Assembly (NCBI GenBank): GCA_024280455.1
Contig: JAJRQC010000028.1
Span: forward strand, 1-64,000
DNA: 64,000 nucleotides
Source: Deltaproteobacteria bacterium
GTDB lineage: Bacteria > Desulfobacterota > Desulfobulbia > Desulfobulbales > Desulfobulbaceae
Direction of reading: 5' to 3'
Under the pieces are notes generated by a model. It ran no database searches, was not told the origin of the DNA, and was given only the letters and a program-made list of their open reading frames with translations. Below, one piece after another: positions 1 to 64,000 of the stretch. How positions within the stretch are numbered: position 1 is the first letter of the stretch; each line of letters starts with the position of its first letter. The position numbers and the translations under genes are program-made.

Positions 1-23
1 AGCCTGAGAAAAGGAGAGGAAAC

Positions 24-389
24 ATGACAGACATACTACTCGCCCGCGATGCGGTCGAGTATCCATTATTGGCTGCTGCCGCAGCCAATAATGGATACCT
101 GCGCCAACTTTACCAAATAACTACCCATATTTTCGGATAAAGGACAAAAACGTGGTCTGACCTATGATAGCCTGATGGCCTTTGAAAAATATATTAACAA
201 ACAGCTGAAAAGCAAATACATGCAGGTGAAGGTGGTGATTATTCCGACCTCCCGCAAGCATTTGCTCGAAGATCTCAATATGTCGGAAATATCTATAAGT
301 ATTACGTGGCCTATAAATATATTGTCAAACAGGAACAGGTGAAAGAAGTGGGCAAGAATATCCTGCAGCAGCATTACATGAGCCTTTGA
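24..389 (+). pseudogene. Decayed MltF-type lytic transglycosylase remnant
   Basis: No single frame is open across this stretch, but two frames carry recognisable pieces. From about 127 to 281 one frame reads like the start of the solute-binding domain of MltF-family membrane-bound lytic transglycosylases (GQKRGLTYDSLMAFEKYIN, then VVIIPTSRKHLLEDLN). From 279 to 389 another frame reads like the extreme C-terminus of the same family (VGNIYKYYVAYKYIVKQEQ), ending in TGA. The catalytic transglycosylase domain that should lie between them is missing, so I infer an internal deletion of several hundred codons plus a frame change. A 38-codon frame with a good ribosome-binding site (AGGAGAGG, ATG at 24) leads in and stops at 140. 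Family assignment rests on motif memory only. Confidence 0.5.
60..97. repeat. Perfect 17-bp inverted repeat, 4-nt loop
   Basis: Positions 60–76 and 81–97 are exact reverse complements around a TGCC loop. The hairpin lies inside the short leading frame of the MltF remnant and has no T-tract, so it does not look like a terminator. It may mark an insertion or rearrangement point in the decayed gene. Confidence 0.85.
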
Positions 390-401
390 TGGAGTGCAGT
401 G

Positions 402-1601
402 ATGAATGCCGATGATCGCAGTATCCTTTCGGTCACCTGTTACGGCCATTTTTTATCCCATTTCAACATGCTGGTCTTCCCGGCCATCCTGCTGCCGCTT
501 TCCGCAAGGTTGGGAATGGAGATGGCGGATACCCTGGAACTCGCCTTTTACATGTACCTGCTCATGGGTATTTCAGCCCTTCCCTGGGGGTACCTGGCCG
601 ACAAGGTCGGAGCCAGGCCTCTGCTGGCTCTATTTTACGCGGGCGCCGGCCTCTGCGGGTTTGGTGCGGCTTTTTTTATTGATTCTCCCGGTGCATTGAA
701 ATGGGCCCTGGCCGGTATCGGTCTGTTTTCGGGTATTTATCACCCGGCAGGACTTGGCTGGATAGCCTGTTGTGTCTCAAAAACTTCAACCGGAATGGCC
801 TATAACGGGATGTTCGGTAATCTCGGCCTGGCTCTCGGCCCTGTACTCGCCGGCCTGGCCAATTATTTCTGGGGTCCCCAGGCCGTTTATATCGGTCTGG
901 GCCTGCTCAACCTTTTCGGACTTTTCCTGCTGTTGAAAGTCAACAGTCATACGATTTATAAAGAAGTACAGGCTGGGGAGGGGAAAGAAGATTTAGCCTC
1001 CTGGAGCAGTTTTGGTATCCTGCTGGTTGCAATGATGCTCGGAGGCATTGTCTACCGCGGGGCGACAGTGACCCTGCCGGCTCTCTTTGAAATCAACGGA
1101 ACCGGCGTGTATGCGTCGTTCAACAGCCTGTTTAAGGGAAATCTTTCCGGAAACGTTGTCGCGGCCGGTATCACCTCCTGTCTGTACCTTGTCGGTATGC
1201 TGGGGCAATATGCCGGTGGCAGGGCAGGAGAGCGGTTCGATCTGCGCTGGAGTTACCTGGTCTTTCATGTACTGACTATACCTGCGGCGTTGCTCATCGG
1301 GTTGGTGACTGATATTCCATTGATGCTGCTCGCTACCTTTCATTCTTTTTTCCTGCTCGGCATGCAGCCCATAGAAAATACACTGGTAGCCCGTTTAACA
1401 CCATCAGGTATGCATGGTTCTGCTTACGGCATGAAATTTGTATTAACCTTTGGAGTCGGTGCAGTGGCCGTACAGATTGTTCGGCTGGTTGAACAGAAAT
1501 TTGGCCTTTCTTCTGTTTTTCCGGTTCTCGGGTTGGTTTCAATCGGGCTGGTACTGGTTATTGCGATTTTAATCAAAAAGGTGCCACCATTACGTTCATG
1601 A
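402..1601 (+). CDS. MFS transporter
   Basis: A 399-residue, highly hydrophobic protein with about twelve predicted membrane segments, as in the major facilitator superfamily. The loop between helices 2 and 3 carries a typical MFS motif A (GYLADKVGARPLL, about residues 65–77). The first helix, GHFLSHFNMLVFPAILLPL, resembles fosmidomycin-resistance-type exporters, but the substrate cannot be told from sequence. A GTG lies directly before the ATG at 402; I chose the ATG because GGAG at 391 is suitably spaced. It stands alone, about 140 bp before mlaA, and shows no sign of damage although the gene before it is decayed. Confidence 0.85.
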   Translation: MNADDRSILSVTCYGHFLSHFNMLVFPAILLPLSARLGMEMADTLELAFYMYLLMGISALPWGYLADKVGARPLLALFYAGAGLCGFGAAFFIDSPGALKWALAGIGLFSGIYHPAGLGWIACCVSKTSTGMAYNGMFGNLGLALGPVLAGLANYFWGPQAVYIGLGLLNLFGLFLLLKVNSHTIYKEVQAGEGKEDLASWSSFGILLVAMMLGGIVYRGATVTLPALFEINGTGVYASFNSLFKGNLSGNVVAAGITSCLYLVGMLGQYAGGRAGERFDLRWSYLVFHVLTIPAALLIGLVTDIPLMLLATFHSFFLLGMQPIENTLVARLTPSGMHGSAYGMKFVLTFGVGAVAVQIVRLVEQKFGLSSVFPVLGLVSIGLVLVIAILIKKVPPLRS

Positions 1602-1737
1602 TCGGGAAATATCATTTTTGTCGAGCCCGGGATAATTGGCTGGTGATTGGAATATGTTGGTTTACAATCCTCTGGTTATGGATTAGCATTCCTGTTAAAA
1701 AATTTTTGAAATTTCACCAAATAGACGTTATTTTTCC

Positions 1738-2511
1738 ATGAGACATTATAGTCGAAGTATATCCTTATTTTTCGTCGTTTGTGGATTGCTCTTCACTCTT
1801 GCTCAGCCCTGTTTTTCGGCTGATGGAGATGCAGTTGACTTTCTAAGTGATGATTTCTATGAAGACGAAACTGCATCCATTGAAACAGACGACCCGCTTG
1901 AATCCTTTAACCGGGCAATGTTTCAATTAAACGACACCACCTATACCTATGTTTTTAATCCGGTTGCTGAAGGATACAGCAAAGTCGTTCCCCCTGATAT
2001 CCGTGGAGTGGTCTGGAATTTTTTCAGGAATCTAGAAGAGCCGGTTCGTTTTATCAACTGCCTGCTCCAAGGACGTATTTCCGACGCCGGCACGGTGTTT
2101 GTTCGCTTTCTCATAAATACCACCGGCGGTGTTGCCGGGCTTGGTAATCCTGCCGGGCGGGAATTCGGGTTTAAACGGGTCGAGGCCACCCTTGGCGAGA
2201 CCATGGCAACCTGGGGTATCGGTGATGGCTTATATCTGGTTGTCCCCTTTTACGGCCCCTCCACCTTGCGTGATTTTACCGGTACTGTTATTGACGGTTT
2301 TGGTATGACACCCTATTATACGTTCACCGATGATCTTGGCGTTATGGCCGGTATATATCTTGGTAAGGAAACCAATAAACTCTCCATGAGTCTGGGTGAG
2401 TATGAGGAGTTCAAAAAACTAAGTTTTGATCCCTATGTAGCCTTGAGAAACGGGTATTTTCAGTACCGTAAAAAATTACGTGACCATTCGGTTCCCAATG
2501 ACGGTGAATAG
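1738..2511 (+). CDS. mlaA: MlaA/VacJ outer-membrane lipid-asymmetry protein
   Basis: MlaA removes misplaced phospholipid from the outer leaflet of the outer membrane and passes it to periplasmic MlaC. The 257-residue product starts with a hydrophobic signal segment. It then has the family core: DDPLESFNRAMFQLND (about residues 51–66), a VVPPDIRGVVWNFFRNLEEP block, GFKRVEATLGETMATWGIGDG and YLVVPFYGPSTLRDFTG. The signal region ends LAQPCFSADG, which is not a clean lipobox, so lipidation is uncertain. No strong ribosome-binding site is visible before the ATG. mlaC follows after 34 bp, supporting an operon; the MlaFED permease genes are not in this window. Confidence 0.93.
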   Translation: MRHYSRSISLFFVVCGLLFTLAQPCFSADGDAVDFLSDDFYEDETASIETDDPLESFNRAMFQLNDTTYTYVFNPVAEGYSKVVPPDIRGVVWNFFRNLEEPVRFINCLLQGRISDAGTVFVRFLINTTGGVAGLGNPAGREFGFKRVEATLGETMATWGIGDGLYLVVPFYGPSTLRDFTGTVIDGFGMTPYYTFTDDLGVMAGIYLGKETNKLSMSLGEYEEFKKLSFDPYVALRNGYFQYRKKLRDHSVPNDGE

Positions 2512-2545
2512 AAACTGTTTTCACAGTCTTTTTTAAGAGATTATT

Positions 2546-3205
2546 ATGAATATAAAAAATACCATTAAAACGCCTTCCACCGTGCTCGGTATGCTGATGA
2601 TTCTCCTTCTGGCGACACCAATTGCCGGTCTGTCTTCAACTGTCCCTGATCCGACACAACAGATGAAGCCCTTTGTCAACAAGATGACCAAAATACTTGC
2701 CGAGGCGGATGTTAAAAATGATAGTCAATGCAGTATCTGTCAACGGCTTATTGATATCTCACGGGAACGTTTTGATTATAATGAAATGTCCAAACGGGTC
2801 CTGGGTAAGGCCTGGCGAAAACTGTCTAAAGAAGAAAAAGAGAACTTTGTTGACCTGTTTACCGAACTGTTGCAGTATGCCTACGTCGGTAAGATTCAAA
2901 ATTATGCCGGTCAATCCATTGAATTCACAGGCCAGCGCATCAAGGGCAAAAGAGCTGAGGTTAAAACCGAACTCGTTGACAACAATAAAACCATTCCTGT
3001 CTCCTATATCATGCTGCTTGAAGGAGACCAGTGGATGGTCTATGATGTGGTGGTCGAGGGTGTGAGTCTGATTAGGAACTATATGGAACAGTTCCGCGAG
3101 ATTTTGCGTAAGGAACAGTACAGCGGTCTGGTTAAGCAGATTGAGAAAAAAGTCAAAGAACTCCAGGATGAACGGGCGCAACGTATTGCCAAGCAACAGC
3201 AATAA
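2546..3205 (+). CDS. mlaC: MlaC-type periplasmic phospholipid-binding protein
   Basis: MlaC (Ttg2D, toluene-tolerance family) shuttles phospholipid between MlaA and the inner-membrane Mla complex. The 219-residue product has a signal peptide (hydrophobic about residues 14–30) and the family's central blocks: RFDYNEMSKRVLGKAWRKLS, FVDLFTELLQYAYVGKIQNY, and WMVYDVVVEGVSLIRNYMEQF near the end, before a charged tail. A Cys-X2-Cys pair (CSIC) near residue 64 is unusual for MlaC and could form a disulfide. It sits 34 bp after mlaA and 22 bp before ispA, so co-transcription of all three is likely. Confidence 0.93.
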   Translation: MNIKNTIKTPSTVLGMLMILLLATPIAGLSSTVPDPTQQMKPFVNKMTKILAEADVKNDSQCSICQRLIDISRERFDYNEMSKRVLGKAWRKLSKEEKENFVDLFTELLQYAYVGKIQNYAGQSIEFTGQRIKGKRAEVKTELVDNNKTIPVSYIMLLEGDQWMVYDVVVEGVSLIRNYMEQFREILRKEQYSGLVKQIEKKVKELQDERAQRIAKQQQ

Positions 3206-3227
3206 TCAGGCTCAATTCCAATAAATC

Positions 3228-4127
3228 ATGTTTGATATTCAGCACTATCTGGCCAAAAAACGAAAAAGATTTGAACAAGAACTTGACACTTTGATGCTGT
3301 CGGCCGACGGCGACTTTGCAGACCATGTTGCGGCCATGCGGTACAGTCTTTTTATCGGCGGTAAGAGGGTCCGACCGATTCTCTGTCTGGCCGCAGGAGA
3401 ATGTATCAGCCCGGATCCTGCTCTTGAAGAACGCCTGCTGCCTGTCGGCTGTGCCCTTGAATGTATCCATACGTATTCTCTTATTCATGATGACCTTCCA
3501 GCCATGGATAATGATGACCTCCGGCGCGGGCACCCCACCAACCATAAGAAGTTCGGCGAGGCCGGGGCTATCCTCGCCGGTGACGGGTTGTTGACCTTTG
3601 CCTTTGACCTGCTCTCCGATCCTCGTTTTACCGGACTTTCCGATGCGTCAAGACTGCAGATCATTCATACCATTGCCGGGGCTGCAGGTTCGCTGGGCAT
3701 GGTCGGCGGGCAGGCGCTGGATATGAAGAGTGAGGGCCGGAAAATTAGTTTTGAGGATCTGCAAACCATCCATCGAAGCAAGACCGGGGCCCTGATAACA
3801 GCCTCTATTCTTTCCGGAGCCATCGGTGCCGGCGGCTCACGGAGTCAGCTTGATGCCCTGCGGGTCTATGGGGATAATGTCGGTCTGGCCTTTCAGATTG
3901 TCGATGACCTGCTTGATGTTACCTCCACAACTGAAGAGCTTGGTAAGACCGCCGGCAGTGACGTCGAGCATGACAAGGTCACATATCCGGCCTTTTTCGG
4001 TATTGAGAAAACACGGCAAATGGCTGGTCAGGCTGTGCAGGCAAGTCTGGATGCTCTGTCGGACTTTACGGACAGGGCGGGCCCTCTTCGTTCCCTTGCG
4101 CAGTATATAGTTGATCGCACAAAATAA
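3228..4127 (+). CDS. ispA: Farnesyl/geranyl diphosphate synthase (polyprenyl synthetase)
   Basis: A 299-residue trans-prenyltransferase that chains isopentenyl diphosphate onto allylic diphosphates to give C15–C20 precursors of quinones and undecaprenyl carriers. The first aspartate-rich motif is DDLPAMDNDDLRRG (about residues 88–101), with the two-residue spacer typical of bacterial IspA enzymes. The second is VDDLLDVTSTTEELGK. GGKRVRPIL (about 43–51) and the MVGGQALDM block are also present. Length is normal. It follows mlaC by 22 bp; dxs, often next to ispA in relatives, is not adjacent here. Confidence 0.93.
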   Translation: MFDIQHYLAKKRKRFEQELDTLMLSADGDFADHVAAMRYSLFIGGKRVRPILCLAAGECISPDPALEERLLPVGCALECIHTYSLIHDDLPAMDNDDLRRGHPTNHKKFGEAGAILAGDGLLTFAFDLLSDPRFTGLSDASRLQIIHTIAGAAGSLGMVGGQALDMKSEGRKISFEDLQTIHRSKTGALITASILSGAIGAGGSRSQLDALRVYGDNVGLAFQIVDDLLDVTSTTEELGKTAGSDVEHDKVTYPAFFGIEKTRQMAGQAVQASLDALSDFTDRAGPLRSLAQYIVDRTK

Positions 4128-4357
4128 AGTTACGGTAAGCGATCACAGCACCGCATATTCACACGGTCTTCCCTGGCCCCATAGAGGGGCTATCGCGGAG
4201 TCTGCACTTACCTGCGAACAGAGAAGCCTGCACAATCTGCACCACCTGAGATCGATTACATGCCGAGTATAACCTGTCGCTGTGTTACTTGCCCTGTGAT
4301 GGCTTACAAGGTAAGGTGTATTTGTCGGACGTTACCCAAAGACGTGGAGATGGAGAC

Positions 4358-5032
4358 ATGAAGGTCGGGTATTATCATTCCTGGAGTTTCCATAATCTTC
4401 TTGTCTGGCTGTTGTTATATATTCTTGTCGGCCCCATTTTAGCAAAACTGCCTGCGGCTAAGATTCTGGTCAGTCTGCTGATGAGTGCAACACTGTTCTC
4501 TGCGGTGTACGTCATAAACCGGCAAAGTAGAATGTTTATCGGTACCATCATTCTGATGGGGGTGACTCTTATCCTCTTCTGGGGCGATGTCTTTAACCTG
4601 TTCTCGTTTACCGGAATGGCCAGTTCCGGGATTCTCTGCCTCTATCTCGGCCTCCTTTCATTCTCCATAGGCCGAATACTGTTTTCCGCCCGAACTATAA
4701 CACCGGCTCTTATTTCCGGGGCACTCTGTCTCTATCTGATTTTTGGTATGTTCTGGGGCAGTCTCTACTTCCTCCTGGAACTGTTGCAACCCGGTTCCTT
4801 TGTCGGGGACCTGCTTTCCAATCCTGAAAAGTATTCCGATCTTCTTCATTATTTTCAATATTTCAGTTTTGTCACCCTGACTACGCTCGGGTATGGCGAT
4901 ATTTTACCGCAGACCGAAATTGCCACAGCCTTCTGTCAGGTAGAGGCGATTATCGGTCAGTTTTTCATGGCGGTACTGGTCGCACGGTTTGTCGGTATCC
5001 ACATTGCGCAGGAATTCAGTACCCAAAAGTGA
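4358..5032 (+). CDS. Two-pore-loop-type potassium channel family protein
   Basis: A 224-residue membrane protein with five or six hydrophobic segments followed by a pore loop containing TLTTLGYGDILP, the potassium selectivity filter signature (GYGD), and a final inner helix. This matches the Ion_trans_2 fold. No RCK or cyclic-nucleotide domain follows, so it is a bare pore. The reading frame is open further upstream, but I chose the ATG at 4358, with GGAGA six bases before it. The roughly 230 bp before it hold no gene; they include a fragment resembling the end of the inverted-repeat element at 18127. Confidence 0.85.
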   Translation: MKVGYYHSWSFHNLLVWLLLYILVGPILAKLPAAKILVSLLMSATLFSAVYVINRQSRMFIGTIILMGVTLILFWGDVFNLFSFTGMASSGILCLYLGLLSFSIGRILFSARTITPALISGALCLYLIFGMFWGSLYFLLELLQPGSFVGDLLSNPEKYSDLLHYFQYFSFVTLTTLGYGDILPQTEIATAFCQVEAIIGQFFMAVLVARFVGIHIAQEFSTQK

Positions 5033-5090
5033 AAGGTGTTCAATCTTTTTATGGAGTATTTTTATTTTGAAATCAATGCATCTGGTTCTT

Positions 5091-5206
5091 GTATAACCTG
5101 TCCGCCGCCGGTTTCGTGGCTTCTCGGAGTCTCACGAGTTCGCTTGTCATGTGGACATTGCCACATCACTACCGGAAGTCTTCGCTATCTACGACACCGA
5201 CAAATA
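5091..5206. repeat. Dispersed intergenic repeat, copy C (variant)
   Basis: This stretch before the pyruvate kinase gene shares the TATAACCT…CCGCCG.CGGT…GTGGCTT start and the TCTTCGCTATCTACGACACC end with the repeat at 19172–19300. It carries about 45 bp of different sequence in its middle, which itself contains the dyad ATGTGGACATTGCCACAT. A related copy lies at 24825–24937. The gap 5033–5225 holds no other feature I can support. Confidence 0.7.
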
Positions 5207-5225
5207 ACTCAACCGGAACAACATT

Positions 5226-6659
5226 ATGCCGATCCTGCCTGAGAATAAAACAAAACTGGTCTGTACCATCGGCCCTGCCTCTGACTCGCCTGAGATGATC
5301 GAACAGATGGTCGAGGCGGGAATGAACGTGGCCCGGCTCAACTTCTCCCACGGAAATTTTGCCGGTCATGGAGAAGTCATCCGCAGGATTCGGGCCGCTT
5401 CCGACAAGACCGGTAAAAGAGTGGCCATTATGGCCGATCTTCCCGGCCCCAAGATGCGGATCGGCCATTTTGAAGAGGAACCAGTTTATCTGCGCAAGGG
5501 CAAGCAGTTTGTTTTAACAAGTGATGATGTTGCCGGCACCCGTGAACGGGTTTCTATCACCTTGAAAACACTACCCCGGGCCGTGCAGCCCGGAAATATC
5601 CTTTTTCTTTCCGACGGGTTGATTCAGCTTCAGGTTGAGCGGGTAGTGGGAATGGATATTTTTTGTACCATTCTGGTCGGTGGAGAACTTCGTTCCCACA
5701 AGGGTCTGAATATTCCCGGAATTGACCTAGGAGTCAGTGTTTTTACTCCCAGGGATCGACAGTGCATGCAGTTTGCCCTGGAACAGGGGGTTGATGCAGT
5801 CAGCCAGTCGTTTGTCAACTGTGGAACCGATATTGAAGAGGTCCGGCAGGCGGCTCATGAAATGGGGTTTGATCCGTTCATCATTGCCAAAATTGAGCGA
5901 GCCGGTATTATGGATACCATTGATGAAATTTTGACTGCATCCGACGGCATCATGGTCGCCCGCGGCGATCTTGGGGTTGAGATTCCCATCGAACGAATAG
6001 CTGTTGCGCAGAAATTTATAACCCGCAGGGCCAATCTGCAGGCAAAGCCGGTGATCACCGCCACCCAGATGTTGGAATCCATGACCCGTAACCGCAGGCC
6101 TACAAGGGCTGAGGCCACGGACGTTGCAAACGCCATTTTAGACGGTACCGACTGTGTCATGCTTTCCGAAGAATCCGCCATGGGTGAGTATCCTTTGGAA
6201 TCGGTGCAGATGCTGGCAAAGATTGCCGCTGCAACTGAGCCCCATCGTCCGCCTAAACATTTTGAACGGGCCCTGCAGTGTTTGAATTCTCCGCTGCCCA
6301 GAGTTGGGATGGTTGATTCGATTACCCAAAGTGTTGAGTCTATAATGGATGATCTTGAGAGTACTGCGGCAATTCTTGCCCCAACTGCCAGCGGTCATAC
6401 CGCACGCAGCTTGACCAGATTCAGACTGCCGACATGGATTCTGGCCGTCAGCGGGAGTGAGAAAACCTGTCGCGAACTGCTCTTTTCCTATGGCGTACAG
6501 CCAATTTTGGAAAGTGGACATCCCGATGACTGGACAGAATCCGCACGAGATTATGCACGTGAGTTTTCACTTTCAGGAAAATATATGATCCAGACCGAAG
6601 GTCCTTCGCCTGTTCATCCTGCAGCCAATCATAAAATGGAAATTATTCCACTCTCATGA
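5226..6659 (+). CDS. pyk: Pyruvate kinase (divergent type)
   Basis: Converts phosphoenolpyruvate and ADP to pyruvate and ATP. The 477-residue protein shows the TIM-barrel landmarks: KTKLVCTIGPAS, MNVARLNFSHG, IIAKIERAGIMDTIDEIL, GIMVARGDLGVEIP and PVITATQMLESM, followed by a C-terminal domain (about residues 360–477). It differs from common Pyk proteins at the first loop, where ADLPGPKMRIG replaces the usual D-x-KGPEIR, so it belongs to a divergent subgroup. The expected lysine and metal-binding acidic residues are nevertheless present. A glycerate kinase gene starts 40 bp downstream, suggesting joint transcription around glycerate and PEP metabolism. Confidence 0.9.
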   Translation: MPILPENKTKLVCTIGPASDSPEMIEQMVEAGMNVARLNFSHGNFAGHGEVIRRIRAASDKTGKRVAIMADLPGPKMRIGHFEEEPVYLRKGKQFVLTSDDVAGTRERVSITLKTLPRAVQPGNILFLSDGLIQLQVERVVGMDIFCTILVGGELRSHKGLNIPGIDLGVSVFTPRDRQCMQFALEQGVDAVSQSFVNCGTDIEEVRQAAHEMGFDPFIIAKIERAGIMDTIDEILTASDGIMVARGDLGVEIPIERIAVAQKFITRRANLQAKPVITATQMLESMTRNRRPTRAEATDVANAILDGTDCVMLSEESAMGEYPLESVQMLAKIAAATEPHRPPKHFERALQCLNSPLPRVGMVDSITQSVESIMDDLESTAAILAPTASGHTARSLTRFRLPTWILAVSGSEKTCRELLFSYGVQPILESGHPDDWTESARDYAREFSLSGKYMIQTEGPSPVHPAANHKMEIIPLS

Positions 6660-6699
6660 GACGAGTTTTGTGTCTCTTTCATAAAAAATCGGTTGTGGA

Positions 6700-7848
6700 A
6701 TGAAAATAGTTGTAGCGCCAAATGCCTTTAAGGGTTCAATGACTGCCGGCCGTGCCGCGGCCGCAATGGCTGAAGGGATCCGCCGGGTTCTGGCTGATGT
6801 TCAAATTGATCTTGTCCCGGTGGCCGACGGTGGTGATGGTCTGGTTGATGTAGCCCTGAATGCCTTGCAGGGTGAGCGTTGCAAACTCCTTGTTACCGGA
6901 CCTCGGTTTGACCTTGTTGAAGCGGAGTTCTGTCATGTTCCGGAACAATCGTTTGCCGCTCTTGAAATGGCACTGGCATCCGGTCTGGCCCTGCTGCCTG
7001 AAGACATGCGTGATCCAACTCAGACCACGACGCTGGGTACCGGTGAGCTGATTCTGGCCGCCCTTGATCTTGGTGTGAAAAAGATCGGAGTCGGCATCGG
7101 CGGCAGTGCAACTTGTGACGGTGGTATCGGCATGGCGACTGCCCTCGGTGTCCGTTTTCTTGATGACGCCGGACGTCCTGTTTCCCCTGTGGGTGGTGCA
7201 TTACAGGATATTGCCCATGTTGATCTATCCGGTCTGGATCCCAGGATTGGCGATACTCATATTGAGGCGGTTTGTGATGTGGAAAACTCCCTGCTGGGAG
7301 AGCAGGGTGCTGCCCGGGTGTACGGGCCGCAGAAAGGAGCTGATCCCGGACAGGTTGAACAACTGGAATCCGGGCTGAAAAATCTGGCCCGGGTGATTAA
7401 GGCCGATCTCGGTCAGGATGTCTGTGAGCTTCCCGGTGCTGGTGCTGCCGGGGGACTTGGTGCCGGTCTCCATGCCTTCCTCGGCGCTGCCCTTCGTCCC
7501 GGGGTGGATGTCGTTCTCGATCTGGTGGGCCTGGACGAAAAACTTGAAGGAGCTGATCTTGTTTTAACCGGTGAAGGACAGGTCGATTTTCAGACGGCTT
7601 TTGGTAAGGCCCCGGCCGGAGTAGCAATGCGGGCGAAAAAACAAAAAATACCCTGCATAGTTGTGGCCGGATCCGTGGGAGAGAATCTTGGAGATTTACA
7701 CAAACAGGGAGTGGATGCGGTTTTCAGTCTCTGCTCCGGGCCGATGTCGTTACAGGAGGCCATGCAACAGGCCGAAATTTCTATTACACGAGTAACGGAA
7801 CAGGTGCTTCGCTGTTTTCTGACTGGTCAACGAGCCATCACCTCTTAA
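6700..7848 (+). CDS. Glycerate kinase, GarK/GlxK family
   Basis: Phosphorylates D-glycerate, probably to 2-phosphoglycerate as known for this family. The 382-residue protein has the family opening MKIVVAPNAFKGSMTA, then PVADGGDGLVD (about residues 43–53), GVGIGGSATCDGGIGMATAL (about 130–149) and LVLTGEGQVDFQTAFGKAP. 2-Phosphoglycerate feeds enolase and then pyruvate kinase, whose gene lies just upstream, so the pair makes a sensible route from glycerate to pyruvate. Which of garK or glxK it matches cannot be judged here. A hairpin with a T-rich tail follows at 7941. Confidence 0.92.
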   Translation: MKIVVAPNAFKGSMTAGRAAAAMAEGIRRVLADVQIDLVPVADGGDGLVDVALNALQGERCKLLVTGPRFDLVEAEFCHVPEQSFAALEMALASGLALLPEDMRDPTQTTTLGTGELILAALDLGVKKIGVGIGGSATCDGGIGMATALGVRFLDDAGRPVSPVGGALQDIAHVDLSGLDPRIGDTHIEAVCDVENSLLGEQGAARVYGPQKGADPGQVEQLESGLKNLARVIKADLGQDVCELPGAGAAGGLGAGLHAFLGAALRPGVDVVLDLVGLDEKLEGADLVLTGEGQVDFQTAFGKAPAGVAMRAKKQKIPCIVVAGSVGENLGDLHKQGVDAVFSLCSGPMSLQEAMQQAEISITRVTEQVLRCFLTGQRAITS

Positions 7849-7940
7849 TTTCGCTGAGGTTATCATCTTTATTAAGGGTTTCTTTTATTGGGAGTGATTG
7901 GAGAAACGGGATTGTTCCGCCGGAATTTCAGTATAGGATA

Positions 7941-7985
7941 ACGGGGAGTTAAGTGATTTCCTTAACTCCTCGTTTCTGTTGTTTG
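7941..7985. terminator. Bidirectional stem-loop terminator
   Basis: A 13-bp stem (7941–7953 with 7961–7973, one G·U pair) and 7-nt loop, followed by a T-rich stretch. It sits between the glycerate kinase gene and the oppositely oriented metal operon, where convergent transcripts must end. Confidence 0.75.
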
Positions 7986-8041
7986 CACATATTTCGCAAA
8001 CTCTTTGGCCTGATTTTTCTTTTCCAGGGCCAGTCTGCCGC

Positions 8042-8311
8042 TTAACCGGAAATGGGCTGTCCCAGCCCCGCATTTCGCAGGGTTGTCTCATCCGGGCCTC
8101 GGCCGGTACAGCATCCGGCAAGTTTCCCGTTGATCGCTACTGCCGGGACAGAGCGGACATTGAGCTCCCTTGCCCTGGTCGCTCCCCTGATGTCTTTCAT
8201 GTCGACAATCTCGACTTCACATGAAGGACAGGCCAGGCCTTTTACCCTTGCCACTGTTTCTTCACAGAGCGGACAACCTGCACTGAAAACTTCGATTTTC
8301 CTGGTGTTCAT
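8042..8311 (-). CDS. Small cysteine-rich thioredoxin/glutaredoxin-like protein
   Basis: An 89-residue protein with a thioredoxin-like pattern: strand KIEVFSAGCPLCEETV with a CPLC motif at about residues 11–14, a second CPSC pair near 26–29, the cis-proline region VRSVPAVAINGKL, and a further CC near residue 69. The start at 8311 is supported by GAGG about nine bases upstream. The gene follows the MerC-like gene with a one-base gap, so they are probably translationally linked. Family knowledge suggests thiol–disulfide exchange. With a metal transporter and a MerR regulator it may reduce or receive a thiophilic metal, which is inference. Six cysteines in 89 residues could also bind metal directly. 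Confidence 0.85.
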   Translation of the reverse strand: MNTRKIEVFSAGCPLCEETVARVKGLACPSCEVEIVDMKDIRGATRARELNVRSVPAVAINGKLAGCCTGRGPDETTLRNAGLGQPISG

Positions 8312-8312
8312 A

Positions 8313-8741
8313 TCAAGTACCTCGTTTGTTGTGGTTGGTTGTGTACGGCACATCCAATGGCTTAACATGGATATCGACGGTACCTTTCCGAGGCCAGGCA
8401 TTCCATATTGATGCCGTTATCAGAAGAATTGCTCCTCCATAGACCAACGGGTTTGAGTTCAGGTAGAACTTACCCGTCAGAATTGCAGCAGAAGAAAAAA
8501 TGCCTATCAGTAAAGGGCCGTAACCACGTCTGTTGGGTGCCCTGTAACTAAAGGTGACAAGTGTAACCAAGAGAAAGAACAGCGTCAGCGGCAAAAGGTA
8601 CTCATCACCGATTAAAAAGTTGAGCCCGACCGAGCTTAAGAGTCCTGCATAGGCAGGCCAGCAAGCCGGTCAGGTCAGTCTCGGCAGTAAGGCAATACCC
8701 ACACCGGGAACTGCGCCTAATATTTTTCCTGGAAAGGACAT
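8313..8741 (-). CDS. MerC-family metal transporter, probable selenoprotein (in-frame TGA)
   Basis: Read from ATG at 8741 (GAGGAG five bases upstream), the frame continues through one TGA at 8670–8672 to a TGA stop at 8313, giving 142 residues. The internal TGA is codon 24 in LPRLT-U-PACWPAYAGLL, exactly where MerC-type mercury transporters have the first Cys of the membrane Cys-X2-Cys metal site. The sequence on both sides aligns in one frame with that family, and the rest encodes about four membrane helices. I therefore infer selenocysteine at residue 24. A hairpin can form just after the TGA (CCTGC/GCAGG), but its small loop lacks the usual G, so the SECIS call is not secure. A shorter start at 8594 would lose the metal site. 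Confidence 0.75.
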
Positions 8742-8833
8742 TAAATCTCCTCAGTCATTATTGTCAATTATTGCTCCTATTATCGGGCAGCTCCTGAGAG
8801 GACCGGCCCCTGGGCAGGCGTTGGTTATTTCTC

Positions 8834-9148
8834 TCAGACCTGCTTTGATCCGCTCAAGGTCTTGTATCTTTTTTTCCACTTCGATAAATTTTTTTCAGCC
8901 TGTTCCTTTATCTCCGTACAGGTGGTATCCGGGGCCGCTCGCAGGTGGAGAAGCTCTTTAATTTCCTTGAGCGAGAATCCCAGATTTTTTGACCGGGTGA
9001 TAAACAGCAGTTGCTGCAGGCTTTCCGGTGAATAGACCCGGTATCCGGATTCATTGCGGGCGGGCGGCGGCAGCAATCCCTTTTTTTCGTAAAAGCGAAC
9101 AGTCTCTACCGTGATACCTGCCTGCCCGGCTACTTTGCTGATTTTCAT
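8834..9148 (-). CDS. MerR-family metal-responsive regulator, frameshifted near the C-terminus
   Basis: The start MKISKVAGQAGITVETVRFYEKKGLL is the winged-helix DNA-binding domain of MerR-type regulators; a dimerisation helix follows. In the present frame the protein ends at 8834. One extra base in the A7 run (plus-strand T7 at 8889–8895) would extend it to a stop at 8751, with a tail containing a Cys and SCPII, like the metal-binding loop of MerR/ZntR relatives. That 132-residue version is family-normal. So the gene is either broken, mis-sequenced, or decoded by slippage on A7. A MerR-type promoter lies upstream, and the MerC-like gene starts 10 bp after the restored stop. Confidence 0.8.
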   Translation of the reverse strand: MKISKVAGQAGITVETVRFYEKKGLLPPPARNESGYRVYSPESLQQLLFITRSKNLGFSLKEIKELLHLRAAPDTTCTEIKEQAEKNLSKWKKRYKTLSGSKQV

Positions 9149-9189
9149 GTTCACACTCCATACCCTCAAGATATCCTCTGCTGTAAAAC

Positions 9190-9221
9190 AGTATAACCCC
9201 TGAACCATACTTCAGGGTCAA
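9190..9221 (-). promoter_or_regulatory. MerR-type promoter and operator of the metal operon
   Basis: On the minus strand, TTGACC (9216–9221) and TATACT (9190–9195) are separated by 20 bp, the over-long spacer that MerR regulators correct by twisting DNA. The spacer holds a perfect dyad, CCCTGAA (9211–9217) with TTCAGGG (9198–9204). Transcription would start about 35 bp before the merR start codon, so the operon regulates itself. Confidence 0.85.
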
Positions 9222-9373
9222 GGGGGAATATGGAAAAAAATAAAATAATCGAAACAGGTGGGTCTAAGTATTGGTATTACAGAGTGTTATTGATGCGAAG
9301 CGGTGCGGGATGTGTTAAGGGTACTGCAATGGCTGCAGTTAAGATGGTTGCAAAAAATGGAGAATTGATCTCG

Positions 9374-9403
9374 GCCCAGGGAGAACAGAAGCGGTCCCTG
9401 GGC
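9374..9403. other. Stem-loop downstream of era
   Basis: A 9-bp perfect stem (GCCCAGGGA with TCCCTGGGC) and 12-nt loop, 14 bp past the era stop. There is no T-tract on the minus strand, so it is a weak terminator or an RNA-stabilising hairpin. Confidence 0.55.
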
Positions 9404-9416
9404 AATCGGAACAGGG

Positions 9417-10349
9417 TTACAGGCCCAACTCACGCAGGAGTTGTTCGTTGGTGGTCCATTTTTTCTTTACCTTGACCCAGAGTTTCAAGGTGACCCTGCA
9501 GCCCAGAAGTTGTTCAATGTCTTTGCCGGCGTCCTGCCGGATGCGGCCGAGCATTTTTCCCTGGCGGCCGATGATTATCCCTTTCTGTGAGCCACGCTCA
9601 ACCAGAATAGTTGCGTGAATAACCACAGGCTTACCTGGTTTCCCTTCCTGAAAAGAATCGATCATGACCGCTGTTGAGTAGGGAACTTCTTCTCTGGTCA
9701 TCAGAAAGATTTTTTCACGAATGAGTTCTGCGACAATAAAACGCTCGCTGGCATCGGTTGGAATGTCATCGGGGTAGTATTGTGGTCCCTCGGGCAGCCG
9801 GTCGGCAAGCTGCTGCAGCAGAACGTCGACCCCCTCGCCTTTGAGGGCGGAAATCGGCACAACTTCGGCAAAAGGGTGCAGGTCGGCGTACCAGTTGATA
9901 ACCGGCAGCAGCTGATCGGCCTGAAGCAGATCGATCTTGTTTAAGGCCAGCAGGGCAGGGCACTGTATCCGGCTGAGGTACTGTTTATACTCCTGTCGTC
10001 GCTTTTCCAGCTGATCAATATTCATGGCCGCCGCATCGGCAAGAAAGAGAACGACATCGGCCTCGGACAGGCTTTCCAGAGCCACCCGGACCATTTCCCG
10101 GTTCATCATCTCACGGGGTTTATGCAGGCCCGGAGTGTCCAGCATGATGATCTGGTAATCCGGTCCGTTGACAATGCCCAGTATCCGGTTTCTGGTTGTT
10201 TGCGGCCTCGGGGTGACGATGGCTATCTTCTGGCCCAGAAGCCGGTTGAGCAGGGTAGATTTTCCGGCATTGGGCGGGCCGATAATGGCGATCACCCCTG
10301 ATCTGTAGGGTGATTTTTTTTTGTCGGGTTTATCGGTCTGCATAGTCAT
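9417..10349 (-). CDS. era: GTPase Era
   Basis: Era binds 16S rRNA near its 3' end and couples 30S maturation to growth. The 310-residue protein has the GTPase motifs GPPNAGKST (G1, about residues 24–32), PQTTRN (G2), LDTPGLHKP (G3) and NKID (G4), and ends with a KH RNA-binding domain including GIIIGRQGKMLGRIRQDAG. Its length matches the family. Two ATGs lie close together (10349 and 10343); neither has a clear ribosome-binding site. It is transcribed as a single gene, away from the exoribonuclease gene at 10775. Confidence 0.96.
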   Translation of the reverse strand: MTMQTDKPDKKKSPYRSGVIAIIGPPNAGKSTLLNRLLGQKIAIVTPRPQTTRNRILGIVNGPDYQIIMLDTPGLHKPREMMNREMVRVALESLSEADVVLFLADAAAMNIDQLEKRRQEYKQYLSRIQCPALLALNKIDLLQADQLLPVINWYADLHPFAEVVPISALKGEGVDVLLQQLADRLPEGPQYYPDDIPTDASERFIVAELIREKIFLMTREEVPYSTAVMIDSFQEGKPGKPVVIHATILVERGSQKGIIIGRQGKMLGRIRQDAGKDIEQLLGCRVTLKLWVKVKKKWTTNEQLLRELGL

Positions 10350-10774
10350 TTTTTGAAGTAATTTGGCCAGATATTCCAGTAAACTTGTCGTCCCTGGTGA
10401 ACGGTCACGTGATTTGTATCCATATGTCGGTCAATATCATATACCATGAAAAACAACTTGGAAATTTACTGAGTGTGCATTGTTTTCAGGCAAAAGTAAT
10501 GACAACGGCGGCTATTTCTGCTATCCATCATTGCACTGGAAATCAGAGCCTCGAAAGGCTGCCCGGGCTTGCGGAATAATGATCAGGAAATTTTATCCGA
10601 AAATCGCCCACGAAGTGATACCGCATCAGGCTATTTTCATCCTTGGTTGTGGCTGTGACGTTAAAAAATCCCGGAGTCTGCGCTTCGCTCCGCTTACCTG
10701 GTCCAGCCATGCTAGTTTATCCGTAAGCCTGTAAACTGTAAACTGTGAACCGTAAACTGTAAACTGTTAAATAT
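10350..10774. other. Intergenic region between era and the exoribonuclease gene
   Basis: No gene can be supported here. It contains a CGGAGTCTGCGCTT…CGCTTACCTG patch (about 10674–10700) like the ends of the inverted-repeat element at 18127, and then a 23-bp sequence (10698–10720) repeated with one mismatch at 13424–13446. The 7-bp repeat array at 10731 runs almost into the next start codon. Confidence 0.6.
10731..10770 (+). repeat. 7-bp tandem repeat array (GTAAACT)n
   Basis: Five heptamers in register: GTAAACT, GTAAACT, GTGAACC, GTAAACT, GTAAACT, then a partial GTTAA. The array ends four bases before the ATG of the exoribonuclease gene and leaves no room for a normal ribosome-binding site. 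Comparable 7-bp arrays of other sequence stand before ntrX and ybaB. Confidence 0.9.
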
Positions 10775-12787
10775 ATGATTTTACCTGGCAGCATCGTTGA
10801 ATACATAGAAGGCGGAAAGTTTTTCTGTGCCCTGGTCATCCAGGATACCGGAAAACGGCTGCGTCTATTGAATCAGAACGGCAGAGAGCTCAATATGCCG
10901 CAATCAAGAATCCTCCTTTCCTCAAAGACACGGTACAGTCTGGATATGAGCAGGACGGACCAGCTGCAACTGCTTAAACTTGCCTTTGACAACCGATCCA
11001 AACTGAGTGATACGATCGATCTGGTGGAGATATGGGAGCTTGCAGCTCAGGAGCAGCAGCCCTCATTTTCAGCAGACTTTCTGGCCGAATTGCAATTTGG
11101 CGGTGAACTCTCCGATGATCAGACCGCCGCCTTTCTCAGGGCCGTTTTCACCGATCGTTTTTATTTTAAATATAAAAACGGCAAGGTCACGGTGCATACG
11201 CCTGAGCAGGTTGAACAGCTTCGCCATCAGCAGGAAAAAGAGCAGGAAAAAGAAGCCCTGCTCAGTGCAGGCGCACAATTTTTGCAGAATCTGCATAAGG
11301 GGGAGCCCGTTTCCACCGAGGACTGGCCGGATCTGCCCAAGGTCCTGGAGTGGATTGAGGCATTTGTTCTCTTCGGCAGTGAGTTCAGTCAGGCCGACCT
11401 GGTTCGCCAGCTCCTTAAAAAGGCGGAACTGGTTGGACCCCATGACGGGTATCGGCTTCTGGTTCAGGCAGGGGTGTGGCAGAGAGATGAAAATCTGGCC
11501 CTGCTCAAGGCGGAACAGCCGGTTATCTTTCCCGACGTATGTCTGCAGCAGGCCAAGGAGATAAAGGAGCCATCAGCGGAAGAACTATTGGCTGATCCCA
11601 AACGCAAAGATCTGCGCGCCCTCGATGTCTTTACCATTGATGCCGCCTCTACCCGCGATTACGATGATGCCCTGCATGTGGAGGATCGTGGTGATACGAT
11701 CCGGGTCGGGGTGCATATTGCCGATGTCGGCTATTTTATCCGCCCCGGTGATCCTCTTTTTACCCAGTCCCAGGAGCGGGCGACTTCGCTGTATTTTCCG
11801 GAAGGGCATATTCCCATGCTGCCGACCTCACTTTCCCAGGGCGTATGCAGTCTGCTCAAAAACAGGCCCAGGCCGGCGATGAGCTTTCTTATCAATCTGG
11901 ACCGGGATGCAAATATTCTCAACTCCTCTATCGTTCGCAGTGTCATCCAGGTGAAACGTCAGCTCAGTTACCGGGAAGTTGATGAGATCCTGGAAAAAGA
12001 CGATGGCCGGGAGCAGGAGCTTCAGCTGCTCAATCGGATACGGCAGCAGTTGCTGCAGAAACGGGTTGATAACGGTGCCCTGCTGCTTTCCCTGCCCGAT
12101 GTCAATATTGATGTCCGCAACCGTGACAACATACAGGTTCGACTTTCACAGGTAGATACTCCGGCCAGAACCCTGGTCTCAGAGTTGATGATCCTGGCAA
12201 ACGGGGTTGCCGCCTCATATTTGGCAGGCCAGGAGGCTCCGGGCCTGTTTCGTTCCCAGCCGCCTCCGAGAAAACGTCTGCTCAGCGGCATAAAGAACAG
12301 CATGCAGGACATTGCCCGCCAACGCCGCTTTCTTTGCAGGGGCGAACTGACGATCCATCCTAAACCGCACAGTGGCCTTGGATTGAACTGCTATACGACG
12401 GTCACCTCACCTATCCGCCGGTTTCTTGACCTTGTCATGCATCATCAGCTGGCCAATATGGTCTCCGGTAAGGGGATTCTCTTTTCCGGTGACGAGTGTA
12501 AAACCTATGCCGGGGTCATCAGTCAGAAACTCGGGCGGGCCAACGGAGTTCGTCAGCAGCGCCATCGGTACTGGATTCTGCGTTTCCTGGAGCCGCAGCA
12601 GGGAAGAACCGTTCCCGCTCTGGTTGTCGGACAGGGCCCGAAACGAGTCAACCTGCTGTTGACCGATTGTTTCTTTGATGTTGACTTGCCGGTCAACCCG
12701 GCTTTTCCAGTGGAACCCGGTGATACCGTCCGGATTTGTCTGGCCCGGGTCAATGCCCTGGACAATATCCTGCGGGTGGAGTGGTAG
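10775..12787 (+). CDS. RNB-domain exoribonuclease (RNase II family)
   Basis: A 3'-to-5' hydrolytic exoribonuclease. The 670-residue protein has an N-terminal helical and cold-shock-like region (about 1–270). The RNB catalytic domain (about 285–600) opens with [18 protein letters not shown], carrying the four conserved aspartates that bind magnesium, and continues through [15 protein letters not shown] and [22 protein letters not shown] short S1-like end follows. It is shorter than typical RNase R and lacks its basic tail, so RNase II-like is the better description. The start codon is preceded only by the heptamer array. A charged QEKEQEKE stretch lies near residue 155. Confidence 0.9.
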
Positions 12788-12828
12788 GGAGTTACGCCTG
12801 GGGTTGTGAGCTCGGGCTCAGGGGTAGA

Positions 12829-13374
12829 TTATGCAAAAAGCTCCGCATCCTTGAGCAGGGGAGCCTTCCGGTCTTTGGCCGACAGTAGTGGCTCTCCTGC
12901 AATCGGCCAGTCAATGGCAAGGTGTGGGTCATTCCAGCGTATTGCCCGTTCATGTTCCGGGGCGTAATAATCCGTGGTCATATAGATAAACTCCGCCGCG
13001 TCGGACAGCACTACAAAGCCATGGGCAAAGCCTTCTGGAATCCAGAGCTGTTGTTTGTTTTCGGCTGACAACAACGCTCCCGTCCAGCTGCCGAAGGTGG
13101 GCGAACCCCTCCGGATGTCGACTGCCACGTCAAAAACCTTTCCGACAATGACCCGGACAAGCTTGCCCTGGGGCTGTTTGATCTGGTAATGCAATCCGCG
13201 CAGGACATTTTTTCCCGAGCGTGAGTGGTTTTCCTGGACAAATTCGGTGGAAAGCCCTGTTTCCTCCAGCCAGCGGCGCTGGTTAAAGCTCTCAAAGAAA
13301 AACCCCCGTTCATCTCCGAAGACCTGCGGTTCAATAAGCAGAATTTCAGGTATGGTTGTTTGTCTGATTTTCAT
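12829..13374 (-). CDS. rfbC: dTDP-4-dehydrorhamnose 3,5-epimerase
   Basis: RfbC/RmlC epimerises dTDP-4-keto-6-deoxyglucose at C3 and C5 on the way to dTDP-L-rhamnose for surface polysaccharide. The 181-residue cupin shows GDERGFFFESFN, the catalytic histidine in VLRGLHYQ (about residues 59–66), the VFDVAVDIRRGSPTFG block and WIPEGFAHGF. Length is standard. It lies 68 bp after rfbB in the same orientation. The gap contains an AGCCTT/AGGCT hairpin and the 23-bp sequence shared with 10698. rfbA and rfbD are not in this window. Confidence 0.96.
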   Translation of the reverse strand: MKIRQTTIPEILLIEPQVFGDERGFFFESFNQRRWLEETGLSTEFVQENHSRSGKNVLRGLHYQIKQPQGKLVRVIVGKVFDVAVDIRRGSPTFGSWTGALLSAENKQQLWIPEGFAHGFVVLSDAAEFIYMTTDYYAPEHERAIRWNDPHLAIDWPIAGEPLLSAKDRKAPLLKDAELFA

Positions 13375-13442
13375 TTTTTATATCCAAAACAGCCTTCAAG
13401 GCTGAGGCCTTTTGGGCCCTTAGCTGGTCCAGCCATGCTGGT

Positions 13443-14510
13443 TTATTTCTGTTCGTACATCTTTGTATAATACTGCTGATACGAGCCGTCCATGACCGAC
13501 TCCGACCATTTTTTATTTTCAAGATACCAGTCTACGGTTTTTTTCATGCCCTGCTCAAAGGTATATTTTGGCCGCCAGCCGAGTTCACGATCTATTTTGC
13601 CGGCATCAATTGCATATCTCCGGTCATGACCGAGACGATCCTTGACCATGGTGATCAGGGTTTTTCTGGGTTTGCCGTTTTCCGGCAGACCGAGCTTGGT
13701 GTCGAGCATGTCGCAGAGCAGTTCAACCACATCGATATTTTTCTTTTCATTATGGCCGCCGATATTATAGGCCTCACCTGTTTGTCCATGTTCCAGCACC
13801 CGGACAATGGCCTCACAGTGATCGCGTACATAGAGCCAGTCGCGAACATTTCCGCCGTCTCCATAGACAGGTAATGCTTTGCCCTGGAGCGCATTGTTAA
13901 GTATCAGCGGGATTAGTTTTTCCGGAAACTGGTAGGGCCCGTAATTGTTGGAACAGTTGGTGATCAGAACCGGCAGGCCATAGGTATGGAAATACGCTCG
14001 AACAAAGTGGTCGGAAGAGGCCTTGGAAGCAGAATACGGAGATCTTGGGTCGTAGCGGGTTGTTTCGGTGAAATACCCGGTTTTACCCAGGGAGCCGTAC
14101 ACTTCATCGGTGCTTACATGGAGGAAACGACAATTATTGCCCTTGCCCTGGTCAAGCCAGTATTTTCTGGCTCCTTCAAGCAGGGTAAAGGTGCCGAAGA
14201 CATTGGTCCGGACAAAGGTATCGGGGTCGGTAATGGAGCGGTCAACATGGGATTCAGCGGCAAAATGAACCACCGTATCAATCCCATGCTCCGTAAACAG
14301 AGCATCAATTAACTCTGGATCACAGATGTCACCTCGAATAAAAGTGTGCCGTGGATGGTCGGCAACACCCTCCAAACTCTGCAGGTTGCCGGCATAGGTA
14401 AGCTTGTCAAGGTTGATGACCTGCAGGTCTTGACGGGTTTCCAGCAGGAGACGGACAAAGTTGACACCGATAAATCCGCAGCCGCCGGTCACCAGGATTG
14501 TTTTGTTCAT
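13443..14510 (-). CDS. rfbB: dTDP-glucose 4,6-dehydratase
   Basis: RfbB/RmlB converts dTDP-glucose to dTDP-4-keto-6-deoxyglucose using bound NAD. The 355-residue short-chain-dehydrogenase-type protein begins with the Rossmann motif TGGCGFIG (about residues 8–15). It has the Thr-Asp-Glu catalytic segment in [12 protein letters not shown] and the active-site [12 protein letters not shown] (Tyr-X3-Lys), followed by [17 protein letters not shown]. An upstream in-frame start at 14525 exists; I prefer the ATG at 14510, which begins the conserved sequence. A near-consensus promoter lies about 50 bp upstream and should drive rfbB and rfbC. Confidence 0.96.
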
Positions 14511-14558
14511 AAGTTCACCGCGCATGTGATCATTTCAGTAAGGAGGGTAGAGAGCGCT

Positions 14559-14587
14559 ACTATAGAGGGAAGATCCCGGTCTGTCAA
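14559..14587 (-). promoter_or_regulatory. Sigma-70 promoter for rfbBC
   Basis: On the minus strand, TTGACA (14582–14587), a 17-bp spacer and TATAGT (14559–14564). The −35 box falls in the loop of an 11-bp hairpin (14570–14580 with 14588–14598), so termination of the upstream chemoreceptor transcript and rfbB initiation overlap here. Confidence 0.8.
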
Positions 14588-14666
14588 ACCGGGATCTTTA
14601 AAAACAATTATGTCGAGAGGGGGAGGAGCAGAAAAAAGAATGAACGGTTGGGTTTTTCCGGGACGG

Positions 14667-16310
14667 TTATACCTTGAATTGCTTGACCAGGGTTGTCAGT
14701 GCTCCGGCCAGCTCGTTGAGTTTTTCCGCCGATCCAGCCAGTTCAGTGCTTACGCTATTTATTGCAACGGACTCGGCGTTGACTTCGGTAATGTCACTGG
14801 CAACCTCTCCGGCAACAATGGAGCTCTGTGCCACGTTTTCAGTGACTTCCTGGATGCCCTGCGAGGCCTGGCTGACGTTTTCAGAAATCTCCTGGGTGGT
14901 GGCGGCCTGTTCTTCAAGCGCAGTTGCAATCCCGCTGACGATCTCATTGACCTCCTTGACGATATCGGCAATGCCGCCGATTTCCGTCACTGTTACGGAA
15001 GTTGAGGACTGGATGGACTCGATGTTCTCACGAATATCCATGGTTGCCTCTGCAGTCTGCTTGGCCAGTTCCTTGATCTCATTGGCGACCACCGCAAAAC
15101 CTTTACCGGCCTCTCCGGCCCGGGCTGCCTCAATGGTCGCATTCAGGGCCAGCAGATTGGTTTGTTCTGAGATTTCGGTTATGGTTTCAGTGACTTTGCC
15201 GATCTGTGTTGCCGCTGTTCCGAGTTCGTTGACCCGCTCCGATGCCCGCTGTGACTGGTTGACGGCATTTTCGGTGATACTTCTTGCGTTTTCCGTGTCT
15301 TGAGTGATTTTACTTATGGTGTCGGTCATTTCATGGACGGAACCGGCCATTATTGAGACGTTGGTTGAGGTTTCTTCTACGGCAGCGGCAACGGACGTCA
15401 TATTGGCGCTCATCTCTTCAGCTGCAGCTGCGACGGAATTGGAACGTCCGGATACATCGTCTGAGCTCTCGGAAACCTGAGCGGCTATTTCAAGCAACTG
15501 TCCGGAAGTGGAATCCAGATTCACGGCATCGGCACTTACCTGACCGATTATCTGACGGAGATTGGTCGCCATTGCATCAAGGCTGGAGCCGATTTTTCCG
15601 AGTTCATCGGTCCCGGAAATACCGGAAACAGCGGTCAGGTCACCCTGGCCGAATTTTTCAGTAAAGGCATCTGCCTGATTGAGGCGTGAAATAATGGAGC
15701 GGATAGCCAGAAAGGCGAAAATACTGAAGCCGATCCCGATAACCACAAGGATGATCTGCAGGGTTAACAGGAATCGAACAGAGCCTTCGGCCTGTTGCTG
15801 CATCATGCTCACTGCCTTATTCATTTCTTTTAAAAGAACGACATTATTTACATTGAGCCAGTCAAGATCCTGCGGGGTATTTTTCCCCTCCAGTACCCTC
15901 TCGACCATTGGTGGAAACTGTTTCCACAGAGAAACAACATTATTTAACTGACTTAAAGCCGGTTCTGGGGCCGATGGAACCTGGCGATATTTGGTAGTTG
16001 TCAGGTCAAGGGACAAGGGCGCTTTGCCGGAACGGGTCAGGGCGGCCAGGGTCATGGCAAAAATTTTCATGGTGTTGCGAACCTGATCTGCAGCAGCAGT
16101 ACCCGGCTTGCCGGTTATCTGTGATAACCACATGAAATAATGTAGTTCCTTGGACATTTTCTGGCTGAGCATTCTCTGCCGTCCGGCAAGGTTTATCAAC
16201 AGGCCGTCATCTTTTTGTTTCTGAGTTACATACAGGGTTGCCAGGAACATCAGGACAATGATGCCGGCAAAAGAAAGCATGATCATTTTTAGTTTAAAAT
16301 TAATACTCAT
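14667..16310 (-). CDS. Methyl-accepting chemotaxis protein with PilJ-type sensor
   Basis: A 547-residue chemoreceptor. A first membrane helix (about residues 9–29) is followed by a periplasmic sensor with [19 protein letters not shown], the hallmark of the type IV pilus/NarX-type (PilJ) sensor family, which often detects small oxyanions. A second helix lies near 180–203, then a HAMP linker, then a long signalling coiled coil whose tip reads [20 protein letters not shown] and contacts CheA and CheW. The start at 16310 has GGAG seven bases upstream. It stands apart from the che cluster at 55–64 kb, and the tip sequence is nearly identical to that of the receptor at 58959. Confidence 0.93.
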
Positions 16311-16322
16311 TGAATTCTCCAA

Positions 16323-16668
16323 CCAGTTAAAGTCATTATGTTTTCGTCAGGTTACGAAAAAAACAGAATTACCTGTGAGCAATCAGCCGCATTCAGCTAA
16401 TGACATTGTGTCACAATCAATAAGGAAGTCAAGGTGATTCTACGGGGAACACGTTGGAAAACTAATGGGGATAACCAATCGCTTTTTGGTACAAAGAGTG
16501 GACTGCGGGGAGGGGGAATAAAAAGAACCTGTTATACAGGGTGGAGAGATTCATATAGCCGGTTGGGACAGCGAATACCTGAACGACCTTGACGGTCATT
16601 TACGAATTGACAAAGGGGATTCTCCAAATTTTTGGAGAATCCCCTTTGTGCAGAGTCAACCGCAGGGC
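16323..16668. other. Intergenic region with a long perfect hairpin
   Basis: No gene is supported in these roughly 350 bp. The striking feature is a 19-bp perfect inverted repeat at 16610–16628 and 16631–16649, 20 bp after the ferredoxin stop. On the minus strand it would end ferredoxin transcription, although the following T-tract is poor. Confidence 0.7.
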
Positions 16669-16854
16669 TTAGACCTCGGTGACTGTAATTGCTCCTTCAG
16701 GGCAGACCTCAACACAGGTTTCACAGCCCAGGCATTCATCCATTTCAACCGGCTCGGATTTTTCATCAACCAGCTCAAGCACTGAAGCCGGGCAGCTGTT
16801 TACACATTCCTCACAACCAGTACATTTGTCTTTATCTACGTCTACTTGGAACAT
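16669..16854 (-). CDS. Small 2[4Fe-4S] ferredoxin
   Basis: A 61-residue bacterial-type ferredoxin with two complete cluster motifs, CTGCEECVNSCP (about residues 12–23) and CLGCETCVEVCP (about 41–52). It therefore carries two low-potential [4Fe-4S] clusters and serves as a soluble electron carrier. The start at 16854 is preceded by GGAGG at a workable distance; a longer frame to 16905 has no such support. It appears monocistronic with a strong hairpin downstream. A DUF134 regulator and a NifX-like protein follow in the same orientation, so shared iron–sulfur or molybdenum metabolism is possible but unproven. Confidence 0.93.
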   Translation of the reverse strand: MFQVDVDKDKCTGCEECVNSCPASVLELVDEKSEPVEMDECLGCETCVEVCPEGAITVTEV

Positions 16855-17086
16855 ATCCTTATCCTCCGATAAAATAATTACAAAAGGGGTTTGATTACCC
16901 ACCATAATCGTACATATCCATTAAATAAACGCATATGCCTTACCTGTCAACAGAGTTCACGGCTGCCGATATAATTAAATGTCAAACCTGGCCGTAAGCC
17001 TGTTTATATTGTCGGTATATAGTCAAAAAAAATCCCTGGAGCATTGCCGGTTCAGAATGCCGTTGATTAAAAAAGAAAGATACAGG

Positions 17087-17374
17087 CTATTCATTCTCTT
17101 CGGCAAAGATGAGCGCTGCCCCTGTCGCCATGGCTTCGGCAGTTTTTCGGCGGGCAGAGGTTAAAATACGTTGCACCGTGCCCCGGGAAACGCCCATTTT
17201 CTCACCAGCTTGTTCCTGAAATAATCCTTCGTAATCACAGAGTTTAAGTGCCTCAAGCTCATCCCTGAACAGGGTTATCTGCTTCAGGTTGATCAAAGGG
17301 GTTCCCGTGGGTTTAAAGGCTCTGCCACAGAAGTTCCCTTCACAACGTCTGACTTTTTTAGGTCGAGGCGACAT
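17087..17374 (-). CDS. DUF134 family putative DNA-binding protein
   Basis: A 95-residue member of the UPF0251/DUF134 family: MSPRPKKVRRC start, an FKP.G.PL block, LEALKLCDYEGLFQEQAGEK and the helix-turn-helix GVSRGTVQRILTSARRKTAEAM. Family members sit beside genes for NifX-like proteins and Mrp-type cluster carriers, and may regulate them; the target is unknown. Cysteines at about residues 11 and 16 could bind a metal. A perfect 8-bp palindromic hairpin at 17488–17505 (GCCACGCC/GGCGTGGC) about 115 bp upstream could be an operator. Confidence 0.85.
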   Translation of the reverse strand: MSPRPKKVRRCEGNFCGRAFKPTGTPLINLKQITLFRDELEALKLCDYEGLFQEQAGEKMGVSRGTVQRILTSARRKTAEAMATGAALIFAEENE

Positions 17375-17639
17375 AACTCACTGTTTTCATGTTTTAATAG
17401 ATACCTTGAAGATGAATCTTTTCGCCGGGCATTCCTATAGATTTTTTGAAGAACTACAGGCTGTTGCAGGGAACTTCGGTCAGCAGTGCCACGCCTTGGC
17501 GTGGCTCGTGTCTGCGTTAGTCCGGCCCCGTTGTAAAAGTCTGTACCACCCGACGAAAAGTTGATTTTTAAAGGGTTGTCAGTTGTCATTTGCAATATTC
17601 AGGTAAATATACAATGGAACATGAAGCATCTGCAAGCTA

Positions 17640-18035
17640 TTAGTGACAGTTCGCATGTCCTTTGCATGCCTGATCGGCCTGGATGATCGGGAACTGACCC
17701 TTCAACATCCCGTCGACAACCGACCTGACAGTCTGTGCAACGTTGCGGTCTGCATAGAATACATCAATGCCCGCATCGACAAATCCTTGCAGGGGCCGGG
17801 CACCGATCCCGCCGACGACAATTGCCTTGACATCCTGATTTTTTAAAAACTGCACCGGAACCATGCAGCCGCCGGCCCCGTGTTCCTGATTGGCGAGGGT
17901 GTCGACTTCGGCTATTTCACCGTCTTGTACTTTGATTATGGTAAACACATCGCAATGGCCGAAGTGATCGGAACGTCCGGCTTCCAGGCCACCTGGATTG
18001 TTGGATGGTACGGCAAAGAATAATGATTTGCTCAT
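17640..18035 (-). CDS. NifX/NifB-like dinitrogenase iron–molybdenum cofactor family protein
   Basis: A 131-residue protein with the ribonuclease-H-like fold of the NifX/NifY/MTH1175 family, which carry or transfer metal clusters. Visible blocks are GRSDHFGHCDVFTI, the VGGIGARPLQGFVDAGIDVF core and a C-terminal tail with CKGHANCH. The His/Cys-rich end is a plausible cluster or metal ligand set. Stand-alone members exist in many anaerobes without nitrogenase, so no nitrogen-fixation role should be assumed. The start at 18035 has AAGGAG nearby. It follows the general order ferredoxin, DUF134, NifX-like read on the minus strand. Confidence 0.9.
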   Translation of the reverse strand: MSKSLFFAVPSNNPGGLEAGRSDHFGHCDVFTIIKVQDGEIAEVDTLANQEHGAGGCMVPVQFLKNQDVKAIVVGGIGARPLQGFVDAGIDVFYADRNVAQTVRSVVDGMLKGQFPIIQADQACKGHANCH

Positions 18036-18126
18036 TGTCTGTTTTCTCCTTAATAAATGGGAAATGTATCTGAAACGCCATGTTTCAGAAATTTTAAGAT
18101 AAATATTTTTTTAAGATAAATAATTC

Positions 18127-18284
18127 GTAACTGTTCAGGAATACTCTCACAGAGTCTACGCTTACCAACCTCTTCGCCAATTTATACCTGCTCGAGTAGT
18201 ATAAGTACGCTTTGCAGTCCTGATGTAAACTCCGAATGAACAGGTAGCGCAGACTCCGAATCCAAGGCGCTCCAGAACAGTTAC
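18127..18284. mobile_element. MITE-like non-coding inverted-repeat element
   Basis: The ends GTAACTGTTCAGGA (18127–18140) and TCCAGAACAGTTAC (18271–18284) are inverted repeats with one mismatch. Similarity continues inward for about 40 bp (AGAGTCTACGCTTACC at the left, the reverse complement of GGAGTCTGCGCTACC at the right). The 158-bp unit encodes nothing and lies in a 556-bp gap (18036–18591) with no other gene. No clear target duplication is visible. Pieces like its ends occur near 4195, 10674 and 23104. Confidence 0.65.
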
Positions 18285-18591
18285 AGCTTAGAGTTTCGGG
18301 TACTTTGTTGCCTCGTCTGAAGAGTTGCAATAATTCTATTTTGCCACGGTTTATTTTTGAACATATGCACACAATATTTCTTTTCCTCACTGCTGTCAAG
18401 GTCGGAATGGTATATTTTTTTCTCTGTGCAGGGATGAGTTTCCCACTGTACTAGGGTTGGGAGGACGATGGGCCGGATCGCGGAGCCCGTTCTTTTCAAT
18501 GGACAACTTGTACACGTTCAAGTATTTTATAATGTTTTTAAAAAAATCATTTATGCAGGACAGATCTGCTTTCCGCCGCAAAGCATACGCA

Positions 18592-19164
18592 ATGAAATAT
18601 TTTATATACATCCTGTTCTACCTGACAATGCTGTCCCTCCTTTTTCCCTTCGCTCTTTTAGCAGAGCAGAAAAAAGAGCCGGAGCTGGTGGACATCATCA
18701 TAACCACATCCAAAAGCCACTTACTTCTCTTTGCCACTGTCAAAAACTGTTTTACCGAGGACATGGTCAAAGGCGTACACAACGGCATCCCGATCACCTT
18801 TAACTTCCATGTTGAGCTTGATGCCGTGCGCAGTGGCTGGTTTGATTCCACCCTGGTTGAGCCCACGCTGACCCATACACTGCGTTACAACTCCTTCAAA
18901 GAGGAGTACGAGGTCATTTTCTCGGAAAATAAAGGTCAGGCCGTCACTACTCGCTCTCTACAGAAGGCAAAGGATCTCATTGCTGAGGTTAGCGGTTTTC
19001 AGCTTATTGAACGTAAGAAGCTGGTGCCGGATGCGCCCTATGCTTTGAAAATCAAGGCCCCTCTGACGGAAGCAACTCTGCCGCTTGGAATGCATTACAT
19101 CCTGCCATTCACCTCATTTTGGAATTTTGAAACCGATTGGAGAACTATTGAGTTTCGTTATTAG
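18592..19164 (+). CDS. DUF4390 domain-containing exported protein
   Basis: A 190-residue protein with a signal peptide (hydrophobic MKYFIYILFYLTMLSLLFPF, cleavage after about residue 24) and a DUF4390-type periplasmic domain: ELVDIIITTSKSHLLLFATV, GIPITFNFHVELD, SWF-type residues, then TLTHTLRYNSFKEEYEV. Its function is unknown; in relatives it is encoded directly before an NtrY-type sensor kinase, as here, so it may be linked to that signalling system. I chose ATG at 18592, which begins the signal peptide, over an upstream ATG at 18553; neither has a good ribosome-binding site. Confidence 0.8.
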   Translation: MKYFIYILFYLTMLSLLFPFALLAEQKKEPELVDIIITTSKSHLLLFATVKNCFTEDMVKGVHNGIPITFNFHVELDAVRSGWFDSTLVEPTLTHTLRYNSFKEEYEVIFSENKGQAVTTRSLQKAKDLIAEVSGFQLIERKKLVPDAPYALKIKAPLTEATLPLGMHYILPFTSFWNFETDWRTIEFRY

Positions 19165-19171
19165 TCTTTGC

Positions 19172-19300
19172 AATTATGATGGACTTGTAAAAAGGCAAAA
19201 ACGCCATTTGCACTGTACGTAAATACAAAAAGTTGCAACCTTCCCGCCGTCGGTGGCGAGGCTTTTCGAAGTCTTCGCTATCTACGACACCGACAATTAT
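19172..19300. repeat. Dispersed intergenic repeat, copy A
   Basis: Runs from AATTATGATGGACTTGTAAA to CGACACCGACAATTAT. Compared with copy B (24825–24937), the first roughly 75 bp match nearly base for base, and the final part keeps CGTCGGT and CGACACCGACAA, which can pair. It fills the gap between the DUF4390 gene and ntrY, ending 30 bp before the ntrY start, so it is probably transcribed as leader RNA. Confidence 0.85.
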
Positions 19301-19329
19301 AAATAAAAACCCATTTACCCGGGCCAGGT

Positions 19330-21135
19330 ATGCTCACTCAGGAACAGAAAAAAAAGAAACAACGGCTTGTCCGTTATGTTATTATTTTCTGCGCTCTGCT
19401 TATCCCGGTGCTGGGATACCTGCAAAGCGGTCTGCTCAAGGGAGAAACCTCGCTGCCGATCTCGAGCACGGTGCTCATTTTCGCCCTGATCAACATCAAC
19501 GGCCTCCTGCTCCTGCTCATGCTCTACCTGGTTCTGCGGAATCTGGTTGAACTCATCTTTGAACGTAAACAGAAGATTCTTGGTTCAAAGCTGCGAACCC
19601 GGCTTGTCATTTCCTTTATTGCCCTGTCGCTGGTCCCCACCATCATTCTTTTTCTTGTATCCATGCGTTTTGTTTCAACTTCCATGGATTACTGGTTCAA
19701 CTCGAATGTTGAAGACTCACTGCAGGCATCACTGAAACTGGCCCAGACCTTTTACCACGACATCGAGAAACGGGCCGAGAACATGGGCAGGCAGGTGGCT
19801 CTGCTCATGGAAAACGGCAAGGTGCAGACCGACGATATTGATGCCTTGCAGCAGCTCTTTGAGCGCACCCTTGCCATAGCGCCCCCGGGCGCCCCGGACG
19901 GCCTCACCCTGCTTGATAACAATCGTAAGGAACTTGTCATGGTCCGGGGACCACGGCTGCTTCCCATTGTGCTGCCTGCCATACCCACTGAGGCCGTACG
20001 CATGGCCCAGGATAAAGGACAGACAAAAATCGTCTCCGCCAACACCATGATTGGGGAGCTGGTCCAGGCCATTGTTCCCATTCACCTGTCAACCGATGAG
20101 GACGATCTGTTCTTCCTGGTGACCACCCTGCTGATCCCCTCTGAAAAACTTTCCCTGATGCAGGCGGTGTCCAAAGGAATCACCGACTATCAGCAGCTGG
20201 TGATGCTCAAGGCTCCCATCAAACTCAGCCTGATCATAATGCTGCTGATCATAACCCTGCTGATTCTCTTTGGTGCTATCTGGTTCGGATTTTATATTGC
20301 CCGGACTTTAACCGGCCCCATAAACAAGCTGGCCCTTGCTACCCGACGGGTGGCTGATGGCGACCTGGATTTCACCCTGGAAAAAGAATCCGATGACGAA
20401 ATGGGAATGCTGGTTGATTCATTCAACAGTATGACCGCCGACCTTCTGGCCAGCAACCGGCAACTGGCCCAGGCCCATGATGCCCTGCAGCAAAGCACAT
20501 CCATTTCCGAACAGCGCCGGCAGTACCTGGAAACCATCCTTAAAAATGTTGCGGCCGGCGTCATTGCCATCAGCGAAGATAACCAGATCACTACCATCAA
20601 TCGTTTTGCCGAGGAACTTCTGAAAATTGATCTGTCCTCTTTTCTGGGCCAGGATTTTCATGAGGTGCTGGCCCGGCCGCATGTGATGGTTATGGACCGG
20701 TTCCTCCGTGAACTGCACGAGTCGGGCAAACATTCCATTGAGCGTCATCTGCGATTGACCGTGCGCCCGGGTGAGACCCTCTCGCTGCTGGTCAATGTGA
20801 CCCGGATGTTTGATGACGAACACCAGCCCATCGGCTATGTCATTGTTTTCGATAACCTGACCAATCTCGAAAAAGCCCAGCGTCTGGCCGCCTGGCAGGA
20901 GGTGGCACGTCGTATTGCCCATGAGATAAAAAATCCCCTCACCCCTATTCAGCTTTCAGCCCAGCGTCTGCGCAAACGCTATCTGGACAGTCTGCCCCGT
21001 GACTCTGACATCTTTGATCAATGTACGGCAACCATTATCACCCAGGTGGATGAGATCAAACGGCTGGTGAGTGAGTTCTCGGATTTTGCACGTATGCCGA
21101 GGGTCAGGAAAAACTCAGCGACATGGCCGGGATGA
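19330..21135 (+). CDS. ntrY: NtrY-type sensor histidine kinase, N-terminal part (frame broken)
   Basis: A membrane histidine kinase of the nitrogen-responsive NtrY family. Three membrane segments at the N-terminus and one near residue 300 flank a periplasmic domain. A HAMP linker follows (about 320–370), then a PAS domain (about 390–500) and the phosphoacceptor helix with RRIAHEIKNPLTPIQLSAQR (His about 531). The frame ends with an unrelated 10-residue tail after SDFARMPRVR. A single missing base near 21101–21110 restores the join to the ATPase domain, which continues in another frame from 21123. As written, this product could not autophosphorylate alone. Confidence 0.9.
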   Translation: MLTQEQKKKKQRLVRYVIIFCALLIPVLGYLQSGLLKGETSLPISSTVLIFALININGLLLLLMLYLVLRNLVELIFERKQKILGSKLRTRLVISFIALSLVPTIILFLVSMRFVSTSMDYWFNSNVEDSLQASLKLAQTFYHDIEKRAENMGRQVALLMENGKVQTDDIDALQQLFERTLAIAPPGAPDGLTLLDNNRKELVMVRGPRLLPIVLPAIPTEAVRMAQDKGQTKIVSANTMIGELVQAIVPIHLSTDEDDLFFLVTTLLIPSEKLSLMQAVSKGITDYQQLVMLKAPIKLSLIIMLLIITLLILFGAIWFGFYIARTLTGPINKLALATRRVADGDLDFTLEKESDDEMGMLVDSFNSMTADLLASNRQLAQAHDALQQSTSISEQRRQYLETILKNVAAGVIAISEDNQITTINRFAEELLKIDLSSFLGQDFHEVLARPHVMVMDRFLRELHESGKHSIERHLRLTVRPGETLSLLVNVTRMFDDEHQPIGYVIVFDNLTNLEKAQRLAAWQEVARRIAHEIKNPLTPIQLSAQRLRKRYLDSLPRDSDIFDQCTATIITQVDEIKRLVSEFSDFARMPRVRKNSATWPG

Positions 21136-21545
21136 TAACGGATACCCTGGTCCTGTACCGTGAGGCCCATAAACACATCGGATTTTTCACGGACATTGCA
21201 CCGGATATTTCGTCGTTTCAATTCGATCCGGTACAGATGAAACGGGTATTGATCAATCTGCTCGACAATGCGGTCGGTATTCTGCCCGAGGGCGGAGAAA
21301 TCCATATCGAACTCAAACGCAAGCAAAATTCCGTTTTGCTGTCCGTTGCCGACAACGGACCCGGCATCAGCGACAAGGTCAAACCCCGGCTCTTTGAACC
21401 CTACTTTTCAACCCGTAAGTCCGGAACCGGCCTTGGCCTGGCCATCACCCACACCATCGTCGCAGAACATAACGGCTCTATTACCGTGCATGGGAATGTA
21501 CCCACCGGCTCGGTCTTTACAGTTGAGCTCCCGGTTGATACCTGA
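21123..21545 (+). CDS. ntrY: NtrY-type kinase, ATPase domain (second half of the broken gene)
   Basis: This frame encodes the HATPase_c domain of the same kinase: the N box KRVLINLLDNAVGILPEGG, the G1 box VADNGPGIS, the F box LFEPYFSTRK and the G2 box GTGLGLAITHTIVAEH. The 140 residues open with an ATG in MAGMITDTLVLYREAH, which aligns with the linker just after the phosphoacceptor domain. It could be expressed alone only if ribosomes restart at this ATG, which overlaps the first part by 13 bases. A one-base sequence error, a real mutation, or a split two-protein kinase are the alternatives; the first two are likelier. Confidence 0.9.
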   Translation: MAGMITDTLVLYREAHKHIGFFTDIAPDISSFQFDPVQMKRVLINLLDNAVGILPEGGEIHIELKRKQNSVLLSVADNGPGISDKVKPRLFEPYFSTRKSGTGLGLAITHTIVAEHNGSITVHGNVPTGSVFTVELPVDT

Positions 21546-21641
21546 TATATATTTTAGTTGGTGAAGAACAGCCTGTTAACAGCTGTAGAATCCCGTGGCT
21601 TCGGATACACAGAGAGAACTGAAGACGTTTTTTCGTCTTTC

Positions 21642-21669
21642 GACACCTGATACCTGACACCTGATACCT
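21642..21669 (+). repeat. 7-bp tandem repeat array (GAYACCT)4
   Basis: GACACCT, GATACCT, GACACCT, GATACCT in perfect register, which also makes two exact 14-bp copies. It ends five bases before the ntrX ATG at 21675 and displaces any ribosome-binding site. Just upstream is an AAGACG/CGTCTT hairpin with a T6 loop. Confidence 0.9.
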
Positions 21670-21674
21670 GAATC

Positions 21675-23060
21675 ATGCCGGACACTATCCTGATCATAGA
21701 CGATGAAGCGCCCATACGGGAGGCGTTGTCTGGTATTCTTGCCGATGAGGGATTCAAGGCATTAACTGCGGCCAATGCTGAAGAGGGGTTCGGAATACTG
21801 GAAAGGGAAGAAGTCCAGCTCGTCCTGCTTGATATCTGGATGCCCGGCATGGATGGTCTGGAGGCCCTGACTGTGATCAGAGAGCGCTTTGACCTGCCGA
21901 TTATCATGATCTCCGGCCATGGAACCATTGAAACTGCGGTCCAGGCCACCCGCAAAGGAGCGTTTGATTTTATTGAAAAGCCCCTTTCCTATGATAAAAT
22001 TATCCTGGCCATCAAAAACGGCATTCATGTCGCCCGTCTGGAACGGGAAAACAGGCTCCTTAAGGCGGCAAGCCCGAAACAGACCGAAATCACCGGTACT
22101 TCACCGGCTATTCTCAGGGTCAAAAAACAGATTGAGCGGGTTGCGCCCACCGATGCCTCGGTCCTGATCCTCGGTGAACACGGCACCGGCAAGGAGCTGG
22201 TTGCCCAGACCATTCACCACCAGTCAACCCGCAGCGGGCATCCCCTGGTCGAAGTCAACTGCGCCGCCATTCCTGAAGACCTGATTGAATCCGAGCTCTT
22301 CGGTCATGAAAAGGGATCCTTTACCGGGGCAACGGAAAGAAGGCAGGGAAAATTCGATCAGGCCGACGGCGGTACTCTTTTTCTTGATGAGATCGGTGAC
22401 ATGAGCCTGAAAAGCCAGGCCAAGGTCTTGCGTATCCTCCAGGAACAACGCTTTGAACGGGTAGGGGGCTCTAAGACCATCAACGTCGATGTCCGTATCC
22501 TGGCGGCAACCAATAAAAACCTGGAAGAGGAAATCGCCGCCGGTAATTTTCGGGCCGACCTGTTTTACCGGCTTAATGTGGTTCCCATAGAGGTTCCCGG
22601 GCTCAATGATCGTCGGCAGGATATCCCTCTGCTGGTGGAGGCCTTCCTGTCACAGTTCCGGAAAAAAGGGCTGGGCAAAAAAGAATTCACCTCCAGGTCG
22701 TTAGAGCTGTTCATGGCACACTCGTGGCCGGGGAATATCCGTGAATTGAAAAATATGGTTGAACGTCTCCTGATCATGACCTCGGGTTCAATTATCCACT
22801 CTGAAGATGTCGGCCAGTATCTCGGGGACCCTGCGGAAAATCCGGCTTCGATACCGTTTCCTGAGGTCGTGGCCGATTACCGGAACCTTAATTTCAAAGA
22901 TGCCCGCAAACAGTTTGAACACGACTATCTCAAAGCCCGTTTGATTGAAAACGAGGGCAACATTTCACGCACGGCCCAGCAGGTCGGCATGGAGCGAAGC
23001 CATCTCCACAAAAAGGTCAAGGCGCTGGCAATAGAACTCAACCCGGCCTCATCCGCCTGA
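21675..23060 (+). CDS. ntrX: NtrX-type sigma-54-dependent response regulator
   Basis: A 461-residue regulator with a receiver domain (about 1–120; phosphoacceptor in VLLDIWMPGMDG, Lys in EKPL), a sigma-54 activating AAA+ domain and a C-terminal Fis-type helix-turn-helix (ISRTAQQVGMERSHLHKKVK). In the AAA+ domain the Walker A is GEHGTGKE, the sigma-54 contact loop reads GSFTGA, and Walker B is LFLDEIGD. The GSFTGA variant is common in the NtrX branch and often goes with weak or absent sigma-54 activation. It lies downstream of ntrY and should be its partner; a heptamer array immediately precedes its start. Confidence 0.95.
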   Translation: MPDTILIIDDEAPIREALSGILADEGFKALTAANAEEGFGILEREEVQLVLLDIWMPGMDGLEALTVIRERFDLPIIMISGHGTIETAVQATRKGAFDFIEKPLSYDKIILAIKNGIHVARLERENRLLKAASPKQTEITGTSPAILRVKKQIERVAPTDASVLILGEHGTGKELVAQTIHHQSTRSGHPLVEVNCAAIPEDLIESELFGHEKGSFTGATERRQGKFDQADGGTLFLDEIGDMSLKSQAKVLRILQEQRFERVGGSKTINVDVRILAATNKNLEEEIAAGNFRADLFYRLNVVPIEVPGLNDRRQDIPLLVEAFLSQFRKKGLGKKEFTSRSLELFMAHSWPGNIRELKNMVERLLIMTSGSIIHSEDVGQYLGDPAENPASIPFPEVVADYRNLNFKDARKQFEHDYLKARLIENEGNISRTAQQVGMERSHLHKKVKALAIELNPASSA

Positions 23061-23177
23061 GAGTTTTTTAATTTTTTAAACGGCACCCAGGCCCGGGCTT
23101 GTTGCAGTCTGCACTCTCCTGCGAAATCAACGCACAAAAAAAACAACAAATAAACAAAATAATATAGAGGTTACTGT

Positions 23178-24155
23178 ATGGTTTTTCCAGAATATCGGCC
23201 CCGCCGTATGCGCCAGAACGAAACCCTGCGGGCAATGATCCGTGAAACACGACTCTCCCCTGATCAGATGATCTATCCCCTTTTTGTCATGCCCGGAAAA
23301 GGGAAGAGGGAAGAGGTCTCCTCCATGCCCGGTGTCTATCGGATCTCCGTTGATCAGCTCAAAAAAGAGGCTGCGTCCTGCATGGAGGTCGGGGTCAACT
23401 CGGTTATCCTGTTTGGGCTGCCGGAGAAGAAAGACGCCATGGGGTCAGGGGCCTATGCCGGGGACGGTATCGTCCAGCGGGCTATCCGTGAGCTCAAGAA
23501 TTCCTGTCCGGAGCTCAATGTGATCACCGATGTCTGTCTCTGTGAATATACCGATCATGGTCATTGCGGCTGTCTGGTCGGACATGAGGTCGATAATGAT
23601 GCCACCCTGGAACTGCTGGCAAAAACCGCCCTGTCCCATGTAAAGGCCGGAGCCGACATTGTCGCTCCTTCTGATATGATGGATGGCCGGGTCAGTGAGA
23701 TTCGTTCCACTCTGGATGAAAACAACTTTCATATGATCCCGATCATGTCGTATGCGGTTAAATATGCCTCGGCTTTTTACGGGCCGTTCCGGGATGCGGC
23801 CGACTGCGCGCCCCAGTTCGGTGATCGGCGCAGCTATCAAATGGACCCTGCCAACATTCGTGAGGCCCTGCGGGAGGCAACTCTTGACGTGGAAGAGGGG
23901 GCCGATATCCTGATGGTTAAACCGGCGGTTGCCTATCTTGATGTCATCAGCCACTTACGTGATGAATTCGACCTGCCGGTTGCGGCCTATCATGTCAGTG
24001 GAGAGTATGCCATGATCAAGGCGGCTGCTGAAAAGGGCTGGATTGACGGTGACCGGGTCATGGCCGAGACCCTGCTCTCCATCAGGCGGGCCGGGGCTGA
24101 TATTATTATCACCTATTTTGCCAAAGATATGGCCAGGCTGTTACGGCAGGGGTAG
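23178..24155 (+). CDS. hemB: Delta-aminolevulinic acid dehydratase (porphobilinogen synthase)
   Basis: Condenses two 5-aminolevulinate molecules into porphobilinogen, the first shared step of tetrapyrrole synthesis (haem, sirohaem, cobalamin). The 325-residue TIM barrel has the metal-binding cysteine cluster in [16 protein letters not shown] (about residues 116–131), so it is probably a zinc enzyme. It also has the catalytic lysines in [15 protein letters not shown] and [15 protein letters not shown]. Length and ends match the family. The gap before it (23061–23177) contains a GCAGTCTGCACTCTCCTGCG patch akin to the repeat element at 18127. Confidence 0.97.
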
Positions 24156-24224
24156 CCGGGTGGATATGCGGAGATATCCGGTTTACCTGAGAACTCGACC
24201 TATAACCAGTAGCAGGGGATGTTT

Positions 24225-24713
24225 ATGAGAAGAATGCGCATTGTTACCTTATTGTTGATCTTTACTTGTTTTCATTCATTAGCCTTTGCTGAAGATACTC
24301 AACCAAAAGAGCGTTTTCAAAAAGATGGCGAATCCATAGTGATTGATTCTCTAACCGGTCTGATGTGGGCACGGCAGGACAATGGCAAAGATATTGACTG
24401 GTGGGCTGCCAGCGATTTCTGTAAGGAGTTCAATGCCGGGGGGTACACGGACTGGAGACTGCCGGATATAAAAGAGCTTGCCACCCTGTATACACCTGAG
24501 CAGAGCAACGAAGATGGATACCTTGTTGCCGGCCCCATAAAATTAACCGACTGTTGTATCTGGTCCTCTTATGATATCCTGGGAGGAGCTTTAACATTTA
24601 GCTTCAAGTCTGGGAAAAGAAACCCCAATTCCTTTGGAAATACGTATCAATTACGAGTACTGCCCGTTCGAGGCACCAGCAAAATAAATTTACGAAAGTA
24701 TAAGACTTTTTGA
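24225..24713 (+). CDS. Exported DUF1566 (Lcl C-terminal-like) domain protein
   Basis: A 162-residue protein with a signal peptide (MRRMRIVTLLLIFTCFHSLAF, cleavage near AFA-ED). One DUF1566 domain follows: DSLTGLMWARQDNGKDIDWW, EFNAGGYTDWRLPDIKELATLY, a CCIWSS segment and YQLRVLPVRG. The fold resembles C-type lectin and formylglycine-type domains; function is unknown. I chose the ATG at 24225, six bases after AGGGG, over the ATG at 24219 that abuts it. It stands alone between hemB and the accessory zone and may already belong to the latter. Confidence 0.8.
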   Translation: MRRMRIVTLLLIFTCFHSLAFAEDTQPKERFQKDGESIVIDSLTGLMWARQDNGKDIDWWAASDFCKEFNAGGYTDWRLPDIKELATLYTPEQSNEDGYLVAGPIKLTDCCIWSSYDILGGALTFSFKSGKRNPNSFGNTYQLRVLPVRGTSKINLRKYKTF

Positions 24714-24824
24714 GAAGGATCAACGGAAAAAAAGAAACATGCCCAGTATCGGCTGGCATCTGATCTGCTCGGCCCTGGCGGCTGAGCGAGACCCACCACT
24801 GTGGCTCAGCTCTACAGAGACTTG

Positions 24825-24937
24825 AATTATGATGGACTCGTAAAAAGGCAAAAACGCCATTTGCACTTCACGGAATTACAAGAAGTTATAACCTTTCCGT
24901 CGTCGGTTTTGTGGCTTTTTGCGACACCGACAATCAT
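24825..24937. repeat. Dispersed intergenic repeat, copy B
   Basis: The second full copy of the 19172 repeat, from AATTATGATGGACTCGTAAA to GCGACACCGACAATCAT, shorter by the GAAGTCTTCGCTATCTA stretch present in copies A and C. It lies in a 411-bp gap (24714–25124) whose only other items are an inverted repeat GCTGAGC/GCTCAGC (24781–24810) and the attC-like site. Confidence 0.85.
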
Positions 24938-25068
24938 TGGGTTGTCCTTCTTGTTACCCTGCTAAGAGGAATGATATCCGGCTGTAAATGAATCAACTTC
25001 TTGAATTTATTAACGTTTTGTGGCTTGCGGAGCTGTTGAGGAGGATAACTTATAGATAATTGATAAAT

Positions 25069-25110
25069 TAACAGGTTACGCTGCTTTCGGCGGTGTAATT
25101 ACTTGTTAGC
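25069..25110. other. attC-like recombination site (tentative)
   Basis: The stretch starts TAACAGGTTAC and ends GTAATTACTTGTTAGC; these arms pair imperfectly, as the arms of integron attC sites do. A second TAACAAGGC half-site overlaps the stop codon of the next gene (25722–25730). It is short for an attC, and the right core GTTAGCC is not canonical. No integrase is present in the window. Confidence 0.3.
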
Positions 25111-25124
25111 CGTCCTAAAATGAG

Positions 25125-25724
25125 ATGCCGATGAAGGAAGAAGAAATTTATGCAGTCGTTGAGGCTGCAGTAAAAAATAGTGCTGGAATGGATGCCTGGC
25201 AAATATTTATGCTTATAGTAGCAAGTGCATTGGCTGCTTTTTTTGGAGCATATTTAAAAGAGAAAGCAAAAGGGGCTGCGACGAAAGAAGATATAGAAGA
25301 AATCACACAAAAAATCGAAGGCGTAAAACGTGAAGTTGAGAAAAATAAGGAAATTGATTCAATTAAATACAATTTAAAATATGAAGCATGCCTTGAATCA
25401 TTGAACCTCATTGATGCTCACTTCAGCCATTTGCTAACGCCATCAAAAGAGGGGGACATTATCAAACAATATGCATCTACTAAAGATGCAAGAAAATGTC
25501 ACAGTAAATTAATATTGTCTTGTGAGAACACTGAGTTAATCGAAAAATTTGATGAAATAATGTTTGGCCCAAAAAACACAGAAACTACTTCTCGAGCACC
25601 TACTGATTTATTAAATGATTACCGTAATTTAATTCGTAAAGAGTTGGAGTTTGGTGGGGAATTATCATTGGATCGTGATCGAGCTTGGTTTGGCAAATTA
25701 AACTGCGAGAACAAAAACGGCTAA
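25125..25724 (+). CDS. Membrane-anchored coiled-coil protein of unknown function
   Basis: A 199-residue protein I do not recognise. It has one membrane helix (about residues 24–44, WQIFMLIVASALAAFFGAYL), then a charged coiled-coil segment (about 47–75, rich in Lys and Glu), then a soluble helical domain of about 120 residues with no known motif. The coding sequence is much richer in A and T than its neighbours, which suggests transfer. The stop codon TAA overlaps a TAACAAGGC sequence like an attC end, and a possible attC precedes the gene, so it may be a captured integron cassette. A GCCG-flanked TTGTTAG/CTAACAA pair brackets it. Confidence 0.65.
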   Translation: MPMKEEEIYAVVEAAVKNSAGMDAWQIFMLIVASALAAFFGAYLKEKAKGAATKEDIEEITQKIEGVKREVEKNKEIDSIKYNLKYEACLESLNLIDAHFSHLLTPSKEGDIIKQYASTKDARKCHSKLILSCENTELIEKFDEIMFGPKNTETTSRAPTDLLNDYRNLIRKELEFGGELSLDRDRAWFGKLNCENKNG

Positions 25725-25779
25725 CAAGGCAAGCGCACTCGGACAGCCACAACACCATCAGAGCCATCTGGAAGAAAGA

Positions 25780-26490
25780 ATGTGCCAGGTTATCTTTTGT
25801 GTTCGGGCAGTCATCTCTCCTCTGCTGGCGAATATCTACCTGCATTATGCCTTAGACCTTTGGGTAAACCAGTGGCGCAAGGGCGCTCATGGTGATGTGA
25901 TCATCATTCGTTATGCGGACGATTGGATCACGGGATTTCAGTACCAGAACGAAGCGACTCGCTTCCGGCAGGAATTGCAGGAGCGGCTGGCCAAATTTGG
26001 TTTGGAAATGCACAATGAGAAGACCCGTCTTCTGGAGTTTGGCAGGTTCGCGTCAGCCAACCGAGCCAAGCGTGGAGATGGAAAGCCGGAAACGTTCGAC
26101 TTTCTTGGTTTTACACACATCTGTGCGACGACCAGGAAGAACAACAGATTCACAGTACGGCGTAAGACCATCGCCAAACGTCTTCGGGCCAAGATAAAGG
26201 CAGTGCGGAAGGAGATCAAAAGACGTATGCACTTACCGGTTACCGCCCAAGGGAAATGGCTTCGTGCAGTAATCACAGGTCACCTGAACTACTATGCCGT
26301 GCCCGGTAACAGAAAGTCTGTCGATACCTTCCGGACGGAGGTGATGCGAAGCTGGTTTCGTGCGTTAAGACGCCGAAGTCAGAAAGGACGCAACCTGACC
26401 TGGGAACGTATGAAACGACTGGTAAGGACGTGGATACCCACCGCCAAAATAAAGCAACCATATCCGAGTCAGCGGCTACGCGTCATTTGA
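25780..26490 (+). pseudogene. ltrA: Truncated group II intron reverse transcriptase/maturase
   Basis: Only the C-terminal part of an LtrA-like protein remains. It starts inside the reverse transcriptase domain (ISPLLANIYLHYALDLWVNQ), includes the catalytic IIRYADDWI, the later thumb and domain X maturase blocks (FDFLGFTHIC, AVITGHLNYYAVPGN), and ends RLRVI. The missing first half (fingers and palm start, about 200 residues) and the absent intron 5' domains show a 5' truncation. Junction sequence upstream at about 25740–25805 is unrelated. A domain V-like RNA segment follows directly. Group IIC introns are known to insert at attC sites, which fits the attC-like half-site just upstream. Confidence 0.85.
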
Positions 26491-26500
26491 CCCGAGGTAG

Positions 26501-26534
26501 GAGCCGTATGAGGTAGTTCCTCACGTACGGATCT
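26501..26534 (+). ncRNA. Group II intron domain V
   Basis: A 34-nt hairpin beginning GAGCCGTATG and closing CACGTACGGATC, with an AGC triad at the 5' strand. This is the catalytic domain V of group II introns. It lies right after the maturase fragment, and a GC-rich dyad (GCGGGAGG…CCTACCGC, about 26537–26570) after it fits domain VI and the intron 3' end. Confidence 0.8.
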
Positions 26535-26619
26535 GTGCGGGAGGTGCCGGGCAACCGGTATCCCTACCGCGATACGAATATTTTGGTATTTTCCATACTT
26601 GGATGTTATCTCCTGTCTC

Positions 26620-26935
26620 ATGCCAAGACGATCCAGAATCATTGTGCCCACTGTTCCGCTCCATGTTATACAGTGCGGGAATAATCGGCAGGCTTGTTTT
26701 TATGCTGACGAAGATTATAGGTTCTATTTTGAGTGGCTGCAGGAATATGCCGATAGTTCAGGCTGTCTTGTTCATGCCTTTGTTTTGATGACAAATCATG
26801 TTCATCTTTTGTTCACTCCTGAAAGATCCGATAGGCTGGAAATCTTATGAAACGCCTTGGTCAGCGTTATGTTCAGTACGTCAACCGGAAATATTCCGGG
26901 GACATAATACCAATAAGTAGAACCAACTTTCCCAC
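26620..26935 (+). pseudogene. Broken REP-associated tyrosine transposase (Y1/IS200-like)
   Basis: The frame from 26620 reads PTVPLHVIQCGNNRQACFYADE, then the metal-binding HUH motif in HAFVLMTNHVHLLFTPE, typical of REP-associated tyrosine transposases that cut single-stranded palindromes. It stops at 26850, but the next frame continues the family (MKRLGQRYVQYVNRKY, 26847–26895) until it meets the 100-bp repeat. So there is a frameshift and then a truncation before the catalytic tyrosine region, and the element should be inactive. Confidence 0.8.
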
Positions 26936-27090
26936 AGGTTGCGTCCAAGATCTTCCACACAGTAGAAAGATCGAGAAAATCCGTCTCCTAATATTCCGGG
27001 GACATAATACCAATAAGTAGAACCAACTTTCCCACAGGTTGCGTCCAAGATCTTCCACACAGTAGAAAGATCGAGAAAATTCGTCTCCTG
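26891..27090. repeat. Two-copy tandem repeat of a 100-bp unit
   Basis: Copies 26891–26990 and 26991–27090 differ at only about two positions. Each starts ATATTCCGGGGACATAATAC, a motif of the kind often found beside REP-associated transposases. A weaker ATTGCGGGGACTTATTACCA match occurs near 28114. The near-identity implies a recent duplication. The rest of the gap to 27305 shows no gene. Confidence 0.95.
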
Positions 27091-27305
27091 GCATAGTGTT
27101 GCGAAAAGTGGAATTCCTGTGACAGTTCACCCTTTCTGTTCTCGTCTTGATGGGTTCAAGTGTACGAAAAATTAGTCAAAAGAAGTCGAATTTATTTTTT
27201 AAGATCGACCTCTTTTTTAAATTTCAGGATATTAATCAGTGGACAACGGTATAGGAGAGGGTTATCATCTGTCCATAAAAGTTATCTTCTAAAAGGTGGT
27301 GACGG

Positions 27306-27656
27306 GTGTCGAAACAGCGAGATCCTGGATTGGAAACGCTATTGGAACTTGATGGCGAAATATTTCCTATGGACAATGGGTTTTGGGTAAAATTTAAAGT
27401 CCATATTACTTCTGAAAATGTACATATCCCGCATGGCATCAGGTATTCACTTACATTGCATGATAAATTCAACCGAAGAGTCATCGGCTACGATAATGCA
27501 CATGGCATTAAGCCGCCCAAAAAGAAAAGATTTTCAGGCAACCGGAGAATCTGGGATCACAAACATCGGGAATCAAAGGTTTATCCCTATGAATTTGAAA
27601 GTGCCTTTCAGCTCATGGAAGATTTCTGGAACGATGTTAACAGCATCATGGAATAA
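27306..27656 (+). CDS. DUF6516 family putative toxin
   Basis: A 116-residue protein matching the DUF6516 type of toxin-like proteins: LLELDGEIFPMDNGFWVKF, HGIRYSLTLHDKFNRRVIGYDNAH, then RIWDHKHR and a YEFESAFQLMEDFWNDV end. The GTG start at 27306 has AGGTGG upstream. The following gene, 12 bp downstream, encodes a helix-turn-helix protein of the kind that pairs with this family, so a type II toxin–antitoxin module is likely. Mechanism is not established to my knowledge. It lies in the middle of the degraded mobile zone, and both genes look intact. Confidence 0.7.
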   Translation: MSKQRDPGLETLLELDGEIFPMDNGFWVKFKVHITSENVHIPHGIRYSLTLHDKFNRRVIGYDNAHGIKPPKKKRFSGNRRIWDHKHRESKVYPYEFESAFQLMEDFWNDVNSIME

Positions 27657-27668
27657 GGAGGTTCCGCA

Positions 27669-28052
27669 ATGGCAACCCGAGTAATGAAAATTGGAATCAT
27701 CTCAAAAGAAGCTTATATAAAAAGAACTCTGGCAATAGCTAAGGGTGAATACAAACCACGAAAAGATGAACCTAAAGTTTGGTTTGAGTCCACAAAATCA
27801 ATGGCGCAAATATTAAGTACTGAAAACCAGGAATTACTGCGCATTATTATCAATAATAAGCCCCATTCAATAACCGAACTTGAAGAAATAACAAAAAGAA
27901 AAAAATCAAACTTATCCCGTACCTTAAAAACTCTTGAAAAATACGGCATTGTAGAGCTGAACAAAATTAAAGGTAAAGTCATGCCCAAAGTAAAGGCAAC
28001 GGACTTCAGGGTGGAGTTCGGCCTCCATTACAGCTCGCCTGTGCCGCAATAA
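27669..28052 (+). CDS. MarR-like helix-turn-helix antitoxin/regulator
   Basis: A 127-residue DNA-binding protein with a winged helix-turn-helix (about residues 58–110: LLRIIINNKPHSITELEEIT, then KKSNLSRTLKTLEKYGIVEL). The N-terminal 50 residues are charged and probably bind the partner. AAGGAGG lies about six bases before ATG 27669. As the second gene of the pair with the DUF6516 protein, it should both neutralise the toxin and repress the operon; this is inferred from arrangement. The order toxin then antitoxin is the reverse of the classical layout but common for this family. Confidence 0.7.
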   Translation: MATRVMKIGIISKEAYIKRTLAIAKGEYKPRKDEPKVWFESTKSMAQILSTENQELLRIIINNKPHSITELEEITKRKKSNLSRTLKTLEKYGIVELNKIKGKVMPKVKATDFRVEFGLHYSSPVPQ

Positions 28053-28267
28053 AGCAAGAGGAATCATTGAAGCGCAGGAAACCTATCCAGATATGGAGAG
28101 GTGGTTCCGGTTCTGGAAACATTGCGGGGACTTATTACCATTTAAAGCGATCAAAACCCGGGAGACCGATTAATTTTATATACCATTGAGGGAACAGAAT
28201 TTTGCTTCCAGGTAAGGTTCAAGACGACTGCAACCCCATTGAATTATATAAAAAATTATATAAAAAG

Positions 28268-28396
28268 TCACCCTCCGGCCAGCTGGCGAATGCCGTCGGC
28301 GATAAACTGGATTGCAAGCGCAGCCAGGATAACTCCGAGCAGGCGGCGGAGGATATCGTCACTGGTGCGGCCAATGATCTGTCGGATATACTGTTG
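28268..28396 (-). pseudogene. C-terminal remnant of a MarC-family membrane protein
   Basis: Forty-two sense codons on the minus strand read YIRQIIGRTSDDILRRLLGV, then LAALAIQFIADGIRQLAGG before a stop, matching the end of MarC/NAAT-family integral membrane proteins. A stop at 28397–28399 closes the frame upstream and no further homology follows, so only the tail survives. It lies in a 434-bp gap (28053–28486) that otherwise holds a 12-bp direct repeat (AATTATATAAAA, about 28243–28267) and no gene. Confidence 0.6.
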
Positions 28397-28486
28397 TCAC
28401 ATGAATTTGTTCGGGAAGCAACAACCCCTGTACAAAATGGCGGACCGGAGTACAGGGGCGAAGTGAAGGCTGGCTGAGTCCGGTTG

Positions 28487-29869
28487 TTATTTGTTTTTTC
28501 GCCAGTTTGGGTGGGTAATACTGAATTTGTTTATCTTGTAGTTCAGGGCCCGCGGGCTGATGCCCAGTCGTTTGGCCGCATTTTTCTGGACCCACAGGCT
28601 TTCCTCAAGTGCGCGGAGGATAAGTTCTTTTTCATGGGTTTCCAAGGGCTCGACCTGGGTGGCGGCTGAACTGTGTCCGGGAGTGTGGTAATCCGGGATC
28701 TGAATGGAGTCGGTGGTTACCTGTTCATTGTCCTCAAGGATGACCGCTCGTTCTATGGTGTTGGCCAGCTGGCGGATGTTGCCCGGCCAGTGGTAACTTT
28801 TGATAATGGCGATGGAATCGTCGGTAAAACCGGTTATTTTTTTCTTGAGAGCGACACTGGATTTATCCAGCAGCCGCATGGCAAGCGGTTCGATACAGAG
28901 GGCACGTTCCTTGAGAGCAGGAAGCTTGATGGGCAGGACATTGATCCGGTAAAAGAGATCTTCGCGGAATTTACCGTCCCTGATCTGCTGCGAGAGGTCC
29001 TTGTTGGTGGCGGCGATAACCCGGACGTCAACCTTGATGGTGTTGTTGCCGCCCACCCGTTCAAAGGATTTTTCTTCAAGGACTCTCAGGAGCTTGGTCT
29101 GGATCTCCAGGGAAATCTCGCCGATTTCATCGAGAAAGATGGTGCCGCCGTTGGCCTGTTCAAAGCGTCCGATCCGCTGTTTGTCGGCCCCGGTAAAGGA
29201 CCCTTTTTCATGACCGAACAGTTCACTCTCCAGCAGGGCCTCCGGGATATTTGCACAGTTGATCTTGATAAAGGGTTTATTCTGACGGGGTGAATTGTGA
29301 TGGATGGATCCGGAAAGAAAGCTTTTGCCGGTTCCGGTGTCACCGGTGAGCAGGATGGTTGAATCGGTACCGGCAAACCTTCTCAGGCTGGTCATGACCT
29401 TTTTAAACGAGGAGCTTTCGGCAATAATGGAATCAAAATCGTAAATGATATCCTGTTTGCGGCGTAAGTAATCAATCTCATTGAGCAGCTCTCTCTGCTT
29501 GAGGGCCTTCTGCACAACGAGCTGAATTCTGGTGGGAGAGAAAGGCTGGGCAATGAAATCATAGGCGCCAAGTTTAATCGCCTGCACAATGAGTTCGGCT
29601 TTTTCCGATTTACTGGTGATAATAATCGGAGTATACGGCGTCTGGCTGTGGGTTTGTTCAAGCAAATTAAAGGTGGAAGAGTTGTTTGGCTTGACGTTCA
29701 TGAAAATAACGTCATACTGTTTTTTATTCATCTCCCGTTGAAACGATTTCGGGTCGTTGTGAAAAATGATATCCGAGGACTCCGCCAGGGCTTCGTTTAT
29801 ATTATGTTTGCTGTCGGGAAGCCATTCGTAGGCCAGAACAGAAAGTTTTGTATCTTTCATAGGGTCCAT
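28487..29869 (-). CDS. Sigma-54-dependent regulator with a degenerate receiver domain
   Basis: A roughly 460-residue activator: receiver-like domain (about 1–120), AAA+ sigma-54 activation domain and a Fis-type helix-turn-helix (KNAAKRLGISPRALNYKINK). The AAA+ part has Walker A GDTGTGKS, the contact loop GSFTGA and Walker B IFLDEIGE. The receiver has lost its acidic pocket: VLAYEWLPDS stands where two aspartates are expected, VIFMNVKPN has Asn for the phosphoacceptor Asp, and FIAQPF has Gln for the conserved Lys. It therefore cannot use the normal Asp-phosphate switch. Start codon choice (29869, 29860 or further upstream) is uncertain, as no clear ribosome-binding site is visible. Confidence 0.88.
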   Translation of the reverse strand: MDPMKDTKLSVLAYEWLPDSKHNINEALAESSDIIFHNDPKSFQREMNKKQYDVIFMNVKPNNSSTFNLLEQTHSQTPYTPIIITSKSEKAELIVQAIKLGAYDFIAQPFSPTRIQLVVQKALKQRELLNEIDYLRRKQDIIYDFDSIIAESSSFKKVMTSLRRFAGTDSTILLTGDTGTGKSFLSGSIHHNSPRQNKPFIKINCANIPEALLESELFGHEKGSFTGADKQRIGRFEQANGGTIFLDEIGEISLEIQTKLLRVLEEKSFERVGGNNTIKVDVRVIAATNKDLSQQIRDGKFREDLFYRINVLPIKLPALKERALCIEPLAMRLLDKSSVALKKKITGFTDDSIAIIKSYHWPGNIRQLANTIERAVILEDNEQVTTDSIQIPDYHTPGHSSAATQVEPLETHEKELILRALEESLWVQKNAAKRLGISPRALNYKINKFSITHPNWRKNK

Positions 29870-30026
29870 GTAAGTGTTTTGTTTCGAATTCGTTACCTCA
29901 ATGCCTTTTTTGTAATTATATGTGTTTTTTTGAAGAATGCAAAGTGATATCATCTTTTAGTGCGATTAATTTTACGGAAAGTTGGAAATTCTTCTTTCTT
30001 TTTATAAAATAGAATGAAAAACCAAT

Positions 30027-30488
30027 ATGTTGGATGGCCACGGTATAGATACGGAAATAATGAAACTGGCACTTTCCGAGGCACGAAATGCGGCGGATCT
30101 GGGTGAAGTCCCTGTTGGTGCTGTACTGGTGCTGGATGGTGAGATTATTGCCAGGGCCGGCAATAATCTGATTGCGGCCGGTGATCCGGTGGGCCATGCG
30201 GAAATTAGAGCGCTTCGCAAGGGCGCCCGACAGCTCGGGAACTACCGGCTGCCTGGAACTACTCTGTATGTAACCCTTGAACCCTGTCCCATGTGCGCGT
30301 CTGCCATGATTCATGCCCGGATAGCACGGCTTGTGTTCGGGGCAACCGACCCAAAAGGAGGAGGAGTGGTATCTCAGTATAAGATAGGGCAGGATGGCAG
30401 ACTCAATCATGGTTTTGCGGTCAGCGGTGGAATATTGGCCGAAAAATGCAGCCTCATTCTGAAAGAATTTTTTCAAAAGCGAAGGTAA
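30027..30488 (+). CDS. tadA: tRNA-specific adenosine deaminase TadA
   Basis: Deaminates A34 to inosine in tRNA-Arg(ACG). The 153-residue cytidine-deaminase-fold protein has the zinc site GHAEIRALRKG (His and catalytic Glu) and EPCPMCASAMIHARI (two Cys). It also has EVPVGAVLVLDGEIIA and LVFGATDPKGGGV, both typical. An ATG at 30060 is an alternative start; it would remove 11 residues before the conserved core. It stands just before tRNA-Ser, ffs and dnaX, a well-conserved order. Confidence 0.95.
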   Translation: MLDGHGIDTEIMKLALSEARNAADLGEVPVGAVLVLDGEIIARAGNNLIAAGDPVGHAEIRALRKGARQLGNYRLPGTTLYVTLEPCPMCASAMIHARIARLVFGATDPKGGGVVSQYKIGQDGRLNHGFAVSGGILAEKCSLILKEFFQKRR

Positions 30489-30501
30489 AGGTATTTTTCT
30501 G

Positions 30502-30530
30502 TTGTCAAAATGCGCAACACCGTTTAGATA
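30502..30530 (+). promoter_or_regulatory. Probable promoter for tRNA-Ser and SRP RNA
   Basis: TTGTCA (30502–30507), a 17-bp spacer and TAGATA (30525–30530), ending about 57 bp before tRNA-Ser. Confidence 0.5.
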
Positions 30531-30586
30531 GTGGGCCTGAGAAATAGGTAGTGCAGAACTACCTGCCTTCTGTCCTCATATATTTC

Positions 30587-30672
30587 GGAGAGGTGACCGA
30601 GTGGCTTAAGGTGCACGCCTGGAACGCGTGTGTACGCAAGTACCGTGAGTTCGAATCTCACCCTCTCCGCCA
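30587..30672 (+). tRNA. tRNA-Ser(GGA)
   Basis: An 86-nt cloverleaf with encoded CCA. The acceptor arm GGAGAGG pairs with CCTCTCC. The anticodon arm CACGC-CTGGAAC-GCGTG gives anticodon GGA, which reads UCC and UCU. A long variable arm follows (TGTACGCAAGTACC), as expected for class II serine tRNA, then GTTCGAATC. The SRP RNA gene starts 16 bp downstream. Confidence 0.97.
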
Positions 30673-30688
30673 GTTAGGATTCAAGTGT

Positions 30689-30790
30689 GATAGCCGGGTC
30701 CTGCGCAACAGGGAATCGCAAACTCCGTCAGATCCGGGAGGAAGCAGCGGTAGCGAACCTCCCAGTGTGCTGCAGGGTTGCCCGGCTATC
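30689..30790 (+). ncRNA. ffs: Signal recognition particle 4.5S RNA
   Basis: A 102-nt hairpin RNA. The ends GATAGCCGGG and CCCGGCTATC pair. The apical part contains GGGAGGAAGCAGCGGTAG, the Ffh-binding domain IV with its tetraloop. A T7 run at 30791–30797 provides termination. The RNA binds Ffh to form the particle that targets nascent membrane proteins. Exact ends are set from the closing stem. Confidence 0.95.
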
Positions 30791-30895
30791 TTTTTTTACA
30801 CTTTTCGATATCCATTTTTTTCTGTATAGTTTCCTTCAGGTACTTCCCGGCTTGTACGTGCACCCATTAATCACAACCTCGGAAACACAAATTTC

Positions 30896-32767
30896 TTGTC
30901 CTATCTTGTCTTAGCCAGAAAATCCAGGCCACAGAGTTTTGCAGAAGTCGTAGGGCAGCAGACCGTTGTCCGCACTCTGCAAAATGCACTGACCCAGAAT
31001 CGTGTCCCCCACGGCCTGATCTTCAGCGGGATCCGCGGTACCGGCAAGACGACCCTGGCCAGAATCATGGCCAAGGCCCTGAACTGTGAACAGGGGCCGA
31101 CCCCGAACCCGTGCGGTACCTGCAGATCCTGTCTTGAGATTGCCGCCGGTAATAGCGTCGATCTGCACGAGATCGACGGCGCTTCCAATCGGGGCATTCA
31201 GGAAATCCGCGACCTGAAAGAAAAAATCCGCTTTATGCCCACCAGTGCACGCTTTAAAATCATCATCATTGATGAAGTGCACATGTTAACCACCGAGGCA
31301 TTCAACGCCCTGCTCAAAACCCTGGAAGAGCCGCCCGAGCATGTCTACTTCATGTTTGCCACCACTGAGCTGCACAAGGTGCCGGTGACGATACTGTCCC
31401 GTTGTCAGCGCTATGAACTGCAAAGGGTAGGGCACCGGGATCTGGCCGCCCATTTTACCCGCCTGGCTGGCTCGGAAGGGGTTACTGTTGAACCTGCGGC
31501 CATAGACCTCATTGTTCGTGAGGCATCCGGCAGTGTTCGTGACGGACTCAGTCTGCTTGACCAGGTCTTTTCGTATTGCGGCGAAGAGGTCAAGGCGGAT
31601 GAGGTGGCTGAGGTCCTGGGACTGGTAAGTCATCAGGTTATCGGAGATCTGAGCATGGCCCTGCTTGCCGGGGATATTGCCCAAGCCATGGAGCTGCTGG
31701 TCCAGGTCTATGCCTACGGAATGAACATCAAGCGGTTCAGCAACGAACTGCTCTCCTGGTTTCGCAGCCTGATTCTCTGCAGCCTGAGCAAAAATCCTGA
31801 AAAATATTTGGATCTGCCGGAAGAGGATCTGACCAGACTCTCTGCAATCGCATCCGAGTACACGCTGCAGACGCTCTCAAGTATGTTTAAGGTGCTGCTG
31901 GATGGGTTGGAAAAGGCAAATTATTCCTCCCAGCCTCGGTTGGCTGTTGAAATGGCCTTTATCGAGGCGGTTCAGGTCGGCGATGTGCAGCCGGTAACCG
32001 AACTGTTGAGTCGTCTTGACGATGTACTTGAAGGAGTTCCGCTGTCTGAACTTGTCCAGGCACCGGCTGGATCGGCGGAAAAAAAAACAGCTGCGCCCGC
32101 CCCGGCCCAGGAGATTCCTGCTCAACAGCAACCGGTTAGAGAAGCGGTACTGCAAGAGGAGCCTTCGGCTCCCGCAGCAGCTCCGGTGACAATACCTGAG
32201 CCTCCGCCTGCCCCGATTGAGCAGGCTCCGGGAAAAGAAGAACAGCCGACTCTTCAACAGCAGCCACCCGTGCCGGAGGTGGATTCCGGCGAACAATCCC
32301 CTGCTGCGCCGACTGCCGAGCAGCGGAATATTCGGCAGCACTGGCCTGAATTCATAGAGTATGTCCGTGATCGCAAGCCCTGGATGGCTGCTGCCCTGCA
32401 GAGATCGTCAGCCGTCGAACTCGAGGGCGAACAACTGGTTATCCAATACGAGGATTCTATTGACTGTAACCTGCTGAAGAACCGGGAACATATTACGCCG
32501 TTGACCGAATTCGCCCTTGATTTTTTCCAGCAGACCTTTACCATTGCCTTTCAGGTCCCGGAGACCGGTTCCTGCGAGGTGGATCCGAACGGGGCCGTCA
32601 GTCCAAAGGAAGAACGTAAGGCCCTGGCCCGCGACCCTCTGGTGTTGACGGCTCTAGAGGTATTTAACGGGCAGGTCGGAGATATTCGGGTTGGGCCGCG
32701 TTTTCGTACAGCCCTGGAAACCGAGTCCGTTGATACGGATACCGATGCTTCCAAACCGGAAACCTGA
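30896..32767 (+). CDS. dnaX: DNA polymerase III subunits gamma/tau
   Basis: The clamp-loader ATPase. The 623-residue product has the N-terminal AAA+ domain with SGIRGTGKTTLARIMAKALN (Walker A), the zinc site CEQGPTPNPCGTCRSC, IIIDEVHMLT and sensor SRCQRYEL. The clamp-loader collar (about 245–365) follows, then a Pro/Ala/Glu-rich linker and a tau-specific C-terminal domain. The start is a TTG at 30896; no better start is in frame. At 32079–32087, where the linker begins (about codon 395), there is an A9 run. Slippage there would give a short gamma form, because both alternative frames meet stops later. ybaB and recR follow. Confidence 0.95.
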   Translation: MSYLVLARKSRPQSFAEVVGQQTVVRTLQNALTQNRVPHGLIFSGIRGTGKTTLARIMAKALNCEQGPTPNPCGTCRSCLEIAAGNSVDLHEIDGASNRGIQEIRDLKEKIRFMPTSARFKIIIIDEVHMLTTEAFNALLKTLEEPPEHVYFMFATTELHKVPVTILSRCQRYELQRVGHRDLAAHFTRLAGSEGVTVEPAAIDLIVREASGSVRDGLSLLDQVFSYCGEEVKADEVAEVLGLVSHQVIGDLSMALLAGDIAQAMELLVQVYAYGMNIKRFSNELLSWFRSLILCSLSKNPEKYLDLPEEDLTRLSAIASEYTLQTLSSMFKVLLDGLEKANYSSQPRLAVEMAFIEAVQVGDVQPVTELLSRLDDVLEGVPLSELVQAPAGSAEKKTAAPAPAQEIPAQQQPVREAVLQEEPSAPAAAPVTIPEPPPAPIEQAPGKEEQPTLQQQPPVPEVDSGEQSPAAPTAEQRNIRQHWPEFIEYVRDRKPWMAAALQRSSAVELEGEQLVIQYEDSIDCNLLKNREHITPLTEFALDFFQQTFTIAFQVPETGSCEVDPNGAVSPKEERKALARDPLVLTALEVFNGQVGDIRVGPRFRTALETESVDTDTDASKPET

Positions 32768-32773
32768 AATTTA

Positions 32774-32822
32774 GAACTTCAAACTCAAAACTCAGAACTC
32801 GAAACTCAGAACTCAAAACTCC
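32774..32822 (+). repeat. 7-bp tandem repeat array (RAACTCA)7
   Basis: Seven heptamers in register: GAACTTC, AAACTCA, AAACTCA, GAACTCG, AAACTCA, GAACTCA, AAACTCC. It fills the gap between dnaX and ybaB. A normal ribosome-binding site (AAGGAG, 32829–32834) separates it from the ybaB start. Confidence 0.92.
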
Positions 32823-32842
32823 GAAAACAAGGAGAAGCGCAC

Positions 32843-33151
32843 ATGAATATGGGCAACTTGATGAAACAGGCCCAGCAGTTCCAGGAAAAACTCGGCACAA
32901 TCCAGGAGGAGCTGGCCACTAAAATGGTCACCGGCACTGCAGGTGGGGGCATGGTGACGGCAACGGTCAGCGGTAGTAGTGAATTAGTTGGAATTGCAAT
33001 AGAGAAGGATGTCATTAATCCTGAAGAAGCACAGATGCTGCAGGACCTTATCGTTGCCGCAGTCAATGACGGTCTGCGCAAGGCAAAGGAACTCAGTCAG
33101 CAAGAGATGGGGAAACTGACCGGCGGACTCAATCTACCGGGCATGTTTTAG
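32843..33151 (+). CDS. ybaB: YbaB/EbfC nucleoid-associated protein
   Basis: A 102-residue DNA-binding protein of the YbaB/EbfC family, which forms tweezer-like dimers on DNA. Visible features are the N-terminal helix MGNLMKQAQQFQEKLGTIQEEL, the core TAGGGMVTATVSGSSELVGIAI, and the C-terminal helix INPEEAQMLQDLIVAAVNDGLRKAKEL. Position between dnaX and recR is the standard one. The start has AAGGAG eight bases upstream. Confidence 0.95.
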   Translation: MNMGNLMKQAQQFQEKLGTIQEELATKMVTGTAGGGMVTATVSGSSELVGIAIEKDVINPEEAQMLQDLIVAAVNDGLRKAKELSQQEMGKLTGGLNLPGMF

Positions 33152-33156
33152 CCGTG

Positions 33157-33762
33157 ATGCAGGCGGTTCCACCAGCCCTTGAACGGTTAATCGACGACCT
33201 GACCCGGTTGCCGGGTATTGGTCGAAAAACAGCCACCAGACTGGCCCTGTACATGCTGCGCAGGCCTGCAGCTGAATCGCTTGGGCTTGCAGAGGACCTC
33301 TCTGTTCTCCACTCCTCCATCCGGCTCTGTGCCGGATGTTTCACCTTTTCGGAAACCGATCCCTGTCCGATCTGTGACGATCCTAAACGCAACAGTCGTC
33401 TGGTCTGTGTGGTTGAAGAGCCCGGCGACATGATTGCGGTAGAAAAAACAGGGACGTTTAAAGGTGTCTATCATATTCTGCACGGGGTTCTGTCGCCCAT
33501 GGACGGAATTGGACCTGAAGAGTTGAAGATCCGTGAATTGTATCAGCGGATAACCGACGGCAACCTGGAAGAAATTCTGCTGGCTACAAGTTCAACCGTG
33601 CCCGGAGAAGCTACCGCGTCTTACCTTATTGACCAGCTGCAGCGATTTTCGATTCGGGTTACCCGCCTGGCCTGCGGCATTCCCATGGGCATGGATATCA
33701 AATACGCCGATGAACACACTCTTGCCCGTGCCATTGACAGCAGGCAGTTTCTGCAGAGATAA
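33157..33762 (+). CDS. recR: Recombination protein RecR
   Basis: RecR works with RecO (and RecF) to load RecA at gaps. The 201-residue protein begins PPALERLIDDLTRLPGIGRK (helix-hairpin-helix), then the zinc-finger CAGCFTFSETDPCPIC (about residues 56–71), and a Toprim domain starting LVCVVEEPGDMIAVEKTG and continuing EILLATSSTVPGEATASYL. An adjacent GTG at 33154 is a second possible start; ybaB ends at 33151, so translation is probably coupled. Confidence 0.96.
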   Translation: MQAVPPALERLIDDLTRLPGIGRKTATRLALYMLRRPAAESLGLAEDLSVLHSSIRLCAGCFTFSETDPCPICDDPKRNSRLVCVVEEPGDMIAVEKTGTFKGVYHILHGVLSPMDGIGPEELKIRELYQRITDGNLEEILLATSSTVPGEATASYLIDQLQRFSIRVTRLACGIPMGMDIKYADEHTLARAIDSRQFLQR

Positions 33763-33791
33763 CTTTTCCATCTTTTGAAGTTGATATTTTC

Positions 33792-33820
33792 TTGACACTG
33801 TTTGACTTTATTGGTATTTG
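33792..33820 (+). promoter_or_regulatory. Possible promoter for tRNA-Val
   Basis: TTGACA (33792–33797), a 17-bp spacer and TATTTG (33815–33820); the −10 box is weak, the −35 is consensus. tRNA-Val begins 60 bp later. Confidence 0.4.
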
Positions 33821-33879
33821 AACAAGGTTCATTGCCGGCAACCCAAATCCGGTATGACTAAAATAAAAAACACGTTTGT

Positions 33880-33954
33880 AGGCGCGTAGCTCAGTGGGAG
33901 AGCGCTACCTTGACATGGTAGAAGTCGGCGGTTCGAAACCGCCCGTGCCTACCA
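33880..33954 (+). tRNA. tRNA-Val(GAC)
   Basis: A 75-nt cloverleaf with encoded CCA. Acceptor AGGCGCG pairs with CGTGCCT. The anticodon arm CTACC-TTGACAT-GGTAG gives anticodon GAC, reading GUC and GUU. The T arm includes GGTTCGAAACC. It lies between recR and thrS. Confidence 0.96.
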
Positions 33955-34026
33955 GTATTTTCCGAGAGGCTATGATGCAGCGCATTTGACGCATGCTCAT
34001 CAGCCTTTCCTTTTTATGAGCAGGCC

Positions 34027-35955
34027 ATGACAGAAATTACCGTTACCATCCAGGATGGCGAGAAGGAAACTTTCGCCGCCGGGACTACAGCCACAGACGC
34101 CTTGCGTGCACTTGTTTCCAACAAGCAGCGCAAACAGACGGTCGCCGTGTTGTATAATGGTACTCCGGTGGATCTGTCCTGTCCTCTGCAGGAGGATGGA
34201 ATCCTTGCGCCGATCACTTTGAAAAGTGAACAGGGGCTTGAAATCCTCCGCCATTCAACCGCCCATGCCATGGCCCAGGCCGTCAAAGAGCTGTACGGCG
34301 AAGATGTTAAAGTCGCCATCGGTCCCGCCATTGAAGATGGGTTTTATTACGACTTTGACCGCGATACTCCTTTTACCCCGGAAGATTTTGCAGCGATTGA
34401 GGCCAAAATGGCTGAAATTGCAAAGAGCCGTCAGCCTGTTGAACGTCTGGAAATGTCCAGGGATGAGGCGATAGCCTTTTTTTCAGAAAAAGGCGAACCG
34501 TACAAGGTCGAACTCCTTGAAGACATGGACGAGGAGAGGGTCAGCCTGTATCGTCAGGGCGCATTTGTTGATCTTTGCCGGGGGCCGCATATTCCTGACA
34601 CCTCATGGCTCAAGGTGTTTAAGATGCTGCGGGTGGCCGGATCCTACTGGCGCGGCGATGAACATCGGCAGATGCTTACCCGTCTGTACGGCACCGCCTT
34701 TACCGACAAAAAGGAACTCAAAAAATATCTTAATCGGCTGGAAGAGGCAAAAAAGCGGGATCACCGCAAGCTCGGTAAACAACTCGGTCTTTTTACCATA
34801 TCCGATGAGATCGGACCCGGACTTATTCTCTGGAAGCCCCGGGGTTCAATGCTCCGCAAGCTGATCGAAGATTACTGGAAGGACGAGCATTACCGGCACG
34901 ACTATCAGCTGCTGTACACACCGCATATTGCCCGGCAGGATTTGTGGAAGACCTCGGGCCACCTCGACTTTTACGGCGAGAATATGTATTCGGCTATGGA
35001 TATCGATGAGGTTCAGTATCAGCTTAAACCGATGAACTGCCCCTTTCATATCGAGGTCTATAACAGCAATAAGCACAGTTACCGCGAACTCCCCATCCGC
35101 TGGTGCGAACTCGGCACAGTCTACCGGTACGAACGAACCGGGGCTCTGCACGGCCTGATGCGGGTACGTGGATTTACCCAGGATGATGCGCATATCTTCT
35201 GCCGTCCGGACCAGCTTGAAGATGAGATCTTTAATATCATCGATTTGAATTTGCATATTCTCAAAACTTTCGGTTTTGACCAGTATGATGTATATCTCTC
35301 AACCAGACCGGAAAAATACGTCGGTTCCGATGAGCATTGGGACCTGTCCACAGAAGCTCTTAAACGGGCGATGGACAAGAAAGGGCTGGCCTATGAGATC
35401 GACCCGGGTGAGGGTGTATTTTACGGTCCCAAGATTGATATCAAAATAAAGGATCAGCTCGGTCGTTCCTGGCAGTGTTCAACCATTCAGGTTGATTTTA
35501 ATCTGCCGGAGCGTTTTGAGATGAGCTACACCGGTGAAGATGGGGCAGGGCATCAGCCGATCATGATTCACCGGGCTCTGATGGGATCGCTGGAGCGGTT
35601 TATTGGGATATTGATAGAGCATTATGCCGGCAGCTTCCCCCTGTGGATGGCTCCCGAGCAGGCCAGGATTTTAAATATAACCGATGATCAGGCTGAGTAT
35701 TGCCTGGACATATATGCCCAACTGCGTAAGGCCGGGGTTCGGATCGACAAGGATCTCAGGAATGAAAAACTCAATTACAAGATCCGTGAGGCCCAGCTCA
35801 TGAAGGCACCCTATATGTTGATTATCGGTGACCGGGAAAAGGCTGACGGGACCGTAACCGTCCGCAAAAAGAATGGCGAGAATCTGCCACCCATGACACC
35901 GCAGGCTTTTGCCGATATGGTGGAAAAGGAGTGTGCGGAGGCAATGGCCGTATAG
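34027..35955 (+). CDS. thrS: Threonine–tRNA ligase
   Basis: Charges tRNA-Thr. The 642-residue protein has all expected parts: TGS domain (about 1–62), editing domain with HSTAHAMAQAVKELYG (zinc-like HxxxH) and the later CRGPHI, class II catalytic core with motif 2 (TVYRYERTGALHGLMRVRGF) and the zinc Cys in KPMNCPFHIEVY, and the anticodon-binding domain (about 540–640). Length is typical. It starts a translation gene run: infC follows by 42 bp, then rpmI, rplT, pheS and pheT. Confidence 0.97.
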   Translation: MTEITVTIQDGEKETFAAGTTATDALRALVSNKQRKQTVAVLYNGTPVDLSCPLQEDGILAPITLKSEQGLEILRHSTAHAMAQAVKELYGEDVKVAIGPAIEDGFYYDFDRDTPFTPEDFAAIEAKMAEIAKSRQPVERLEMSRDEAIAFFSEKGEPYKVELLEDMDEERVSLYRQGAFVDLCRGPHIPDTSWLKVFKMLRVAGSYWRGDEHRQMLTRLYGTAFTDKKELKKYLNRLEEAKKRDHRKLGKQLGLFTISDEIGPGLILWKPRGSMLRKLIEDYWKDEHYRHDYQLLYTPHIARQDLWKTSGHLDFYGENMYSAMDIDEVQYQLKPMNCPFHIEVYNSNKHSYRELPIRWCELGTVYRYERTGALHGLMRVRGFTQDDAHIFCRPDQLEDEIFNIIDLNLHILKTFGFDQYDVYLSTRPEKYVGSDEHWDLSTEALKRAMDKKGLAYEIDPGEGVFYGPKIDIKIKDQLGRSWQCSTIQVDFNLPERFEMSYTGEDGAGHQPIMIHRALMGSLERFIGILIEHYAGSFPLWMAPEQARILNITDDQAEYCLDIYAQLRKAGVRIDKDLRNEKLNYKIREAQLMKAPYMLIIGDREKADGTVTVRKKNGENLPPMTPQAFADMVEKECAEAMAV

Positions 35956-35997
35956 AGAAGAAGAACCTAACAGATCTGTTTAACTGGAGGAACGAAC

Positions 35998-36543
35998 ATC
36001 AAACGTCGGGGCAGAAAACAACCGCAGAGAGAAGAAATACGAGTCAAAATCAACGAGGCGATAACCTATCCGGAAGTCAGGCTTGTCGGCCCTGAGGGGG
36101 AGCAGATAGGCGTGGTCACGTCCAAGGATGCTTTAAACAGAGCATATGACCTGGACCTTGACCTGGTCGAGGTTTCCGGCAAGGCAAACCCGCCGGTCTG
36201 TCGGATCATGAATTTTGACAAGTATCGCTATGAGCTGAAGAAAAAACAGCAGGAAGCAAAGAAAAAACAGACCACTGTAGAAACCAAGGAAATCAAGTTC
36301 AGGCCGAAAACCGAAGAACATGATCTCAACTTTAAGATCAAGAAGATCAAAAAGTTCCTTGAACAGAAAAATAAGGTGAAAGTAACCTTGCGGTTTCGCG
36401 GACGCGAAATTATTTATGCCCAGTCGGTCGGGATGAATGCGATCAATAAGATTGCCGACAGCCTGCGTGAAGACTGTGTTATCCTCCAGGAACCGAGAAT
36501 GGAAGGACGACAGCTTGTCATGTTTGTAGGACCCAAGGCCTGA
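35998..36543 (+). CDS. infC: Translation initiation factor IF-3, AUC start codon
   Basis: IF-3 binds the 30S subunit and checks start-codon pairing. From the ATC at 35998 the frame runs 181 residues: a basic start (RRGRKQPQREEIRVKINEAI), the N-domain (EVRLVGPEGEQIGVVTSKDA), a lysine-rich linker and the C-domain (VKVTLRFRGREIIYAQSVG). No ATG or GTG occurs in frame before the N-domain is already under way (GTG at 36112). A strong GGAGG lies seven bases before the ATC. A rare AUU/AUC start is the known device by which IF-3 limits its own synthesis. Confidence 0.93.
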   Translation: MKRRGRKQPQREEIRVKINEAITYPEVRLVGPEGEQIGVVTSKDALNRAYDLDLDLVEVSGKANPPVCRIMNFDKYRYELKKKQQEAKKKQTTVETKEIKFRPKTEEHDLNFKIKKIKKFLEQKNKVKVTLRFRGREIIYAQSVGMNAINKIADSLREDCVILQEPRMEGRQLVMFVGPKA

Positions 36544-36651
36544 GATACGTTCTCCAGCCTGTTGCAGCAAGCGTTCATCCTGTAAATAGTATACGTGATA
36601 CAATATGACCTTTAAACAGGTGAATACCTGTCTATGCAAGGAGACAAGACC

Positions 36652-36849
36652 ATGCCCAAGATGAAAACAAACAGAGGAGCGGCCAAGCGCTTCAAAGCAA
36701 CCGGCTCCGGAAAAATCCGCCGGAGTAAAGCGTTTACTTCGCATATTCTGACCAAAAAATCAACCAAACGAAAGAGAAACCTGCGCAAATCAGGGCTGAT
36801 CGCCGGGGCCGATAGAAAGGCTGTAAAACGTATGCTGCCATACTTGTAG
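36652..36849 (+). CDS. rpmI: 50S ribosomal protein L35
   Basis: A 65-residue basic protein with the L35 pattern [40 protein letters not shown] and the C-terminal [11 protein letters not shown] 36652 is chosen over an upstream ATG at 36634 because GGAGA sits at the right distance and the family begins MPKMKT. A small ACAGGT/ACCTGT hairpin (36616–36631) precedes the ribosome-binding site. It belongs to the infC–rpmI–rplT operon. Confidence 0.97.
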
Positions 36850-36911
36850 GATTTTTTTATTTCGTACCCTATTCCACTGAGAATATACAATAGTAGTTCA
36901 CGGAGAAAATC

Positions 36912-37268
36912 ATGTCACGCGTAACTCGCGGCTTTAAAGCACGCCGCAGAAGAAATAAAGTATTAAAGCTGGCCAAGGGCTTCAGAGGTGGAAAAAGCCG
37001 CCTTTTCAGAACCGCGACAGAGGCTGTTGATCGCGCACTTTGCTACAGCTATCGGGACCGGCGCACCAAAAAACGGGATTTTCGTCGGCTCTGGATCATC
37101 CGTATCAGCGCAGCTGCCAAAACAAACGGAACCAACTATTCTCGTCTGATCAGCGGACTGAAAAATTCCGAGATTGAACTTGATCGTAAAGTGCTGTCCA
37201 ATCTTGCAATCGTTGATCCCAATGCCTTCAGTCAGGTGGTGAAAGCAACCGGCCTGCAGTCAGCCTGA
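36912..37268 (+). CDS. rplT: 50S ribosomal protein L20
   Basis: A 118-residue rRNA-binding protein needed early in 50S assembly: [39 protein letters not shown], then [20 protein letters not shown] and the globular C-terminal domain. Normal length; GGAGAAAA precedes the ATG. L20 is the usual translational repressor of this operon in other bacteria; I see no clear mimic site here. Confidence 0.97.
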
Positions 37269-37285
37269 GTCGCGCCCGGCATATT

Positions 37286-38299
37286 ATGAAAGAAGAGCTA
37301 TCCCGTCTGAAATCGGAGGCTATTGAATCCCTGCAGAGGATTTCTCAGGCCTCTGAGCTCGAACCGTTTCGGGTACGATTTCTTGGTCGGAAGGGAGGCT
37401 CGCTGACCGGTATTATGCGGCGGCTGAGTGAGGTCTCCAAAGAGGATCGACCCAAGCTCGGCCAGCTGGCAAATACCGTTAAAGAAGAGATTACCACCCT
37501 CTTTGAGCAGAAAAAAAAGGATCTTGCCCAACACTCTGGAACCCAAACGAAAAAAGGGCTTGATCTGAGTCTGCCCGGACGCCGGATTCCCTTTGGCAAG
37601 TTGCACCCCGTGACCCAGGTCATGGAGGAAATGTGTGCAATCTTCGAGGGAATGGGATTTGCGGTGGCCGAAGGGCCTGATGTTGAGACCGATCATTACA
37701 ACTTCGAAGCGCTCAATATCCCCAAACATCATCCTGCTCGGGACATGCATGACACCTTTTACGTGTCCGACTCCATTTTGCTGCGCACCCATACCTCTCC
37801 CATGCAGGCGCGGATCATGGAAACCCAGGACCCGCCGCTGCGTTATATAGCGCCAGGCAAGGTCTACCGTTGTGACTCCGATATCACCCATACTCCGATG
37901 TTTGTTCAGGTCGAAGGGTTTCTTGTCGATCGTGATGTCTCTTTTGCGGACCTGAAAGGAGTCTTGACCAGCTTTCTTCAACAGATATTTACCAAAGATC
38001 TGGCGGTTCGGTTTCGGCCCAGTTTTTTTCCCTTTACCGAACCCAGTGCCGAGGTTGATATTGCCTGTGTCATCTGTGGCGGAGAAGGGTGCCGGGTCTG
38101 TAAACGTACCGGCTGGATAGAAATTTTGGGTGCCGGGCTCATTGATCCGGAAGTCATGAAAATGGTCGGCTACGATCCGGATGAGTATTCCGGCTTTGCT
38201 TTCGGTCTCGGAGTTGAACGTATCGCCATGTTGAAATATGGAATTAACGATATTCGGCTCTACTATGAAAACGATCTTCGTTTTCTTTCACAATTTTAA
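37286..38299 (+). CDS. pheS: Phenylalanine–tRNA ligase alpha subunit
   Basis: The catalytic subunit of the (alpha-beta)2 enzyme. The 337-residue protein starts with a coiled-coil tRNA-binding region (about 1–85). The class II core follows, with motif 1 around [32 protein letters not shown], motif 2 around [28 protein letters not shown] and the final [27 protein letters not shown] segment could bind zinc. Starts 18 bp after rplT and is followed by pheT. Confidence 0.97.
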
Positions 38300-38374
38300 A
38301 ATGAGTCGTTACAGCTCCGTCGGACACATTTCTTCCCCGTTGTACCTCTTTTAGTGTAACGCCAGGTATTTAAA

Positions 38375-40816
38375 ATGAAATTTACTCTCAGCTGGCTCTC
38401 TACCTTTGTCTCTATAGGGGACATGGCCCCGGAAGCACTTGCAGAAAAACTGACCATGCTTGGGCTTGAAGTTGATGCCGTAGGGCGACTTTATCAGGGA
38501 CTTGATCAAATTATAACGGCTAAGGTTCTCTCGGTTCAAAAACATCCCAATGCCGATCGACTGAGCCTGTGTGAAGTTGATACCGGTGAGGAAACAGTAC
38601 CGGTTGTCTGTGGGGCGCCTAATGTCTACCAGGGTATGGTAACCGCCATGGCCCGTCCTGGAGTGCGGCTCCCCGATGGTATGAAGATAAAAAAGGCCAA
38701 GGTGCGTGGAGAACAATCGCTGGGCATGCTCTGTTCCGCCCGTGAACTTGGACTCAGCGAAGACCACCAGGGAATTATGGCGCTTGAAGAGACGCTGGCC
38801 GCAGGTATTTCCTTGACCGAGGCCCTGGAACTAAGCGACACCATGATTGAGGTTGATCTGACCCCAAATCGACCTGATTGTGCCTCTGTTCTCGGTATTG
38901 CCCGCGAGGTCGCCGGTTTTACCGGGCAGACGCTTCAGTTGCCGGTTGACAATGCACCTGCCCTTGATGGTGAAGGTATTGATTTTTCCGTCACCATCGA
39001 TGATCCTGCCCTCTGTCCGCGCTATACCGCCCGCAAATTGACCGGTGTCACCATCGGGCCGTCGCCCTGGTGGTTGCAGCGGCAACTGCTGGCGGTCGGT
39101 CTTCGGCCGATCAACAACATTGTTGATATTACCAATTTTGTCATGCTTGAATACGGACAGCCCCTGCATGCCTTTGATTTTAAGAAAATTCGCCAGGGGA
39201 AAATTGTTGTTCGCCGTCCACAGGAGAGTGATGGAACCTTTACCACCTTAGATGGTGTTGAACGTACCCTTGAATCCGATATGCTGATGATCTGTGATGG
39301 GGAAGGGCCGGTTGCCGTTGCCGGAGTTATGGGTGGCTTGGAATCTGAAGGGACCGAAGCCACCACTGAAATACTGCTGGAATCGGCCTGTTTTGACCCT
39401 GTTTCCATACGCAAGACCGCCCGGCGCTTGAACCTGCCTTCTGAAGCCTCCTATCGCTTTGAACGGGGAGTCGATCCGAATATCACCCTGCTTGCCATGG
39501 AACGGGCCGTCCAGCTTATGGTTGAACTCAGTGGAGCAACGGTGAGTGAAAACGGTGCCGATGAATACCCGGGCCGCCAGCCTCTTGTCGAACTTGATCT
39601 CCGGGTTGAACGGGTCTGCCGACTTCTTGGGTTGTCGCTCAGTAGTGAGGAAATTGCCGCTTATCTGCAGTCGATAGAGTTTGAGGTCAGCGGGGCAGGG
39701 GAACCCGTCCTTCATGTGGTTGTGCCGAGTTTTCGTCCTGATATAGAACGCGAGGTCGATCTAGTCGAGGAAATAGCCAGACTTTACGGTTATAACGAGA
39801 TTCCGACCACCATGCCCACCATCGGCATGGATTATCCTGATCGTGATGGGTTGCGCCTTATTCGGAAAAAAACGGCTGCCGTATGCACCGGACGTGGCTT
39901 TTACGAGGCCATTAATTACAGCTTTGTTGATGAGAAGCATCTTGATCTGATGCGTCTGCCTGAAGAGGATGCACGGCGAAAGGTAACACGTTTGCTGAAC
40001 CCGCTTACCGAAGAACAGGCGGTCATGCGTAGTATGCTCCTTCCCGGACTGCTTGAAAATGTACAGCGCAATATCAATCATCAGCAGCCCGACCTCAGGC
40101 TGTTTGAAGTGGGTAAAATTTTTATCCAGCAGGAGAAGGGGGGGCAGCCCGAAGAACGGTATCAACTCTGTGCCGTCTGCAGCGGCTCAAGATATCCCGG
40201 TGCATCACCCATGTATTTTTCGGACCAGCAGTCGGACCTGCTGGATATAAAAGGGTTGGCCGAGGACATTCTTGAATCGTTGCGTATTCAGGGCACAAAC
40301 GGTGCCCTTGACTTTGTGATCACTTCCGAGGCCTGCCAGCCCTATGCCGATCCATCTGCCTTTATATCGCTTGTTGATGGCGAAACTGAGGTCGGACGTA
40401 TGAGCTTGGTGAAGGCGGATATTCTGCAGGATATGGGTATAAAACAGCCGGTCTGTTTTTTTGAATGCGATCTGGATCTTATCAACGATCTGGACGTCAT
40501 CAAGAAACGGTTTGTCTCGATACCAAAATATCCTATGGTGAAACGGGATATCGCTCTGCTGGTTCCGGAAAAGGTCCCGGCCGGAGAGCTTCTTCAGGCT
40601 ATACGCAACCACAAGGCAGAACATGTGGAATCTGTTGATATCTTTGATGTCTACAGCGGAAAACCCATTGAAGCAGGAATGAAAAGTGTCGCCTTGTCGG
40701 TCACCTACAGGTCAACGAAAAAGACCCTTGACGATGTGACCGTTGATAGAATTCATGAAAAAATTGTTAATTCCCTGATGACCGGATTCGGTGGTCGCTA
40801 TCGAGAAGGAACTTAA
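38375..40816 (+). CDS. pheT: Phenylalanine–tRNA ligase beta subunit
   Basis: The large subunit, which holds the editing site. The 813-residue protein has an N-terminal OB-fold tRNA-binding domain (about 40–150; VLSVQKHPNADRLSLCEVD), B3/B4 editing domain (about 210–390), B5 domain (about 400–470), a catalytic-like core and the C-terminal ferredoxin-like anticodon-binding domain (about 720–810, PKYPMVKRDIALLVPE). The ihfA start follows five bases after its stop. Confidence 0.97.
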   Translation: MKFTLSWLSTFVSIGDMAPEALAEKLTMLGLEVDAVGRLYQGLDQIITAKVLSVQKHPNADRLSLCEVDTGEETVPVVCGAPNVYQGMVTAMARPGVRLPDGMKIKKAKVRGEQSLGMLCSARELGLSEDHQGIMALEETLAAGISLTEALELSDTMIEVDLTPNRPDCASVLGIAREVAGFTGQTLQLPVDNAPALDGEGIDFSVTIDDPALCPRYTARKLTGVTIGPSPWWLQRQLLAVGLRPINNIVDITNFVMLEYGQPLHAFDFKKIRQGKIVVRRPQESDGTFTTLDGVERTLESDMLMICDGEGPVAVAGVMGGLESEGTEATTEILLESACFDPVSIRKTARRLNLPSEASYRFERGVDPNITLLAMERAVQLMVELSGATVSENGADEYPGRQPLVELDLRVERVCRLLGLSLSSEEIAAYLQSIEFEVSGAGEPVLHVVVPSFRPDIEREVDLVEEIARLYGYNEIPTTMPTIGMDYPDRDGLRLIRKKTAAVCTGRGFYEAINYSFVDEKHLDLMRLPEEDARRKVTRLLNPLTEEQAVMRSMLLPGLLENVQRNINHQQPDLRLFEVGKIFIQQEKGGQPEERYQLCAVCSGSRYPGASPMYFSDQQSDLLDIKGLAEDILESLRIQGTNGALDFVITSEACQPYADPSAFISLVDGETEVGRMSLVKADILQDMGIKQPVCFFECDLDLINDLDVIKKRFVSIPKYPMVKRDIALLVPEKVPAGELLQAIRNHKAEHVESVDIFDVYSGKPIEAGMKSVALSVTYRSTKKTLDDVTVDRIHEKIVNSLMTGFGGRYREGT

Positions 40817-40821
40817 AGCAA

Positions 40822-41112
40822 ATGAAAAAGAAAAATGTAACCCGTAAAGAACTGGCCGCCTCTATTAATGAACAACTTGGAGTTTCCCAGCGAAATTCCT
40901 CTGAACTCGTCGATAGGATTTTTTCAGTTATGAAGGAAACCCTTGTTCAGGGAGAGTCCATTAAACTTGTCCAGTTTGGGACCCTGATGGTCAGAGACAA
41001 AGCACCCCGTCGGGGAAGAAACCCGCGTACCGGCGAGCCCATGACCATAACCAAGAGAAAAATGGTTTCCTTTAGACCGAGTAAAAGGTTGAGAGAACTC
41101 TTGAATAGTTGA
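40822..41112 (+). CDS. ihfA: Integration host factor alpha-type DNA-bending protein
   Basis: A 96-residue HU/IHF-family protein: VTRKELAASINEQLGVSQRNS, then the beta-arm RNPRTGEPMTITKRKMVSFR with the intercalating proline region, and a RPSKRLRELLNS end. Position right after pheT is the usual place of ihfA, so I call it IHF alpha rather than HU. It shapes DNA at sigma-54 promoters among others, relevant to the two sigma-54 activators in this window. Confidence 0.92.
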   Translation: MKKKNVTRKELAASINEQLGVSQRNSSELVDRIFSVMKETLVQGESIKLVQFGTLMVRDKAPRRGRNPRTGEPMTITKRKMVSFRPSKRLRELLNS

Positions 41113-41129
41113 GGTGTGATGGTTGGGTG

Positions 41130-41158
41130 TTGACTTCAAGTATTGCCCGGCATATATT
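41130..41158 (+). promoter_or_regulatory. Sigma-70 promoter before the MerR-family gene
   Basis: TTGACT (41130–41135), a 17-bp spacer and TATATT (41153–41158). It would let the MerR-family gene be transcribed independently of pheT–ihfA. Confidence 0.65.
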
Positions 41159-41241
41159 CACCTACAACAGGTTGAGATAAGAACGGAGTTCACCTCTTTG
41201 AGCTATATGTGTTGCTCATTTCTCGATATGGAGTGGCAATA

Positions 41242-41625
41242 TCTGTGAATAGATTGTCCTTTAAGGCAGGACAGATACCGGAAAAAAAATATTTCCGGAT
41301 TGGGGAGGTCAGCAAGCTTGTTGGAGTTGACCCTCATGTGCTGCGTTATTGGGAAACGGAATTTAAAATTATTCGACCCCATCGAGCCAAATCCAAACAA
41401 CGATTATACAGAAAAAACGACGTTGAAAATCTTTTGCGGATTAAAGTGCTCCTCCACGACGAGGGTTATACTATCTCCGGGGCCCGCAAAGTACTCAAAA
41501 CAGCAAAAGAGACGGTTCCACTTCAGGTTTCCGTTGGCAAACAGGATCCGGGTTCGAAACTCTCCGTGATAAAAAATGAGCTGGTTGCCATTTTAAATCA
41601 GTTCAAGCAGAGTGAAAAAAAGTAG
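41242..41625 (+). CDS. MerR-family transcriptional regulator
   Basis: A roughly 127-residue protein with one MerR-type winged helix: KKYFRIGEVSKLVGVDPHVL, RYWETEFKIIRPHRAKSKQR, then LLRIKVLLHDEGYTISGARK. A short C-terminal helix follows with no metal-binding cysteines, so the signal is unlikely to be a metal. This is the regulator commonly found after ihfA in deltaproteobacterial genomes. I favour the GTG at 42 of line 41200 (position 41242), with GGAG twelve bases before it; a TTG at 41209 is also possible. Confidence 0.85.
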   Translation, partial: SVNRLSFKAGQIPEKKYFRIGEVSKLVGVDPHVLRYWETEFKIIRPHRAKSKQRLYRKNDVENLLRIKVLLHDEGYTISGARKVLKTAKETVPLQVSVGKQDPGSKLSVIKNELVAILNQFKQSEKK

Positions 41626-41740
41626 GTAAAGGTTGACAGAAACAGGGCTTGGGTGATACAACAACAGCCTGAGTTGATAGGGTTTCGAGATTCTTTTACA
41701 GACACATTTTCCATGTGGTTTGTTGAATATAAAATATGTT

Positions 41741-41817
41741 CGGAACGTGGCCTAGGCTGGTAAGGCGCTTGACTGGGGGTCAAGAGATCGGAGGTTCAAA
41801 TCCTCTCGTTCCGACCA
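41741..41817 (+). tRNA. tRNA-Pro(GGG)
   Basis: A 77-nt cloverleaf with encoded CCA. Acceptor CGGAACG pairs with CGTTCCG. The anticodon arm CTTGA-CTGGGGG-TCAAG gives GGG, reading CCC and CCU. The T arm has GGTTCAAATCC. A TTGACA box lies about 100 bp upstream (41633), with an indistinct −10. A strong terminator follows, and then a toxin–antitoxin pair. Confidence 0.96.
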
Positions 41818-41820
41818 GAA

Positions 41821-41866
41821 AAACGGGGACTTGAGCAGATTGCTTGAGTTCCCGTTTCTTTTTCTG
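41821..41866 (+). terminator. Rho-independent terminator of tRNA-Pro
   Basis: A 17-bp stem (41821–41837 with 41841–41857, two G·U pairs), a 3-nt loop, then CTTTTTC. Confidence 0.88.
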
Positions 41867-41924
41867 GTATCATTTTGGCACCTTTGGCCTGAGTGAGGCT
41901 ATCAACGCTTTCTTTTTCAAGTTC

Positions 41925-41953
41925 TTGACCGCCCCTTCCCAAGTACATATACT
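41925..41953 (+). promoter_or_regulatory. Sigma-70 promoter for the Panacea–Fic pair
   Basis: TTGACC (41925–41930), a 17-bp spacer and TATACT (41948–41953). The −10 region is part of a direct repeat (TATACTATACTATA) that could be an operator for self-repression. About 100 bp of leader precede the first gene. Confidence 0.7.
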
Positions 41954-42056
41954 ATACTATAAGCGATCATTGGAAAACATATTGACAGGAGGGATACAGT
42001 CCGTCTAGAGTTAACTTCCCTTCCGTTGTATAAAAATAGAGAGAAAAAAATAGAAA

Positions 42057-42668
42057 ATGAAATCGTTGGCACTCGCAAATTTTATTCTGACGACATACCC
42101 GGATAAAAATATTACGCCTATGAAGTTACAGAAATTGGCGTACTATGCAAAGGTGTGGACCTTGATTGCTGGCGAATCGTTGATTGAGGCTGATTTTAAA
42201 AAATGGTCATATGGACCGGTGAATACAGAAATTTATCATCACTACAAAGAACATGGCGCTGCTGGCATCGAGCAAGTTGGGCTCACGCTTCCCATAGACG
42301 ATCAATCCGACAACTTGTTGAAATTCATACTTGATAACTACGTCGACTATTCAGCATTTACTTTGAGTGCGATGACCCACAACGAAGATCCTTGGATGGA
42401 AACGGCGGAGAACGACATTATTCCTGACAATGTGATCTTTGCCTACTACTCAAACCAACCTTTTGCAAAAAACTTTACTCAGGATCATCCAGGGGGGGCT
42501 TTTCACGTCTTGCAATCAAACTCATGGCATTCATTCACCATGGACATGGACAAAGATGAGGCGGAAACGTTCGCAGTGTATCCCTCTTATGACGAATTCC
42601 ACCAGCAGTCAAAAAAAGCTAATGACGAGTTCAAAGAATTGTTGAAGGACATCAACGAACTTTTTTGA
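42057..42668 (+). CDS. Panacea-domain (SocA/GepA-like) antitoxin
   Basis: A 203-residue protein with the Panacea/DUF4065 pattern: LANFILTTYPDKNITPMKLQ, KLAYYAKVWTLIAGESLIEA and KKWSYGPVNTEIYHHYKEHG in the first 70 residues, then an acidic C-terminal half. Panacea domains are known as a shared antitoxin module neutralising many unrelated toxins. The next gene starts at the base after its stop codon and encodes a Fic-domain protein, so this is very probably the antitoxin. Base use is more A/T-rich than in pheT or thrS upstream, which fits acquisition beside tRNA-Pro. Confidence 0.85.
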   Translation: MKSLALANFILTTYPDKNITPMKLQKLAYYAKVWTLIAGESLIEADFKKWSYGPVNTEIYHHYKEHGAAGIEQVGLTLPIDDQSDNLLKFILDNYVDYSAFTLSAMTHNEDPWMETAENDIIPDNVIFAYYSNQPFAKNFTQDHPGGAFHVLQSNSWHSFTMDMDKDEAETFAVYPSYDEFHQQSKKANDEFKELLKDINELF

Positions 42669-43328
42669 TTGAACCACCGCAACGACACACACGACCGTGA
42701 GTATCTTAAACAGCTGCAGCAGGATTTTTCTGTTGATGTACCTTCACCCTTGTCGACAAGTAAAGCGCTGACGGCTATTTACGCTAGATACGGTAAACTT
42801 AATTCAGATGCTTTTATAATAAAACTGTCAACGATTGGGGGAGAACAATTCACAGCCATCTTCTCCAAGTTACCGCTTATCCTTCATCGATATCTTTTTG
42901 CAGGTATTCTCTCAAATTTTGATAAGTACCGTATATCAACCGATCCTGGAGATGGAGCTGTATTTTTTGGCCCTGACCAGAGGTTTCCTGGCGCGCCACC
43001 TGATACGATCGAACAATCTGTAAGAGAAGCTTGTTCTGTTTTTGTCATTGACCCCATGGACGCTCCCTATAATGCAGTCAAATTTTATCAGCAGTTCGTT
43101 ATGATTCATCCGTTTTATGATGCCAATGGAAGGATTGGCCGCTTTATGGTTGAGGTGTATCTGAACTTTCATGGCTGGGGTATTTCATGGGAAAAACTTT
43201 GCACCAATGAGCAGTGGATTAAAAAGTTGAATGACTGCCACAAGAGATTCGAACAGCCGGTTTATGATCATTACGTTGACCTACTGGTTAATCATTGGAA
43301 AAAGTTTATTTTCACAGAGAATGTTTAA
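42669..43328 (+). CDS. Fic-domain protein, putative toxin
   Basis: A 219-residue Fic protein. The catalytic signature is HPFYDANGRIGR (about residues 147–158), with His, the acidic residue, Asn-Gly-Arg and final Arg all kept; Ala replaces the usual first Gly. Fic enzymes usually transfer AMP from ATP to a target side chain. I see no obvious (S/T)xxxE(G/N) inhibitory helix in either protein, so inhibition would have to come from the Panacea partner in another way. A TTG start directly follows the partner's stop, implying coupled translation. The target is unknown. Confidence 0.82.
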   Translation: MNHRNDTHDREYLKQLQQDFSVDVPSPLSTSKALTAIYARYGKLNSDAFIIKLSTIGGEQFTAIFSKLPLILHRYLFAGILSNFDKYRISTDPGDGAVFFGPDQRFPGAPPDTIEQSVREACSVFVIDPMDAPYNAVKFYQQFVMIHPFYDANGRIGRFMVEVYLNFHGWGISWEKLCTNEQWIKKLNDCHKRFEQPVYDHYVDLLVNHWKKFIFTENV

Positions 43329-43442
43329 CCCCATCAGGTTACGCTAAAGCTCAATATGTTTTTTGAATAATGTTAATGCGGTCGAATTATTTTTTTCAAT
43401 AGTTTTTTCGTATACCTGAACAATACAACCCTGAGGGACAGC

Positions 43443-44291
43443 ATGTATTTTATGCTTGATCCACATACTGGTGATCAACCCTTGTCGGCCTGTGGTTCGA
43501 GGCGCCGTTCGTTACCCGGGCGTATTGTATTCCTCCGTTTTTTCTATCTTGTATTTTTCCTCTGTCTCGTCTTCTGTTCCTCGGTAAACAGTGCTCCGGT
43601 GGTAACAGACACCAAAAAAATAATGCAGCTGGCCTACAGGTACTACACTGGAGAAGGTCAACCCGTAAATTATGTGAAGGCCCTGCGGCTTTACCTGGCT
43701 GCCGCCAAGCGTGGAGATGCCGAAGCACAGTTTGTCGTCGGCGGCATGTATTTTAAAGGGCAGGGAACGGACCCCGATCGGTTGAAGGCATTTAAGTGGC
43801 TGCGTAAAGCCGAACAACAGGGCAAGACCAGCCCTGAATCACTGGCGATTATCGGTTCAATGTACCTGCAGGGGATCGGGGTGCCGCAGAATTATCTGGA
43901 GGCAAAAAAATATCTCCATCTGGCCGCTGATCAAGGCAGCTTTTCAGCAAAAAAGAATCTGGCCTTTATCTATTACAATGGATTGGGTGAGGATCCAGAC
44001 TTTGCAAAAGCCCTTGCAGTCTATACCGAAGTGGCCCTGCGCGGCGATAATGCGGCCCAAAATAATGTCGGCCTCATGCACGTCAATGGCCTTGGAACCG
44101 ATGTCGACCGGGTGAAGGGCTATGCCTGGTATAGTCTGGCCGCAAGTCAGGGCAACACCAGCGCCATGATCGCCCGGAATAATCTGATGATACGGATGAG
44201 CTGGGAAGAGCTCAATCAGGCGCAGGCATTGTCGATCAAATTGTATAAACAGGTTGAAAAGAATATGGAGACTGCTCCAGTCCTACCGTGA
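43443..44291 (+). CDS. Exported Sel1-repeat protein
   Basis: A 282-residue protein with an N-terminal hydrophobic segment (about 28–50, VFLRFFYLVFFLCLVFCSSV) that is a signal peptide or anchor. Five to six Sel1-type repeats of about 36 residues follow; each carries a variant of A-x2-YY-x-GxG or GMYFKGQG…A-x-KW-x-x-A. Such solenoids act as protein-binding scaffolds in the envelope. The partner cannot be named. GAGGGA precedes the ATG; a second ATG lies nine bases later. It is convergent with the dihydrouridine synthase gene, nine bases away. Confidence 0.88.
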   Translation: MYFMLDPHTGDQPLSACGSRRRSLPGRIVFLRFFYLVFFLCLVFCSSVNSAPVVTDTKKIMQLAYRYYTGEGQPVNYVKALRLYLAAAKRGDAEAQFVVGGMYFKGQGTDPDRLKAFKWLRKAEQQGKTSPESLAIIGSMYLQGIGVPQNYLEAKKYLHLAADQGSFSAKKNLAFIYYNGLGEDPDFAKALAVYTEVALRGDNAAQNNVGLMHVNGLGTDVDRVKGYAWYSLAASQGNTSAMIARNNLMIRMSWEELNQAQALSIKLYKQVEKNMETAPVLP

Positions 44292-44300
44292 AGATAATGG

Positions 44301-45242
44301 CTACCTGCAGGTGAAACCTTCTTGACGCCTGAGCAATTCGATAAGGCCTTCCAGAGTCGCACAGCCCATGATTTCCTGTCGCAGTCTGCTCGCTCCGGGC
44401 AGACCACTCAAATACCTGCCGATGTGATTCTTGATCCGAAAAAGCATCTTTTCCGCCTGCAGATGTTCCGTTACCAGTTCTATGTGCCGCAGTATTACCG
44501 GTAGTCGTGCGGTAAGGCTGTCCGGCCTGCCGGCTTCAGAAAATACCCAGGGATTTCCCAGAGCCCCGCGGCCCACCATGACGCCGTCACACCCGGTTTC
44601 AGAGAGCATCCTCCGGCCATCTGCATAGGTGAGGATGTCACCGTTTCCGATGACCGGAATCGACACTGCGTCCTTGACCCGGGCAATGATCTGCCAGTCG
44701 GCATGGCCGCCGAAAGCCTGGGACCAGGTCCGGGCATGCAGGGTAACGGCACAGGCACCGGCATTTTCAGCCATTTGGGCAAATTCAGGCGCAATTATTT
44801 TTTCACTGGTCCAGCCGCTGCGGAATTTTACACTCACCGGCAGGGGTGAATGAGCAACAACTTGAGTTATGATTTTTTCGGCCAGCTTGATTTCTTTCAT
44901 CAGGGCGGCTCCGGCCCCTTTTTTGACGACCTTGCGTACCGGACAGCCCATGTTGATGTCGATATAGTCACCGTCCGCTAAGCTGAGCAGGCCGGCGGCT
45001 TCGGCTAGTACTTCAGGATCGCTTCCGAACAGTTGAATTGCAAGCGGTCGGTCATCAGCGGTGGACCGCAAGAGAACCCGGGTATTTTTCTGCCCGTACA
45101 CAAGGCCATGACAACTGATCATTTCAGTGAAGCAGAGAGCCGCACCCTGCTCACGACAGAGCAGACGAAAGGCGAGATCGGTATACCCGGCAAGAGGTGC
45201 AAGAACATACGGATTGTCACAAAGAAGTGAAGCTATCCCCAT
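44301..45242 (-). CDS. dus: tRNA-dihydrouridine synthase
   Basis: Reduces uridine to dihydrouridine in the tRNA D-loop with FMN. The 313-residue TIM barrel has APLAGYTDLAFRLLCREQGA, YIDINMGCPVRKVVKKGAGA (catalytic Cys in MGCP), VKFRSGW, VTLHARTWSQAF, IPVIGNGDI and VMVGRGALGNPWVF, then a short helical domain. Whether it matches DusA, DusB or DusC specificity cannot be decided here; the motif set is DusB-like. About 285 bp separate it from the divergent transketolase gene. Confidence 0.95.
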   Translation of the reverse strand: MGIASLLCDNPYVLAPLAGYTDLAFRLLCREQGAALCFTEMISCHGLVYGQKNTRVLLRSTADDRPLAIQLFGSDPEVLAEAAGLLSLADGDYIDINMGCPVRKVVKKGAGAALMKEIKLAEKIITQVVAHSPLPVSVKFRSGWTSEKIIAPEFAQMAENAGACAVTLHARTWSQAFGGHADWQIIARVKDAVSIPVIGNGDILTYADGRRMLSETGCDGVMVGRGALGNPWVFSEAGRPDSLTARLPVILRHIELVTEHLQAEKMLFRIKNHIGRYLSGLPGASRLRQEIMGCATLEGLIELLRRQEGFTCR

Positions 45243-45471
45243 GATATGTCACCTCCGTTTTTAAGCAGGATAAGATCCACTATTTTCCTGTTGAGTTTAT
45301 CAAACATTGTAGTATAAGAATGGCATTGTCAGTACCTGTTCTGCAGCCGCATCCCAGGATGTTACGCTTATCGGGAGTACTGCTGGACGGTTTGCTGGAC
45401 TGCAGCGACCTGTTCATGGATCCTGCAATATGATTTTCGGCTTTTAAAAGCTGACACAATTTCATTTTATT

Positions 45472-45508
45472 TTTATTTCTGCAAGCATATTTTATTTCTG
45501 CAAGCATA
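45472..45508. repeat. 18-bp direct repeat, 19-bp period
   Basis: TTTATTTCTGCAAGCATA occurs twice (45472–45489 and 45491–45508), 20 bp before the transketolase start. The rest of the 45243–45527 gap shows no gene. Confidence 0.85.
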
Positions 45509-45527
45509 ATTTGACGGAGCCCCGGCT

Positions 45528-47465
45528 ATGAGTCTTTCATTTGATAGAGAGCAAACAGAACTCTCTGCCCAGGAAATTGCCTCGCTGAAGGAAATGCGCA
45601 CCCGTTGCGCCAAGCGAATTCTGTTGTCTACCTCTCTTGCGGCTTCCGGACATCCCGGTGGATCGTTGTCATCTCTGGATATGCTGCTTGTTGCCTACGG
45701 GATGATCAAGCATGATCCCCGTCAGCCGCGCTGGGATGGACGCGATCGCTTTGTCGAGAGTATAGGCCATATCTCCCCGGGTGTGTATTCCGTTCTGGCA
45801 GAATACGGATATTTTTCTGAAGATGATTTTCTCTGTGGTTTCAGGCGCACCGGTTCAGGGTTCCCCGGGCATGTCGAATCCATCGTGCCCGGTGTTGAAT
45901 GGGATACCGGCAATCTCGGCCAGGGGTTAAGTACTGCCGTCGGTATGGCCCAGGCATTCAAGATCAAGGGGAAAGACAACCGTGTTTTCTGCCTGATGGG
46001 TGATGGTGAGCACCAGAAAGGACAGATTGTTGAGGCCGTTCGTTATGCCCATAAATACAAACTTGATAATTTGACCGTTCTCCTTGATCGGAACCGGCTG
46101 CAGATCTGCGGAAAGACCGCTGATGTGATGCCGCAATCCATCGGCAAGTTGTACGAAGCCCTTGGCTGGAACGTGATTCGCCTCGTGGACGGACATGACT
46201 ATAATGCCATTTTTAAGGCATTGACCGCAGCCTATACAAACACTTCCGGTGTGCCGACCATCATTATCGCCCAGACCGTAATGGGGAAGGGGATATCCTT
46301 TATGGAGAATCTTGCCAAGTACCATGGATCGCCGCTAGGTCCTGACCTTCTTGCCGATGCGCTCAAGGAGCTTGGGGTTGAGAATGACTTCGACGCCTGG
46401 CAGCAACGACGTAATGAGCCGGTAGGCACCAATACGATTATGGAGCCGAAATCGGATTACCCTCAGGTTCAGGGCGGTGAGCCTATACTGTATGACGTCG
46501 GGACCGTAACCGATAACCGTTCAGCTTACGGCAGTGCCCTGCTTGGTCTGGCCGAAGCAAATAATGTGGCCGGTAAATCACCGGTTATTGTCGGTATTTC
46601 CTGCGACCTTGAAGGGTCGGTCAAGATGGGTGGTTTCCACAAACACAGCCCTTCAGCCTATTTTGAGGCCGGTATTCAGGAACATCATGCTGCCGGTATG
46701 GGCGGGGCCATGAGCACGGAGAATCTGGTCACTTTTTTCTCTACCTTTGGAGCGTTTGCGGTATCTGAAGTCTACAATCAGAATCGTCTGAGTGATTTTA
46801 ACCATGCCAATCTCAAGATTGTCGCGACCCATGTCGGGCTTGATGTTGGAGAGGATGGACCGACCCACCAGTGTATTGATTACCTCGGTCTTTTGAAAAA
46901 TTTGTTTCGGTTCTCCGTGTTCATGCCGGCCGACCCCAATCAGACCGATCGTATTGTCCGTTATATCGCAACCGAGCCCGGCAACCATTTTGTCGGTATG
47001 GGACGTTCCAAAATACCGATCATCACCACGGAAGACGGCGCTCCTTTTTACGGGACCGATTACACCTTCGTTCCCGGCAAGGCCGACTGGCTCCGTCGTG
47101 GGACCGAGGCAACGATTATAACCTACGGCGCCCTTACCCAGGCGTCTCTTGATGCCTGGAAGCTTCTGCAGGATCAGGGGCATTCCGTTGGTGTACTCAA
47201 CATGGCCTCCCTTCTACCGCTGGATGTGGATAGTCTTTTTGAGGCCGCTGAAACAGGGCCGATTCTGACTGTTGAGGATCATCATATTGAAACCGGGCTG
47301 GGAGCCAGTGTTTCGATTGCTCTCATGGGCAAGGGCAAGTCTGTAGCTCTTCGTCGCCTTGGCGTCTCCCATTATGCCTCATCAGGTAAACCTGCTGAAC
47401 TGTATGCCGAGCAGGGACTGGATGCCGCCTCCATTGCTCAGTCGATGCTGGAGCTGATCGGATAA
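45528..47465 (+). CDS. tkt: Transketolase
   Basis: A thiamine-diphosphate enzyme moving two-carbon units in the pentose phosphate pathway. The 645-residue protein has the N-terminal ThDP domain (SGHPGGSLSSLDML, LGQGLSTAVGMAQAFK, then MGDGEHQKGQIVEAVRYAHK with the GDG…N motif), the central pyrimidine domain (about 330–500; EAGIQEHHAAGMGGAM, then GEDGPTHQCIDYLG) and a C-terminal domain. It is somewhat divergent from E. coli TktA. The sequence does not look like 1-deoxyxylulose-5-phosphate synthase. A strong bidirectional terminator follows at 47491. Confidence 0.92.
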   Translation: MSLSFDREQTELSAQEIASLKEMRTRCAKRILLSTSLAASGHPGGSLSSLDMLLVAYGMIKHDPRQPRWDGRDRFVESIGHISPGVYSVLAEYGYFSEDDFLCGFRRTGSGFPGHVESIVPGVEWDTGNLGQGLSTAVGMAQAFKIKGKDNRVFCLMGDGEHQKGQIVEAVRYAHKYKLDNLTVLLDRNRLQICGKTADVMPQSIGKLYEALGWNVIRLVDGHDYNAIFKALTAAYTNTSGVPTIIIAQTVMGKGISFMENLAKYHGSPLGPDLLADALKELGVENDFDAWQQRRNEPVGTNTIMEPKSDYPQVQGGEPILYDVGTVTDNRSAYGSALLGLAEANNVAGKSPVIVGISCDLEGSVKMGGFHKHSPSAYFEAGIQEHHAAGMGGAMSTENLVTFFSTFGAFAVSEVYNQNRLSDFNHANLKIVATHVGLDVGEDGPTHQCIDYLGLLKNLFRFSVFMPADPNQTDRIVRYIATEPGNHFVGMGRSKIPIITTEDGAPFYGTDYTFVPGKADWLRRGTEATIITYGALTQASLDAWKLLQDQGHSVGVLNMASLLPLDVDSLFEAAETGPILTVEDHHIETGLGASVSIALMGKGKSVALRRLGVSHYASSGKPAELYAEQGLDAASIAQSMLELIG

Positions 47466-47490
47466 CGGTCTGAAAAAAAACAGGACAACA

Positions 47491-47523
47491 AAAAAGGCGC
47501 TGCATATTCTGCAGCGCCTTTTT
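47491..47523. terminator. Bidirectional rho-independent terminator
   Basis: A 14-bp stem including a GGCGCTGCA core with flanking A5/T5, 5-nt loop, followed by T-rich sequence on both strands. It separates the convergent transketolase and lptE genes. Confidence 0.95.
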
Positions 47524-47549
47524 TGTTGTTATTTTATAAAAATTACGAA

Positions 47550-48089
47550 TTAAGGCGTGCCCCGTTTGGTCAGGTTTTCCTTTCGTATTTTGTTCAGGGT
47601 CCCGATATAGATACGTTCGGATAAATCATCAATGATGATGGTCAGGGCCTCGTTCTCCGCGGTTGTACTCAGGGTCTGGGCTGGATAGTCTTCGGTCCAT
47701 ATCTCATTGGGTACCTCCCAGAGTATTTTACCCGTTTCCAGGTCCTTGAGTACATAGCGAACCCCGACCTTGATCTTGACATCGGTGGTGACTGTGTCGC
47801 CGCCCCAGGAAATGCTCGGCAGATCAATGTAATAAATCTCTCCGGCGAGAATTAAGTCGGCCTTGGCTTTATTTTTAGTCAGAATTATAGTTTCGGACTG
47901 TTGAAACCAGCGGGAAAGGGATTTATACAGGGTGATATCAATACCGAGTTTACTGGTCCTGTTCTTCCATTCAGGCATATAAATGGTTCTGGTCGGACCG
48001 TCATAGACGCTGGGGAAATAATATCCACAACCCCCGAGAAGGAGGAAAAGAGAGGCAAACAGGACGAGGATGGAGATGTTTTTTTTCAC
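47550..48089 (-). CDS. lptE: LPS-assembly lipoprotein LptE
   Basis: LptE plugs the LptD barrel that inserts lipopolysaccharide into the outer leaflet. The 179-residue protein has a lipobox at the end of its signal peptide (LFLLLGGCGYYF, lipidated Cys about residue 21). The body follows, with TRTIYMPEWKNRTSKLGIDI, SETIILTKNKAKADLILAGE and a C-terminal helix. Position directly after leuS is standard. Identity rests on lipobox, size, fold-like pattern and context. Confidence 0.88.
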   Translation of the reverse strand: MKKNISILVLFASLFLLLGGCGYYFPSVYDGPTRTIYMPEWKNRTSKLGIDITLYKSLSRWFQQSETIILTKNKAKADLILAGEIYYIDLPSISWGGDTVTTDVKIKVGVRYVLKDLETGKILWEVPNEIWTEDYPAQTLSTTAENEALTIIIDDLSERIYIGTLNKIRKENLTKRGTP

Positions 48090-48203
48090 AGACGGACTCC
48101 GTAAGAAGAGAGTTCACGGGGCGATGCTGCCAACGCATTGAATTTCAAAGCAATGATTTTATAATATATCAACTTCATATAACAATATTAACAAGTTTGC
48201 CTT

Positions 48204-50381
48204 TTACCACAATAACTTTTTTGGGCTTTTTCCCTGAAGAAACTGATTTGTCCGTTCATCGGCAAGCGCCATTTTTTCTATTTGCTGATTGTCGATATCA
48301 GCCACAGCCTGGATACGTGAGCGAACTTTACCATTGACCTGAATAACTATAGTTATCTCTTCTTCCCGGGCAGCCTCAGTGTTGACCTCGGGCCAGGGCA
48401 TGTGATCAAGGACCGTATCGTGGCCGGTGAGTTGCCACATCTCTGCGCAAAAATGCGGGACCATTGGGAAGAGGAGCAGTACTGTTGTCTCAAGAGCTTC
48501 TCTAATTACCGCAGATTCAATGGCATTCTTCGGGTCGTCGCCAGACAGGGCGCTGATCTGATTGATCAGCTCCATAACTGCAGAGATAGCGGTGTTGAAA
48601 TGAAAGTTCTTTTCAATGGAATCCGTGACCCGGGCAATGGTCTGGTGTGTTTTACGATACAATTGGTTGTTTCTTGTATCCAGTGAAGAAAAATCAGAGG
48701 CTGTGTTCTCGTTGAAACAGTCGAGATGCTGATGGATAAGACGATAGACCCGGTTAAGAAATCGGGATGAACCGTCAACGCCTTGGGCGTTCCACTCAAG
48801 ATCTCGTTCAGGAGGGGCGGCAAACAGGGAGAACAGCCGTGTGGTATCGGCCCCGTACTTTTCAATAAGCTCACTGGGGTCGACAACATTCCCCTTTGAT
48901 TTTGACATCTTGGCCCCATCCTTAATCACCATGCCCTGGGTGAGAAGATTGGTAAAGGGCTCATCAATTTCAAGATAGCCAAGATCCCGGAGGACACGGG
49001 TGAAAAATCTGGAATACAGCAGGTGGAGGATGGCATGTTCCACTCCACCGATATATTGGTCGACCGACAGCCAGTAGGCAGCAGCTTTTTTATCCAGCGG
49101 TGCCTGTTCATTGCGTGGGCTGGTGTAGCGGGCAAAATACCAGGAGGATTCGACAAAGGTGTCCATGGTATCGGTCTCGCGTCGTGCGCAGTCACCGCAT
49201 TTTGGGCAGGTGGTCGTATAAAAATCCTCCTGCTTATGCAGGGGGACATGGGCTCCGTCAGGAGAGTCGGCTCCGGGAAGGACAACCGGCAGCTGATCTT
49301 CAGGAACCGGCTGGATTCCGCATTTTTCACAGTAGATTATAGGGATTGGTGCGCCCCAGTAGCGTTGCCTGGAAATGCCCCAGTCCCTGAGGCGGTAGGT
49401 GATATGGGCCTTGCCGAATTCTTTGGCCTCGGCGCGTTCTATTATCCGTATTTTTGCCTCTGCTGAAGCCATACCGGTAAAATCGCCGGAGTCTATAAGC
49501 GTTCCAGGTTCTTCAGAGGCTGTTTCCATGGCGGTCGCGCTGAGTTCCGTCCCCTGCGGCTGGACAACCGGTCTGATGGGAAGCTTGTATTTGACCGCAA
49601 ATTCAAAGTCTCTCTGATCATGGGCCGGAACCGCCATCACGGCTCCGGTTCCATATTCCATCAGGACAAAGTTGGCAACATAGATCGGAACCCGTTCACC
49701 GTTGAAAGGGTTGATACAGTATGAACCGGTAAAAACACCGTGCTTCTCCGGCTCCTGATCGGCTGAGGCTCGTTGTTTTTCAATCAACGTTTTTTCTATA
49801 AAGCTGCGAACTTTGTTTTCCTGCTCCCTGCCTTTGATCAGTTGATCAATGAGCGGATGTTCCACGGCCAGCGACATAAAGGTCACCCCGAAAATCGTAT
49901 CCGGCCGAGTGGTGAAAATCGTGACTTTTTCTTTTGCGTCCTCTACCTGAAAATCACAGGCCAGGCCCTGGCTCTTACCGATCCAGTTCCGCTGCATGGT
50001 CACAACTTTTTCAGGCCAGCCGGTGAGCTTGTCGAGATCCTGCAGCAGTTCCTCGGTATAATCAGTGATTTTAAAGAACCAGCCGTGCATGGTTTTCGGT
50101 ATAACCTGCTGGTCGCAGCGCCAGCAGGCACCGTCGATGACCTGTTCACGCGCTAATACCGTTTTGCAGTCATCACACCAGTTGACTGTGGTTTCCTTGC
50201 GATAGACCAGACCTTTTTCGAGCATCTGGAGAAAGATGAGTTGTTCCCATCGATAATACTTTGGGTTACAGGTGGCAATTTCCCGGTCCCAGTCATAGCT
50301 CAGGCCCATGGCCTTGAGCTGGTCACGCATATAGTCAATATTGTCGTAGGTCCAGGAAGCAGGGTGAATGCCTCTTTTCAT
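48204..50381 (-). CDS. leuS: Leucine–tRNA ligase, C-terminal 89% (frame broken)
   Basis: Most of LeuRS lies here: the rest of the catalytic domain, the zinc-type insertion (CDDC…CWRC), the editing domain ([19 protein letters not shown]), the KMSKS motif in [22 protein letters not shown], and the anticodon-binding and C-terminal domains. The HIGH half is in another frame (50378–50650). Adding one A to the A3 run at 50389–50391 joins the two into a normal 815-residue enzyme (…[18 protein letters not shown]). LeuRS is essential, so unless a second copy exists a sequence error is the leading explanation. Confidence 0.95.
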
Positions 50382-50650
50382 GGCGGCATTTCAGCCGGCA
50401 GGCCGAAAGCATCCCAGCCCATGGGGTGAATTACATTGTAGCCCCGCATCCGTTTATAGCGGGCAATGACATCTCCTATGCTGTAATTACGGACATGTCC
50501 CATGTGAATGCGGCCGGAAGGGTAGGGAAACATTTCAAGGACATAGTATTTTTCCCGATCAGGGTCTTCACTGACCTTATAGGCTTTTTCCTGTTCCCAG
50601 CGCTGTTGCCATTTGCTTTCAATGGTCTTGAAGTCGTATCTGTTTGTCAT
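50378..50650 (-). CDS. leuS: Leucine–tRNA ligase, N-terminal part (frame broken)
   Basis: The first 90 residues contain [15 protein letters not shown], the ATP-binding HIGH-type motif in [20 protein letters not shown] and [17 protein letters not shown]. The frame then ends after two non-family residues. It overlaps the start of the larger part by four bases. No strong ribosome-binding site is visible before the ATG at 50650. Confidence 0.93.
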
Positions 50651-50742
50651 GTCGTTCTATGGAAAAGAGAAAAGAAGGGTGAGATTGTAAAGTGATGTCG
50701 GTATATTACTATCGATTTTTGTGTGGCACCATGGGTGATTGT

Positions 50743-51621
50743 TCAACCAAGATCGCCGGGAGGCTGCATGGATGTGTAGTTCTCAAAGGTGGTGTATTCG
50801 GCAAGAAAGGTCAACTTGACCGTACCAGTCGGACCATTTCTCTGTTTGCCGATAATTATTTCAGCCAGACCACGGTTCGGGTTATCTTCCGCCTTATTAT
50901 ACACTTCATCCCTGTAGATAAAACCAATAACGTCGGCATCCTGCTCAATGGCGCCGGATTCACGCAGATCGGAGAGCTGGGGCCGTTTATCGGTGCGGCT
51001 TTCCAGGCCCCGGTTCAGCTGCGACAATGCGACCACAGGTACATCAAGCTCCTTGGCCATGGCCTTGAGAGAGCGGGAGATATCGGATATCTCCTGGGTT
51101 CTGTTTTCATTTTTGGAGGATCGACCCTGCATGAGCTGCAGGTAATCTACAACGACCATGCCGAGATCATGTTCGGACTTAAGCCGTCGTGCCTTGGCCC
51201 GCATTTCAAGAACCGTCATGCCTGCTGAATCGTCAATATGGATGGGTGCCTCGGCCAGAATGCCGGTAGCTCTGGTCAGATCAGGCCAGTCTTTTTCAAG
51301 CAGTCTGCCGGTACGGATGCGTTGTGAATCAATGCGACCGATGGAACAGAGCATACGGAGGGCAAGCTGTTCCATGGACATCTCAAGACTGAAGACTGCG
51401 ACCGGGATTTTTTCGATAATGGCGGCGTGCTGCACTATATTCATGGCCAGGGCGGTCTTGCCCATGGAGGGACGGCCGGCAATGATAATCAGGTCGGACG
51501 GCTGCAGGCCGGCGGTCATCCTGTCAAGCTGTTCATATCCGGTGGCAACGCCTGTGATATGCTCTTGCCGGTCAAAGAGTTTTGTGATTCGGTCAAAGGC
51601 TTTGGGCACGATGTCGGACAT
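50743..51621 (-). CDS. dnaB: Replicative helicase DnaB, C-terminal helicase domain
   Basis: The RecA-like motor of the hexameric replication helicase: ATGYEQLDRMTAGLQPSDLI, Walker A GRPSMGKTALAM, MEQLALRMLCS, Walker B MVVVDYLQLMQG, and the arginine-finger end region with REIIIGKQRNGPTG-like residues. The frame is open upstream to the amber codon at 51679–51681, with 19 linker codons (AEKTIFEIAQSKRKQGFQP) before the ATG at 51621. Read through the amber codon, the whole gene (50743–52125) is a normal 460-codon dnaB. Confidence 0.95.
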   Translation of the reverse strand: MSDIVPKAFDRITKLFDRQEHITGVATGYEQLDRMTAGLQPSDLIIIAGRPSMGKTALAMNIVQHAAIIEKIPVAVFSLEMSMEQLALRMLCSIGRIDSQRIRTGRLLEKDWPDLTRATGILAEAPIHIDDSAGMTVLEMRAKARRLKSEHDLGMVVVDYLQLMQGRSSKNENRTQEISDISRSLKAMAKELDVPVVALSQLNRGLESRTDKRPQLSDLRESGAIEQDADVIGFIYRDEVYNKAEDNPNRGLAEIIIGKQRNGPTGTVKLTFLAEYTTFENYTSMQPPGDLG

Positions 51622-51678
51622 GGGCTGGAAGCCCTGTTTTCTCTTGGACTGGGCGATTTCAAAGATGGTCTTTTCAGC

Positions 51679-52125
51679 CTAGTCCACCAAGGCGTCGATA
51701 TCATCCTGGGCATCGTAACAGCGGGCAGCGACTTCAGAGGTTGTCCGGATCAACTGGCGAAGAACGGATTTTTTCCGGATGATCTCGGCATGGTGCACCA
51801 GCGTGCCGGAAAAGGGTATTATGTCGGTAAGCAGGGCGAGGTAAGCGGGCCCGCCTATTTCCTCAAGCTTGTTCCTGTCACCCAGGAGGTTGGCGACCGT
51901 GATCAGATCGTGGGGCTCACGCTTTTCAAAGAGATCAAGCATGGACCGGTAGATCGTTTTATGGGCATCGCGATAAAAGTCTTCCGGGCTCAGAATTTCT
52001 GCAATTTTGAGTATGGAATTGTCTTGCAGCAGAACCGTGCCGAGAACGGCCTGTTCTGCGTCTAGATTTTGCGGAGGTATGTTGCCGGGAGAATCCTGAA
52101 TTGTGGGGACTGTTTGGTATTGCAT
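51679..52125 (-). CDS. dnaB: Replicative helicase DnaB, N-terminal domain ending at an in-frame amber codon
   Basis: The first 148 residues contain the N-terminal collar domain (PPQNLDAEQAVLGTVLLQDN, HKTIYRSMLDLFEKREPHDL, GGPAYLALLTDIIPFSGTLV). The frame ends at TAG (51679–51681) in DALVD-stop-AEKTIFEIAQ, where relatives usually have Glu (GAG). The same frame continues downstream with clear homology, so one G-to-T change would account for the stop. DnaB is essential. TAG is also the ordinary stop of several genes here, so suppression is not expected. rplI lies upstream in the operon. Confidence 0.95.
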   Translation of the reverse strand: MQYQTVPTIQDSPGNIPPQNLDAEQAVLGTVLLQDNSILKIAEILSPEDFYRDAHKTIYRSMLDLFEKREPHDLITVANLLGDRNKLEEIGGPAYLALLTDIIPFSGTLVHHAEIIRKKSVLRQLIRTTSEVAARCYDAQDDIDALVD

Positions 52126-52277
52126 GATTTATCAATCATACAGCGATTGCATTGCAATGAAAAGAAAAATAGGCCAAAAAAATGCTGTCGATCGCTGGGG
52201 TGAGGAGAGGGGGCCGCCTGATCGAAATTACCGGTCCTGTTTAGAAAGGAGGCGGTAATTCCGGAGGCTTGCTTTTT

Positions 52278-52306
52278 GTCAGGTCGGCATGTCCTGCCGA
52301 CCTGAC
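52278..52306. other. 12-bp perfect stem-loop between rplI and dnaB
   Basis: GTCAGGTCGGCA and its exact complement around a TGTCC loop, in the 191-bp gap. There is no T-tract on the minus strand, so it is more likely a partial terminator or an RNA-processing hairpin than a full stop for the operon. Confidence 0.7.
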
Positions 52307-52316
52307 GGGGAAAGAC

Positions 52317-52790
52317 TTATTCTTTTTTCGCTGTGTCTGATTCTTTCCCTTCCGGGACGATTAGAACGGTAAGCGAAGTGGTCATCTGGTAGCCTACTTT
52401 AACAGTGACTGTTGTTTCTCCGATATTTTTAATGGGCTCAGGCAGAAGGATGGAACGACGGTCAAGGGTAACGCCGTTTTCCGCGAGCTGATCGGCAATA
52501 TCTTTGGTACCGACTGAGCCGAACAGACGATTTTCACCGCCGACCCGACGGGAAATAGTGACGGTTTTTGTTTCAAGTTGAGCCGCCAGAGCTTCTGCAT
52601 TTTTCTGGTCGGTTTCCCTGCGTTTGGTGATGGCCTGCTGCTCATGTTTGAGTCGTGCCAGCGCAGCCTTGTTTACAGCCACAGCCTTCTGCTGAGGAAT
52701 AAGATAATTCCTTGCATAGCCTGGTTTAACCTTGACAAGGTCACCCTCTAGTCCCAAGGTGTCAATAGTTTCTTTGAGTATGATTTCCAT
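52317..52790 (-). CDS. rplI: 50S ribosomal protein L9
   Basis: A 157-residue protein with the L9 N-domain (MEIILKETIDTLGLEGDLVK, VKPGYARNYLIPQQKAVAV), the long connecting helix (about 42–80) and C-domain (GSVGTKDIADQLAENGVTLD, IKNIGETTVTVKVGYQMTTS). GAGGG precedes the ATG. It sits in the usual rpsF–rpsR–rplI–dnaB order, with the DUF2232 gene inserted, as in many relatives. Confidence 0.97.
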   Translation of the reverse strand: MEIILKETIDTLGLEGDLVKVKPGYARNYLIPQQKAVAVNKAALARLKHEQQAITKRRETDQKNAEALAAQLETKTVTISRRVGGENRLFGSVGTKDIADQLAENGVTLDRRSILLPEPIKNIGETTVTVKVGYQMTTSLTVLIVPEGKESDTAKKE

Positions 52791-52952
52791 GGATATTCCC
52801 TCTTGTTGTATTCATCGAAAGCACCCTGGTGCCGTCGATTGTATTCAATTGTAAGTGCGGTCTTTATCTCAAGACGAATGGTACTTGGTATTCAATATTT
52901 AAATCCTGTAAATCCTGTACTGCGGATTGTCAGGGAATCATTATGTCAATGC

Positions 52953-53951
52953 CTACCGGTCAGGATCCGATTTGGGCCCTTGCGATGGAGGTTCATCCTC
53001 TTTTTCAGGTCTGAGGTTCATCCAGGTGTCACCAATCCCTAACAGAGTAATCAGCACCAGACCATAACTCTGGATGACCAGCATAACATACAGCAATACT
53101 CTGAGGTAGGCGGGAACCTTCCATCTGCCGAGCAGGTGAATGAATACTGCCAGGCCCTGGAAAAAGTAGACAACACCTGAGACCAGAATCATATTCAGCC
53201 CCAGGTCTTTTAACCCGTTGTTGCTGAGCAGAAAGAGAATGGTTGCAGCAATGGGTATCCAGACCAGCTGTTCCGGCAACTTCCAGGAGCTGTAGGGCGG
53301 TCGATTCGTTTTGTCAGGGTGTCTTCGCAACAGTAAACTGTTCAAGACAACCTGATTCATCCATACGGTAACAAGAACGCTGCAGCAGAGGATACCCGGT
53401 AGAATTCTCGGTATCAACTCGCGGAGTTCAATGATGACCGTGGACAGTCTAGCCTGCATCTCGGCCGGCAACTCGGAGTTTGTTTTGTACAATTCGTAGG
53501 TCTGTACAAAACCGGCATCAAGCAGGTCGACAAGGTGCTGGTAGGGCTGTATCCCTGAAAAAATACCGTATATAGTCCAGAAGACAAACCAGCTGATGCC
53601 AAGGGTTAAGACGCTGTAGCCTCCGGTCACGGCCTCACTTTTATTTGACCGTCCACAGGCATACAGACTGTAGCCCAGTGGAATGAGGGTCAGGGTAAAG
53701 AGAAAAAGTTCCAGTTGCCCTGACAACAGTGCGACAGCGCCAGCTATCAGTAGACTGTTTCGCAGGGTAATGACTCCCTTCTCATTGCCTTCCACTGTCA
53801 GTACATATGCAACAGGGACTGCAAGGACCCCGAGAAGCCATCCAAAAAGGGAAGGCAACAGGGTCGGAATAAAATAGATGGCTGCAATTAAGAGAACCAG
53901 CCGGGAGAAAAAAGGTGACCCTTTCCAGCCTGCGCTATCCGGCGCTGTCAT
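52953..53951 (-). CDS. DUF2232 (YybS-like) membrane protein
   Basis: A 332-residue integral membrane protein with about eight hydrophobic segments, matching the DUF2232 family in length, topology and position between rpsR and rplI. The function is unknown; the family belongs to the ECF-S/YybS-like group, and a vitamin- or substrate-binding role has been suggested only by fold. The C-terminal tail (EKEDEPPSQGPKSDPDR) is charged and cytosolic. It starts 30 bp after rpsR, so it should be co-expressed with ribosomal proteins. Confidence 0.88.
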   Translation of the reverse strand: MTAPDSAGWKGSPFFSRLVLLIAAIYFIPTLLPSLFGWLLGVLAVPVAYVLTVEGNEKGVITLRNSLLIAGAVALLSGQLELFLFTLTLIPLGYSLYACGRSNKSEAVTGGYSVLTLGISWFVFWTIYGIFSGIQPYQHLVDLLDAGFVQTYELYKTNSELPAEMQARLSTVIIELRELIPRILPGILCCSVLVTVWMNQVVLNSLLLRRHPDKTNRPPYSSWKLPEQLVWIPIAATILFLLSNNGLKDLGLNMILVSGVVYFFQGLAVFIHLLGRWKVPAYLRVLLYVMLVIQSYGLVLITLLGIGDTWMNLRPEKEDEPPSQGPKSDPDR

Positions 53952-53981
53952 CTTCTGCTCAATGTTTTTGTTTAAACGTCG

Positions 53982-54221
53982 TTAAAACTGAGTCGGTCCG
54001 GTATACGGCAGCAGGGCAAGATGTCGAGCTCGTTTAATCGCCTCAGTTACCTGTCTCTGATGGGTTGCACATGTGCCCCAGATACGTTTAGGGATAATTT
54101 TGCCACGTTCTGTTACAAAATTACGCAATACTTTTGCATCTTTATAATCCATGACCAACTCTTTATCCGTGCAGAAACGACATACACGCCGTCTGTAAAA
54201 AACTCTTTTCTGTGGGGGCAT
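53982..54221 (-). CDS. rpsR: 30S ribosomal protein S18
   Basis: A 79-residue protein: [20 protein letters not shown], then [20 protein letters not shown], and [20 protein letters not shown] Cys-X2-Cys pair (CRFC) is present near residue 14, which in many bacteria is part of a zinc site. GGAG lies before the ATG, and rpsF ends 20 bp upstream. Confidence 0.97.
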
Positions 54222-54241
54222 TTTTTTCTCCTTAATCCAGT

Positions 54242-54790
54242 CTATTCGGTGGCAGTGGTTTTTTCAGTAGCTTCAGTTTTTTCTTCCTGCTCACCTGTTT
54301 TTTCTGTCGTTACAGTTCCTTCCGCCTTTACAGTCTCTTCTGTCGTTACAGTTTGTTCCGTCTTTACAGCTTCTTCTGTTGGTACAGTTTTCGTAGAAGT
54401 TTCTGTTGCAGTTTCTCCCGTGGTCTCTGCTTCATCAGCTTCCACGGCAGCTGCACGGGCGGCAAAACCGTCCTGTTCCCTGGTGATGGCGTCTTGGTCC
54501 ATGGCATCGGCAAGTTTAATGGTCAGGTAGCGAAGAAGACGATCATCAATCCGGAAAATACGCTCAATCTCGTTGATGGTTTTACCCGGAGCAGCGTAGT
54601 TCAGGTTAACGTAATATCCTTGAACTTCTTTCTTGATTTCATAAGCCAGCCGTTTAATACCCCAACGGTCGGTGTTGATGATCGTTCCTCCGTCATCGGT
54701 AATGATGGCGCTGGTTCGCTCTATGATTTCAGTGAATTGATCCTCGCCCAGATTTGGACGGAGAATAAATGTGGTTTCGTAATGACGCAT
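54242..54790 (-). CDS. rpsF: 30S ribosomal protein S6 with a Thr/Glu-rich C-terminal extension
   Basis: The first 110 residues are a normal S6: [40 protein letters not shown] and [18 protein letters not shown]. They are followed by about 65 extra residues made almost wholly of Thr, Glu, Val, Ala and Lys in short imperfect repeats ([18 protein letters not shown]). The DNA behind it is also repetitive (54250–54420). S6 is known for variable acidic tails, but this one is long. AGGAGG precedes the ATG. Confidence 0.94.
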
Positions 54791-54869
54791 GATTCCTCCT
54801 CGTGGTCAATTTGGCCCTCGCTTCATTCCTTTCAGGTGAGAGCGAGAAGGTTATAGGTTGAAACTTTTT

Positions 54870-54897
54870 ATATTACCATCAGGGCATATGTTGTCAA
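54870..54897 (-). promoter_or_regulatory. Sigma-70 promoter of the rpsF operon
   Basis: On the minus strand, TTGACA (54892–54897), a 16-bp spacer and TAATAT (54870–54875), about 80 bp before rpsF. The rest of the 54791–55029 gap shows no gene. Confidence 0.6.
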
Positions 54898-55029
54898 GAA
54901 TTAAAAGAGGGGTTTTGCGTGATTTAAACCTGGAATGGAAGACAGGCGGGATGCAGTTCGGGAAGGTAAGTACCAAGCAGGACTCAGGACGATCTGAAAA
55001 AGTAAGTAATTACAGGATGAAATAAGATG

Positions 55030-55425
55030 TTAATCCCTGTTCTTATTTTTATTTTCCATCTCTTTTATTGCCTGCCATTGGCTGCGCAGTTCCTGATCGT
55101 TACCGGCCGGGAGACCCTTGAAAACGTGGGGGTGTCGACGAATCATTTTTTCGATAATTGCCTGCAGGGCATCATCAGTGGTAAAGGTATTCTGTTCTTT
55201 GAACATCTCGCAAAGCATGGTCAGAATAAAAAAAAGATCACCTATCTCCTCACAGATGTGTTGAGGCTCACCTTTCTCTATGGCTTCTGCAAGTTCACTG
55301 GTTTCCTCAAGGAGATATTTTTTGATACTGGCCGGAGTTTGTTTTTTATCCCAGGGGCAGCCGTTTTTACTGCGAAGTTCGCCAATGATTTCCTCAAGCC
55401 TGGATAATCGGTGCGGTTGCGTCAT
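55030..55425 (-). CDS. mazG: MazG-type nucleoside triphosphate pyrophosphohydrolase
   Basis: Hydrolyses NTPs to NMP and pyrophosphate, a house-cleaning role. The 131-residue protein has the core motif set CPWDKKQTPASIKKYLLEET, then SELAEAIEKGEPQHICEEIG and DLFFILTMLCEMF; acidic residues in EEt-E and EEiGD bind magnesium. A RRHPHVFKGLPA block closes the domain. It is a single-domain form, about half the length of E. coli MazG, and ends in a polar tail. I see no sign of a lost second half downstream. Confidence 0.93.
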   Translation of the reverse strand: MTQPHRLSRLEEIIGELRSKNGCPWDKKQTPASIKKYLLEETSELAEAIEKGEPQHICEEIGDLFFILTMLCEMFKEQNTFTTDDALQAIIEKMIRRHPHVFKGLPAGNDQELRSQWQAIKEMENKNKNRD

Positions 55426-55619
55426 TGAGTTGAAAGAGAACCCTTCGAAGTGGATGACTTTGACACGATCAGCACATTGCAGCGAGCTGAAAAAGTGCGT
55501 CGGCCCGGATTAAAAAAAACAGGATCATTGCAAGTAACCGGTTCCCGGCATTTTCTGGAATGACATTTTAAGTATGTCTGTACTCTGTTGGGACTGGCTA
55601 AGCTCTATGGGCCATCAGA

Positions 55620-56183
55620 TCATTCATTGATGACCTGCAACGCTTTGTCGATTCTTTCATAATCGCTAAGGCTGCTTTTGCGCAGAATATCATCAATACG
55701 ATCAAGTTTCAGCTGAAAACCGGCCGCAGCAATTTCAAGATCCTGTATGGTTTGAGCGGCGGAGGATTCGGTTACATCCATCGCATTACGTAGATCATCT
55801 GCGTTGCGGACCAGAGATCTCAGCTGGGCGATCTTGTCGAGCCGAAAAAAAAGTTCATCAAAGTTGACCGGTTTTTCAAGGTAATCCGAGGCCCCTTTTT
55901 TCATGGCAGCAACAGCCGTGTCGATTGATGAGTGCGCTGTAATGACAATAACCTCTGTCAGGACATCGCGTTCTTTTGCAATTTGCAGAAGCTCGATACC
56001 GCCGATATCTCCGGGCATGACCAGGTCGGTGATAATTACATCAAAATGTGAACGATCCAGGTATCCGGCGGCTTCAATGCCGTCAACCGCAACCTTCACG
56101 GTATATCCGGCATCCTGAAGCCTTTTTTCAAAAAGACGCCTGATGACGGGATCGTCGTCAGCAACAAGAATTGACATGGTCAT
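55620..56183 (-). CDS. Response regulator with a C-terminal helical extension
   Basis: A 187-residue protein: receiver domain (about 1–122) with the acidic pair in LVADDDPV, phosphoacceptor in VIITDLVMPGDIGGIELLQI, Thr/Ser switch and Lys in YLEKPVNF. A 65-residue helical tail lacks any DNA-binding motif. This suggests an adaptor acting by protein contact, probably within the adjacent chemotaxis set; cheR starts about 940 bp further along the same strand's upstream side. GGAG lies seven bases before the ATG at 56183. Confidence 0.9.
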   Translation of the reverse strand: MTMSILVADDDPVIRRLFEKRLQDAGYTVKVAVDGIEAAGYLDRSHFDVIITDLVMPGDIGGIELLQIAKERDVLTEVIVITAHSSIDTAVAAMKKGASDYLEKPVNFDELFFRLDKIAQLRSLVRNADDLRNAMDVTESSAAQTIQDLEIAAAGFQLKLDRIDDILRKSSLSDYERIDKALQVINE

Positions 56184-56287
56184 ATGGAATCTCCTCGCTT
56201 GGTATCAACCTGTTTGGTTCCTGGACGAAAGTCAACTATAACGTATTCTCAGGATGTTGAAAAAATATTTAATTTTTCGTTCAGGCA

Positions 56288-57124
56288 TTATTTAAGTTGA
56301 TAAAAAATAGAACGCAGGTGTCGTTTCGGCACAAAACGTGGACAGATGCCGGTCAGTGATTCGGTGGAACCAATGATCAGGTATCCATCGGGTTCCAGGG
56401 TATCGGCAATTTTATTAAAAAGCTTTTTTCGGTCTTCAAGTGTGAAGTAAATAGCAACATTTCGACAGAAAACTATATCAAATTTTCCCAAACCGGAAAA
56501 GGGCAGCATCAGGTTTAGCTTGCGGAAATTCACCATGGCCCTGATTTCATCTTTAATCTTCCAAAATCCGCCGGTCATGGTGAAATACTTAGTTAATTTA
56601 TCCCGAGCCAGGCCACGTTCAATTTCAAACTTATTATATTTTCCTGTGCTTGCCTGGGTCACGGCCGACTCTGAAATATCGGTTCCCAGAAGTTTGATTG
56701 AGTATTTCGAGGTGTCGCCAAGCAGTTCCTTGAGGACAATGGAAATGGAATAGATCTCCTGGCCGGTTGATGACGCCGCACTCCAGATCCGAATGGGCGT
56801 TTTCATCAGGGCTGATCTCGGGGTGCGGGCGTCAATGAGTTCGGGTAGGATTTTATGCTGCAGGAGTTCAAACGGTCCGGTATCGCGAAAAAAAAGGGTC
56901 TCATTGGTGGAAATGGCATCAATAATCTGTTTTTCAATGGTCTTGCGAGCATCTCTTTTTGCCTTCAGGTAGAGCTCCTGATAGTTGCCGCACCCATTTT
57001 CTTCGGCAATGGCAGACAGTCTTGTCTCAAGGAGATATTTTTTTGAGGCATCAAGATGTATCCCGCATATATCATGGATATACTTTGTGATAGTCTTGAG
57101 TTCTTCGGGAGTAATTTTGATCAT
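56288..57124 (-). CDS. cheR: Chemotaxis protein methyltransferase CheR
   Basis: Methylates glutamates on chemoreceptors with S-adenosylmethionine. The 278-residue protein has the N-terminal helical domain (about 1–75) and the methyltransferase fold: TNETLFFRDTGPFELL, RIWSAASSTGQEIYSISIVL (SAM-binding loop, Ser for the more usual Cys), LLGTDISESAV, FDIVFCRNVAIYF and LEPDGYLIIGSTESL. No pentapeptide-binding motif tail is visible. It lies 17 bp after cheB. Confidence 0.95.
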   Translation of the reverse strand: MIKITPEELKTITKYIHDICGIHLDASKKYLLETRLSAIAEENGCGNYQELYLKAKRDARKTIEKQIIDAISTNETLFFRDTGPFELLQHKILPELIDARTPRSALMKTPIRIWSAASSTGQEIYSISIVLKELLGDTSKYSIKLLGTDISESAVTQASTGKYNKFEIERGLARDKLTKYFTMTGGFWKIKDEIRAMVNFRKLNLMLPFSGLGKFDIVFCRNVAIYFTLEDRKKLFNKIADTLEPDGYLIIGSTESLTGICPRFVPKRHLRSIFYQLK

Positions 57125-57141
57125 AATCGTCGGCGACTGAG

Positions 57142-58251
57142 CTATTTTACCGTCTTCACAATTTCTGCAGCTATACGATCAAGAGGCGCAACCACATCAA
57201 CCAGCCCTTTTTCAGCAGGTGCTTTCGGCATGCCGTAGACCACGCAGGATGCCTGATCCTGACCAATGACAACTGCCCCCTTCTTTTTAAGAATATCCAG
57301 TCCTTTGGTGCCGTCGGAGCCCATGCCTGTCATGATAACCGCTGTTGTCCTGCCGACATAATAGTCGGCAACCGAGCGAAAGAGATAGTCAACTGACGGT
57401 TTACAGGAATTTTCAGGGGGATCATTGGTGATCTTTACAAGACGGCTCTGCCCGTCCGTGGAGGCGACAAGTTTCATCTGCTTACCGCCTGGAGCAATAT
57501 AGGCGACATTGGGTTGAATGGCCTCGCCGTCTTCCGCCTCTTTGACGGTAATGGCACATTTTGTATTCAGACTGCCGGCCAGGGATCTGGTAAAGACAGG
57601 CGGCATATGTTGGACCAGAACAATGGGCACACCGATATCTGCGGGCAGCATGGGCATCATCCGACTGAGTGCATTGGGGCCGCCGGTTGAAATACCCAGC
57701 GCTATAATTTCCGATTTGCCGCGACGGGCTACAGTTTGCCCGGTGACAGCTGCAGGCCGGGCTGCAGGTTGCCGTATGCCGGTCTTCCGTACCAGGGTCG
57801 TCGGATGGGGGCGTGATCCCATGGATCCGACCGTGGTCCTTCCGGTCTGAAAGGCTTTGATCAGAGGCGTCAGCAGGATGCGTAACTGTTTTTTGCTGTC
57901 GGCTATGTTTGTGGTGCTGGGCTTGAGTAGAAAATCAAAAGCCCCGAGTTCCAGGGCCTTCATGGTCATGTCTCCACCCTCGGTGGTGAGGGTCGATACC
58001 ATGATGGCACTGACTTCAGGAGCCTCTTTCTGCAGGTGCTCCAGGACTTCAATGCCATTCATCTCCGGCATTTCAATGTCAAGGGTCAGGAGATCGGGCT
58101 TGAGAATGCGGATTTTTGAAAGGGCAATTTTCCCGTTATGGGCTACGCCGACGACCTCTACACCTGGAATTTCATCAAGAACATCACTGACGGCCTTGCG
58201 ATAGACAATGGTATCGTCAACAACAAGGACTTTTATTTTTTTGGTCAGCAT
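57142..58251 (-). CDS. cheB: Protein-glutamate methylesterase/deamidase CheB
   Basis: Removes receptor methyl groups and deamidates glutamines. The 369-residue protein has a receiver domain (VLVVDDTIVYRKAV, phosphoacceptor in LLTLDIEMPEMNG), a basic linker (about 140–185) and the esterase domain with the catalytic triad in LGISTGGPNAL (Ser), VQHMPPVFT (His) and MTGMGSDGTKGLD (Asp). Phosphorylation by CheA should activate it. It stands between cheW and cheR in the same orientation. Confidence 0.96.
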   Translation of the reverse strand: MLTKKIKVLVVDDTIVYRKAVSDVLDEIPGVEVVGVAHNGKIALSKIRILKPDLLTLDIEMPEMNGIEVLEHLQKEAPEVSAIMVSTLTTEGGDMTMKALELGAFDFLLKPSTTNIADSKKQLRILLTPLIKAFQTGRTTVGSMGSRPHPTTLVRKTGIRQPAARPAAVTGQTVARRGKSEIIALGISTGGPNALSRMMPMLPADIGVPIVLVQHMPPVFTRSLAGSLNTKCAITVKEAEDGEAIQPNVAYIAPGGKQMKLVASTDGQSRLVKITNDPPENSCKPSVDYLFRSVADYYVGRTTAVIMTGMGSDGTKGLDILKKKGAVVIGQDQASCVVYGMPKAPAEKGLVDVVAPLDRIAAEIVKTVK

Positions 58252-58438
58252 AAAATTTTTAACAGTCCGGTCGGTTTTTACCTGTAAAACCTGAACCGGG
58301 GCTGGTTGATTGTATAAAGAATGACTGCGTAGTGGAGACAGGACTCCTGTTTGACCCGACAGATCAAGACACGTTTAAAGAGACTACCGTTTGTTTTCAG
58401 GCAAAGAGCTGTACCCTGGGAATAGGCGGTGGTGTCCT

Positions 58439-58927
58439 TCAGCTGTCGAACTGACCATGTCTTCCCCGATGGCTCTCGCTATCAATTTTCAGGCCCTCCT
58501 CCACGTTGAGGATTCCTATAAGTTTGTCTTCCGTCTTGTAGACCCCGGTGAAAAAGCCCCCCTGGATGCCGCTCATGTTGGCAGGGGCGGATTCAATACG
58601 ATCGGGATCCGCCATCACAACATCACTTATTTTACGGACAAGTAGGCCGATATGTTCACTCGGTGCGTTGACGATAATATTTCTAGGGTCATCTTCCAGG
58701 TTTGTCTCTCCCAATCCGAGTTTTTTACCAAGGTCAACAATGGTGACAATCTGGCCCCGCAGGTTGAGAATGCCGGTGACATAGTCAGGTGCCTGGGGGA
58801 CTTTTGTCATCTCCATTAATTTATTTATTTCCTGAACTTTGAGGATATCCATGCCGCAAAGGGCGTCACCTATATAAAAGGTGGCAAGTTCCAGAATGTT
58901 TTTATTTGTGATTGGGTTTGGTTCCAT
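58439..58927 (-). CDS. cheW: Chemotaxis coupling protein CheW
   Basis: Links receptors to CheA in the signalling array. The 162-residue protein shows the CheW fold: LELATFYIGDALCGMDILKV, then TKVPQAPDYVTGILNLRGQI, VTIVDLGKKLGLGE, and VRKISDVVMADPDRIESAP. It lies 32 bp after the neighbouring chemoreceptor gene. The last 17 residues (SESHRGRHGQFDS) are unlike typical ends and may be a local frame artefact or a natural tail. Confidence 0.94.
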   Translation of the reverse strand: MEPNPITNKNILELATFYIGDALCGMDILKVQEINKLMEMTKVPQAPDYVTGILNLRGQIVTIVDLGKKLGLGETNLEDDPRNIIVNAPSEHIGLLVRKISDVVMADPDRIESAPANMSGIQGGFFTGVYKTEDKLIGILNVEEGLKIDSESHRGRHGQFDS

Positions 58928-58958
58928 GGTTATTACTCTTATTTTGAATATGAATGGA

Positions 58959-60944
58959 TTAACTTACTTTGAATTTCTCGATCAGGACACGGAGGTCACC
59001 TGCGTATTGTTTGAGTTCGTCCGCTTTTTTCTTAACTTGCCCGGTTCCCTGTGAAATCTCTTCAGCTGTCTGGTTAACCTGAGCTACATCAGAAGCAATT
59101 TCCTGGGAGACTGAAGAGCTTTGCGCAACATTTTCAGCGACCTCACCGATCCCTTCTCCAGCCTGCTGGATATTCGTGGTCAGTTCGGTCATGGTGCCGG
59201 CCTGTTCCTCCAAGGCGGTTGCGATTTTGGAGACAATTTCATCGATCTCGTTGATGATTTCGGTAATGGTCCGGATACCGTTTACAGTGACATTGGTGGA
59301 GCTCTGGATGCTTTCTATTCGTTGTTTGATCGCACCGGTAGCCTCGGCAGTCTGCTTGGCAAGATCCTTGATCTCATTGGCGACGACCGCAAAGCCCTTA
59401 CCGGCTTCACCGGCCCTGGCTGCTTCAATTGTTGCGTTTAAGGCCAACAGGTTTGTCTGCGAGGATATCTCGTTGATTGTTTCAGTGACCTTGCCAATGT
59501 CCTTGGCTGAATGACCAAGCTCATCAACCTTGTCTGAGATATCGCTGGCCTCATTGACAGCCTGATCGGTTATCCTTTTGGCATTGGCTGTGGACTGTTG
59601 AATTTCATTGACCGTACGGGTAATCTCCTCGGTGGCCGTGGTCATCATATTAACGTTTGCTGCAGCCTCTTCAGTGGCAGCGGCAACACTGCTCATGTTT
59701 GAACTCATCTCTTCAGCCGCCGCCGCAACACTTTCAGAGCGCTGGGCGGATTCAGAGGCGCCTGCATCCATTTCTTTGGAGACTTGTGCCAGATTGTCCG
59801 ACGAATGATTCAGATTGTTGCTGTTTGCACTGATATCCTCAACCATGGTGCGTACACTGCTGATAAAGGTGTTCAGATAGGTGTTGAGTTCTGAAAATTC
59901 ATCCTGAGCGTTAATATTGCCGACATTGGGCTGTAGCCTGAGGTCACCTCGGCTGGCTCTTTCAAGTCGGCTGTTCATTGCTTTGAGTGGCCGATCAATC
60001 AAGCGTTGAAAAATGAAAAAGACCAGGGTCAGGACGACACAAAGGGCCAGCAAACCTGCTAGAACGATACTGAACGCCGACTTTTTTGCGGCTGACAGGT
60101 CGTCTGTGATGTCCTTGGGGATGGCCAGAATACCGACTGTTTTACCGCTGTAATCCTGGAGCGGCATATAGGCGGTCATCAGTTCCCGGTTGTTTTTAGA
60201 GACGCTGATAATTCTTGTCTCTTTACCCTGCATGACCTCCTTTAAAAAAGAAAAATCCTGTTGTGGTAGAGTCTGGTTGTCGGTTTTTGCCTGGTATTTG
60301 AATTCGTTACCGGACGGCACCACAACCAGGATTTCGGATTTGACGGTTTTTTTGACTAATTGCAACAGCTTGTCATTAATGGGGGCGCCAAACTCTACCG
60401 ATCCGGCATGCTTGCCCTGGTAAGAAACCGGGACCACTGCCCGGATAGAGAGTCCGGCTTTGCCGACCTCAATTCCGGATGCCTCTTTCCTGTCCCGATT
60501 AACGGACACTACGGTATGACGAAACCCGGACAGGTCATCGCCAAATTTTTTTGGTTTTTGCAACCGCAGAAAAGAGGTAGCCGGCGCCAGGTGGAAGTGA
60601 AAAACATTGAGGTCGATAATTGATTTCAGATCCTTATACATGGGTAGGGTAATATTGAGTAAATCTTCCCTGTTTTGTTCAAAGAGATCCTTTTTAACGG
60701 ATGGAATGTCGGCAACGGTCTTGGCCAGCAGACTGAGTTGATCAGTGGTGTCAACTATCAGCTTGTCCTTGATCTGAATGACATTCTCCTGCAGGTCTGT
60801 CTGTGCCTGCTCTATGGTTGTGCTGATGGTGTTGCGGTAGACTAGGAGTACCGGAATGAGGACCATGACGGCAATAAGAACACCAAGGGATAAAAGAAGT
60901 TTGCTTTTTACCCTTTTGGGCAAAAGATGTGTAAAGAAATTCAT
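58959..60944 (-). CDS. Methyl-accepting chemotaxis protein with a double-Cache-type sensor
   Basis: A 661-residue receptor: one membrane helix (about 15–36), a large periplasmic sensor (about 37–285), a second helix (about 290–312), HAMP (about 315–370) and a long cytoplasmic signalling domain with the tip [20 protein letters not shown]. The sensor contains [20 protein letters not shown] and [20 protein letters not shown], characteristic of the dCache_3 type. No methylation-enzyme tether is seen at the end ([11 protein letters not shown]). Placed between cheA and cheW, it is probably the cluster's own receptor. Confidence 0.94.
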
Positions 60945-61013
60945 TGATTTTCAACCTGGTTTTTTTTAAAAAAAATGCTCGGTGCTATCCTGTTGTTTCT
61001 GTCTTCTTTCATT

Positions 61014-63944
61014 TCAAGCAGGTTGTGCCGCTTCCGCCTCTTTGGCATAGCGGTGAACGCACTCCATCAGCCGTTCCTTATCCAATTTTATGTGATATTC
61101 ATCAATACCGACCGATTTACCCTTGGCAACGTCTTCTTCACCTGCAAGGGTGGTTAGGGCAATGACCGGGAGATGGGCGAATCTGGAATCGTTTTTGATC
61201 TTTTCGGTAAGTTCAAAGCCGTCCATGTTCGGCATTTCAATGTCAGTGACTACCATGGTGATTTCGTCGACATGCTGCTCAAGAACATTGAGGGCTTCAA
61301 CGCCGTCTTCACCCTCGAGAACATTGAACCCGGCTTCTTCCATGTAGCTGTGGACCTGATTGCGGAAAAAGTTCGAGTCTTCGACAATGAGAATAGTTGG
61401 TACAAAACCACTTTCCGCCACTGTTTCAGGCAGGGAGTAGTCGGCAAACCAGCCCGGGTTGATGGTTTGAACTATTTCAAAGATATCGACCAGCATGGTC
61501 GTGTGGCCGGCAATGATTGCAGATCCCATTATCCCGGTCTGTTTCAGCGTGACATCGTCGATATCGGATGAAACTTCTATTGCATCTATCGGGCCGATTG
61601 CAAGCAGGCCGATGTCCTTGCCGGAAAGATTGAATACAATAACCAGCAGGTTATCCTGGTCGGAGAGGGGCTTCACCATGGCGACCTCCTCAATGGAGAC
61701 CAGTGGCAGGCTGCCGCCACGATACTGCATGACCCTTCGTCCACCGACTTCTTCAATATCGCTTCGTTTTATCTTCTCAACTCTTTCCACCTGATTCAAG
61801 GGGACGGCAAACTGTTCATCGGCTGAGCTTGAGAATGTGAGCAATGCCTGTTTGTCCTTGGCCTTGATGATGGAATTTTTGGTAGCATCGGCAAGTTCGC
61901 CTGCACGGTCTGTTCCGTCCAGCGAGGTAAGTCCTGCCATGCGGGAGAGGTTGTTCACGTCAAGAATGAGGGCAATACGGCCGTCACCCATGATGGTCGC
62001 ACCGGCATATCCCTTGCACTGCTGGAGGTGGCGACCAAGCGGTTTGATAACTATTTCTTCGGAGTCATGGAGCCGATCAACGATCAGGCCGTACTTCATT
62101 GCACCGGTAGAGACGACGTCAATGTTCAAGGCACTGGCAGGACTCTGCCTGCGTTCACCGCGTTCACGTTCCAATTCGTCCCTGTTGGAATCCTGTTCGG
62201 GAGTATCCTGCGGAATGTCTTCCTTGAACATCGGTGTGGATCTGGAACGGCGGTCGGCGACCTGCTTCCGGCGGTCGGTTTTCAGTTCCTCCCTGGTCGG
62301 GTCGTAATACGTTCTAGGAATATCGAGTACATCCGAGAGCCGGATAAGGGGCAACAGGTTACCGCGCAGGCGAACAACCTCAGCGTCTCCGACTCGCTCG
62401 ATCCGTTCCTTGACCTTGGTGGCGGGGATGCGGAGAAGTTCTTCAAGGTTTACCTGGGGAATGGCATATCGTTCACCACCGGTCATGACAATCTGGCATG
62501 GGATAATGGCTAGAGTCAGAGGCAGCTTAATACTGATTGTACTGCCCCGGCCGACCTCGGATTCAATTTCAATGGATCCGCCCAGCTGGTCAAGGTTGGT
62601 TTTAACAACGTCCATACCCACACCACGGCCGGAAACATCAGTCACCTTTTTAGCGGTGGAAAATCCGGGCAGCAGAATCAGGTTGGTGCGCTCTTTTTCC
62701 GACATTGCCTTGGCCTGTTCCGGAGTGAGCATTCCTTTATTAATCGCGGTTTCCGCCAGCATGTTGCCGTCCAGGCCTTTGCCGTCATCACTGATCTCGA
62801 TCACAACCTGGCCTGCGGCATGGTATGCCTTGAGGACAATGAGACCTCTGGCCTCTTTTCCCTTGCGGATACGTTCATCAGGGGGCTCTATGCCGTGATC
62901 AACCGAGTTTCTGACCAGATGGGTCAGAGGGTCGTTAATGGCCTCAATAATGGTCTTGTCAAGCTCAACGTCTTTGCCGACAATGGTCAGATCCATCTGT
63001 TTGCCCAACTTTTTGGCAAGATCACGGACCACGCGGGGAAACTTGTTAAAAACATTGCCGATGGGCTGCATCCGGGTCAGCATGATGGCTTCCTGCAGCT
63101 CTGAGGTAACAAGATCAATGCGCTGGCCGACGGTCTCGGCATTACGGACATCACCGGAGGTGATGGTCTGTAAGAGCTGATTGCGGGAGAGAACAAGTTC
63201 GCCGGCCAGGTTCATCAGCTGGTCAAGCAGACTGACCGTAACCCGGATCGAGGTGTCGGCTTTCTGGGGCGTACTTTTTTTAGTCTTTGTTGTTTTTTTG
63301 GCCGCTGCCTTTGGTGCAGGTGGACTGACCGGCTCAGGGGGAGGTTCAGGTATCGGTTCAGGTTCAGGCGTGGGCTCTGGTTGTACCTCTTGCGTGCCGA
63401 CAGCCGGCCCAGGGTGCTCTTCTTCCTGTGGAGGCTGAGGCTGAACTTCTTCGGCTTTTTCTACCGGCTCAGGTTCGACGGCCGCTACCGCCGGTGCTTC
63501 AACTGCAGGCTCAGGGCTGGGCGCTGTTTTTTCAGGTTCAGGTTTTGCAGGTGCTTCCCCGCCTTCATAAATAGCATTCAGGGCATTGACATGTTCAGTG
63601 ATATCGACATCATTACTGTTTGCAACATCCTCAATGAGTTGTTGCAGTTCATCGGAGGCCAGCAGCAGGATGTTGACGATCTCCGGACTCGGGACTAATT
63701 TCTCGCTTCTGACCAGACCAAGAACATTTTCTGCTGCATGGGCAAGGTTCTGAATAACAGTCAGTCCCATGAAGCCGGCGCCACCCTTGATGGAGTGGGC
63801 TGCCCGAAAGACTTTGTTGACCAGCTCAACATCAATGTCGGCGCCACCTTCTTCAATGGCCAGAAGGTCGTTTTCTATGTCGGCAAGATGTTCCAGTGAC
63901 TCTTCTATAAAACCCTGCAGGATTTCATCATCTTCTATGGACAT
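61014..63944 (-). CDS. cheA: Hybrid CheA histidine kinase with CheW-like and receiver domains
   Basis: A 976-residue kinase. Order: Hpt domain with phosphoacceptor His in FRAAHSIKGGAGFMG (about residue 50), a long Pro/Glu-rich linker (about 130–230), dimerisation helices (about 240–300), ATPase domain (HLVRNSVDHGIEPPDE, SDDGKGLDG, STAKKVTDVSGRGVGMD), a first CheW-like domain with a charged insert (about 480–680), a second CheW-like domain (about 690–830) and a receiver domain with TDIEMPNMDGFEL. The start at 63944 has GGAG seven bases upstream. Built-in receivers of this kind often act as phosphate sinks. No separate cheY is seen in the window. Confidence 0.95.
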   Translation of the reverse strand: MSIEDDEILQGFIEESLEHLADIENDLLAIEEGGADIDVELVNKVFRAAHSIKGGAGFMGLTVIQNLAHAAENVLGLVRSEKLVPSPEIVNILLLASDELQQLIEDVANSNDVDITEHVNALNAIYEGGEAPAKPEPEKTAPSPEPAVEAPAVAAVEPEPVEKAEEVQPQPPQEEEHPGPAVGTQEVQPEPTPEPEPIPEPPPEPVSPPAPKAAAKKTTKTKKSTPQKADTSIRVTVSLLDQLMNLAGELVLSRNQLLQTITSGDVRNAETVGQRIDLVTSELQEAIMLTRMQPIGNVFNKFPRVVRDLAKKLGKQMDLTIVGKDVELDKTIIEAINDPLTHLVRNSVDHGIEPPDERIRKGKEARGLIVLKAYHAAGQVVIEISDDGKGLDGNMLAETAINKGMLTPEQAKAMSEKERTNLILLPGFSTAKKVTDVSGRGVGMDVVKTNLDQLGGSIEIESEVGRGSTISIKLPLTLAIIPCQIVMTGGERYAIPQVNLEELLRIPATKVKERIERVGDAEVVRLRGNLLPLIRLSDVLDIPRTYYDPTREELKTDRRKQVADRRSRSTPMFKEDIPQDTPEQDSNRDELERERGERRQSPASALNIDVVSTGAMKYGLIVDRLHDSEEIVIKPLGRHLQQCKGYAGATIMGDGRIALILDVNNLSRMAGLTSLDGTDRAGELADATKNSIIKAKDKQALLTFSSSADEQFAVPLNQVERVEKIKRSDIEEVGGRRVMQYRGGSLPLVSIEEVAMVKPLSDQDNLLVIVFNLSGKDIGLLAIGPIDAIEVSSDIDDVTLKQTGIMGSAIIAGHTTMLVDIFEIVQTINPGWFADYSLPETVAESGFVPTILIVEDSNFFRNQVHSYMEEAGFNVLEGEDGVEALNVLEQHVDEITMVVTDIEMPNMDGFELTEKIKNDSRFAHLPVIALTTLAGEEDVAKGKSVGIDEYHIKLDKERLMECVHRYAKEAEAAQPA

Positions 63945-64000
63945 TTTTTTCTCCAATACATACCGTTGGGGGGCTAAGAAAATGAACTCAGGAAGGTTTC

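Follow-up and report, generated by a model that had tools for sequence, protein, structure and literature searches.

In the window, i.e., the whole stretch of 64,000 nucleotides of DNA that was analysed, a gene for a MerC-like membrane protein of 142 residues is present on the minus strand at 8313..8741, with selenocysteine (Sec) predicted at residue 24. The frame runs from the ATG at 8741, upstream of which there is a ribosome-binding-like GGAG, to the stop at 8313-8315, and it is open except for one TGA at 8670-8672 (minus strand), the predicted selenocysteine codon, which occupies the first position of a Cys-x2-Cys pair (UxxC) in the context UPACWPAYAGLL. When the TGA is read through, residues 13-114 match the Pfam MerC family (PF03203) with E 9e-9 and 36.3 bits, which is above the gathering cut-off of 27.6 bits, so that the single frame broken by one TGA with family-like sequence on both sides, as described in the first-pass annotation, is borne out. 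The cut-offs of the NCBIfam MerC equivalogs NF033784 and NF010318 are not reached (32.7 vs 140 bits and 31.2 vs 170 bits, respectively). Searching up to E 10 gives no match of the protein to the MerT family (PF02411), while the MerT of a Geobacter locus (L047) does match PF02411. A comparison of the window with G003, its closest relative, gives a dS of 0.72 and a dN of 0.075 for the 17 codons that precede the TGA, and a dS of 0.79 and a dN of 0.051 for codons 17-94 after it, so that dN/dS is about 0.1 upstream and 0.06 downstream; judged from these substitution rates, the MerC protein is kept by purifying selection on both sides of the TGA. Since the same open reading frame with the same TGA codon recurs in 13 other genomes of the host order and dN/dS does not exceed about 0.1, the occurrence of a MerC gene with an in-frame TGA is confirmed far beyond chance. 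It is noted that standard pipelines would be likely to misannotate such a gene, either truncating it at the TGA or placing its start downstream.

The merC gene is the middle one of three genes that are read in one direction. The N-terminal part of merR, encoding a MerR-family regulator, lies in frame at 8834..9148 (minus strand) and the C-terminal part, containing the Cys-x8-Cys of the metal-binding triad, lies in another frame at 8754..8888 (minus strand), the frameshift being near an A-rich stretch. In the relatives merR is intact in a single frame, and the frameshift in the window may be either a real mutation or an artefact of the assembly. The profiles of MerR, CueR and ZntR match the MerR proteins about equally well, each below its cut-off; the proteins retain three conserved Cys, and about eight residues separate the last two, which is the pattern of soft-metal sensors. 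Upstream of merR, at 9190..9221 (minus strand), there is a MerR-type promoter consisting of TTGACC, 20 bp with the dyad CCCTGAA/TTCAGGG, and TATACT. Together with the same architecture in seven other loci, this gives eight loci having a TTGACy hexamer, exactly 20 bp containing a dyad, and a TATxxT hexamer, an arrangement that is typical of MerR-controlled promoters. The third gene of the operon, at 8042..8311 (minus strand), encodes a thioredoxin-like protein (Thioredoxin_3) with CPLC and CC motifs; across the loci the CPLC is kept, and so is the CC motif where the sequence is complete, and no in-frame TGA was seen in the thioredoxin-like genes of the Sec loci. An inverted repeat with a T-rich tail, reported on the plus strand at 7940..7974, separates the operon from the convergent gene and is a possible terminator, being a consensus match only.

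The comparison of loci indicates that this gene arrangement is conserved. Among the 14 loci that have the TGA-containing gene, merR-merC-trx is complete and in one direction in 12, with the window counted and its merR frameshifted; of the other two, G003 has all three genes with trx cut by the contig end, and in G036 trx is likewise cut and no merR was detected. The version of the operon with a Cys-containing MerC is widespread, with both partners present within 3 kb in 71 of 89 loci, and in Geobacter argillaceus (L047) it is followed by genes for a CopZ-like protein and MerT. Moreover, in 34 of the 89 Cys loci (e.g., L009, L012, L014, L017 and L025) a CPN-type thioredoxin-like domain precedes MerC in frame. 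The domain of L017, which is the one that was scanned, matches the DF (seleno)protein family, which earlier work had presented as a hypothetical protein that has no conserved domains.

A close homologue of merC is found in 11 of 146 related genomes, with the own genome included, and each has exactly one internal stop, which is TGA. A profile search of the class adds three more TGA carriers, giving a total of 14 that belong to at least five families of one order and include a one-contig genome (G170). In all of the 14 merC genes of the host order the TGA is at the identical codon, and no sense codon was found at the site among the close homologues in the order, the homologue in G223 being a weak match only. 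By contrast, in all of the 89 MerC loci outside the order, of which 80 are from GTDB genomes of many phyla and nine are good matches in the phylum, the codon at the site is TGC or TGT, although it should be noted that the search of the GTDB collection is tilted to the Cys forms because the query peptide carried C, while the whole-genome searches read through stops and are hence unbiased. Thus, the alignment column contains either Cys or TGA and nothing else, which agrees with the earlier claim that the TGA replaces the first Cys of the membrane Cys-X2-Cys pair. In a quick maximum-likelihood tree on 146 columns, a branch supported at 96% SH-aLRT separates the Sec forms from the rest, and as they form one clade, a single change from Cys to Sec would suffice. 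That it occurs in several families of a single order shows the Sec form to be a stable variant of the putative metal transporter. Note also that the Sec merC of one locus (L128, G156:C239) seems to carry a frameshift in its N-terminal part and is intact from PRLL-U onwards.

The machinery for selenocysteine insertion is present in the own genome, where the searches give selB with 372 bits and selA with 635 bits, together with a tRNA-Sec having the UCA anticodon (selC) and two selD genes (L113 and L114, at G000:C104 and C59), each with its own in-frame TGA. All of the four genes that the first-pass annotation had suggested looking for are therefore found, and its reading of residue 24 as selenocysteine is supported by these comparisons. 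In the other carriers the tRNA-Sec is above the cut-off in 12 of 13, with the exception being a genome that is 79% complete. A third SelD-like match, on C33 of the own genome, is split and has no stop.

Downstream of the TGA, the predicted mRNA contains a hairpin, AGCUC-GGUC-GGGCU with an outer pair formed in some species (8622..8637, minus strand), that is a candidate for the apical part of the SECIS. In the window, the five-pair stem is at 8636-8623 and the GGUC loop is at 8628-8631; the hairpin lies about 36 nt and the loop about 38 nt after the TGA. When the 14 Sec genes are aligned without gaps downstream of the TGA, columns 40-47 (UCGGUCGG) are the same in all of them, with a C-G pair closing the GGUC tetraloop, and the stem has five pairs, becoming seven in ten species. 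All of the 14 Sec genes, and none of the 89 Cys genes, have the GGUC loop at exactly this place on a stem of five pairs or more. The codons within the hairpin are frozen, with Ser being TCG and Val being GTC in 14 of 14, vs 9 of 71 Ser codons being TCG and 31 of 82 Val codons being GTC in the rest of the Sec-merC genes. Moreover, the Cys homologues mostly have Leu at the position of this Val, so that the Val itself looks driven by the RNA. Compensatory changes, all in third codon positions, are present at columns 39-48, where C-G becomes U-A in four species, and at columns 36-51, where C-G becomes G-C in two species. The covariation of the stem amounts to six compensatory cells, a value reached in none of 500 shuffles and far above those of slid versions, with the shuffle counts being optimistic because the Sec sequences are related to each other.

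Based on this comparison, the GGUC-loop hairpin is likely to be the SECIS of Sec-merC. The bacterial SECIS model has a G in the first two positions of the loop, a loop of 3-9 nt and a spacing of 16-37 nt (PMC13188914). The hairpin resembles the bSECISearch model, as given in that paper, in having a small apical loop starting with GG and a stem of 5-7 pairs, and in lying in the coding region after the UGA; it differs in its spacing from the TGA to the loop, which is 38 nt, or 37 nt if the closing C-G is counted as loop, as the model allows, and is thus at or just past the upper limit of 37 nt. In E. coli fdhF, by contrast, GGUC is much closer to the UGA. A search of Rfam gave no match on the hairpin, and RF00031 matched in none of the genomes, a silence that is uninformative because the controls were silent too. 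What is offered here is therefore a conserved candidate SECIS with an unusually long spacing, which is open to testing.

Other pairings were also considered. It had been noted at first reading that a hairpin without the usual G in its loop may follow the TGA, and such a hairpin, CCUGC-CUAU-GCAGG, does exist at columns 16-29 (8644..8657, minus strand); the conserved hairpin, however, is a different one, lying further downstream and having GGUC in its loop, and it is this one that provides the SECIS-like element sought after the TGA. The upstream hairpin has one compensatory pair, which is near-forced because the third bases of the Pro-Ala-Tyr-Ala-Gly codons pair by the code, and with no G in its loop it is probably not the recognition part. 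It seems to be mostly a by-product of the PAYAG codons and may form a lower part of the SECIS. A long-range UGACC/GGUCG stem around the upstream hairpin is as invariant as the GGUC-loop hairpin, with which it is mutually exclusive, and may form instead of it, but the majority of its variable pairs do not hold in a large number of the species.

The same region bears on the possibility that the TGA is a true stop or a regulatory switch, giving a product of 23 residues unless Sec is available, with the hairpin and the U-rich stretch acting as a terminator or attenuator. A terminator scan does flag the GGUC hairpin with its U-rich tail (8636-8623), but its matches are no commoner than in shuffled sequence, and the tail, which the conserved Phe-Leu codons account for, is weak in two of the loci (L095 and L096). 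Considering also that the rest of merC is under purifying selection, and that none of the close homologues from the order has TGG, TGC or any other sense codon there, we regard this possibility as very improbable. Still less credible is that the TGA reflects an error in sequencing or a gene in decay. The frameshift of the neighbouring merR in the window assembly would fit with it, but a TGA shared by 14 independent genomes, including the one-contig G170, together with the conserved RNA element and the low dN/dS, argues strongly against it; as the TGA is conserved across 14 species, error and pseudogene are ruled out.

We propose a model in which the downstream GGUC-loop hairpin in the mRNA directs the insertion of selenocysteine at the TGA (8670-8672). 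The product would be a four-helix membrane protein of the MerC family with the Sec-x2-Cys pair in the first helix region, and the MerR-controlled operon would produce the small thioredoxin-like protein along with it. In the model, the selenol-thiol pair would take up or pass on a thiophilic metal ion, with Hg(II) being the first candidate, and the thioredoxin-like partner may either accept the metal or keep the Sec-Cys pair reduced. The whole explanation, i.e., that the TGA is read as Sec by means of the hairpin and that the protein is a MerR-induced transporter of a thiophilic metal, most likely Hg(II), is given a probability of about 0.85. Points that count against it are the spacing at the edge of the SECIS model, the invariant alternative pairing, the low scores with the NCBIfam MerC equivalogs, the lack of a mercuric reductase above the cut-off and the frameshift in the merR of the window. 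The exchange of TGA and Cys, the SECIS-like element, the Sec machinery, the operon and the promoter are established by comparison, while the insertion of Sec, the binding of metal and the role of the partner are proposed on that basis. The transporter function and the metal of Sec-MerC are inferred from the family and the operon context, and the assignment of U24 and C27 as the metal site of a MerC-like carrier would follow by homology. It is known that mercury transport by MerT and MerE needs the cysteine pair of the first helix (PMC5715351). The AlphaFold model of Sec-MerC (mean pLDDT 72.5) has four main helices with a break at about residues 18-27 that holds the Sec, and a fold search of the PDB with it gave nothing meaningful.

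The main alternative is that the protein is a selenoprotein in which the Sec-x2-Cys pair forms a redox pair with the thioredoxin-like partner, making it a membrane thiol/selenol oxidoreductase. UxxC is a common redox motif of selenoproteins (PMC13188914), the partner with CPLC and CC is encoded directly downstream in nearly all loci, and the in-frame CPN-type domain before MerC in the 34 Cys homologues also speaks for this reading. However, the regulator is of the MerR type with the Cys triad of metal sensors, MerT adjoins the Cys operon in Geobacter, and Pfam assigns the protein to MerC. On balance we consider the oxidoreductase unlikely, while giving it a clearly greater chance than the readings with a stop or an error.

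It is useful to compare the protein with the known systems. Like the MerC family (PF03203, with Tn21 MerC as an example), it has a match over the whole domain, four predicted helices and a CxxC-type pair near helix 1. It differs in that it has Sec for the first Cys and scores far below the NCBIfam equivalog cut-off, and in that its gene is accompanied by a thioredoxin-like gene and does not lie in a merTPA operon. A putative mercuric transport selenoprotein MerT (PF02411) was catalogued in 2022 (PMC9312934) and in 2026 (PMC13188914, with C/SxxU). Like Sec-MerC, it is predicted to be a small Hg transporter and has its Sec in a pair spaced by two residues, but it belongs to another Pfam family and has Sec at the second position (C/SxxU) rather than at the first (UxxC) as in MerC. 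The SAO system and further Sec proteins related to metals (SaoB, SaoC, SaoL and SaoT; PMC13188914) are similar in that Sec is proposed as a metal ligand and a thioredoxin-like partner is present; they differ in their gene set and in that the partner of Sec-MerC is a Cys protein, and no match to a Sao family was found among the proteins scanned. In the catalogues of 2022 and 2026, which were checked by keyword only, the 2026 selenoproteome (PMC13188914) gives no MerC entry by keyword, and the deep-Sep paper does not mention a Sec MerC. Occurring in at least 14 related species, the Sec MerC would enlarge the set of known selenoprotein families, and it suggests a role of selenium chemistry in the handling of mercury-like metals.

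Mercury and other soft metals are held more tightly by selenols than by thiols, and a transporter in which Sec serves as a ligand would therefore be a rare non-enzymatic use of selenocysteine. It is also noted that hgcA, for mercury methylation, is above the cut-off in five of the 14 Sec-MerC genomes, namely G003, G011, G022, G166 and G170 (L163-L166), so that a link of Sec-assisted metal uptake to the formation of methylmercury is directly testable. In the own genome of the window neither hgcA nor mercuric reductase (MerA) is found above the cut-off. With a little less than even odds, we suggest that Sec-MerC represents an unlisted selenoprotein family in which a selenol-thiol pair in a membrane helix region binds and transports Hg(II) or a different soft metal under the control of MerR, and that in some hosts it occurs alongside hgcA and might supply its substrate.

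Finally, we note that a second merR is present elsewhere in the own genome (L159, G000:C34, about 18.1-20.6 kb), followed by an open reading frame for a CopZ-like protein with an in-frame TGA in the context GRUC. This reading frame resembles a known selenoprotein family (GxUC), and it is followed in turn by a C-terminal MerA-like piece.
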